DNA from: an uncultured Flavobacteriales bacterium
GTDB taxonomy: Bacteria > Bacteroidota > Bacteroidia > Flavobacteriales_D > Parvicellaceae
DNA length: 37,547 bases
Direction of reading: 5' to 3'
Assembly: GCA_905480225.1 (NCBI GenBank)
Contig: CAJQPO010000030.1
Location: 1-37,547 of the forward strand
Under the pieces are notes generated by a model. The model had not been told where the DNA came from, searched no databases, and saw only the letters and a list, made by a program, of their open reading frames with translations. Shown here piece after piece: positions 1 through 37,547 of the stretch. The translations under genes were made by a program, and so were the position numbers. Position 1 is the stretch's first letter. Every line of letters starts with the position of its first letter.

Positions 1-161
1 CAGTAGCCGAAGAGCCTGCAGCTGAAGCAGCAACCGAAGAGCCTGCAGCTGAAGCAGCAACCGAAGAGCCTGCAGCTGAAGCAGCAACCGAAGAGCCTGC
101 AGCTGAAGCAGCAGCCGAAGAGCCTGCAGCTGAAAAAGACGACTCAAAGTCGGAAGAATAA
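1..161 (+). CDS. rpsP: 30S ribosomal protein S16, C-terminal end (partial)
   Basis: Only the last 52 codons are present, in the frame beginning at base 3 and stopping with TAA at 159-161. The visible peptide is a low-complexity Ala/Glu/Pro tail made of nine-residue units (EEPAAEAAT) ending in KDDSKSEE. It contains no catalytic or folded domain. The assignment to S16 rests on position: rimM follows 3 bp later, and rpsP-rimM is a widely conserved order. Bacteroidota S16 proteins commonly carry an extra Ala/Glu-rich C-terminal tail beyond the S16 core. The core lies upstream of the window and cannot be checked here. The gene probably shares a transcript with rimM and trmN. Another acidic-tailed protein encoded upstream of rimM is possible but less likely. 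Confidence 0.72.
   Translation, partial: VAEEPAAEAATEEPAAEAATEEPAAEAATEEPAAEAAAEEPAAEKDDSKSEE
9..134 (+). repeat. 27-bp tandem repeat encoding EEPAAEAAT units
   Basis: Copies start at 9, 36, 63, 90 and 117, exactly 27 bp apart. The first three are identical; the fourth differs by one base (ACC to GCC, Thr to Ala) in its last codon. The fifth is an 18-bp partial copy. The unit is a multiple of three, so copy-number change keeps the reading frame. Near-perfect DNA identity indicates recent expansion by slippage or unequal recombination. Confidence 0.95.
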
Positions 162-164
162 AAA

Positions 165-698
165 ATGAAGAAAGACGATTGCTTCGAACTTGGTCACATT
201 ACCAGGACAAGAAGTTATAAAGGAGAAGTCATCGTTTACCTGGACACTGATAATCCAGGAGAATATTTAGAAATGGAATCCGTTTTTGTTGAAATAAAAC
301 AACAATTGGTTCCATTTTTTATTGAGCAAATTCTACCGCATAAAAAAAACAATGTGCGCATTAAATTTGAAGGTGTTGACACAGAAGAGTCTGCGAAATC
401 AATCGTGAAAAAAAAAATATTTCTACCAGTTGTATTACTACCAGATTTAGACGCACAAGATTTTTATCATCATGAAGTTATCGGATTCTCTATAGAAGAT
501 ATCAACTATGGAAACATAGGTGTTATTTCGGATATTGTTGAGAGTAATACCAATCCAATATTCAAAATTGATCACCCGAAAGGAATGGAAATTCTCATAC
601 CCGTAGCCGATGATTTTATTAAAAATGTGGATAAGGACAAGCACAAAATAATCACGAGTTGTCCCGAAGGACTAATCGAACTTTACATCAATGAGTGA
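165..698 (+). CDS. rimM: Ribosome maturation factor RimM
   Basis: This 177-residue protein has the usual RimM length and two-domain plan. The N-terminal RimM barrel carries a GHI-x-R-x-x-x-x-KGEV-type motif at residues 10-22. The C-terminal PRC-barrel half begins around residue 95 and includes the HHEVIGF and IPVADDFI segments. RimM binds ribosomal protein S19 and assists maturation of the 16S rRNA 3' (head) domain of the 30S subunit in the cytoplasm. The start ATG lies 3 bp after the preceding stop, and the 3' end overlaps trmN by 8 bp, so the three genes are very likely co-transcribed. Family assignment is from motifs and the rpsP-rimM context. Confidence 0.93.
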   Translation: MKKDDCFELGHITRTRSYKGEVIVYLDTDNPGEYLEMESVFVEIKQQLVPFFIEQILPHKKNNVRIKFEGVDTEESAKSIVKKKIFLPVVLLPDLDAQDFYHHEVIGFSIEDINYGNIGVISDIVESNTNPIFKIDHPKGMEILIPVADDFIKNVDKDKHKIITSCPEGLIELYINE

Positions 699-1398
699 GT
701 CATTCAAATTCAAGGAATTCTCCATCCATCAAGAAAAATCCGCTATGAAAGTCGGAACGGATGGGGTACTTCTTGGAGCCTGGGCGAAAGCCAATAAAAA
801 CAATAGAATTTTAGATATTGGCACTGGAACTGGTTTGATTGCGCTGATGGCTGCACAACGATTTCCAAAAGCCACCATTGAGGCAGTTGAAATAGACCCA
901 GTCGCAGCGTTAGAAGCCCAATCTAATTTCAAGCTATCTCCTTGGAAGGACAGGTTAATTCTTCACCATTGTAGAATCCAAGATTTCGCGTGTCAAGACT
1001 ATTTTAATCTAATCATCTCTAACCCTCCGTTCTTTGAAAATTCAAAGCAATCCGGTGAAGAAATGAAAGACATAGCCAGACATACGGAACAATTAGCATT
1101 TACAGAATTAATTTTTGCAGCCAATAATCTCTTGAAGGAAGGAGGAACATTTGCAATCATAATACCAGCGACTAATAGTGCCAAATTTATTAAGCTATCT
1201 CAAGCACAAGGACTCTATTGTAATAAAAAATGCTTAGTAAAAAGTACTCCTGAGAAAGAACCAATAAGAACCATGCTCAGCTTTAATAAATACAAGACCG
1301 ATTTAATTGTAGAGGAGCTTATCATTGAAGACAAAGGCAGACATAATTATTCCGAAGCGTATATTGATCTTACTAAAAAGTTTTATTTAAAGTTTTAA
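691..1398 (+). CDS. trmN: tRNA1(Val) (adenine(37)-N6)-methyltransferase
   Basis: A 235-residue class I SAM-dependent methyltransferase. The SAM-binding glycine motif DIGTGTG is at residues 42-48, the acidic ribose-binding segment EAVEIDP at 64-70, and the N6-adenine catalytic motif NPPFF at 111-115. The N-terminal FKFKEFSIHQ...MKVGTDGVLLGAW pattern is typical of the TrmN6 (YfiC) family. The enzyme methylates A37 of valine tRNA. Its start overlaps the end of rimM by 8 bp, which suggests translational coupling and a shared role in translation. A different N6-adenine specificity (rRNA or protein) cannot be excluded from sequence alone. Confidence 0.9.
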   Translation: MSESFKFKEFSIHQEKSAMKVGTDGVLLGAWAKANKNNRILDIGTGTGLIALMAAQRFPKATIEAVEIDPVAALEAQSNFKLSPWKDRLILHHCRIQDFACQDYFNLIISNPPFFENSKQSGEEMKDIARHTEQLAFTELIFAANNLLKEGGTFAIIIPATNSAKFIKLSQAQGLYCNKKCLVKSTPEKEPIRTMLSFNKYKTDLIVEELIIEDKGRHNYSEAYIDLTKKFYLKF

Positions 1399-1457
1399 CC
1401 TAAATTTATTTCCCTACTTTCTGTTTAATTAATCAAAAAGACCGAACTTCATTTGTA

Positions 1458-2897
1458 ATGAAAAGAAGAGATTGGCTTAAGATTAGTGCTATCACTAGTA
1501 TAGGCTTGGCTTTTGCAAAAAACACATTAGCTAAAACAGCCATTCACTATAATCGTAAATATCCTTTTTCGAAAAAAGATTTTGGTAATGAATTCATCTG
1601 GGGAGCGGCTTGTGCCGCCTACCAGGTTGAAGGAGCATGGAATGTTGATGGAAAAGGAGCCTCTATCTGGGACACTTTCACACATAAAAAAAGGAAGATT
1701 CACAACCATGACAATGGTGACCAAGCCTGCGATTTTTATCAAAACTACAAGAATGATATCGCCTTAGCTGCATCCTTAAATCTTGATGTATTTCGTTTTT
1801 CTATTTCATGGTCTAGAATATTCCCCACAGGGAAAAATACCATAAACACGAAAGGTGTTCAATTTTATCACCAGGTCATTGCTACTTGTAAAAAACAAGG
1901 CATAGAACCATGGATTACCCTCTATCATTGGGATCTTCCACAAGAGTTGCAAGACGAAGGTGGATGGACCAATCGTAAAATACTGCATTGGTTTGAAGAG
2001 TATGTAGATTTTTGCACAAAAGAATACGGTGATGTGGTAAAAAACTGGATGGTAATGAACGAACCGGCTGCATTTGTTGGACTGGGTTATATGCTTGGCT
2101 ATCACGCTCCAGGAAAAAAGGGTCCCTTTAACTTTCTAAAAGCTACACATCACGCATGTTTAGCCATGGCGGATGGTGGCAGAATAATTCGCAAAAACAT
2201 AAAAGATGCCAACGTTGGAACCACCTTCAGTTGCTCACCGGTTGAACCTTACAAGAATAAAACAAATAACAGGAAAGCTGTTCAACGAATTGATACGCTA
2301 ATTAACAGGCTATATATTGAGCCATCTTTAGGTTTGGGATACCCTTACGATGGATTCCCAGCTCTTAGAAGAATAGAAAATTATTTCGAGGAAGGCGACT
2401 TAGAAAGATTAAAATTTGACTTTGATTTTATCGGTTTACAAAATTATTTTAGGATTGTTGGAAAGAAAGCGATTTGGCCTCCACTTGTATGGGCAAAGGA
2501 AGTGCCAGCTAGCAAAAGAAATGTCCCAAAAAATGAAATGGATTTTGAAATTTATCCAGAAGGAATGTATGAGATTCTAAAACAATTTGGACAATACGAC
2601 GGAATTAAAAACATTATTATTACCGAAAATGGCGTTTGTTTCAAAGACGAAATTGTTAATGGCAAAATCCATGATGAAGAACGGATTCAATTTTTCAAAG
2701 ACTATCTGCAAAACATTCTGAAAGCGAAAAAAGAAGGTGTACCGGTAAACGGTTATTTTGTTTGGAGCCTTACGGATAATTTTGAATGGAGTGAAGGCTA
2801 CGAACCTCGATTCGGGCTCATTTATGTCGACTTTGAAACTCAAAAAAGATACGTCAAAGATTCTGGATATTGGTTTCAAGAAATGTTACAAGATTAA
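1458..2897 (+). CDS. GH1 family beta-glucosidase with Tat signal
   Basis: A 479-residue glycoside hydrolase family 1 protein. The acid/base Glu is in the MNEP motif (Glu202) and the nucleophile Glu is in ITENG (Glu390). Other GH1 signatures are WGAACAAYQVEGAW near residues 49-62, SISWSRIFP, and the C-terminal WSLTDNFEW...RFGL aglycone and sugar-binding segment. The N-terminus MKRRDWLK followed by a hydrophobic stretch ending near AFAKNTLA is a twin-arginine signal, so the enzyme is probably exported folded to the periplasm. The family hydrolyses terminal beta-D-glucosides or related beta-glycosides; exact substrate is unknown. The gene stands alone 59 bp after trmN, and no convincing promoter was found in that gap. 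Confidence 0.95.
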   Translation: MKRRDWLKISAITSIGLAFAKNTLAKTAIHYNRKYPFSKKDFGNEFIWGAACAAYQVEGAWNVDGKGASIWDTFTHKKRKIHNHDNGDQACDFYQNYKNDIALAASLNLDVFRFSISWSRIFPTGKNTINTKGVQFYHQVIATCKKQGIEPWITLYHWDLPQELQDEGGWTNRKILHWFEEYVDFCTKEYGDVVKNWMVMNEPAAFVGLGYMLGYHAPGKKGPFNFLKATHHACLAMADGGRIIRKNIKDANVGTTFSCSPVEPYKNKTNNRKAVQRIDTLINRLYIEPSLGLGYPYDGFPALRRIENYFEEGDLERLKFDFDFIGLQNYFRIVGKKAIWPPLVWAKEVPASKRNVPKNEMDFEIYPEGMYEILKQFGQYDGIKNIIITENGVCFKDEIVNGKIHDEERIQFFKDYLQNILKAKKEGVPVNGYFVWSLTDNFEWSEGYEPRFGLIYVDFETQKRYVKDSGYWFQEMLQD

Positions 2898-2973
2898 ATA
2901 CAACCTCAGTCATTTCTCGCATAATCCTTTTTCGTTTTGAACCAATTCGAATGTCATCTGTACTGCATTGCAT

Positions 2974-3819
2974 ATGGAACAGAAAAACATCTTTAAACTT
3001 TTCAAAGACGCAAGGGATTTTCAAATCCTCTGGCTCTCTATTTTTCTTCTTTATGGAGTATGGAATCTACAATGGAATAATTTCGCAAGCTACGCCGTTA
3101 TCTTTTCGTCTTGTTTAATCACTCAGGTATTTTGCAATTTCTTAGTAAGTGTTCCTAAGCCATCTGTTAAAAGTGCCATTATTACCGCACTCAGTTTATG
3201 TTTACTATTTAGTGCAAACTCTCTTTGGACTTTTGCCCTTTGCGGAATCCTATCAATTGCAAGCAAATTCTTACTTCGCTTGAATAAAAAACACATTTTT
3301 AACCCCTCACTATTTGGTATTGTTTTTTGTTTATTATTCACCGATGACGCGTGGGTAAGCCCGGGTAAATGGGGCAACGAATACTTATTGGTAGTATTCT
3401 TTATTGCTTGTGCACTACTGGTATTACTAAAAGTAGGCAGAATTGATACTAGCCTTGCATTTTTGGGCACCTTAATGACACTAGAATTTTTCAGAACATG
3501 TATCTATTTCAATGATAACATGTGGGTATTTCTTCAAAAATTCTCTAGTGGAACCATATTACTTTTTGCCTTTTTCATGATTACCGACCCCATGACTACC
3601 CCAAGGTCATTCAAAGGAAGGCTGATTTACGGTTGTCTTGTTGGTGGATTAACGTTTTACCTCACAAACTGGTTACAAGCCTATGATGCACCTATATGGG
3701 CACTAACTATTGCGACACCCTTTACTATACTCATTAACACATTATTCAAAGGAGCACGGTTTAATTGGCTCCCAGAACACATGAACATAACTATTAATTC
3801 TAAAAAACAAGTGATATGA
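2974..3819 (+). CDS. RnfD/NqrB-like polytopic membrane protein
   Basis: A 281-residue protein with about eight hydrophobic segments. I chose ATG 2974 over an upstream TTG at 2968. It resembles the NQR2/RnfD/RnfE family through IFNPSLFGIVF (like the IFNPA segment of RnfD) and FFMITDPMTTPRSFKGRLI (like the ATDP...PRGRLI segment). In true NqrB and RnfD a threonine in an S/T-GAT motif carries covalent FMN. I find no such motif here; the corresponding region reads DDAWVSPGKWG. The protein may therefore be a non-flavinylated paralogue. It overlaps the downstream DUF2330 gene by 4 bp (ATGA), so the two are probably made together. No other Rnf or Nqr subunits are in the window, so ion pumping should not be assumed. 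Confidence 0.72.
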   Translation: MEQKNIFKLFKDARDFQILWLSIFLLYGVWNLQWNNFASYAVIFSSCLITQVFCNFLVSVPKPSVKSAIITALSLCLLFSANSLWTFALCGILSIASKFLLRLNKKHIFNPSLFGIVFCLLFTDDAWVSPGKWGNEYLLVVFFIACALLVLLKVGRIDTSLAFLGTLMTLEFFRTCIYFNDNMWVFLQKFSSGTILLFAFFMITDPMTTPRSFKGRLIYGCLVGGLTFYLTNWLQAYDAPIWALTIATPFTILINTLFKGARFNWLPEHMNITINSKKQVI

Positions 3820-5255
3820 AAAAGTACGTATTATTAGCACTGTTAGTCATAACCAGTGCCGAACTCTTCGCATTCTGCGGTTTTTATGTAGCCAAAGCAG
3901 ACGCCAAAATATTCAACAAAACATCTCAGGTTATATTGGTAAGAGACGGTGATTATACCGTAGTAACGATGAGTAATGATTTTAAAGGAGATGTCAAAGA
4001 CTTTGCCATGGTCGTACCCGTTCCAGTAGTTCTTAATCGACAAGATATCCGAACTGTAAATCCAAATGTTTTTAGCAAACTAGACGCGTATTCAGGTCCC
4101 AGACTAGTTGAATACCACGACAATAATCCATGTTACAGAATTGTCGATAATGAGATAATGCTAATGGACATGGCTCCAGTAAATGAAATGTCCATGAGAT
4201 CAGCTGGTAATTTAGAACAAGATAAAAAGTACAAAGTGACCGTTGAAGCAGAATACAAGGTAGATGAATACGACATTTTAATCCTTTCTGCTAAAGAATC
4301 ATCAGGATTAAAACAATGGCTTACCGAAAATGGGTATAAAATTCCCGGAACTGCTGCCGCTGTTCTTGATCCTTACATAAAAAATAACTTAAAGTTCTTT
4401 GTAGTCAAAGTAGATGCTGACCGCCTTGCCCAAAAAGGTACGGGTACCATGAGCCCTTTACAAATTGGCTTCAACTCGCCGAAATTCATGCTGCCCATTC
4501 GGCTTGGGATGGCCAATGCGGATGGCGATCAAGACATGATTGTTTATGGACTTACCAAAAAAGGCAGAATTGAATGCACAAATTACCGGACTGTAGAAAT
4601 CCCTACGAATAGAAATGTGCCAACTTTTGTCAGGGATAATTTCAGTTCTTTCTATAAAGATCTTTTTAACAAAGCTTATAAATATCAAGGAAGAAATGCC
4701 GTTTTTCTTGAGTATGCTTGGAATGTCTCCCCAAGTTTTCGAGGTATGAAATGTGATCCTTGTGTTGGGCCGCCTCCAATATCAAGAGATCTTTCACAAG
4801 CCGGAGTCTATTGGAATGGCAACGTTCACTTTACGCGTCTTCATGTACGGTATAGCCAAGAAAAATTTGCTCAAGACCTTTTTTTTCAAGTAACCCCTAA
4901 CAAAGAAAATTTTCAAGGGAGATACATCATCACCAATCCCGCTCGCGGCCCTTTTGATTGCGATGAAGGACAAGCCTACCTTTCCAAACTCGTAAATAGA
5001 AGACAAAATGAATTATCAGAGCTACAGGCATTAACCGGCTGGTCAGGAAGTGATCGACCACATTATGTAAAGGGATACCAAAGCTTAATCAAAAACGATT
5101 CTGAACGAAACGAGATTCTTGTTCCAATCACTTCACCACCTTCTGACGGCTTCTTACCGAAACTCTATTTCACATTGGCAATGGTGCTAATTGTAATTCT
5201 TCTATTAAGCAATTCGCTCGCACAATTGTTTCAAAGAAGAACTCGAGCACTATAG
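3816..5255 (+). CDS. DUF2330 domain-containing exported protein
   Basis: A 479-residue protein with an N-terminal signal peptide (MKKYVLLALLVITSAELFAF) followed directly by CGFYVAKADAKIFN, the characteristic opening of DUF2330 proteins. The large central part is extracytoplasmic. One hydrophobic segment near the C-terminus (about residues 448-468) is followed by a basic tail QRRTRAL, which predicts a membrane anchor with the tail in the cytoplasm. Several cysteines occur, including a CDPC pair near residue 315. The molecular function of DUF2330 is not established. Start overlaps the preceding RnfD-like gene by 4 bp, so a joint membrane complex is a reasonable inference. A terminator follows 8 bp after the stop. 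Confidence 0.85.
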   Translation: MKKYVLLALLVITSAELFAFCGFYVAKADAKIFNKTSQVILVRDGDYTVVTMSNDFKGDVKDFAMVVPVPVVLNRQDIRTVNPNVFSKLDAYSGPRLVEYHDNNPCYRIVDNEIMLMDMAPVNEMSMRSAGNLEQDKKYKVTVEAEYKVDEYDILILSAKESSGLKQWLTENGYKIPGTAAAVLDPYIKNNLKFFVVKVDADRLAQKGTGTMSPLQIGFNSPKFMLPIRLGMANADGDQDMIVYGLTKKGRIECTNYRTVEIPTNRNVPTFVRDNFSSFYKDLFNKAYKYQGRNAVFLEYAWNVSPSFRGMKCDPCVGPPPISRDLSQAGVYWNGNVHFTRLHVRYSQEKFAQDLFFQVTPNKENFQGRYIITNPARGPFDCDEGQAYLSKLVNRRQNELSELQALTGWSGSDRPHYVKGYQSLIKNDSERNEILVPITSPPSDGFLPKLYFTLAMVLIVILLLSNSLAQLFQRRTRAL

Positions 5256-5263
5256 TTCAGCAA

Positions 5264-5288
5264 GGGGGAGGGTAAAACCTCCCCTTTT
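5264..5288 (+). terminator. Rho-independent terminator after the DUF2330 gene
   Basis: A GGGGAGG / CCTCCCC hairpin (arms 5265-5271 and 5278-5284, loop GTAAAA) is followed by TTTT at 5285-5288. It faces the plus-strand genes. On the minus strand there is no T-run after the stem, so it probably does not terminate the convergent Rieske gene. Confidence 0.85.
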
Positions 5289-5289
5289 A

Positions 5290-5631
5290 TTAAAAAAAGC
5301 TCCATTGAGGGATACCCACATAAACACCGTCCTTGCGATATTCTAAATCAAAAACATCAACTCCGGTTCCACAACCTAATCCAGTTTCTAGATCAAAAGA
5401 AAATTGGTGATAAGCACAAATTATCTTATTGTCTTCACACCACCCGTCACTCAACTTTTTACCATGATGTGGACATTTATTTGCTAATGCTCTCAACAAA
5501 CCACTTTCCGTCTTGCAAATAATTAAACTCTTACTAGAAATTAAAAATGCCTTAGGCTTGAACGGGGATACTTCCTGTAACAAATCGGTTTTGAATCCAA
5601 CCCTATGCCATTTAATTTTTCTTCCTAACAC
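5290..5631 (-). CDS. Rieske [2Fe-2S] ferredoxin-like protein
   Basis: A small 113-residue protein with both Rieske cluster-binding boxes: C53-P-H55-H-G and C72-A-Y-H75. These supply the two Cys and two His ligands of a [2Fe-2S] centre. There is no signal peptide or membrane segment, and no oxygenase catalytic domain, so it is a stand-alone cytoplasmic Rieske ferredoxin-like electron carrier. The start codon is GTG at 5631; I see no in-frame ATG close upstream. Its partner is not obvious: the neighbours are the convergent DUF2330 gene and the divergent lipoprotein gene. It could serve a dioxygenase or nitrite-reductase-like small subunit role encoded elsewhere. Confidence 0.9.
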   Translation of the reverse strand: MLGRKIKWHRVGFKTDLLQEVSPFKPKAFLISSKSLIICKTESGLLRALANKCPHHGKKLSDGWCEDNKIICAYHQFSFDLETGLGCGTGVDVFDLEYRKDGVYVGIPQWSFF

Positions 5632-5708
5632 TTTGTTAAAATAAAAATTAGAAAACTAAAAAACATATTCTTAAGTACTTTTGGTCTGAAATCAATTACG
5701 GTGCGATT

Positions 5709-5742
5709 TTTGATATGAAATTAACGAAATTGAATAACTTTA
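5709..5742 (+). promoter_or_regulatory. Possible promoter of the lipoprotein/CDC-repeat pair
   Basis: TTTG at 5709-5712 and TAACTTTA at 5735-5742 resemble the Bacteroidota -33 and -7 elements (TTTG and TAnnTTTG). The spacing is 22 bp, longer than the usual 19-20, and the last base of the -7 box is off. The ATG at 5749 is only 6 bp downstream, implying a leaderless or nearly leaderless mRNA. Confidence 0.4.
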
Positions 5743-5748
5743 TCGTTC

Positions 5749-6759
5749 ATGACAAGAATATTTGTATTGGTTTTCGTAACCTTTATATCGACTAGTTGCT
5801 TCATCATTGAAGAATATGAAACAGCCTCTATAGCCCAGAATGAGCCTGAAAAAAGAGAAAAACAAGAAATAATACAAGATAGTATTGTTGATTATCTTAC
5901 AAAACAATACCGTGACGGGGCAAGCTATAAAGCGTACACTTTTGGATCTCTTTATTCTAACAAACCACAAGAAATAGTTGAACTAGAACAACTTTATGAA
6001 ATTAAAAGAATGCTGCCGACCATGCAACAGCACTATGGAAATAGACTAGACAGCGTTATGTTGGAAAATGACAACCAGATTAACACCAAGAACAAGGAAA
6101 TCAGAGAGAACCGTATTTTCACAACCTATGACCTCACTCACTTATATTGCATCAAGGATTCTCTAGATAATTTTGAAATTGTTGAGACCCAGTTTCTACT
6201 CTATCCAAATTACAAAATCAAAGATCTAAAACTGGTATTCTCTGTAACTATTGATAAACGCGAATTAGAACTTTTCGAACATTTCATTCATCAAGATCCG
6301 TTGGTTTTTGATAATGATTACAATTATCAAAAGAAAATGAATGCGCACACGTACGCTAAACTTAATAAATCCATGATCAACGCTTTACCTGAAAAAAAAG
6401 GTGCACTGCTCAAAACAATTCTTAAGAAAGTGAAATTTTACCAAATGAACAATGGTTTTGATGCGGATGTTTTTGCCAACTTTCTTTTATCTGAATGGTC
6501 AAAAACGCCAACATTAAATGTATCCATTGAGGAAGTCATAAAATCTTCAAAGCTAAAAATGATTAAAGGAAAAAGTGATTCGCTGACTACAGATGTTCCA
6601 TACGAGACCCTGTTAGGATACAAAAAGTTTTTACTGGTTAAGGGTACTTGGGAGAAAAAAATACAAGAAGAAAAAGCGCTGTATTGCGAATTTGACAATA
6701 ACTTGGTTCTATTGGGTGTTCTGCCCGTTGAAGGAGATTTTGAAAAATATTTCGAATGA
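5749..6759 (+). CDS. Putative lipoprotein of unknown function
   Basis: A 336-residue protein that I do not recognise. The N-terminus MTRIFVLVFVTFISTSC is a type II signal peptide with the lipidated Cys at position 17. The mature protein is hydrophilic and rich in Lys, Glu and Asn. It begins with an acidic, probably disordered stretch, and the rest looks mixed alpha/beta with no catalytic motif I can name. It is the first gene of a pair: the next gene starts inside its stop codon (ATGA, 4-bp overlap), so the two are probably translated together and may interact at the cell envelope. Nearest-neighbour context gives no further functional clue. Confidence 0.7.
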   Translation: MTRIFVLVFVTFISTSCFIIEEYETASIAQNEPEKREKQEIIQDSIVDYLTKQYRDGASYKAYTFGSLYSNKPQEIVELEQLYEIKRMLPTMQQHYGNRLDSVMLENDNQINTKNKEIRENRIFTTYDLTHLYCIKDSLDNFEIVETQFLLYPNYKIKDLKLVFSVTIDKRELELFEHFIHQDPLVFDNDYNYQKKMNAHTYAKLNKSMINALPEKKGALLKTILKKVKFYQMNNGFDADVFANFLLSEWSKTPTLNVSIEEVIKSSKLKMIKGKSDSLTTDVPYETLLGYKKFLLVKGTWEKKIQEEKALYCEFDNNLVLLGVLPVEGDFEKYFE

Positions 6760-7985
6760 TTCAAAATGTTCTCTGCCTTCTACTCCTTATAAATGCGGTT
6801 ACATATAGTCAGGAAACTACTTATTATTATCATATCAATTATAAAGGTGACACCGTTAAACTACGAACAATTGGTAACCCATCCGTTTGCGATTGTATTA
6901 AGCTAGAGTACCGAAACATTGACCAAAAAAAGATTTGTGCAAAGAAGTTTGATTATGATTTCATGTCTGAAAAAGACCAAAGAGATTTTGATGCACAAAA
7001 AGAAATCTGCAATAATCCCTCTATTTGTGATTGTGCAAAGGCCGACCTAAATAATACCGGGCTAATAAAAGCATGCGATAATAAGTTTGGACTAAAATGG
7101 ATAACAGCTTCAGAAAAAAAAGAGTTGCTTGCTAGAATGCATGAATGTACTGATGATGACCTATCCTATCCTAAATTAATAGCGAAATCTATGCAACAAA
7201 CAGAAATTTGTGACTGCATAAATTTGAGTGATAAGAATTATGACTTGAAGAAAAAGTGTGAGCGCCTATTTTTCGATGAAAACACCAAGACTCTTGAAGA
7301 ACTGGAAACCAATACCGCTCTTCTTCAAAAATGCATCGAAGACAAAAACTTTTCTATTGATCCGACTATTTGTGAATGTAAGAAATATGCAAAAAATGAC
7401 AACGACTTCTACATTGCCTGTTCTGAAAAATTTGACACAATTTCCATGAGCGTTAGGGAACTACGAGATTATAAGGCCGCAACAATACTTTGTTCCGAAT
7501 TGGATTTTTACAGACACCTGAACACACTTATTAAAGAGTTACACAGTAATCCAACGCTAAATAACAAATCAATCAATGAACAACAACTGATGGACCCTGT
7601 ACAGGTCGAGCGGTTCGATGAAACGGATAATTGGATTGAATCGAATACAATCAACTATGAGCAGCGTGTAAGACAATTAATCCTTAACACAGCTAAAATT
7701 CAAATCTGCGATTGCATCCACCTGACTAATCCATCGGAAAGTCGAATAGAAGCGTGTGTTAATTACTTTAAGTTGAATATTTTATCACTAAAAGATCTTT
7801 CTACACTAAAAAATATTGCTCGGCATTGCTCGAATCAAATAGAAATCGAAACGATTTGTGATTGTGTAAGTGCTAAAGAAAATACCTTATCTGCTATTGA
7901 TAAAGAAAGTTGCAGAAAATTAATTGCACCGTTGTCTACAAGTGATTTGATAAAATTCATGAATGGCGAAAAAAAATGTGACTAA
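6756..7985 (+). CDS. Secreted six-repeat CDC-motif cysteine protein
   Basis: A 409-residue protein with a signal peptide (about residues 1-18, ending TYSQ). The mature chain contains six repeats of the pattern C-D/E-C, about 13-15 residues, C, about 4 residues to a hydrophobic position (often Phe), about 20 residues, C. Examples are C45-D-C47/C61/C85, C91-D-C93/C107/C131, C152-D-C154/C168/C193 and C206-E-C208/C222/C246. Two further copies lie in the last 95 residues, and a non-repeat stretch separates repeats four and five. Each repeat thus has four conserved cysteines, which suggests two disulfides or a metal site per module. No enzyme motif is visible and I do not recognise a named family. 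It is coupled to the preceding lipoprotein by a 4-bp overlap. Confidence 0.75.
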   Translation: MIQNVLCLLLLINAVTYSQETTYYYHINYKGDTVKLRTIGNPSVCDCIKLEYRNIDQKKICAKKFDYDFMSEKDQRDFDAQKEICNNPSICDCAKADLNNTGLIKACDNKFGLKWITASEKKELLARMHECTDDDLSYPKLIAKSMQQTEICDCINLSDKNYDLKKKCERLFFDENTKTLEELETNTALLQKCIEDKNFSIDPTICECKKYAKNDNDFYIACSEKFDTISMSVRELRDYKAATILCSELDFYRHLNTLIKELHSNPTLNNKSINEQQLMDPVQVERFDETDNWIESNTINYEQRVRQLILNTAKIQICDCIHLTNPSESRIEACVNYFKLNILSLKDLSTLKNIARHCSNQIEIETICDCVSAKENTLSAIDKESCRKLIAPLSTSDLIKFMNGEKKCD

Positions 7986-7989
7986 TCGT

Positions 7990-7997
7990 TACCTTTG
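7990..7997 (+). promoter_or_regulatory. -7 promoter element of cca
   Basis: TACCTTTG matches the Bacteroidota -7 consensus TAnnTTTG exactly. It lies 10 bp before ATG 8008 and just after the stop of the CDC-repeat gene. No clear TTTG is found 19-20 bp upstream. The element supports the 8008 start rather than an in-frame ATG at 7963, which would precede it. Confidence 0.6.
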
Positions 7998-8007
7998 CGC
8001 TAAGAAC

Positions 8008-9417
8008 ATGAACTTACGAAAACATATTTCAGGGCCTGTCTTTAATGCCGTAAGTAAAGCCGGTGAGTCTTTAGATAAACCCGTATATGTAATCGGAGGC
8101 TATGTTAGAGATCTGCTATTAAAAAGGAAATCAAAAGATCTCGATTTTGTTATTGCAGGCAGTGGCATAGAACTCGCAAAAGAAACTGCCAAAATCCTAG
8201 GAGTTAAAAAAGTACATTATTACAAAAATTTTGGTACCGCGGCATTTAAGTTTAATGGTTCTGAAATAGAATTCGTTGGGGCTAGAAAGGAAAGTTATCA
8301 GCGCAATAGCCGCAAACCGATAGTGGAAAACGGTTCATTAGAAGATGACCAACAAAGAAGAGATTTCACCATTAACGCAATGGCTATCAGTTTAAATCCC
8401 GCTGATTATGGAGAACTAATTGATCCTTTTAATGGCCAACAAGATCTTCAAAATAAAATAATAAGAACACCTCTTGAACCAAAAATTACTTTTTCAGATG
8501 ACCCTTTGAGAATGATGAGGGCCATTCGTTTTTCTACGCAACTCGATTTTAAAATTACCGATCAATCCTTCCAAGCAATACGAACACAATGTAAGCGTAT
8601 TGAAATCATTTCTAATGAAAGAATTATTGTTGAATTGAATAAAATTATTCTTTCAAACACACCTTCAAATGGATTTAAGAAATTATACGACAGCAACCTA
8701 CTCCATATCTTTTTCCCAGAAATGGCTAATTTACAAGGAGTTGAAGTAATTAAAGGAAATAAGCACAAAGATAATTTTTACCACACCCTGGAAGTATTAG
8801 ATAACATTTCAAAAGAAAGTAATCAGCTTTATCTGCGATGGGCAGCCATTCTGCATGACATTGCAAAACCCGCTACTAAAAGATTCGATGAAAAAGTCGG
8901 CTGGACTTTTCACGGTCATGAAGACAGAGGAGCACGAATGGTTCCTGGAATTTTCAAAAAATTAAAGCTGCCCCTAGATGCAAATATGAAATATGTTCAA
9001 AAATTGGTTAAATTACACTTGCGACCAATTGCATTAACCAAAGAAACAATTTCTGATGCTGCACTGAGACGATTACTTTTTGACGCTGGAGATGACTTAG
9101 AAGATTTGATGACTCTTTGCAAGGCAGACATTACATCCAAAAATCCCCAGAAAGTTAAAAAATACTTAACTCGATTTGAATTAGTCGAAGCAAAATTAAA
9201 AGATGTTGAAGAAAGAGACCAAATTCGTAATTGGCAACCCCCCGTTTCGGGAGAAACCATCATGAAAACATTTGGCATCAAACCTTCACGAGAAGTTGGA
9301 ATTATCAAAGACTCTATTAAAGAAGCCATTTTGGACGGTATGATTTTGAACAATGAAACAGAAGTTGAACAATTCATGTTAGCAAAAGGCAAAGAATTGG
9401 GATTGCGTGCAGTTTAA
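8008..9417 (+). CDS. cca: CCA-adding tRNA nucleotidyltransferase with HD domain
   Basis: A 469-residue class II CCA-adding enzyme/poly(A) polymerase-family protein. The nucleotidyltransferase signature IGG-Y-VRD is at residues 29-35 with the catalytic DLD pair at 44-46. The NTP-selecting DDQQRRDFTINA region and the EP...DDPLRMMRAIRF helix follow. An HD phosphohydrolase-like domain begins near residue 250, with LHD at 282-284. It adds or repairs the 3' CCA of tRNAs in the cytoplasm. This fits the tRNA-Lys gene in this window, which does not encode CCA. I chose ATG 8008 because TACCTTTG lies just upstream; a start at 7963 would overlap the previous gene by 23 bp. Confidence 0.93.
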   Translation: MNLRKHISGPVFNAVSKAGESLDKPVYVIGGYVRDLLLKRKSKDLDFVIAGSGIELAKETAKILGVKKVHYYKNFGTAAFKFNGSEIEFVGARKESYQRNSRKPIVENGSLEDDQQRRDFTINAMAISLNPADYGELIDPFNGQQDLQNKIIRTPLEPKITFSDDPLRMMRAIRFSTQLDFKITDQSFQAIRTQCKRIEIISNERIIVELNKIILSNTPSNGFKKLYDSNLLHIFFPEMANLQGVEVIKGNKHKDNFYHTLEVLDNISKESNQLYLRWAAILHDIAKPATKRFDEKVGWTFHGHEDRGARMVPGIFKKLKLPLDANMKYVQKLVKLHLRPIALTKETISDAALRRLLFDAGDDLEDLMTLCKADITSKNPQKVKKYLTRFELVEAKLKDVEERDQIRNWQPPVSGETIMKTFGIKPSREVGIIKDSIKEAILDGMILNNETEVEQFMLAKGKELGLRAV

Positions 9418-9470
9418 TTAAACCGTAAAATAGATACTACATAAGACACCTATTATCCACACATTTTCAG

Positions 9471-9478
9471 TATTTTCG
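9471..9478 (+). promoter_or_regulatory. Possible -7 element for the pRiA4b ORF-3-like gene
   Basis: TATTTTCG differs from TAnnTTTG at one base and lies 20 bp before ATG 9499. No good -33 element is visible at 19-20 bp spacing, so the call is tentative. Confidence 0.4.
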
Positions 9479-9498
9479 CAGTGTACAAAAGAAAAAGC

Positions 9499-10059
9499 AT
9501 GGACATTTTTAAATTCCGGGTAGTTGTTGATCATGAAAGAGATGTTTTCAGAGACATCGAGATCGAGATTTCGCAAACTTTCGAGGATTTTCATCGTGCA
9601 ATTATTGCAGCTTTTAGTTTTAATGGAGATCAAATGGCTTCATTTTACATGAGCAATGAAAATTGGGAACAAGGCCAAGAGATAGGTCTAATGGATATGT
9701 CTTTTGGTGAAGAAGATGGGCCTCCAACCATGACAACCGCTGTATTAAAAGATTTTGTAATTGAAAAGGAACAAAAAGTGTTGTACATCTACGACTTTCT
9801 TAAAATGTGGGTGTTCTATATTGAGCTAATTGAAGTGAAACAAAGAGAAATTGAGCAGCAATATCCATGTCTCGCGTTGTCCTTTGGAGATACTCCCAAT
9901 GAAGATGAAAAGGATATTGAAGGTCATTTTTCAGAAACAGAACCAACTCAAAAAGAGCCCCAATCGAAAGCATCTGAAATTGATGAAATTTTAAATGAAT
10001 ACAACGATGAAATGACTTCTGAAGAAGGGTTTGAGAACATCGATGATTACGATCTTTGA
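9499..10059 (+). CDS. pRiA4b ORF-3 family (IS1096 passenger-like) protein
   Basis: A 186-residue cytoplasmic protein. The first two thirds match the plasmid pRiA4b ORF-3 fold: an N-terminal FKFRVVVD strand, the EISQTFEDFHRAIIAAF helix, and the LYIYDFLKMWVFYIEL segment. In most family members that last segment reads YDFGDxW; here the Gly-Asp is replaced by Leu-Lys. The last roughly 60 residues form an acidic tail. ATG 9499 was preferred to a GTG at 9481 because MDIFKF matches the usual beginning. Despite the family name there is no transposon nearby, and function is unknown. It is convergent with the broken saccharopine dehydrogenase-like gene, with a 10-bp gap. Confidence 0.8.
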   Translation: MDIFKFRVVVDHERDVFRDIEIEISQTFEDFHRAIIAAFSFNGDQMASFYMSNENWEQGQEIGLMDMSFGEEDGPPTMTTAVLKDFVIEKEQKVLYIYDFLKMWVFYIELIEVKQREIEQQYPCLALSFGDTPNEDEKDIEGHFSETEPTQKEPQSKASEIDEILNEYNDEMTSEEGFENIDDYDL

Positions 10060-10069
10060 GACTTCTTAG

Positions 10070-11411
10070 CTAGGAAATTTCTTTTTCCTTTTCAACGAAT
10101 CGAACTCCATAATCAACCAATTTTTCTAAAACGGGCAAATAAATTTCTTTCTTCAACGGAAGCTGTACCCCTTTTATCGTAATGGTCCCATTCAGTATCA
10201 TTTCAGCACAAATTGCTACCGGTAAGCCAACAGTATCACTCATTGCTGTATAAATCTGGTTTTGTCCAATATATACCATTGAAGACTGTATTTCTTTTTT
10301 CTTTCCATCGTGAATAAATCCAAACTTGTGCCACATCACAATCATGTCTTTATCCTCTTCTTCTAAAGACCATTTATCCATTAATATTTTCTGCAGTAAT
10401 TGAGCCGGAGTTCCATCTTTACCATAATTAATCGGTACATTTTCAAATATTCCCAACCATTCTAATTTTTCCCAAATGGTATCATCTTGATCTATCTTCA
10501 GATAATGCCGAAGTTTTAATTCGACACTGTCATAGGAGATGTATCGCAGAAAAGAATTGATATACTCTCTTTTCGTCATGTCTTTAGATCCTTCTATAAC
10601 GTACGAATCATCTGTGCATCCCAACTGGATAAAGATATCCCAAGCTCGACAAAACCCTACTCGCCTCAATGTACCTCTATAAATCGTATCAATATTTTCA
10701 AGGCCGTAAATCGATCGGTACTTTAATGAATCTCGATTCGCATAACCTTCAAACTTTCCGTATCCTTCTATTTCAATAAATTCTGTCCTCCGAAATAACT
10801 TTGTGTAAGGAATATACTTGTATTTGCCGTTGTGAATGAACTTCGCTGCTCCACCCTGCCCTGCTAAAACAACGTTTCTTGGATTCCAAGTATTTATATT
10901 TCCACGGATTATTTTCGCTTTCGGGTGCTAATAATCCACCAGTAAAAGATTCAAATTGAAATATTTCTGCACCTCTAGCTTCAATTTCATCTAAAATCTT
11001 CTGTGCTGACATATGATCTATACCTGGATCAACTCCAATCTCATTCATGATTATGATATCTGCTTCAACCGCCGCCTCATGCAGTTCTTTCATCTCATTT
11101 GAAACATACGAAGGGGTAATCACGTCTTTACGGTACTTGACACAATCTTTAGCTATATCAATATGAAATCTCGCAGGAAGCATGGAAATGACTACATCAC
11201 ACTTTTGTATTTCTTCTGCTCTAGCGTCAGGATCCAATGCATTAAATGAAAAGGCTTCACCTCTTGGGTGATTCTCAATGCGTTCTTCAGCTAAGTTCAA
11301 ATCAACATCTCCAAGTCTGATTAACCAATCATTTTTTTCAGCTTGATCCAATAAATATTTAATTGCACTGGAAGCTGATCTTCCCGCTCCAATAAATAAG
11401 ATCTTTTTCAT
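10070..11411 (-). pseudogene. Saccharopine dehydrogenase-like gene, frameshifted
   Basis: Two minus-strand frames together encode one protein. The 5' frame, read from ATG 11411, holds the Rossmann nucleotide-binding start MKKILFIGAGRSASSA and stays in family sequence through NPWKYKY. It then leaves the family sequence at about 10888-10893. The second frame takes over immediately with WNPRNVVLAGQGGAA and runs without a stop to 10070, including RVGFCRAWDIF. A 2-bp loss (an expected ACAC reduced to AC before TGG at 10888) restores one 447-residue protein, close to normal for this family. Relatives include LYS9-type saccharopine dehydrogenase (lysine catabolism) and carboxynorspermidine synthase. 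There is a single lesion, so this could be a recent pseudogene or a base-call error. Confidence 0.85.
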
Positions 11412-11435
11412 TCGTTTTTGTTCGTGTTAGGCCTT

Positions 11436-11466
11436 CGAATGTAATAAGAACTAAAAATAGTACAAG
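11436..11466 (-). promoter_or_regulatory. Probable promoter of the saccharopine dehydrogenase-like gene
   Basis: On the minus strand CTTG (complement of 11463-11466) is followed after 19 bp by TACATTCG (complement of 11436-11443). This is one base off at each element from TTTG-N19-TAnnTTTG. The start ATG is 24 bp downstream of the -7 box. An intact promoter fits a recently broken or actually intact gene. Confidence 0.5.
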
Positions 11467-11509
11467 GGTAGACTCGGTTGAATTATCAACAAGTATTCAT
11501 TTCTGCAAT

Positions 11510-11517
11510 TATTTTTG
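11510..11517 (+). promoter_or_regulatory. Possible -7 element for the Nramp-family gene
   Basis: TATTTTTG matches TAnnTTTG exactly. No TTTG is found at the usual upstream spacing. It precedes both candidate start codons (11557 and 11611) and is divergent from the promoter of the saccharopine dehydrogenase-like gene. Confidence 0.4.
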
Positions 11518-11610
11518 AGAAAATATCAATTCTTTAGATTGGTTTTTAATTGTTCAATGGGTACAATTACCAGTTGGAATTACTTCTCGGCTTTTATTAC
11601 TTTAGTTGGA

Positions 11611-12894
11611 ATGAATGGAAATTATCTTAGAGCCCTTGGCCCAGGAATTCTTTTTGCCAGCACCGCCATCGGTGTATCTCATCTTGTTCAATCCACGAGA
11701 GCAGGCGCAGATTATGGCTTCGATTTGGTTTGGGTAATTATTTTGGCCAACCTGTTTAAATACCCATTTTTTGAATATGGTTCAAGGTACGCCAATGCCA
11801 CCAAAACCTCCATTATTGATGGATATAAAAAAATGGGACAATGGATGCTTTGGCTGTATGCCTCCGTAACGCTTGGCTCTATGTTTTTTGTGATTGCCGC
11901 AGTTGGTTCAGTTACTGCCGGATTTCTTCAGAATTTATTTGGCATTCAGTTTTCATTACTAGGGTTTGACCCTTTCTTCACTACCACTATTATCGTATTT
12001 GCCGTAAGTGGGTTAATTCTGATACTTGGAAAATATAAAGTACTCGATAGCATGATAAAAGTAATAGGCGCAGTATTGCTATTAGCAACCCTAACCGCTT
12101 TTTTTCTGACCCTATCAAAAGAACAAGCGGCAATCGATCCAACATTTATTCCCAAAAATCTATGGACCTCAGAAAATGTACTTTTCTTGATTGCTCTAAT
12201 GGGATGGATGCCTACGGCCATTGACCTCAGTAGTTGGAATAGTTTATGGACCATTGAAAGAATGAAACAAACTGGCTACCAACCAACATTGAAAGAAACC
12301 CTGTTTGATTTTAATTTTGGCTACATTACTTCGGCAATACTTGCGCTTGTTTTTGTCACTCTTGGAGCCATTTTAATGTATGGAACCGGAAATCCAATAG
12401 AAGAAAGCTCAGCAAAGTTTGCCAACCAAGTAGTGCAGTTATATACAGAAGCTATAGGAGATTGGAGCTATTTTCTTATCGCAACTGCAGCATTTGCTAT
12501 TATGTTTGGGACCTGTATCGCTGTTTTAGACGGGTATGCACGAGCCATGGGGAGAACCACAGAGTTATTGTTTAAGTCCAATAAGCAATTCTATTTGAGT
12601 TGGCTCATCTCAGGTGCACTGGGTGGAATAGGATTGATTTACTACTATTTAGTTTATCTTAAATCCATTGATTCGGGATTAGCAGGAGTTGGTTTTAAAA
12701 GACTTGTAGATATCGCTACGAGCATCTCTTTCATCATTGCTCCAATTATTGCTATTGCTAACTTTAATTTAGTCAGCAAGAAATATGTTGGAGATAAAAT
12801 ACCGCCTATTTGGTTAAAAGCTTTAAGCTATCTTGGAATTTTATTTCTAATTGGCTTTTCAATCTTTTATTTCATTGCACCTTATGTATTTTAA
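11611..12894 (+). CDS. Nramp (SLC11)-family transporter lacking the DPGN motif
   Basis: A 427-residue polytopic inner-membrane protein with about eleven hydrophobic segments. The start of TM1 (LRALGPGILFASTAIG) and the following AGADYGFDLVWVIILANL segment follow the Nramp/SLC11 pattern. In canonical Nramp metal transporters TM1 contains DPGN and TM6 contains an A-x-x-MPH motif. Here the TM1 position reads IGVSHLVQ and the TM6 region reads GWMPTAIDLSSW, keeping the Met-Pro but not the His. Metal coordination must therefore differ, and the substrate is uncertain. ATG 11611 gives the short N-terminus usual for the family. An in-frame ATG at 11557 would add 18 residues and is possible. It is divergent from the saccharopine dehydrogenase-like gene. 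Confidence 0.85.
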   Translation: MNGNYLRALGPGILFASTAIGVSHLVQSTRAGADYGFDLVWVIILANLFKYPFFEYGSRYANATKTSIIDGYKKMGQWMLWLYASVTLGSMFFVIAAVGSVTAGFLQNLFGIQFSLLGFDPFFTTTIIVFAVSGLILILGKYKVLDSMIKVIGAVLLLATLTAFFLTLSKEQAAIDPTFIPKNLWTSENVLFLIALMGWMPTAIDLSSWNSLWTIERMKQTGYQPTLKETLFDFNFGYITSAILALVFVTLGAILMYGTGNPIEESSAKFANQVVQLYTEAIGDWSYFLIATAAFAIMFGTCIAVLDGYARAMGRTTELLFKSNKQFYLSWLISGALGGIGLIYYYLVYLKSIDSGLAGVGFKRLVDIATSISFIIAPIIAIANFNLVSKKYVGDKIPPIWLKALSYLGILFLIGFSIFYFIAPYVF

Positions 12895-12944
12895 CACATT
12901 TTATTTTATTTGATTTTGTCTTAGAACGATGCCGAATCGTTTTG

Positions 12945-12952
12945 TACTTTTA
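12945..12952 (+). promoter_or_regulatory. Possible -7 element upstream of the T9SS cargo gene
   Basis: TACTTTTA is one base from TAnnTTTG and lies 19 bp before ATG 12972. A TTAG at 12921-12924 with a 20-bp spacer is the only -33 candidate. Confidence 0.35.
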
Positions 12953-12971
12953 GTGATATCAAAAAATTGCC

Positions 12972-14831
12972 ATGAGAACAGTATTAATAATTATTTTGTG
13001 GAGTGCTTCCAACCTTGGTTTTGGACAGTGGACGTCTAAATTCCCTAGCAAATCACATCAAGTAAACCTCAACGAACTTTCTAAAGAAGATCACAGATAT
13101 TTTGAGATACAAAACCTAGAGGCTCCTATTCCTGGTGGAAATTCTGAAAAAGAACAGATCCTAAAATTAAAAGAAGAATTGTCAATAAAATATCCTAGGA
13201 AACAAGCCGCTGCTAATCAGACTCAAAAGTCTTTAGCTGCAGACCCAATAATTCAAAACGGTTATGAAGGCAATGCGCCAGGTGGAAGTGTTCCCTGTGA
13301 TAATACTTTAGCAATTAGTAACTCCGGCATTGTTATGACAGCAAGAAACTCTTCATACCTGATTTACGACACAAATAATGATTCAATTATGGTGAGTGGA
13401 CCACTTAGAGACTTTATTCCTGGTATTCCTGGTGCGCTTAATGATTACGATCCAAAAGTAATTTATGATCCCATGGAAGATCGTTTTATATTGTTGTTTT
13501 TACTAGGAAATTCACCTCCTTCAACTTATATCGTAGCTTGTTTCCCAGAAACTTCAGACCCAACTGGTAATTGGAACATGTACTATTTAGATGGTGACCC
13601 ATTCAATACGGGTCATTGGTCTGATTACCCTGCTATGTCCCTTTCTGAAGAAGAACTGTTTATCACCATTAATTTATTGATTCCTGGTGGTTCATGGCAG
13701 ACGTCTTTTCACCAAACTATTATTTGGCAAATAGATAAAATGAATGGTTACAATGGTGACCCCGCTCTTAACACAATTATTTGGGACGACATCGATGAAG
13801 GCGGTCTGATGATTCGTAATATGCACCCTGTTCGTGGAGGAATCTATCCAAAAGGTCCCAATCAATATTTTGTATCTAATAGAAATTTTGCCGCACAAAG
13901 TGACTCGATCTACCTAATAGAAATAACCAATACCATTGCCAGTGGAGCAGCTACTCGAAACACAACGTTATTGCATTCTGGTAACGACTACTTCTTGTCA
14001 CCAAGTGCAAGACAATCCATTACAGACAGCTTGCAAACCAATGATTCTCGAGTGCTGGGTGCCATTTGGGAAAATAACGAGATTCATTTTGTTCAAAACT
14101 GTATGGATACCTCATCAGGAAATTCGGCAATTTATCACGGTGTGATTTCTAATGTTTCCAGTGGTTCTTATGTTTGTTCGGGTAATTATATTAGCGACCC
14201 AGTGCGAGATTTTGGCTATCCAAATATTGCACATATTGGCGAAACCTCTTCTGATGATAAATACATTATTGCTTTTGAATACGTTTCGCCTATAGATAGT
14301 GCAGGTACTGCTTGTGTTCATTACGATGGTGTAGATTATTCCAACATTAACATTATTAAAAAAGGCGAAGGCGTATTGAATCGCTTATCTGGAACACAAG
14401 AACGATGGGGAGATTATACGGGCATTCACAAAAAATACAATCAGCCATGCGCGGTGTGGTGTTGCGGCACTTTCGCCCGAAATGACGATGGTTACGGTGC
14501 CTGGATTAGTGAACTTCGCACGCAAAGTGCGGCTTGTGCAAGTAATGTAAACATCGAAGAAGAAAGTTTAATTACCCATGAATTGAAACTTTACCCTAAC
14601 CCTTCCATCGATTTAGTTGAAATTAAATTCTCCATGCCCAAAAGTCGTAATGCGCAAATAAATGTTCTTGACATGAATGGACGAATCATCGAACAATTGT
14701 ACAATGGACTTTTAAAAAAGGGTGAAAATTTACTTAGCTTTTCGGTTTATCATCTATCCTCAGGGCAATATCAATTAATTATCAGTACCGATAACCAGTC
14801 AATTAGTACGAGTTCCTTCTTTAAAGATTAA
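12972..14831 (+). CDS. Secreted T9SS type A sorting-domain protein, unknown function
   Basis: A 619-residue protein with a signal peptide (MRTVLIIILWSASNLGFGQ) and a C-terminal type IX sorting domain over about the last 80 residues. That domain begins KLYPNPS, has the middle INVLDMNGRIIEQ strand and ends with GQYQLIIST...FFKD. The protein should cross the outer membrane through T9SS and be anchored or released. The middle, about residues 80-520, is rich in aromatic, Gly and Asp residues, with repeated blade-like segments such as YDPKVIYDPMEDRFILLF. This suggests a beta-propeller, but I see no catalytic motif and cannot name a family. It is monocistronic or precedes the fucosidase gene (79-bp gap). 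Confidence 0.85.
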   Translation: MRTVLIIILWSASNLGFGQWTSKFPSKSHQVNLNELSKEDHRYFEIQNLEAPIPGGNSEKEQILKLKEELSIKYPRKQAAANQTQKSLAADPIIQNGYEGNAPGGSVPCDNTLAISNSGIVMTARNSSYLIYDTNNDSIMVSGPLRDFIPGIPGALNDYDPKVIYDPMEDRFILLFLLGNSPPSTYIVACFPETSDPTGNWNMYYLDGDPFNTGHWSDYPAMSLSEEELFITINLLIPGGSWQTSFHQTIIWQIDKMNGYNGDPALNTIIWDDIDEGGLMIRNMHPVRGGIYPKGPNQYFVSNRNFAAQSDSIYLIEITNTIASGAATRNTTLLHSGNDYFLSPSARQSITDSLQTNDSRVLGAIWENNEIHFVQNCMDTSSGNSAIYHGVISNVSSGSYVCSGNYISDPVRDFGYPNIAHIGETSSDDKYIIAFEYVSPIDSAGTACVHYDGVDYSNINIIKKGEGVLNRLSGTQERWGDYTGIHKKYNQPCAVWCCGTFARNDDGYGAWISELRTQSAACASNVNIEEESLITHELKLYPNPSIDLVEIKFSMPKSRNAQINVLDMNGRIIEQLYNGLLKKGENLLSFSVYHLSSGQYQLIISTDNQSISTSSFFKD

Positions 14832-14910
14832 ATTAAAGATGTCGATCTTCAGTTTCTTAATGAGAAAATAAAGTAATGCCTTAATGCGTGCATATTTATT
14901 CCAGAATTCA

Positions 14911-16215
14911 ATGAGAGCCAAACTATTGTTCTTCCTGGTTTTTACTTCCCTGACATCTCTTAGTCAAACGAAAATTGAAAACACGAAAATGAGTTGGTTT
15001 AAAGATGCGAAATTGGGCATTTTCATCCATTGGGGTATATACGCTGTGAATGGAGTTAGTGAATCCTGGGCATTTTACAATGAACAAATCAGTCATGAAG
15101 ATTATTTGAAGCAATTAGATGGGTTTACAGCAAAAAATTACAATCCTAACCTTTGGGCTGACCTCATTAAAGAAAGCGGTGCAAAATACACTGTGATTAC
15201 CACAAAGCACCACGATGGATTCGCACTTTGGAATTCTAAACACGGTAATTTAAATGCGTTTAAGCATTCAGCAGCTAAAACAGACGTATTGTCTCCTTTT
15301 ATTGAATCAATAAAAAAAAATGATTTGAAGGTAGGTTTGTACTTTTCTTTACCTGATTGGAGCCACTCGAACTATACCCATCACACAAAAAACATTAAAC
15401 GTTATGCTATAAAAGAGGACACCGTTCGCTGGAACCTGTTCACCAATTATTTCACCAACCAATTAGAAGAATTAAGTTATCGGTATCATCCAGATTTATG
15501 GTGGTTCGATGGAGATTGGGAACATAATGCAAAAGAATGGGGCATAAAAAGAATAAAAACACAATTAAAAAAACACAATCAAAATGTTATTTTTAATTCC
15601 AGACTATGCGGCCTAGGAGATTACAAAACACCAGAAATAGGCATTCCAATTACGCGACCTAATACCGATTATTGGGAATTATGTGTTACCATGAATGATT
15701 CTTGGGGCTACTTTCCAACGGACTCAAATTACAAAACTCCCCAACAAATAATTGATTTATTTGTAGACTGTATTAGTAAAGGAGGAAATTTATTGCTAGA
15801 TATTGGACCAAAAGCTGACGGAACTATTCCGAAAGAACAAATTCACCTCTTAAGAGAACTAGGTAAATGGAATAGAAAACACGAAGAAGCTGTTTACAAT
15901 ACCATCAGCGGAATACCCTACGATTATTTTTATGGACCTACATCTCTGTCAAAAGACAGCACCAAATTGTATTTGTACGTGAGAGACATTCCAAAGAATG
16001 GCGAATTAATTCTAAAAGGAATAAGTACTAAAATTAAACAGATTTCAATGGTAGGTTCTGACACAAAATTGCAACACAAAATTTTTTGTAAAGTGCCGTG
16101 GAATACTTATCCGGGAATAAACTACATCACCATTCCTATACAAGAAATAGATACCTATTGTACGGTTGTCAAAATCGAATTTGACACTAAAATCGACCTT
16201 TATGAAGCCCCCTAA
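14911..16215 (+). CDS. GH29 family alpha-L-fucosidase
   Basis: A 434-residue glycoside hydrolase family 29 protein with a signal peptide (MRAKLLFFLVFTSLTSLSQ). GH29 signatures are present in order: WFKDAKLGIFIHWGIYAV, YTVITTKHHDGFALWNS, KVGLYFSLPDW, and LWWFDGDWE. The Asp of WFD (Asp200 counted from this start) is the expected nucleophile. The family removes terminal alpha-L-fucose from glycans, here in the periplasm or outside the cell. The short C-terminal beta-sandwich is present, and no T9SS sorting domain is visible. ATG 14911 starts a clean signal peptide; an in-frame ATG at 14884 would add nine residues in front. The gene is convergent with the giant SprB-repeat gene, 40 bp away, with no clear terminator between. 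Confidence 0.93.
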   Translation: MRAKLLFFLVFTSLTSLSQTKIENTKMSWFKDAKLGIFIHWGIYAVNGVSESWAFYNEQISHEDYLKQLDGFTAKNYNPNLWADLIKESGAKYTVITTKHHDGFALWNSKHGNLNAFKHSAAKTDVLSPFIESIKKNDLKVGLYFSLPDWSHSNYTHHTKNIKRYAIKEDTVRWNLFTNYFTNQLEELSYRYHPDLWWFDGDWEHNAKEWGIKRIKTQLKKHNQNVIFNSRLCGLGDYKTPEIGIPITRPNTDYWELCVTMNDSWGYFPTDSNYKTPQQIIDLFVDCISKGGNLLLDIGPKADGTIPKEQIHLLRELGKWNRKHEEAVYNTISGIPYDYFYGPTSLSKDSTKLYLYVRDIPKNGELILKGISTKIKQISMVGSDTKLQHKIFCKVPWNTYPGINYITIPIQEIDTYCTVVKIEFDTKIDLYEAP

Positions 16216-16255
16216 AACAAATCAAAATAACTAAATTTTGAGCATCAATGGCCTT

Positions 16256-19200
16256 TTACCGAATCAACATCAATCGATAGGTTTTACTTGAGTTACTTGA
16301 CGAAATACGTAAGTAATAAGTTCCACTTCGTTCGCCGTTAAGATCAAACCTAACGACTCCCTCGTTTGAGCCTGACCTTCGAGTTTTAATTAATTGACCT
16401 ACGATGTCAAAAATTTCAAAGTTGAGTTCTTTTGCACCAGACACCTGATAATTTACTTTAAAAACTTCACTTGTTGGATTGGGGTAGATTAATACATTCC
16501 AAGAATTATTTTCTACGATCAAAGCAGGCGCACTTATCTCAAATGAATCGACTACCATACATCCTAAAGCATCTTCTACATTTAGAGTATACCATCCAGG
16601 CAGCAAAGAATCAATATTAAACACGGTGTCGCCATTGCTCCATAGCACTTCAAAAGGTCCGGTTGGTGAACCAGTTAAACTGATTGAAATTGCACCATCA
16701 GCGCAAGTTGGACAACTCGCATCAGCAACAGATCCCACCAGTCCATAAGAGGAACTAGAAAGAACCACATAGTCCATTGTTTTTGTGCATCCGGTTCCCT
16801 GATCTATTATTTCTACTGAATAATTACCTGCAGTTAAACCGGTTATGTCTTCTGTAGACTCCCCATTAGACCATGTAAAAGTAAATGGCCCAACACTCCC
16901 ACTCAAATTTAAATCAATTGAACCATTACCAAAACCACAACTATCCGACTGAATGACATCAGTTATTGTAAACCCTATGGTATCGTTAATAACAACGGTA
17001 ATCGAGTCTATACAACCGTCATCTAAGTTCGTTACGGTTGCTACATAGGTATTTGCTGACAATCCACTGATGTCTTCTGTTGTGTCTCCTGTATTCCAGC
17101 TGTAGTCAAAAGGTCCTGATCCACCTGCCACGGATAAATCAATACTGCCTGTTCCGTCACTGCAAAACTCGTGAGTTGCTGTGTATGAACTTGAGAAACT
17201 AAAGCTGTCGTTAATTGTTGTGTCCATTGTACCAATACAACCAGAACCATCGTCAATGGTTACAGAATAAGTTCCTGCAACAACACCAAATAAGTCTTGG
17301 GTTGTAGCACCATTGCTCCAACTATATGCATAAGAAGAAGATGGCGGCGAAACATAAATATCAATGATTCCATCATTTCCGCTGCAATTCTCATCACTAA
17401 CATTAACATAAATTGAGGAAAAGGTAAGTGTGTTACCTATTGTCTCTATGGTCTCTATGCTACAACCATCAGCATCCTCAACAGTTACCGTATATGTACC
17501 CGTAAAGAGACCATTTAATGGGGTGCCAGATTGAAGTACTCCATCAAGATAATAAGAGAAGGTACTAGAACCTATTGCGACTACATCAATCTCTCCAACT
17601 CCCGTAGCACAATGGTCATCTTCAATAGAAATTGAAGAAAATGCAAGTAACGAATTGTAAGTACTGTCCACTTCAAAGATTTCCGTTCTAGTGCAGCCAG
17701 TACCATCTGTAATTTCGAGTTCATAGGAGCCGGCGGTTAATCCTGAAATACTCGTGTTTGCACTTGCAGGACAAGCTCCAGTAAAGCTGAATAAGGGACC
17801 TACAGGAGGGTTTGGTCCCTGCATAAAAATTATTGCTCCTGATGCATCCAACAAATTGAATGAAACTTCACCATCAAAAGCACCTGCACTCCAAATTAAC
17901 TCTACATTTTCTCCATCACAAACTTCAAATGTTTCCATATTTGCTCCACCACCGAAAACGGTAAATGTTCCAATGGAAACCCCATCAATTACTACTTCTA
18001 CCGTAGCACCATTCCAACTCGTGCTTGCATCAAACATATCTAAAGTATAATCACAACAAGTTTGCCCAGAACCAGCACCATCCCAACTAAAAGAATAAGG
18101 TGATAAACCTCCAGATACAGCGACAAAAACACTGCCATTATCATCATTACACAGTTCGTGTTCAACAGAGGAGGTAATACTAAAACTATCATCACTTATA
18201 ATCGAACCTGAATAATTTAAAGCACATCCTGTTTGATCTGTTACTGTACACGTATATAGTCCCGAGGTGAGGCTAGTTAGGTCTTCAGTAGTTTCTCCAT
18301 TCGACCAGCTAAAGACATAAGGTATGGAGCCACCTGATATCGAAAGATCAATAGCACCTGTGCTGTCTTGACAAATTTCATTGGTAGTGATCGAACCAGT
18401 AATCATAATTCCAGTGGTCACATTTAAAATATCAATTGAACCTACTGCAGAACAACCTAAAGAGTTTGTTGCGATCACCTCATAATTCCCTGCTGTTAAA
18501 CCAGTAATATCTTCCGATATAGAACCGTTAGACCACGAAAATGCATACACATCAGGCAACGAAACGGTTAAGTCTATCATTCCTGAAGAATCTCCACAAC
18601 TTTCATCCGTTGCGACCAATGCAATAGTAAAACCAGGGTCAGTAATAATCGTTGTATCAATCGTGCCGGTACAACCAGAGCCATCACTTACCGTTAAACT
18701 ATAGTACCCAGCCATGATACCTGAGAGATCCTCAGTCGAAGCTCCGGTATTCCATAAATATGAATACGCGCCAGAAGGAGAAACGGTCACATCAAGAGCT
18801 CCATTACTCAAACCACAATCTTCGTCAGTAACATTAGAGAAACTTAACTCGAAAGGAAGAATATCATTTATCGTAATGTCTTGTTCTACAGTACATCCAT
18901 TCTCATCTTCAATAACAACATTGAATACTCCGGCACCAATTCCAAACCAATTTGGAAATGTCGTCGAATTCCCATCTAAATAATACGTGTAAAATGTTCC
19001 ACCAGTGGCAGTAACACTTAGATCTCCTCCTATACCACAATTTGCATCAACGGCAGTAATGGTAGAAAAATCAAGTAAATAATTCCAAGAGCTGTCAACT
19101 ACATATGTTTGAGAATAACTGCAGCCTACATCATCGGTAATGGTTAAGTCATAGGAGCCCGCATTTAATCCATTAATCGATGAAACATTCGTACCTGTCC

Positions 19201-22200
19201 CTGGACAGGCAGATACGAAACTATGCAGAGACCCGACAGGTGGGTCTATTCCCTGCGTAAAGATTACTGTACCAGCAGGATCACTTAATGTAAATCCAAC
19301 CTCTTCATCCCAAGCACCAGAATTCCAGAAAAGCTCTACATTGTCTCCATTGCAAACCTCGAATGTTTCTGTATTTGCCGATCCACCACCAGGAATAGTA
19401 TGGTTACTCGTAAGAACACCATTAATTTCAACGTCAATAGAAGCACCGTTCCACCCATCTCCGAAAGAATCTGTCATGTCAATCGTGTAATCACAACAAT
19501 TACCTGACCCCCCTCCAGACCAAGTAAATGTATATGGAGATATTCCACCAACTACAGTAACCGTAATACTTCCATCACTATTATCACATAATTCATCTTG
19601 AATTACTTCAGTTATCACTAAACTTCCACCCGTATTAACAACGTCTCCAGAATAATTTAAAACGCAGCCCGATAAATCCGTGATTTGACAGGTATAAACC
19701 CCAGATGATAAACCTGAAATATCTTCTGTAGTTGCTCCATTAGACCATAAAAATGCATAAGGTAATGAACCTCCTACTAAAGTCAAATCAATGAATCCAG
19801 TTCCATCACCACAATTCTCATTCTGAATATTAGCACTGGACAACACCAATCCTGTAGTCACATTACTGATTAGAGTATCTAGGATTAAAGAACAACCTGC
19901 TCCATCTCCTACTGTTACTGCGAAACTACCTGCAGCTAGCCCCGACAAATCCTCTGTAACAGACCCGTCAGACCAAATAAAATCATAGGGTGCAAAACCT
20001 CCCGTAACAGTTAAATCTATCGCCCCTGTTGAATCTCCGCAATTCTCGTCCGTTACGCTTGTAATTTCTGCCATAAAACCACCCGTATTGTTTACAATAG
20101 TAATGGATGTTGATACCATACAACCGAAATTATCAAGAACGTCCACAGAATAGGTTCCTGCTACTAATCCAGCTAGATCTTCTGTAGTTTCTCCACTTGT
20201 CCATAAATAAGTTATCGGCGCATTTCCACCAGAAACGTGCAGGTCAATTGACCCACCCTCATTACCACAACTTTCATCCATAAAAGAAACACTATCAATT
20301 GATAGTGAACCTGTATTACTATTTATCAGAAATGTTTGGCTCACCGTACAACCGTTAAAATCGGTTACCAGCAAATCGTAGTTACCGGAAATCAATCCGT
20401 CCACATCTTCAGATATTGCTCCATTAGACCAATCAAATGTAAGTGGTGCTGTACCTCCTGTTATGGTAATATCAATTGACCCCTCAGCATTTCCGCAAAT
20501 TTCATCTGAAACCGTTGCGCCAGAGATAGCTAGACTCCCTCCAGCATTATTTATTTCTTCTGTATGCGAAATTGTGCAGCCATTACCATCGGTTATTTGA
20601 ACACTATAAGAACCAGCAGACAAACCTGTTAAGTCTTCACTCGTTGAACCATTCGACCATGAAAAATCAATAGGAGCAGCACCTCCAACGACAGTAATAT
20701 TTATAGATCCCATTCCATTTCCACATGCTTCATCTGACACGACAGAGGCTGAAACGGCTAATGCTCCAGCGTTGTTTCCGACACTAGTGGATATAGGTAA
20801 TTCACATCCGTTTTGATCAGTTACTGTACAGGTATAAATTCCCGACGTAAGACTATTCAAATCTTCTGTTGTAGCTCCTGTGTTCCACAAAAAATTATAA
20901 GGCGGTAGGCCCCCACTAACACTAACATTTAATGAGCCTAAACTATTACCGCATTGTTCATCAAATACAATGACATTGTCTAAAGACAAAGTGCCTGGAT
21001 CATTAGATAGCACCACCATTCCTGTACTTAGGAAACATCCATTATTATCAGAAATATCACAAGAATAATTTCCTTGTGCTAATCCAGAAATATCCTCTGT
21101 TATTGCGCCATTAGACCAAGAGAAAAGTACCGGAGCACTTCCACCCGTTACAACAAGATTAATTTCCCCTAACCCATTACCGCACAGCTCATTGCTCACA
21201 ATAATACTATCAACAGAAAGTGTTCCCGGTATGTCAGTCAAATTAAAGGAACTGAAACTTGTACACCCCGCGGTATCAGATACGGTTACATCATACAATC
21301 CAGCCGTCAAACCCGAAATATCTTCTGTTGTTTCCAATGTGCTCCACAAAAAAGAGGGAGCACCATTAGCACCCGTAACCGTAATATCAAAACTACCGAT
21401 ACCTGCACTACACGTATCATCTACAATTAAAGCTGATATAATTAATGACCCTGGATTATTGACTACTTCAAGATTACCTGTTGTTACTGAACAACCAGAT
21501 CCATCGGTGATTGTACAAGAATAGTTTCCGGCACTTAAACCAACTATATCTTGTGATGTTTCTCCAGTATTCCAAAGAAAAGTATAACCTCCTGAGCCAG
21601 TAATATCCAGAAGAATTGAACCCGAACCATTTGAGCATATTTCACTGGTAATTGTTGGTGTAACAGCTAATGAAGTAGTGCTATTATTTACCTCATAAGA
21701 CCCACTTACTTGACAACCCGTGTTATCACTTACCTCTACTATATAGGTGCCTGCAATTAATCCCGATAAATCTTCTGATGTTGAGGCATTAGACCATAAA
21801 ATAGTGTAGGGTAAAGAACCTCCAGAAAGAATCAAATCAATCGATCCATTTCCATCCCCACAATTTTCATCAATCACTATTGCATTGTCAATGTTAAGTG
21901 TTCCAGGTATGTTGTTTATTATTTCAGAATGTGCTGTAACACAACCCACTGAATCACTCACAGTAACTGTATATGTTCCTGCAGAAGCATTTAACAGATC
22001 TTGAGATATTGATCCGCTTGACCAACTGTAGGTAAATGGTGTTGTTCCTCCCGACACATCGATATTGATTGCACCAGAACCATTGCCACAAATCTCATCT
22101 GTTACAAAATTAGTCGAAACAGAAAGTGATGATGGGGCATTGAACAGATCTAATGCGCCTGTTGATGTTTCGCAACCGTTTGCATCTATAATTACGCAAT

Positions 22201-25200
22201 TGTATACTCCCGCAGAAAGACCTGACAAATCTTCAGTTACAGCACCAGTATTCCATAAAAAATCTATTATAGATCCACCGGAAACTTCTAAATCAATACT
22301 TCCTAGCGCATTACTACACTGTTCATTGTTTATGGTAATGTTATCCAAAGACAACGAACCTGAAGTATTCAAAACAGTGTAGACATTAGTGACTAAGACA
22401 CAACCGGAAAAATCGGTAATTGTACAGGTGTAATCACCGGCATTTAAATTAGATAAGTCTTGTGTCGTCTGACCCGAATCCCATGAAATGGTTAATGGCA
22501 AATTACCCCCTACAATATTCAAATCAATTTCACCAATTCCAGCATTGCATGTATCATTAACGACAGATCCTGTTTCCACAAGTGTCCCCGTATTGTTATT
22601 GATAATAGCAGTATCTGAAATAGAACAACCCGTCGCGTCGGTTATAATTACAGTATAGGTTCCAGAGGAAAGCGCATCAATATCCTCTGTTGATTCTGCA
22701 TTCGACCAAGTATATGAATAAAGCAAAGAACCTCCAGTAACAGATAAATCTATTGATCCAGACCCATCACCGCATGTCTCATCAATCACATGAATACTTG
22801 ACACTTCAAAAGAACCACTAGAATTAGGAACAACAATCGTGGCAGAATCTTCGCATCCTTGAGCGTCATTAACGTAAACGGTATAGGTGCCAGACACTAA
22901 TCCCGTTAAATCTTCAATTGAAGGGCCATGACTCCAAGAAACATTGTACGGGTTAACAGGGTCAGTAACCGTTATATCAATAGATCCAAGGCCGCTTAAG
23001 CAAGTGTCAGACAATGCAGTTATGTTGGTAATGTCTAAATAACAAAACCCAGAGCATGCGCTAACATCATTAAGCACTGTGAAATTCTCATCTATTGAAC
23101 AACCATTACCATCGGTAACAGTCAGGTCATATGCCCCACCGGACAATCCAAATATATCGTCTGTGAATTCACCACTTGACCAAGAAAAACCATAGGATCC
23201 AGTTCCTCCAGAAGCTGAAACTTGAATACTGCCGTTACCCGTTCCACAAACCTCGTTAACAAGTGCCTCAAGATCAACTACTATTAACGGCATTTCGCCT
23301 ACCGTAATGTCTTCACTATAAACGCAACCATCCGCATCTGTAATCGATGCGGTATAAGTCCCTGCCATCAGCCCAGTAATGTCTTCAGTAGTAGGTCCAT
23401 GCGCCCAACTAATAGCATAACCGGGTGTTCCTCCCGAGATAGATATATCAATCGAAGCATCAGCACCGCCAGCACATGTGGCATCGGATAAAATCGAAGA
23501 AATATTTATAGAGCTAATGTTGTTTAATAAAAATGTCGCTGAATCTACACAAGAGGTAGTATCCGTAACCCAAATCGTATAGGTTCCACCCGAAATACCA
23601 ACTAAATCTTCCGTCGTCGCCCCATTTGACCACAAATAAGTAAATGGTCCGTGTTCGCCAATCACATCAACATTTATTTCCCCATCGGAACCTCCACAAG
23701 TAGCTTGAGTAATAAAGCCTCCAATGTTTAATCCTTCGGGCTCTTCGATAACAACCGTAGTATCTGGCAAATCCGAAAGCAAGGAAATATTCCACTCAAA
23801 AATATATCCATTATCAAGACCGTAATTATCAGTTACTTCTAAGGTCCAAATTCCATTTAATTCAGCCCCCAACAATTGATCTAACGGTTCGAATGATGCG
23901 TATGAGCCAGCGATTAAATAATTATCTGTGTAATTGTGTCCTTGCGAATCAGTATAATTTCTTACCCACGTATTTGATTCTGCAACCATCGTTCCCCACG
24001 TCGGTGATTCGTTCCAACAATAATCGTATCCTACTCCTGGATCAGTAAGTGTCGAACTAGCTCCACCATCAACAGGCCCAGTCGCTATTGGCTCACCTAA
24101 ATCACAGGAACCACCTCCAGGGAAATCCTTAAGAAGGACAGATTCTCCAGACGGAGCAATTATTCTAATACTCAAATCACCCAAATAAGAATGCTCTAAA
24201 CTGGCACATATCTGCTGAAGTTGACTAATAGTGTCAAGTGTTGCTCCTGTATCAAATCCTGCAATAACAATATCACTGGTATATGTAACACCACTTCCAT
24301 CAGGTAAGAAAGTTTGACCGGCATCAAAAGCCCCTCCAATAACTAATGCATCTGCCTTGCAACCGTAAAAATCATATACCTGAACCGTATATTCTCCAGC
24401 GGCTTGATTACCAATAGGAGAAACGGTATAATTGTTTACATTGCCTGAGGAGTCTGTCACTTCATACGTGTACGGCGGAAACCCACCAACGGCATTTACC
24501 GTAATAACTCCAGTACTGTCCTCGTGACATAATAAGTCTATTCCATTCAAATCAAATTCAATAGGTTGGGCATCATCTATCAACAAAACAGCGGTATCAA
24601 TCGGAGAACAAGCATCTGGCTGATATATAATATAGATGGTTTCTTGCCCCTCGGTAATGCCATCTTGAATTGAATTAATAATAACAGACGCTGATGTCTG
24701 ACCAGCTGGAATGGTGAGTAAAGTATCGATGAATTGATAGTCAACTCCATTGGTTGCTGATCCCATCACCCAATAGGAAATATCTGTATCTGTCGCAGAT
24801 GGATCGGCAATACTGAAAGTAAAAGAAGCGGGGATACATCCTTCAAGAGCAATACCGTCTGAATTAACGGTTTCTGTTTGAACAGTAATATCTTTTGTAA
24901 AACCAGAAAAATAACCAGCAGCTCCAATATTTCCAGATAAATTTATAAGTGCTACCCTTGCTAAGTCATCTGAAGAAACCTGCACATCACCAGTATATCC
25001 TGCAGCAAGTTTATAGGTAACATAATCTGACGTCCCAACCACAGCATCTCCCGGCCCTTGTAAAATCCCGTTAACATAGACATTAGATCCCGTGTTCGCG
25101 ATGATGTTAATTAGAGCAGTGCCAATTGAGTCCACATTTGGAAGCCTAACATCCTTGCTGCCAGAACAGCCAACCGGTGGAAGAAAATTCAATCCACATT

Positions 25201-26269
25201 GCCGTTCATTGTCATCTGTAAGGCCATCTCCCCCATTCGCCATTTGATAAACAAATACATCTTCTGAAGATTGCAAATAAAGATTGTCATTGGCAGAAAA
25301 AGACGTTCCATCAATAACATAATAATCCCCAGCATTGATGGTAGCTGTGGCAACAGCGCTTCCATCTAAAAAAAGATCAGTGCCATTAACGGTTCCAATC
25401 ACCATGGTTTTTTCGTTATCAATCCCCTCTCCTTTAATCAAAACATACTCGTTGCCAATTTTATCAATAGGTACGATTTGATCAATACCAATGTCTCGAC
25501 CAGCCGCTTGAGAGCCACCCACAATCGCATTGCCACCTAACCATGTGCCCGAATTCACACAGATCGGTTTATCAGATGTAATGTGGGTTCCGTTAACTCC
25601 ATTAACATTATTCGTGGCAGCAGCCTCATCAAGAAATGCAGCCATCACATAGGTTTCTCCTGCATCCAAAACGATCAGTACATCAGGCGAAGTTAAAGGA
25701 GTCCCAACAGGAATAGTACCCCTGAAAATAACACCCGCTGAAATATCAGATATGTTGATTGTCGTGTTATCCTCGGTTGCCATAATTCCAAAAACGTTGC
25801 TTTTTCGCCAATCATTTCCACTATGATTAAACATGTGACCGGTTCTAAAATCTGTTCCTAAAGCTGCATTTCTTCCTTTTGACGTAAGCGACATTGCTTG
25901 AGGATTTGCAAACACCCTAAAATTGACATAAAATGCCTCTGGAGCTTCCAGAATCAAGCCCTTATCTGTTTTTATCGAATTTAATTCCGCTTCTGTAACC
26001 AAGAATTGTGAGCCTGAACCACAAGCAATGGGCACAGAAACTGAAGCAGCTGCAGATACCGCTACCGTATTGATTGGGGTTCCAGTACCATCAGTAATTG
26101 TAACGTTAAATGGTGTAATAGAAGGCGTACTGATAACAGCATAATGACAACCAAAATCTTCTCTACCAAAAACAGGTGGTATGAAATGTTTTACATCTAA
26201 TTGCGCAAAATAATTTAAACCCGACAGCAGAAAAACTATAATTATGGCAATTCTAAGGAAAATAATCAT
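16256..26269 (-). CDS. Giant SprB-repeat T9SS surface protein (3337 aa)
   Basis: A 3337-residue cell-surface protein. A signal peptide ends near residue 23 (NYFAQ). Residues about 25-460 resemble the IgGFc-binding N-terminal domain, with a motif around GTHITSDKPICVNSG. A Calx-beta-like segment covers about 470-580. One leading SprB-like module is followed by a proprotein convertase P-domain-like region at about 645-830. About 29 SprB modules of 72-80 residues then run to about 3250; each has an E/D-x-C-G start, a W-S/N-x-G-x-x-T-E-D-L/I core and a D-x-x-GC end. Two modules carry inserted domains. The C-terminus is a T9SS type A sorting domain beginning LIYPNPTSEVF. SprB repeats are known from the Flavobacterium johnsoniae gliding adhesin. 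An adhesin or surface-filament role is inferred; I saw no enzymatic motif. Confidence 0.92.
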   Translation of the reverse strand: MIIFLRIAIIIVFLLSGLNYFAQLDVKHFIPPVFGREDFGCHYAVISTPSITPFNVTITDGTGTPINTVAVSAAASVSVPIACGSGSQFLVTEAELNSIKTDKGLILEAPEAFYVNFRVFANPQAMSLTSKGRNAALGTDFRTGHMFNHSGNDWRKSNVFGIMATEDNTTINISDISAGVIFRGTIPVGTPLTSPDVLIVLDAGETYVMAAFLDEAAATNNVNGVNGTHITSDKPICVNSGTWLGGNAIVGGSQAAGRDIGIDQIVPIDKIGNEYVLIKGEGIDNEKTMVIGTVNGTDLFLDGSAVATATINAGDYYVIDGTSFSANDNLYLQSSEDVFVYQMANGGDGLTDDNERQCGLNFLPPVGCSGSKDVRLPNVDSIGTALINIIANTGSNVYVNGILQGPGDAVVGTSDYVTYKLAAGYTGDVQVSSDDLARVALINLSGNIGAAGYFSGFTKDITVQTETVNSDGIALEGCIPASFTFSIADPSATDTDISYWVMGSATNGVDYQFIDTLLTIPAGQTSASVIINSIQDGITEGQETIYIIYQPDACSPIDTAVLLIDDAQPIEFDLNGIDLLCHEDSTGVITVNAVGGFPPYTYEVTDSSGNVNNYTVSPIGNQAAGEYTVQVYDFYGCKADALVIGGAFDAGQTFLPDGSGVTYTSDIVIAGFDTGATLDTISQLQQICASLEHSYLGDLSIRIIAPSGESVLLKDFPGGGSCDLGEPIATGPVDGGASSTLTDPGVGYDYCWNESPTWGTMVAESNTWVRNYTDSQGHNYTDNYLIAGSYASFEPLDQLLGAELNGIWTLEVTDNYGLDNGYIFEWNISLLSDLPDTTVVIEEPEGLNIGGFITQATCGGSDGEINVDVIGEHGPFTYLWSNGATTEDLVGISGGTYTIWVTDTTSCVDSATFLLNNISSINISSILSDATCAGGADASIDISISGGTPGYAISWAHGPTTEDITGLMAGTYTASITDADGCVYSEDITVGEMPLIVVDLEALVNEVCGTGNGSIQVSASGGTGSYGFSWSSGEFTDDIFGLSGGAYDLTVTDGNGCSIDENFTVLNDVSACSGFCYLDITNITALSDTCLSGLGSIDITVTDPVNPYNVSWSHGPSIEDLTGLVSGTYTVYVNDAQGCEDSATIVVPNSSGSFEVSSIHVIDETCGDGSGSIDLSVTGGSLLYSYTWSNAESTEDIDALSSGTYTVIITDATGCSISDTAIINNNTGTLVETGSVVNDTCNAGIGEIDLNIVGGNLPLTISWDSGQTTQDLSNLNAGDYTCTITDFSGCVLVTNVYTVLNTSGSLSLDNITINNEQCSNALGSIDLEVSGGSIIDFLWNTGAVTEDLSGLSAGVYNCVIIDANGCETSTGALDLFNAPSSLSVSTNFVTDEICGNGSGAINIDVSGGTTPFTYSWSSGSISQDLLNASAGTYTVTVSDSVGCVTAHSEIINNIPGTLNIDNAIVIDENCGDGNGSIDLILSGGSLPYTILWSNASTSEDLSGLIAGTYIVEVSDNTGCQVSGSYEVNNSTTSLAVTPTITSEICSNGSGSILLDITGSGGYTFLWNTGETSQDIVGLSAGNYSCTITDGSGCSVTTGNLEVVNNPGSLIISALIVDDTCSAGIGSFDITVTGANGAPSFLWSTLETTEDISGLTAGLYDVTVSDTAGCTSFSSFNLTDIPGTLSVDSIIVSNELCGNGLGEINLVVTGGSAPVLFSWSNGAITEDISGLAQGNYSCDISDNNGCFLSTGMVVLSNDPGTLSLDNVIVFDEQCGNSLGSLNVSVSGGLPPYNFLWNTGATTEDLNSLTSGIYTCTVTDQNGCELPISTSVGNNAGALAVSASVVSDEACGNGMGSINITVVGGAAPIDFSWSNGSTSEDLTGLSAGSYSVQITDGNGCTISHTEEINNAGGSLAISGATVSDEICGNAEGSIDITITGGTAPLTFDWSNGAISEDVDGLISGNYDLLVTDFNGCTVSQTFLINSNTGSLSIDSVSFMDESCGNEGGSIDLHVSGGNAPITYLWTSGETTEDLAGLVAGTYSVDVLDNFGCMVSTSITIVNNTGGFMAEITSVTDENCGDSTGAIDLTVTGGFAPYDFIWSDGSVTEDLSGLAAGSFAVTVGDGAGCSLILDTLISNVTTGLVLSSANIQNENCGDGTGFIDLTLVGGSLPYAFLWSNGATTEDISGLSSGVYTCQITDLSGCVLNYSGDVVNTGGSLVITEVIQDELCDNSDGSITVTVVGGISPYTFTWSGGGSGNCCDYTIDMTDSFGDGWNGASIDVEINGVLTSNHTIPGGGSANTETFEVCNGDNVELFWNSGAWDEEVGFTLSDPAGTVIFTQGIDPPVGSLHSFVSACPGTGTNVSSINGLNAGSYDLTITDDVGCSYSQTYVVDSSWNYLLDFSTITAVDANCGIGGDLSVTATGGTFYTYYLDGNSTTFPNWFGIGAGVFNVVIEDENGCTVEQDITINDILPFELSFSNVTDEDCGLSNGALDVTVSPSGAYSYLWNTGASTEDLSGIMAGYYSLTVSDGSGCTGTIDTTIITDPGFTIALVATDESCGDSSGMIDLTVSLPDVYAFSWSNGSISEDITGLTAGNYEVIATNSLGCSAVGSIDILNVTTGIMITGSITTNEICQDSTGAIDLSISGGSIPYVFSWSNGETTEDLTSLTSGLYTCTVTDQTGCALNYSGSIISDDSFSITSSVEHELCNDDNGSVFVAVSGGLSPYSFSWDGAGSGQTCCDYTLDMFDASTSWNGATVEVVIDGVSIGTFTVFGGGANMETFEVCDGENVELIWSAGAFDGEVSFNLLDASGAIIFMQGPNPPVGPLFSFTGACPASANTSISGLTAGSYELEITDGTGCTRTEIFEVDSTYNSLLAFSSISIEDDHCATGVGEIDVVAIGSSTFSYYLDGVLQSGTPLNGLFTGTYTVTVEDADGCSIETIETIGNTLTFSSIYVNVSDENCSGNDGIIDIYVSPPSSSYAYSWSNGATTQDLFGVVAGTYSVTIDDGSGCIGTMDTTINDSFSFSSSYTATHEFCSDGTGSIDLSVAGGSGPFDYSWNTGDTTEDISGLSANTYVATVTNLDDGCIDSITVVINDTIGFTITDVIQSDSCGFGNGSIDLNLSGSVGPFTFTWSNGESTEDITGLTAGNYSVEIIDQGTGCTKTMDYVVLSSSSYGLVGSVADASCPTCADGAISISLTGSPTGPFEVLWSNGDTVFNIDSLLPGWYTLNVEDALGCMVVDSFEISAPALIVENNSWNVLIYPNPTSEVFKVNYQVSGAKELNFEIFDIVGQLIKTRRSGSNEGVVRFDLNGERSGTYYLRISSSNSSKTYRLMLIR
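16520..23770 (-). repeat. Array of about 29 SprB-type protein modules
   Basis: I count 29 consecutive modules, each about 225-230 bp, with two interrupted by roughly 315-bp inserts. All have a conserved Cys near the module start and, apart from an SC variant in the first, a GC dipeptide near the end. The DNA copies are clearly diverged, unlike the rpsP tail repeat. This indicates an old expansion with protein-level conservation. Confidence 0.88.
16982..19862 (-). repeat. Duplicated five-module superunit inside the SprB array
   Basis: Modules 18-22 (about 18423-19862) and 23-27 (about 16982-18422) are each close to 1440 bp and match in order. Both start VTTG, and both have the inserted CCDYT-x-DM domain in the second module. 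Both have YYLDG in place of the Trp core in the third, VSP in the fourth with a TIDTTI/TMDTTI end, and a short fifth module. A single block duplication explains this. Confidence 0.85.
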
Positions 26270-26297
26270 CGTGAATTTTAGTTTATCGATTCAACTT

Positions 26298-26329
26298 GAA
26301 AGCTATGGAATTACTGATTCTTAGACAAG
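26298..26329 (-). promoter_or_regulatory. Possible promoter of the giant SprB-repeat gene
   Basis: On the minus strand CTTG (complement of 26326-26329), a 20-bp spacer and TAGCTTTC (complement of 26298-26305) approximate TTTG-N19-20-TAnnTTTG with one mismatch in each element. The ATG is 28 bp downstream of the -7 box. Confidence 0.45.
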
Positions 26330-26627
26330 AAACACGACAAAAAACGATGTTGCCTTTTAAGGTTACAATTTGATTCCTAAAACACCTTAAATCGTAAAAT
26401 AAAAGAGGTAACGATTAATACGTATTGTCATCTGTACAACATAGATTCCATTTTTATTCAGAACAAAAAAATTCAGTGTCGTTTAGATAAAAACCCAAAG
26501 ACAAAATTAAATCAAAACTTCATGATTCATAATTCACCTGAATCATCTACGCGCTAATTTTCTAATCCAATCCTGAAAGTAAGAACCATACAGATTTTTT
26601 CTTTTAGCATTTCCGACCATAATTCGG

Positions 26628-26635
26628 TACATTTG
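26628..26635 (+). promoter_or_regulatory. -7 promoter element of the E1 dehydrogenase operon
   Basis: TACATTTG matches TAnnTTTG exactly and is 19 bp before ATG 26655. The -33 position holds only a weak TTAG (26604-26607, 20-bp spacer). Confidence 0.55.
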
Positions 26636-26654
26636 TTGGTCCAAAACAAAGGGT

Positions 26655-29099
26655 ATGCCGAAAGAAAATCCAGTCATGGCTGAGGAGAGCGAAATTAGTT
26701 TTGAAATTTTCAAAGCCGAAGTCTTAAATGATTTCAGAATTGCAAATATCAGCAGAGAAGCTTCACTTCTAGGGCGTAGAGAAGTGCTTACTGGCAAAGC
26801 AAAATTTGGAATTTTTGGTGATGGGAAGGAGCTTGCTCAATTAGCGATGGCAAAACAATTCAAGAATGGCGACTGGAGATCAGGATATTACAGGGATCAG
26901 ACATTCATGATGGCCATAGATCAGCTTTCGGTAAAAGAATATTTTGCTGCATTGTATGCACACACTGACCTTCACCATGAGCCATCATCAGCAGGTAGGC
27001 AAATGGGTGGTCATTATGCAACAAGAAGTCTAAATGATGATGGGACATGGAAAAATTTGATGGCTCAAAAGAACTCATCTGCAGATATTTCACCAACTGC
27101 TGGTCAAATGCCGAGATTACTTGGTTTAGCTCAGGCCTCAAAAATATTTCGTAATGATAAAAATTTGCATGGGCTAACTGAGCTTACCAACAAAGGGAAC
27201 GAAGTTGCTTTTGGCACTATTGGAGATGCCAGTACTTCGGAAGGTTTATTTTGGGAAACGATTAACGCTGCAGGTGTACTTCAAGTGCCGATGGCTATGT
27301 CAATATGGGATGATGGTTATGGGATTTCTGTTTCAAAGGAATACCAAACAACCAAAGAATCGATTTCCGTAGCCCTTTCCGGTATGGAGAAAAAAGACGG
27401 TGACAAAAACGGATATAAAATTTTCAAAGTTAAGGGATGGAATTATCCAAGTCTCTGCACAACCTATGAAGAGGCAGTTGAATATACAAGAAAATACCAT
27501 ACACCATCTTTGATTCATGTTGAAGAGGTCACCCAGCCGCAAGGACATTCTACATCAGGTTCTCATGAACGTTACAAAACGCCAGAGCGATTAGCTTGGG
27601 CAAAAGAATTTGATTGTATTAATCAATTTAAACATTGGATCTTAGATTTTGCAAATCACTCTGGAAAAAGCCTTGCTAATTCTGACGAATTGGAAGCCAT
27701 TGAAAAAGAAGCTAAAAAGTTAGTTCGAGAAGAAAAAGCAAAAGCATGGAAAGATTTTATCAACCCAATAAAAGAAGAACAAGCTCAAGTAATTCAATTC
27801 ATTTCATCTTTATCAGCTGAAAGTAAGAATGGACCTTTTATTTTAAAGATAAAAGCTGATTTAGAACAAATTAGTGAACCCATTAGAAAAGACATTGTTT
27901 CTGCAGCTAAGAAAGCAGTTCGACTTACCAGAACAGAGAGACTGGATGCTAAAAAGGTACTCATTGATTGGTTAAATTCTTCAAAATTATTCAATGAAGA
28001 CAGATACTCCAGCTACCTTTATTCCCATTCTGCAGCAAACGCATTAGCCGCCAAGCAAGTTTTACCAACATATCCCGACGTGGAAAAAATGGTAGACGGA
28101 CGAATCATTTTAAGAGATAATTTTGACAAAATATTCGAAAGCAATCCCCTCGTCCTCACCTTTGGTGAAGATGTTGGCAAAATAGGCGGTGTTAACCAGA
28201 CCATGGAGGGTATGCAAGAGAAGTTTGGTGATCAGCGCGTTTCAGACACAGGCATAAGAGAAGCAACGATTATTGGACAGGGCATTGGTATGGCCATGAG
28301 AGGACTTCGTCCAATAGCTGAAATTCAATACCTTGATTATATTTTATACTGCTTACAAATTTTAAGTGATGACTTAGCAACGATTCAGTACAGAACAAAA
28401 GGAGGGCAAAAAGCACCTTTAATTATCAGGACTCGAGGCCATAGATTAGAAGGTATTTGGCATGCAGGTTCTCCTATGGCTGGAATAATTAATTTAGTAC
28501 GAGGCATCTATGTTTGTGTCCCCAGAAACATGACTAAAGCAGCTGGATTCTACAACACCCTACTACAAAGTGATGATGCCGCACTTGTCGTGGAATGTCT
28601 AAACGGATATCGATCAAAGGAATCGTTACCACTTAACATAGGTGCTTTTACCACGCCGTTGGGAGTTCCAGAGATAACTAGAACAGGTGATGACATTACA
28701 ATTGTTTCTTATGGATCTACTTTTAACTTATGCACGAAAGTCGCTGTTGAACTCGAGTCTGCAGGAATATCTGCAGAGCTTATAGATGTCCAAACATTGC
28801 TACCCTTTGATACAAGCCATTGTATTGTTGAATCTTTGAAAAAAACAAATAAAATTATTTTTATCGATGAAGATTTACCTGGCGGAACTACAGCGTATAT
28901 GATGCAAAAAGTATTACAGGAACAAGGTGGATTTTATCACTTGGACTCTGAACCCAGAACACTAACAGCTCAGGAGCACCGTCCTGCATACGGTTCAGAT
29001 GGTGATTATTTCAGCAAACCCAGTGAAGAAGATATTTTTGATGCGGTATACAACCTCATGCATGAATCAGACCCTATAAAATTTCCAAGTATTTATTAA
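26655..29099 (+). CDS. Fused alpha/beta E1 component of 2-oxoacid dehydrogenase
   Basis: An 814-residue thiamine-diphosphate enzyme in which the E1 alpha and beta chains, usually separate, are one polypeptide. The alpha half, about residues 10-360, has the TPP motif GDASTSEGLFWE starting at Gly190 and ends that motif with IWDDGYGIS. The beta half, from about 490, has LTFGEDVGKIGG, GIREATIIGQGIGMA, EIQYLDYI and a C-terminal transketolase-like domain with FIDEDLPGGTTAY. Such enzymes decarboxylate branched-chain 2-oxoacids or pyruvate and pass the acyl group to E2 lipoyl domains. No E2 or E3 gene is in the window, so substrate is unresolved. ATG 26655 follows a -7 box; Met at 26676 is an alternative. 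It is probably the first gene of an operon with the downstream protease (10-bp gap). Confidence 0.9.
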   Translation: MPKENPVMAEESEISFEIFKAEVLNDFRIANISREASLLGRREVLTGKAKFGIFGDGKELAQLAMAKQFKNGDWRSGYYRDQTFMMAIDQLSVKEYFAALYAHTDLHHEPSSAGRQMGGHYATRSLNDDGTWKNLMAQKNSSADISPTAGQMPRLLGLAQASKIFRNDKNLHGLTELTNKGNEVAFGTIGDASTSEGLFWETINAAGVLQVPMAMSIWDDGYGISVSKEYQTTKESISVALSGMEKKDGDKNGYKIFKVKGWNYPSLCTTYEEAVEYTRKYHTPSLIHVEEVTQPQGHSTSGSHERYKTPERLAWAKEFDCINQFKHWILDFANHSGKSLANSDELEAIEKEAKKLVREEKAKAWKDFINPIKEEQAQVIQFISSLSAESKNGPFILKIKADLEQISEPIRKDIVSAAKKAVRLTRTERLDAKKVLIDWLNSSKLFNEDRYSSYLYSHSAANALAAKQVLPTYPDVEKMVDGRIILRDNFDKIFESNPLVLTFGEDVGKIGGVNQTMEGMQEKFGDQRVSDTGIREATIIGQGIGMAMRGLRPIAEIQYLDYILYCLQILSDDLATIQYRTKGGQKAPLIIRTRGHRLEGIWHAGSPMAGIINLVRGIYVCVPRNMTKAAGFYNTLLQSDDAALVVECLNGYRSKESLPLNIGAFTTPLGVPEITRTGDDITIVSYGSTFNLCTKVAVELESAGISAELIDVQTLLPFDTSHCIVESLKKTNKIIFIDEDLPGGTTAYMMQKVLQEQGGFYHLDSEPRTLTAQEHRPAYGSDGDYFSKPSEEDIFDAVYNLMHESDPIKFPSIY

Positions 29100-29109
29100 T
29101 TTTTAACCC

Positions 29110-31701
29110 ATGCTTGATTGCATTATTCGCTATTCAAAAATCTCCCTACTTCTTTTTGTTAGTAGTAATTATAGCGCTCAGTCAGTGACTGATCGTTTAA
29201 ACACTCGTCTGGAAAAGATGAACAAAACTAATTTTCAAAAAATTAGGGTTGAATTTGAAAACAACGTCGATTGTTATTACTGGAATCAACAGTTTAAACA
29301 AGAAAAAATTTCAAATGTAAAAAGACCGACTTTAATAATTAACAAATTACAAACACAGTCGGATGAATCTCAATTAGTTTTAATAGATAATCTTAAAGCC
29401 CAATTTCCATTTGGAGTAAAAAATATTCGACAATTTTGGATTGTTAACATCCTTGTTCTCGAGGCAAATCCAAAAGCTATTCAGTTTATTTCGAACTTTC
29501 CAGGCGTTGCTCTTATAGACATAGAAGAAAGTAAAATTCAAATGAATGAACACTTCACCATCTCCAAACAATCCGTCTCAAAAGCCATTGGAAGCCCCGA
29601 ACCTGGTTTGATTGCCATTAATGCTCCCGCTTTATGGGCCATGGGTTATACGGGCCGCGGTACGGTTGTTTATGATTATGATACCGGCGTATGGCCTGAC
29701 CATCCGGCCTTTTCCGACCGATTTATGGGTAATTATTTCCCCTTATCTCAATCATGGCTTGGCTATTACAAAGAAAACCCTACTGGATTGTATAATAGTC
29801 ACGGTACGCATACTTTAGGCACGATGGCTGGTCTTGACACTGCGGTTAATGATACGATTGGCTGCGCATTTGGCGCTTATTGGATTGCCTGCGATCACAT
29901 TCGGAGCAGTGTTGCTGAATTACCTCCTATTACTGATATGGTAATGGCTTTTGAATGGGCGCTTGACCCTGATGGTAATCCAAGCACAACGCATGACATT
30001 CCTGATGTTATTAATAACTCATGGAGGTGGTATGATGACGCTGACACTAATTATTGCAGCGGTTTTGTTGTTAATCTGATGAATGCAATAGAAGCTGCTG
30101 GGATTGCCAATGTTTTTTCAGGTGGAAATTTTGGTCCTTCAAATACTACTGTTTCATCACCGCAACGAATCAATACCTCTGATGTAAATACATTTAGTGT
30201 TGGAAGTGTGAATGGTAACGCTTCTTTTCCATACCCGATTTCATCTTTTTCTAGTATTGGGCCAAAGCAATGCCCTGGTTCTGGATCCTTAGCGATTCAT
30301 CCAGAAGTGGTAGCACCAGGACAAAATGTTCGGTCTGCATGGGGACCTTCTGGATATAACAGTATTTCTGGAACCAGTATGGCCGCTCCACATGTATCCG
30401 GAGCCTGCTTGCTCTTGAAAGAAGCTTTTCCAACAGCGACAGGGGAAGACATCCTTAGAGCCTTGTATACGACCGCAACAGATCTTGGCACTACTGGTGA
30501 GGACAACACGTTTGGAATGGGAATCATTGATTGTTTAGCTGCATTCAATGAACTATCCTTGTCTTATACCCCATCTAACCCCAATTCAGTTGCTTGGGAT
30601 TTAGCTGTTTTTGATGTAATTAATCCTTCAAATAATGAAGTAACATGCAACACCACTTTTAACCCCTCGATTATTCTAATAAATAAAGGAGACAGCACAA
30701 TTACCAATATTACCATCACAGATAGCCTCCTGGGCTCTAGCAACATCACTAATTGGGTTGGAATACTCCTTCCCGATCAGCAAGTAACCGTAAATCTTCC
30801 AAGTTTTTCATCCAACACCGAGGGCTTAAATCAATACTTTATCAAAACCACAATAAATGATGCCGGTTCTGATGATATGGATATATACAACAATCGGCGC
30901 ATTACGAGATTCAACATTAGGCCCGAAAAAACTGTTCCCTATCTTGAGAAGTTCGAATCAGGAATTTCAGATAATTGGTTGGTTGTTAATCCTGATGACA
31001 ATTATACTTGGGAAGCAGATTCTACTGCAGGCTTGCCATGGAATTATCTTTCAGCAACTATTCAGCATTTTTGGTATAACCCAATTGTAGACCAGGAAGA
31101 CGAACTTATTAGTCCTAATATTGCTACAACAGGAGCAACTCAACTGCACCTGAAATTTGATAGAGCGTACGAAAACCTTAATAGCTCATCAAGACAAGAT
31201 ACGTTAGTGATTTATCTTTCAACAGATTGCGGTGAAACCTGGCCAATCGAAATTTATAAAAAGTGGGGAGCAAATCTAGCATCTATCGATACCGTAAATA
31301 TAGCCTTCACTCCTTCTCAAAGTCATCATTGGCAAACGGATTCAATTGACATTTCTGCATTTAATACAAGCACCAATATCATGGTGAAATTTATGTCAAA
31401 AAACAGAAAAGGTCAAAACCTATACATAGACAATATCAGAATATTTGAATCTCAAGATCCTGTGCTCATTAATAGCACTGAAAAAAACGTATTCTCCATT
31501 TATCCAAATCCGACCGATGATATTTGCACAATCATACTACATGAACCCAATGTAGAAGAATTACAACTATTTAATTTGAGTGGAAAACTTCTAGGTGTTT
31601 TGCCAATTAAAGACAGAGTAATATTGGACTTATCTGCATATTCATCAGGGGTTTACATAATTCAGGCCGGTCATCAATTTAAACCGATTATTAAAAGGTA
31701 A
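29110..31701 (+). CDS. Subtilisin-like S8 serine protease with T9SS sorting domain
   Basis: An 863-residue secreted protease. After a signal peptide (about residues 1-24, ending SNYSAQ) comes a propeptide to about residue 155, then the S8 catalytic domain. The catalytic triad is Asp191 in YDTG, His231 in SHGTHT and Ser423 in SGTSMAAPH. The probable oxyanion Asn302 is in VINNSW. A beta-rich middle region includes a segment like a CARDB repeat, then a jelly-roll-like domain around 615-780. The C-terminus is a type A sorting domain starting SIYPNPTDD. It should act at or beyond the outer membrane on proteins or peptides. It lies 10 bp after the E1 gene and 4 bp before the methyltransferase gene, so it is probably co-transcribed with both. 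Confidence 0.93.
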   Translation: MLDCIIRYSKISLLLFVSSNYSAQSVTDRLNTRLEKMNKTNFQKIRVEFENNVDCYYWNQQFKQEKISNVKRPTLIINKLQTQSDESQLVLIDNLKAQFPFGVKNIRQFWIVNILVLEANPKAIQFISNFPGVALIDIEESKIQMNEHFTISKQSVSKAIGSPEPGLIAINAPALWAMGYTGRGTVVYDYDTGVWPDHPAFSDRFMGNYFPLSQSWLGYYKENPTGLYNSHGTHTLGTMAGLDTAVNDTIGCAFGAYWIACDHIRSSVAELPPITDMVMAFEWALDPDGNPSTTHDIPDVINNSWRWYDDADTNYCSGFVVNLMNAIEAAGIANVFSGGNFGPSNTTVSSPQRINTSDVNTFSVGSVNGNASFPYPISSFSSIGPKQCPGSGSLAIHPEVVAPGQNVRSAWGPSGYNSISGTSMAAPHVSGACLLLKEAFPTATGEDILRALYTTATDLGTTGEDNTFGMGIIDCLAAFNELSLSYTPSNPNSVAWDLAVFDVINPSNNEVTCNTTFNPSIILINKGDSTITNITITDSLLGSSNITNWVGILLPDQQVTVNLPSFSSNTEGLNQYFIKTTINDAGSDDMDIYNNRRITRFNIRPEKTVPYLEKFESGISDNWLVVNPDDNYTWEADSTAGLPWNYLSATIQHFWYNPIVDQEDELISPNIATTGATQLHLKFDRAYENLNSSSRQDTLVIYLSTDCGETWPIEIYKKWGANLASIDTVNIAFTPSQSHHWQTDSIDISAFNTSTNIMVKFMSKNRKGQNLYIDNIRIFESQDPVLINSTEKNVFSIYPNPTDDICTIILHEPNVEELQLFNLSGKLLGVLPIKDRVILDLSAYSSGVYIIQAGHQFKPIIKR

Positions 31702-31705
31702 TACC

Positions 31706-32287
31706 ATGCCTGAACCATTGAAGGCCTCATTTTGGAATACAAAATATTTGACCAATGATTTTGGATGGGATATTGGCTACCCGTCTCCTCCAATAACTGA
31801 ATACATCGATCAATTGCAAGATAAGTCCATTTCAATATTAATTCCAGGTTGTGGAAATGGCTATGAAGCAGAATACCTTTGGAAATCAGGATTCAAGAAT
31901 GTTCATGTACTTGATTACAGCGAAATCGCCTTAGAAAATTTCAGACTTCGAGTTCCAGAATTTCCAATAGAACAAATTCATATTGAAGATTTCTTCACAC
32001 ATACCGGTCAATACTCAATTATTTTTGAACAAACTTTTTTTTGCGCACTAGAACCATCACTTCGGTTGGCATACGCCATAAAAGTTAAAAATCTATTGAA
32101 ACCTGGAGGCAAGCTTGTTGGATTACTTTTCAATGAAGCCCTTCACGCTGATCGCCCTCCATATGGCGGCAGTTCTTTAGAGTATTTAGGCTATTTCCAA
32201 CCTCATTTTAATAATGTTTACATGAAAAACTGTTTTAATTCTATTCAACCCCGAATGGGAAGAGAATTATTTGTAATATTCTCTTAA
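31706..32287 (+). CDS. TPMT-like SAM-dependent methyltransferase
   Basis: A 193-residue protein of the thiopurine S-methyltransferase (TPMT) superfamily. It begins with the family-typical FWNTKY...GWDIGYPSPP at residues 9-29. The SAM motif PGCGNGYEAEYL is at 47-58, the acidic VHVLDYSE around 68, and the FEQTFFCALEP motif near 110-120. The family methylates thiols, halides or small thiol-like substrates; bacterial members also methylate selenium and tellurium compounds. Substrate cannot be read from sequence. There is no signal peptide, so it is cytoplasmic. The gene sits 4 bp after the protease and 19 bp before the phosphoribosyltransferase, which suggests shared transcription rather than a shared pathway. 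Confidence 0.88.
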   Translation: MPEPLKASFWNTKYLTNDFGWDIGYPSPPITEYIDQLQDKSISILIPGCGNGYEAEYLWKSGFKNVHVLDYSEIALENFRLRVPEFPIEQIHIEDFFTHTGQYSIIFEQTFFCALEPSLRLAYAIKVKNLLKPGGKLVGLLFNEALHADRPPYGGSSLEYLGYFQPHFNNVYMKNCFNSIQPRMGRELFVIFS

Positions 32288-32306
32288 GAAATTAATTTAT
32301 TGATAG

Positions 32307-32813
32307 ATGAAAACAGAAAAAACGTTAATACTTGATGCCCTTCAGTGCAAACAAAAAATTGATAGAATGGCGCACGAAATCAATGAAAATTTCTTTAATG
32401 TCAAAACACTATATATCGTTGGAATTGCCAAAAGAGGATATGCCGTTGCACAACTAATCAACAAAGCCTTACGAGAAATTGTAGAATTTGAGACCAAACT
32501 TATTCAAATCGAATTGGACAAAGAAAATCCACAATTATCAGAGGCCACATTAAGTTTCCCATTAGAAAATTTGAACAATCAATCCGTAGTACTAATTGAT
32601 GATGTTCTTAACTCGGGTAAAACCTTGGTTTATGCCTTAGCACACTTACTACAAGCTGATTTAAAATTAATTAGGACCATAACTATGGTAGATCGTCGCC
32701 ACAGGCGCTACCCCATTAAAGCTGATTTTGTCGGACTAACATTATCCACTACTATACAGGAACACATATCTGTTGAGTTCAAGGGTTCAGAAATTGAAGT
32801 CTATCTCCAATAG
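32307..32813 (+). CDS. Type I phosphoribosyltransferase (PyrR-like)
   Basis: A 168-residue type I phosphoribosyltransferase. The PRPP-binding motif VVLIDDVLNSGKT is at residues 94-106, preceded by the hydrophobic strand TLYIVGIAKRGYAVA that holds the PPi-binding loop. The C-terminal VGLTLSTTIQEH resembles the hood region of PyrR and uracil or hypoxanthine phosphoribosyltransferases. The enzyme probably acts in nucleotide salvage, and a PyrR-like regulatory role is possible but not shown. Its 3' end overlaps the 3' end of convergent aroK by 35 bp, so the two transcripts must overlap. It is the last plus-strand gene of the likely E1 operon. Confidence 0.85.
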   Translation: MKTEKTLILDALQCKQKIDRMAHEINENFFNVKTLYIVGIAKRGYAVAQLINKALREIVEFETKLIQIELDKENPQLSEATLSFPLENLNNQSVVLIDDVLNSGKTLVYALAHLLQADLKLIRTITMVDRRHRRYPIKADFVGLTLSTTIQEHISVEFKGSEIEVYLQ

Positions 32814-33312
32814 CTTCTAAAAGATCCTCAAAAGTGGGGTTCGTAAGCGCCAGTAATGCCTTTTCATAAAACGGTCTACGCCGCTTTAACTCCTCACTAA
32901 CGTATTTCACTAAATCCACTTTATGTGCATCAATTAATGGTCTGTGGGAATCGCATTTGATTCGATTTACTAATGTTTCAATAGGCCAGTCTAGAAAGAC
33001 AGTTATACCATTTTCTTTCATCAGAGTCAAATTATTTTCATTACATGGTAAACCACCACCCGTGGCCACAACTGCCTTTTTCTGATTGGTAATCAATTCT
33101 TTTAAGACCGCAGACTCCATTTGTCTAAAACGATCTTCACCCTTATTTTCAAACAAGGTCTTAATCGAACAATTAAATCTCGAAGTAATAATTTCATCTG
33201 TGTCAATAAATTCAAGCTGCAGCTCTTGAGCAAGCTGATGACCTAAGAATGTCTTACCAGCTCCCATAAAGCCAATAAGATAGATGCAATTGTATTTGCT
33301 CGATTCTCTCAA
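32779..33312 (-). CDS. aroK: Shikimate kinase
   Basis: A 177-residue shikimate kinase. The Walker A loop GFMGAGKT is at residues 14-21, the shikimate-binding DTD at 37-39, the GEDRFR segment at 58-63, the GGG motif at 85-87, and the lid Arg in SHRPL at residue 124. It phosphorylates shikimate at the 3-hydroxyl in the chorismate (aromatic amino acid) pathway. The start codon is TTG at 33312; no in-frame ATG exists nearby upstream, and starting later would remove the P-loop. The -33 element of the divergent GNAT-like gene lies inside its first codons. The 3' end overlaps the phosphoribosyltransferase gene by 35 bp. Confidence 0.94.
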   Translation of the reverse strand: MRESSKYNCIYLIGFMGAGKTFLGHQLAQELQLEFIDTDEIITSRFNCSIKTLFENKGEDRFRQMESAVLKELITNQKKAVVATGGGLPCNENNLTLMKENGITVFLDWPIETLVNRIKCDSHRPLIDAHKVDLVKYVSEELKRRRPFYEKALLALTNPTFEDLLEAIGDRLQFLNP

Positions 33313-33325
33313 ACTTTTAATTTCG
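33295..33325 (+). promoter_or_regulatory. Promoter of the GNAT-like gene inside the aroK start
   Basis: TTTG at 33295-33298, a 19-bp spacer and TAATTTCG at 33318-33325 fit the Bacteroidota promoter pattern with one mismatch in the -7 box. ATG 33344 is 18 bp further on. The -33 element lies within the aroK coding sequence. Confidence 0.65.
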
Positions 33326-33338
33326 TATAAATTTATAC
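33325..33338. promoter_or_regulatory. 14-bp palindrome, possible operator between aroK and GNAT gene
   Basis: GTATAAATTTATAC is a perfect inverted repeat. Its first base is the last base of the rightward -7 box, and it covers the expected rightward start site. Its core TAAATTTA is itself one base from a -7 box on the minus strand and could serve aroK. It is well placed for a dimeric regulator acting on both genes. Confidence 0.45.
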
Positions 33339-33343
33339 AATCA

Positions 33344-34507
33344 ATGAAACTGATTGAAGTTAAAACACTCGCCGATATAAAATTATTTCATCATGCGCCA
33401 CGTGAAATATACAAGAATGATTCAAATTGGATTCCACACATAACGGCGGATATAGAAAAAATTTTCAATCCAGAAAAAAATAAGCTGTTTGAAAAAGGAA
33501 AAGCAATCAGGTGGGTAATGATTGACACTAACCACAATGTTACCGGTCGAATTGGTGCATTTATTAACCACAAGACATCCTTCAGTTTCAAACAACCAAC
33601 CGGTGGAATAGGGTTTTTCGAATGTATTAATAATCAACAATCTGCCAACTTATTGCTAAACACAGCCAAAGATTGGCTAACGAAAAATGGTATGGAAGCC
33701 ATGGATGGTCCAATTAACTTTGGTGAAAAACAAGAATTCTGGGGTCTGTTGGTAGATAATTTCACGTCTCCAAGTAGCTATATGATGAATTATAACCCAG
33801 AGTACTACAAGTCCTTGTTTGAAGATTATGGTTTCAAGCTATATTATTATCAATATATTTTTAAGCGCGATTTATATGTTCCGGCGCAGCCCGTTTTCGT
33901 TAGGAAATATAATCAAATGAATGCAGATCCAAATTACAGAATATCGAACGTTCGCAAGATGAGCTCCGAAACAATTGCAGCTAATTTCAGGTCCGTTTAT
34001 AATGGAGCTTGGGGTGGTCACGACAATTTTAAAGAGATGCCAAAAAATATAGCGTTGAAAATTGTCCGTGCTTTAAAACCAATAATGGATCCTGATATTG
34101 TTGTATTTGTTTTTCACAAAAACGAGCCAATCGCTTTCTATGTTAACATCCCTGAGTTAAATGAAATATTCAAATTCGTTGATGGAAAACTGAATTGGTG
34201 GAATAAACTAAAAGTTTGGTACCATTTAAAAAGAAAGACTCCAAAAACAATGGTGGGAATTGTCTTTGGTGTAATTAAAGCATTTCAAGGTAAAGGAATA
34301 GAAGGCGCAATGATCAAATGGTCAGAAGACAATATTGTATCCTTAAATAGATATAATGAAACCATTATGACTTGGATTGGGGACTTCAATCCAAAGATGA
34401 TAAAAGTTTGTGAAAATCTTGGAGCTCAGAAATTTAGAACACTGGGAACTTACAGGTACCTGTTTGATCAAGAAGCTGAATTCGAAAGATGTCCAATAGT
34501 AGAATAA
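33344..34507 (+). CDS. GNAT-like acyl-CoA acyltransferase-fold protein
   Basis: A 387-residue cytoplasmic protein. It looks like a conserved Bacteroidota protein with an acyl-CoA N-acyltransferase fold. The N-terminal half contains GRIGAFINH and MDGPINFGEKQEFWGLLV. The C-terminal half has GIVFGVIKAFQGKGIEGAMI (about residues 304-323), resembling the Q/R-x-x-G-x-G/A acetyl-CoA loop of GNAT enzymes, and ends FRTLGTYRYLFD. Substrate is unknown; fatty-acyl or amino-acyl transfer are possible. ATG 33344 was chosen over an upstream non-ATG start at 33284, because the promoter and palindrome lie between the two. It is divergent from aroK, with 31 bp between start codons. Confidence 0.75.
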   Translation: MKLIEVKTLADIKLFHHAPREIYKNDSNWIPHITADIEKIFNPEKNKLFEKGKAIRWVMIDTNHNVTGRIGAFINHKTSFSFKQPTGGIGFFECINNQQSANLLLNTAKDWLTKNGMEAMDGPINFGEKQEFWGLLVDNFTSPSSYMMNYNPEYYKSLFEDYGFKLYYYQYIFKRDLYVPAQPVFVRKYNQMNADPNYRISNVRKMSSETIAANFRSVYNGAWGGHDNFKEMPKNIALKIVRALKPIMDPDIVVFVFHKNEPIAFYVNIPELNEIFKFVDGKLNWWNKLKVWYHLKRKTPKTMVGIVFGVIKAFQGKGIEGAMIKWSEDNIVSLNRYNETIMTWIGDFNPKMIKVCENLGAQKFRTLGTYRYLFDQEAEFERCPIVE

Positions 34508-34558
34508 TCAACTTGCGAGCGCTTTAAAATTACAATACTCCAATTTTTTCCTCAACCT

Positions 34559-34589
34559 TTTGCAAATCTGCAAAATGAATATATATTTG
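34559..34589 (+). promoter_or_regulatory. Consensus Bacteroidota promoter of tRNA-Lys
   Basis: TTTG at 34559-34562, exactly 19 bp, then TATATTTG at 34582-34589. Both elements match TTTG-N19-TAnnTTTG perfectly. The expected start site is about 5-7 bp after the -7 box, giving a short 5' leader before the tRNA at 34611. Confidence 0.85.
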
Positions 34590-34610
34590 CACTCGCTTTT
34601 AAGAAGCAAT

Positions 34611-34683
34611 GATTCGTTAGCTCAGTTGGTAGAGCACCTCCCTTTTAAGGAGGTGGTCCTGGGTTCGAGCCCCAGACGAATCA
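34611..34683 (+). tRNA. tRNA-Lys (anticodon UUU)
   Basis: A 73-nt cloverleaf. The acceptor stem GATTCGT pairs with ACGAATC and is followed by discriminator A. The D-arm is GCTCAGTTGGTAGAGC. The anticodon stem is CCTCC/GGAGG with loop CTTTTAA, giving anticodon TTT. The T-arm contains GGTTCGAGCC. The 3' CCA is not encoded (CAA follows the discriminator), so the CCA-adding enzyme at 8008-9417 is needed. Confidence 0.98.
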
Positions 34684-34685
34684 CA

Positions 34686-34725
34686 ATAATTAAAAAGAGC
34701 CGCTGTTGCGGCTCTTTTTAATTAT
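34686..34725. terminator. Bidirectional terminator, tRNA-Lys and CHU_C gene
   Basis: An 18-bp perfect stem (arms 34686-34703 and 34708-34725, loop TGTT) contains AAAAAGAGCCGC / GCGGCTCTTTTT. It therefore reads as a GC stem plus T-run on both strands. It lies between the tRNA (plus) and the convergent giant CHU_C gene (minus), and should stop both. Confidence 0.92.
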
Positions 34726-34743
34726 AAGTATTTGCTAATAAAC

Positions 34744-37547
34744 CTAACGGACAAGAGTTACATGTCCTTTGTAAGAGTAATCAAGGTTAGTAGCTTCAGA
34801 ACGTAGTGAGAGTTTCCACACATATACATCATTCGGAGCCTGAACACCGTTAACAGTGCCATCCCAACCCACATTTGCATGTTGAGATTGAAAAATGACT
34901 TCTCCCCAGCGGTTAAAAACCATAAATTGATAAGATGATGGCACATAACCAAGCACACTTGGCATAAATACATCATTTCGAGTATCACCATCTGGCGTAA
35001 AAGCATTTGGTGTATAAACAATTAACTCAGGACCTATCACAAGTGGATACGAAATTGAATCCGAACAACCATCAAGTGATGTAACCAGCAACTCTACTAC
35101 GTAGACACCTGTGTCTGGAAATGTAAAAGAACCCTCAAATGACGTAGATTGATCTATACCTGAAAAATCCCAATTGTAATTAGCACCTCCTGAGCTTAAA
35201 TTTGTAAACTCAATATCCGCATTGAGCACAGTAGTAGGCTGCGGGCCAAAAGTGAAATCAGCATTCGGATAAGCGTATGAATTAATCATATTCAGCGAAT
35301 CCAGTGTATTGACACACCCATTAGCGTCAGTTATTGTCAAAGAAACATCATAGCTTCCAACAGAATAACTTATTGACGGACCTACACAATCCGTAGAAGT
35401 TCCTTCACTACCAAAATCCCAAAAGCAGCTAACCGAACCGGAAGATGAATTGCTAAAATTAACCAATAGAGGCTCACAACCTGAAGATTGGTCTACCGTG
35501 AAAGTCACAATCGGCAGAGGATTCACAATTACATCGATTGTATCTGAAGACCCACAACCTCCGGGGATTGTACAAATTACAGGTGAGGCTCCTGCACCCG
35601 CTACTGAAGGATCAAACGTTCCTAAAACAGGGTCGGTTATTCCCGGACCATACCACGTACCTCCTGGATTTGCAGCAGACATATTTACAGTACCATCATC
35701 TATGCAAAATGGCCCTACTGCATCAATTGTTGATAAGGTGTTGGGAATAACATTAATCTCTGTCGTTTTCAAATCTCCACACATACCGCCTATTGTATAA
35801 GTTATAGTCCAATTTCCGACACCAGCAGTACCCGGATCAAAGCTTCCTAAAATAGGATCTGTAATACCTGTACCACTCCAAGAACCTCCTGGATCAACAG
35901 AAATTAGATTTATAGAAGACTCTCCAAGACAGTAAGGTCCAACTGGTGTTATCGTAGCATCCATATTCTGGTTAACGATAATATCATATGTTTTTAAGTC
36001 ACCACATGTTCCTGAAATATCGTATGATACCGTATGTACTCCTGGACCAGCAATAAAAGGATTAAAAGTACCTAAGGATGGATCTGTTACTCCAGAACCA
36101 CTCCAAACCCCTCCTGGATCAACTCCTGTAAGCGATATTGAAGGATCAAGCTCACAAAATGGACCAACCGGCGTGATGGTTGCATCTTGCTGCGCAAGAA
36201 CAATGATATCTTCTGTGTCTGAATCACCACATGCCCCAGAAATTGTATAGGTAATGGAGTGTGTTCCTGCCCCCGCTACGATTGGGTCAAAAATCCCTAA
36301 TGTTGCATCCGTTATTCCAGTTCCAGACCAAACTCCTCCCGCATCTATTGCTGTAATGGTAATCGCAGCAGCAATATCACAAAATGGACCAGTACCCAAT
36401 ATACCTGCGTCACTATCGGCAATAACAAGCACATCTTCAGAATCACTACTTCCACACGCACCTGGGATAGTATAAGTCACCGTCCATAAACCAGGACTTG
36501 CAACCGAAGGATTAAATGTACCCGCAATTGCATCAGTAATGCCATTGCCAGACCAACTTCCTCCAGCATCAACAGCGGTTAGATTAACGGCTATATTGCT
36601 CTCGCAAAATGGCGTCGATGCAGTAATTGTTGCATCTAAGAATAAATCTACTATTAAATCATAAGTCTGAACATCCGGACAAACACCACCGATACTATAG
36701 GCAATGGTGTGCGTACCTGCACCCGCTAAAGCAGGATCAAACAGGCCCGTAGCCGGGTCAATTATTCCAGTTCCAGACCAAACTCCTCCAGGATCATTTC
36801 CAATTAGATTAGTGGGTATAACATTGGAGCAATAAGGTCCTACTGGTAATATAGTCGCATCCGCATCCACATTAACCAAAATGTTCTCTGTGTCAGTTGC
36901 CCCGCAAGCACCAGAAATAGAATACGTAATTACGTGCGTTCCTGCTCCCGCAATAGATGGGTCAAATGTACCCAATGTCCCATCAGTAATTCCAATACCA
37001 GACCATGATCCACCTGCGTCAACAGCACTTAAATTAACAGAGCCATCACTTTCGCAATAAGGCCCTGAAGGAGATATGGTCGCATCCAACATTTCATTTA
37101 CAACTATATTAGTAGATTGCAAATCCGGACACGCTCCTCCTAGACTGTAAGAAATAACATGTGTTCCTACCCCAGCCGTTGCAGGATCAAATGCACCAAG
37201 CGATGCACTAGTAACTCCTGCACCACTCCATAAACCACCTGGATCAGCACCGGATAAATTAATAGTAGGGTCAGTAGCACAATAGGGACCGACTGGAGAA
37301 ATTGATGCATCTGCGTCTGCGTTAACTATTATATTTTCCGTATCCGAGCTGCCACAAGAACCAGAGATTACATAAGTAATTGTAAATGTACCTGCACCAG
37401 CCAACGACGGATCAAAGGTGCCCGTAACTGGATCTGTAATTCCGGTACCACTCCATGCACCACCTGGATCTGCCGCATTAATGGCTATAGGAGTGTCACT
37501 TTCACAAAATGGACCAACTGGTGAAATCGTAGCATCAAAGCTTGCAT
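34744..37547 (-). CDS. Giant repeat protein with CHU_C C-terminal domain (partial)
   Basis: The C-terminal 933 residues of a larger protein; the reading frame is open to the window edge and its start is outside. About nine Ig-like repeats of about 75 residues come first. The pattern is DATI-x-P-x-GP-F/Y-C, then D-x-GG-x-WSG-x-GI-x-D, then FDP-x-x-AG-x-GTH-x-I-x-Y, ending in a Cys-containing strand. Two PKD-like domains follow: CFWDFG with DVSLTITDANGC, then NYNWDFSG with YVVELLVTSLDGC. The last about 95 residues are the gliding motility-associated CHU_C / T9SS type B sorting domain, with VYTPNAFTPDGDTRNDVF, FNRWGEVIFQ and YVWKLSL. It should be exported by T9SS to the cell surface. Adhesion is inferred only. 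Confidence 0.93.
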   Translation of the reverse strand, partial: ASFDATISPVGPFCESDTPIAINAADPGGAWSGTGITDPVTGTFDPSLAGAGTFTITYVISGSCGSSDTENIIVNADADASISPVGPYCATDPTINLSGADPGGLWSGAGVTSASLGAFDPATAGVGTHVISYSLGGACPDLQSTNIVVNEMLDATISPSGPYCESDGSVNLSAVDAGGSWSGIGITDGTLGTFDPSIAGAGTHVITYSISGACGATDTENILVNVDADATILPVGPYCSNVIPTNLIGNDPGGVWSGTGIIDPATGLFDPALAGAGTHTIAYSIGGVCPDVQTYDLIVDLFLDATITASTPFCESNIAVNLTAVDAGGSWSGNGITDAIAGTFNPSVASPGLWTVTYTIPGACGSSDSEDVLVIADSDAGILGTGPFCDIAAAITITAIDAGGVWSGTGITDATLGIFDPIVAGAGTHSITYTISGACGDSDTEDIIVLAQQDATITPVGPFCELDPSISLTGVDPGGVWSGSGVTDPSLGTFNPFIAGPGVHTVSYDISGTCGDLKTYDIIVNQNMDATITPVGPYCLGESSINLISVDPGGSWSGTGITDPILGSFDPGTAGVGNWTITYTIGGMCGDLKTTEINVIPNTLSTIDAVGPFCIDDGTVNMSAANPGGTWYGPGITDPVLGTFDPSVAGAGASPVICTIPGGCGSSDTIDVIVNPLPIVTFTVDQSSGCEPLLVNFSNSSSGSVSCFWDFGSEGTSTDCVGPSISYSVGSYDVSLTITDANGCVNTLDSLNMINSYAYPNADFTFGPQPTTVLNADIEFTNLSSGGANYNWDFSGIDQSTSFEGSFTFPDTGVYVVELLVTSLDGCSDSISYPLVIGPELIVYTPNAFTPDGDTRNDVFMPSVLGYVPSSYQFMVFNRWGEVIFQSQHANVGWDGTVNGVQAPNDVYVWKLSLRSEATNLDYSYKGHVTLVR
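35521..37547 (-). repeat. Tandem 75-residue Ig-like repeats with alternating types
   Basis: About nine copies of about 225 bp. Two kinds can be told apart: a CPDLQ/CPDVQ or CGDLKT ending, and a CG-x-x-D-S/T-E ending. In the first half they alternate so that repeats one apart are most alike, giving a dimer unit of about 450 bp. The array continues beyond the window. Confidence 0.8.

Follow-up and report, generated by a model that had tools for sequence, protein, structure and literature searches.

A lipoprotein gene and a six-repeat cysteine protein gene form a conserved pair in Flavobacteriales, and the repeat shows profile similarity to small CxC lipoproteins

We analyzed two adjoining genes in a 37,547-nucleotide stretch of DNA from an uncultured marine Flavobacteriales bacterium (assembly GCA_905480225.1, contig CAJQPO010000030.1; hereafter the window) that encode a lipoprotein and an exported protein with six copies of a four-cysteine repeat. 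No description of the pair exists in Pfam, NCBIfam, PHROGs or PADLOC, the four libraries that we searched. On our best reading of the sequences, the repeat protein would have arisen by expansion of an unnamed small-lipoprotein domain into a multidomain, non-lipidated form, and it is encoded beside a member of a wider lipoprotein family. We give about an even chance to the whole explanation developed below, in which the two genes are translationally coupled, both products are exported to the envelope, and a disulfide-stapled repeat array docks on the lipoprotein as a scaffold or binder.

The lipoprotein gene (positions 5749–6759, + strand; an open reading frame of 336 aa, family A2) encodes a signal peptide (residues 1–16) ahead of the lipid-attachment residue Cys17 (codon 5797–5799, + strand), assigned from a lipobox (STS-C17) read by eye. 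The repeat-protein gene (6756–7985, + strand; an open reading frame of 409 aa, exported) overlaps the lipoprotein stop with its start, and the ATGA junction reported in the preliminary description is present at 6756–6759. Measured against the nearest relative, L028, Ka/Ks is ~0.13 over the 336 codons of the lipoprotein gene and ~0.19 over the repeat-protein codons present in L028, of which there are only 164. Both genes are under purifying selection and both are therefore real genes. Promoter and terminator scans performed no better than chance.

The open reading frames, the cysteine tally and shuffling all agree with the earlier description of a lipoprotein followed by a second protein with six four-cysteine copies behind a signal peptide. 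That signal peptide, placed by eye at about residues 1–18 (6756–6809, + strand), has no lipobox. Behind it lies a predicted beta hairpin with a conserved NYKGDT motif (residues 21–39; 6816–6872, + strand; from the model and the sequence), which is missing from L007/L032. The repeats follow the plan C-x-C-x(13-15)-C-x(21-24)-C and were delimited, all on the + strand, by the cysteine pattern and by positional orthology to L027: repeat 1 (residues 45–85; 6888–7010), repeat 2 (residues 91–131; 7026–7148), repeat 3 (residues 152–193; 7209–7334), repeat 4 (residues 206–246; 7371–7493), in which the motif is CEC, repeat 5 (residues 318–358; 7707–7829), and repeat 6 (residues 368–408; 7857–7979), the most divergent, with 15/21 spacing. 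The spacer ahead of repeat 5 is much shorter or missing in five-repeat relatives.

Of the 25 cysteines, 24 lie within repeats and the 25th, C7, lies in the signal peptide, so that 24 of 24 mature cysteines belong to the framework. The cysteine pattern occurs six times in the real protein and at most twice in any of 20,000 shuffles of the same protein. The even spacing claimed for it holds inside the repeat, where C2–C3 is 13, 13, 13, 13, 13 and 15 residues and C3–C4 is 23, 23, 24, 23, 23 and 21 residues in repeats 1–6, but not between repeats: the CxC motifs start at residues 45, 91, 152, 206, 318 and 368, in steps of 46, 61, 54, 112 and 50. All four cysteines are kept in 30/30 repeats from six proteins, a count in which the extraction pattern itself demanded them. 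The window repeats are mutually 23–34% identical, and each best matches the L027 repeat at the same position (68, 52, 44, 50, 36 and 36% for repeats 1–6); the repeat expansion is therefore old and has not been homogenized. A structure prediction, which the preliminary description had suggested for the repeats, gave helices throughout along with the hairpin at residues 21–39, but the AlphaFold model is poor (pLDDT 63.3, pTM 0.37), and comparing it with PDB structures (Foldseek, VIA-align) returned only helical-solenoid noise, with Z at most 4.6.

Like the first reading of the sequence, which could match the repeat to no named domain, our searches of Pfam, NCBIfam, PHROGs and PADLOC gave no family match above cut-offs for either protein, and Pfam at E 1 gave no family for the repeat protein. 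Matches to TnsA_C (E 0.33), TusC (E 0.049) and phrog_18484 (E 0.087) fell far short of the cut-offs and were rejected. Against PDB sequences, nothing convincing was found for the repeat protein and no match for the lipoprotein; HMG-box proteins (PDB profile, best E 0.028) cover only the helix region of the third cysteine, without the cysteine framework, and were also rejected. Literature searches on CxC lipoproteins, Crocinitomicaceae and related subjects found nothing relevant. Neither outcome that the preliminary description had set against its own proposal arose: the repeats matched no characterized domain, and the pair, present in eight genomes, is not confined to one strain. The proposal of an undescribed module thus stands insofar as no library family covers it. 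The module is not isolated, however, since the repeat is akin to small CxC lipoproteins and the lipoprotein is one of a larger family whose members mostly have other neighbors.

The kinship with small lipoproteins emerged from weak matches of the repeat profile (A3; E 0.03–0.06), which led to one-domain CxC..C..C lipoproteins in L057 and L064. A search with one single-domain protein reached 22/150 Flavobacteriales genomes, its matches being mostly lipoproteins of 70–125 aa. At L057:1-2430 (G399) and L134, at least six short genes stand in a row, and each of them encodes a one-domain CxC lipoprotein; L064 has one such gene, rows recur in L144 and L158, and two-domain proteins occur in L139 and L147. 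A further copy in the L057 row, near 2190–2425, is apparently broken by a stop. The L139 protein (1090–1755, − strand) is a 220 aa lipoprotein with two near-identical in-frame CxC domains, which points to a recent duplication or else to an error in assembly. The small CxC lipoproteins matched no Pfam or NCBIfam model above cut-off; a match of one L057 protein to NCBIfam BamJ (E 0.0014) was rejected, its 18.9 bits lying below the cut-off of 100. The order searches found no single-domain match in the window's own genome, and G034 has both forms, a five-repeat protein and a single-domain lipoprotein.

Profile alignment of the 30 repeats with 27 single domains (hhalign) gave 95.5%, E 1.4e-8 and a score of 36.5. 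When only the non-cysteine columns were permuted, no score among 150 permutations exceeded 15.2; when all cysteines were masked, the real pair scored 16.2 against 8.9 for the best of 150. The likeness therefore exceeds the cysteines. The two kinds of protein share a four-cysteine helical domain, the CDC motif, export and the C3–C4 spacing (21–24 in the repeats and mostly 21–24 in the single domains). They differ in that the small lipoproteins are lipid-anchored, have a single domain (in rare cases two) and lie away from the window-type lipoprotein in the loci seen, whereas the repeat protein has six domains, the framework being present in six of six, and lacks a lipobox as judged by eye. From CxC to the third cysteine the small lipoproteins mostly have 33–35 residues (31–35 in 21/27 single domains, 12–18 in 6/27), against 11–15 in the 30 repeats and 13–15 in those of the window.

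This difference in C2–C3 spacing (13 versus mostly 34) is one point for an alternative that we consider unlikely, namely that the repeats and the small lipoproteins arrived independently at a short cysteine-stapled helical domain and that the six-repeat protein forms a separate family. Such convergence would also fit with the generous E-values of pairwise profile comparisons and with the choice of the 27 single domains by a pattern that demands the cysteines, although some single domains have the short spacing (12–17), the scores lie well above those of both sets of permutations, and profile A3 alone reached the L057 and L064 members, though only at E 0.03–0.06. In a check that did not demand the cysteines, 21/29 protein matches have all four of them within the match span plus 8 residues; in the other 8/29, C4 lies further on (seven loci checked; the eighth, L157, corresponds to domain two of the L139 protein). 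Our best reading of the repeat protein is still an expansion of the small-lipoprotein domain. At the level of the phylum, profile A7 matched 23/198 genomes, mostly through the lipobox and with no clear CxC member among the loci, so this count is unused. A phylum search with one mature single-domain protein matched 0/392 genomes, a result that is uninformative unless the sample includes a known positive genome, and we therefore make no claim that the small CxC lipoproteins are confined to the order.

The repeat protein itself is present in 7/40 relatives and in 7/39 genomes of the family, and the repeat profile identified 8/299 Flavobacteriales genomes at E below 1e-7 (the search listed 28 genomes, of which the other 20 are weak, at E 0.016–0.1, and were left uncounted). 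In a phylum-wide sample that holds few relatives, profile A3 at E 0.001 matched 1/345 genomes, the window's own. Three of the eight carriers belong to the window's genus, with six repeats in two complete copies and the third cut by a contig end; four belong to another genus of the same family and have five repeats, with one of the copies truncated at a contig end; the last, G034, belongs to another family and has five repeats. The linkage with the lipoprotein, a check proposed at the outset, holds in 8/8 carriers: in every one of them the repeat gene is preceded on its own strand by the lipoprotein gene, immediately in 7/8 and, in G034, with one gene for a 169 aa exported protein in between. 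The junction is a 4-base ATGA overlap in the window, L027, L028 and L086, and a gap of 0, 7 and 88 bases in L029, L030 and L031, respectively.

The window pair is flanked by genes for a Rieske protein and a tRNA nucleotidyltransferase (Pfam), in the same order in L027. L005, L029, L030, L031 and L032 have other flanking genes, some of which we take from their sequence to be CinA, GHMP kinase and ComEC. The flanks thus change between the window's genus and the five-repeat genus, and it is the pair, rather than the neighborhood, that is conserved. Elsewhere in the window we noted a 3337 aa protein (16256–26269, − strand) that carries an IgGFc-binding-like domain and 19 stretches of SprB repeat and has a type IX sorting tail, and a DUF2330 protein (3816–5255, + strand; E 4.6e-70) that adjoins an NQR2/RnfD-like membrane protein (2968–3819).

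The lipoprotein family is wider, being found in 84/299 Flavobacteriales genomes. A regular expression recognized a lipobox in 18/30 members and inspection by eye added L083, L089 and L103; the remaining members have ordinary signal peptides. Among 29 loci read, the gene behind the lipoprotein encodes the repeat protein in seven (the window's own included), a 169–189 aa exported protein of family A6 in ten (G034 included) and a 148–156 aa exported protein in two, and elsewhere is a convergent or unrelated gene; the second place behind the lipoprotein is therefore variable. Family A6 has no Pfam family above cut-off; its profile is similar to that of the first lipoprotein domain (95.9%, E 6e-9 over 160 columns, partly signal peptide). 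We observed A6 (WADxTF...FWSNIQT) directly behind the lipoprotein in L084, L088, L091, L092, L096–L100 and L103.

The lipoprotein occurs without the repeat protein in 76/84 genomes, so docking of the repeat protein is not its general role. This distribution, together with G052, a genome of the five-repeat genus that keeps the lipoprotein with an opposite-strand gene behind it, would also suit two genes that are merely co-transcribed without acting jointly. We doubt this account, because 8/8 repeat genes lie beside the lipoprotein gene, in differing neighborhoods and in two families of the order.

The AlphaFold model of the lipoprotein is good (pLDDT 83.4, pTM 0.72; seven sequences) and suggests two cystatin/NTF2-like domains. 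Domain 1 (residues 33–168; 5845–6252, + strand; AlphaFold, VIA-align) aligns with cystatin/NTF2-like domains at VIA Z up to 7.9 (rmsd 2.2–3.6 over 74–82 residues, with many tied rows at Z 7–7.9); with Z under 8, in the terms of the tool itself, such values may reflect no more than a common arrangement. It shares with those domains the predicted helix on a curved sheet, and differs from them by an inserted long helical hairpin (residues 74–121) and by the absence of a sequence match. Domain 2 (residues 238–336; 6460–6756, + strand; VIA-align) may be another domain of this kind; it aligns with the final domain in a VirB8-like protein (8s7l_C, VIA Z 6.9). Tandem-domain matches to 7pkw, 3ub1 and 4lzi are weak (rmsd 13–16 Å); the VirB8-like 7pkw reaches Z 7.0 but with an rmsd of 13.8. 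No secretion-system genes were recognized beside the pair in the window or in the relatives' loci. Foldseek returned nothing below E 0.001 for the model, and its matches to MHC-like chains (best E 0.03) were rejected at a TM of about 0.1. Lipoprotein export signals are given as C-X-K-(D/E)2 in Capnocytophaga and SDDFE in Flavobacterium (PMC5080379); a signal of this type is not clearly present in the C17-FIIEEYE sequence of the window lipoprotein.

For the repeat protein, the combination of export, an acidic composition, predicted helices and an invariant, even set of cysteines suggests that each repeat contains two disulfides and that the array is stiff. The known disulfide-forming oxidases give this no support: DsbB was found in 0/12 genomes and VKOR in 0/1 and 0/11 (controls detected in each case). 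For stapling, some other oxidase would then be required, or else chemical oxidation by oxic sea water. The same 12 genomes export many cysteine-rich proteins, yet neither DsbB nor VKOR was found in them. Literature searches on disulfide formation in Bacteroidetes found nothing relevant.

With DsbB and VKOR not found in 12/12 genomes, the thiols might stay reduced, which keeps alive the possibility, improbable in our estimate, that each four-cysteine repeat forms one thiolate site (for Cu(I), Zn or Fe-S), so that six atoms would be stored or passed on by a protein held at the membrane by the lipoprotein. The CxC pairs, the invariant four-cysteine set of each repeat and the acidic pI (5.36) fit such a protein. 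Histidine and methionine are few (six each in 391 residues), however, which speaks mildly against copper; no metal transporter lies directly at the pair (an Nramp gene at 11515 is outside the operon), and in other genomes the pair has unrelated genes around it. A related and still more doubtful proposal is a periplasmic multi-site thiolate protein whose six four-cysteine sites, alike in plan and reduced where DsbB and VKOR are lacking, would load metal or sense redox, with the cystatin-like outer-membrane lipoprotein as its receptor and the small-lipoprotein arrays of relatives as the single-site version. Disulfide stapling seems likelier to us than metal binding.

Under the stapling model, the lipoprotein would probably sit on the outer membrane and the repeat protein would be a soluble, exported chain of six tandem short helical domains, each with four invariant cysteines. 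In each repeat the CxC with which the first helix begins would pair with the cysteines that end the second and third helices, forming two disulfides, and the stapled repeats would build a stiff extended array. This array may dock on the lipoprotein, as its anchor or receptor, and could there serve as a periplasmic or surface scaffold or as a multivalent binder.

These results connect what had been an orphan repeat protein with a common class of small cysteine lipoproteins in Flavobacteriales that apparently has no name. Forms with one, two, five and six domains are now known, and both the unit and its cysteine chemistry could be tested on a 45-residue domain. A wider question is how, or whether, these bacteria form disulfides in exported proteins, given that DsbB and VKOR were not found in the 12 genomes searched.

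Among known systems, the Sel1-like Helicobacter cysteine-rich (Hcp) proteins consist of exported helical repeats of ~40 residues with one disulfide per repeat. The likeness to the window protein lies in exported helical repeats held by disulfides, as we propose here; Hcp repeats have two cysteines and the Sel1 motif, whereas the window repeats have four cysteines, and Pfam Sel1 matched neither the window protein nor the four relatives scanned. Copper storage proteins (Csp) form one four-helix bundle per chain. They too are exported, helical and rich in cysteine, and no Csp chains were among the PDB sequence matches at E 5; a Csp is a single bundle, whereas the repeat protein is built of repeats of a CxC domain. 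Twin CX9C proteins have two C-x9-C pairs, from which the repeat protein differs by its own order of CxC, then 13 residues, then 23.
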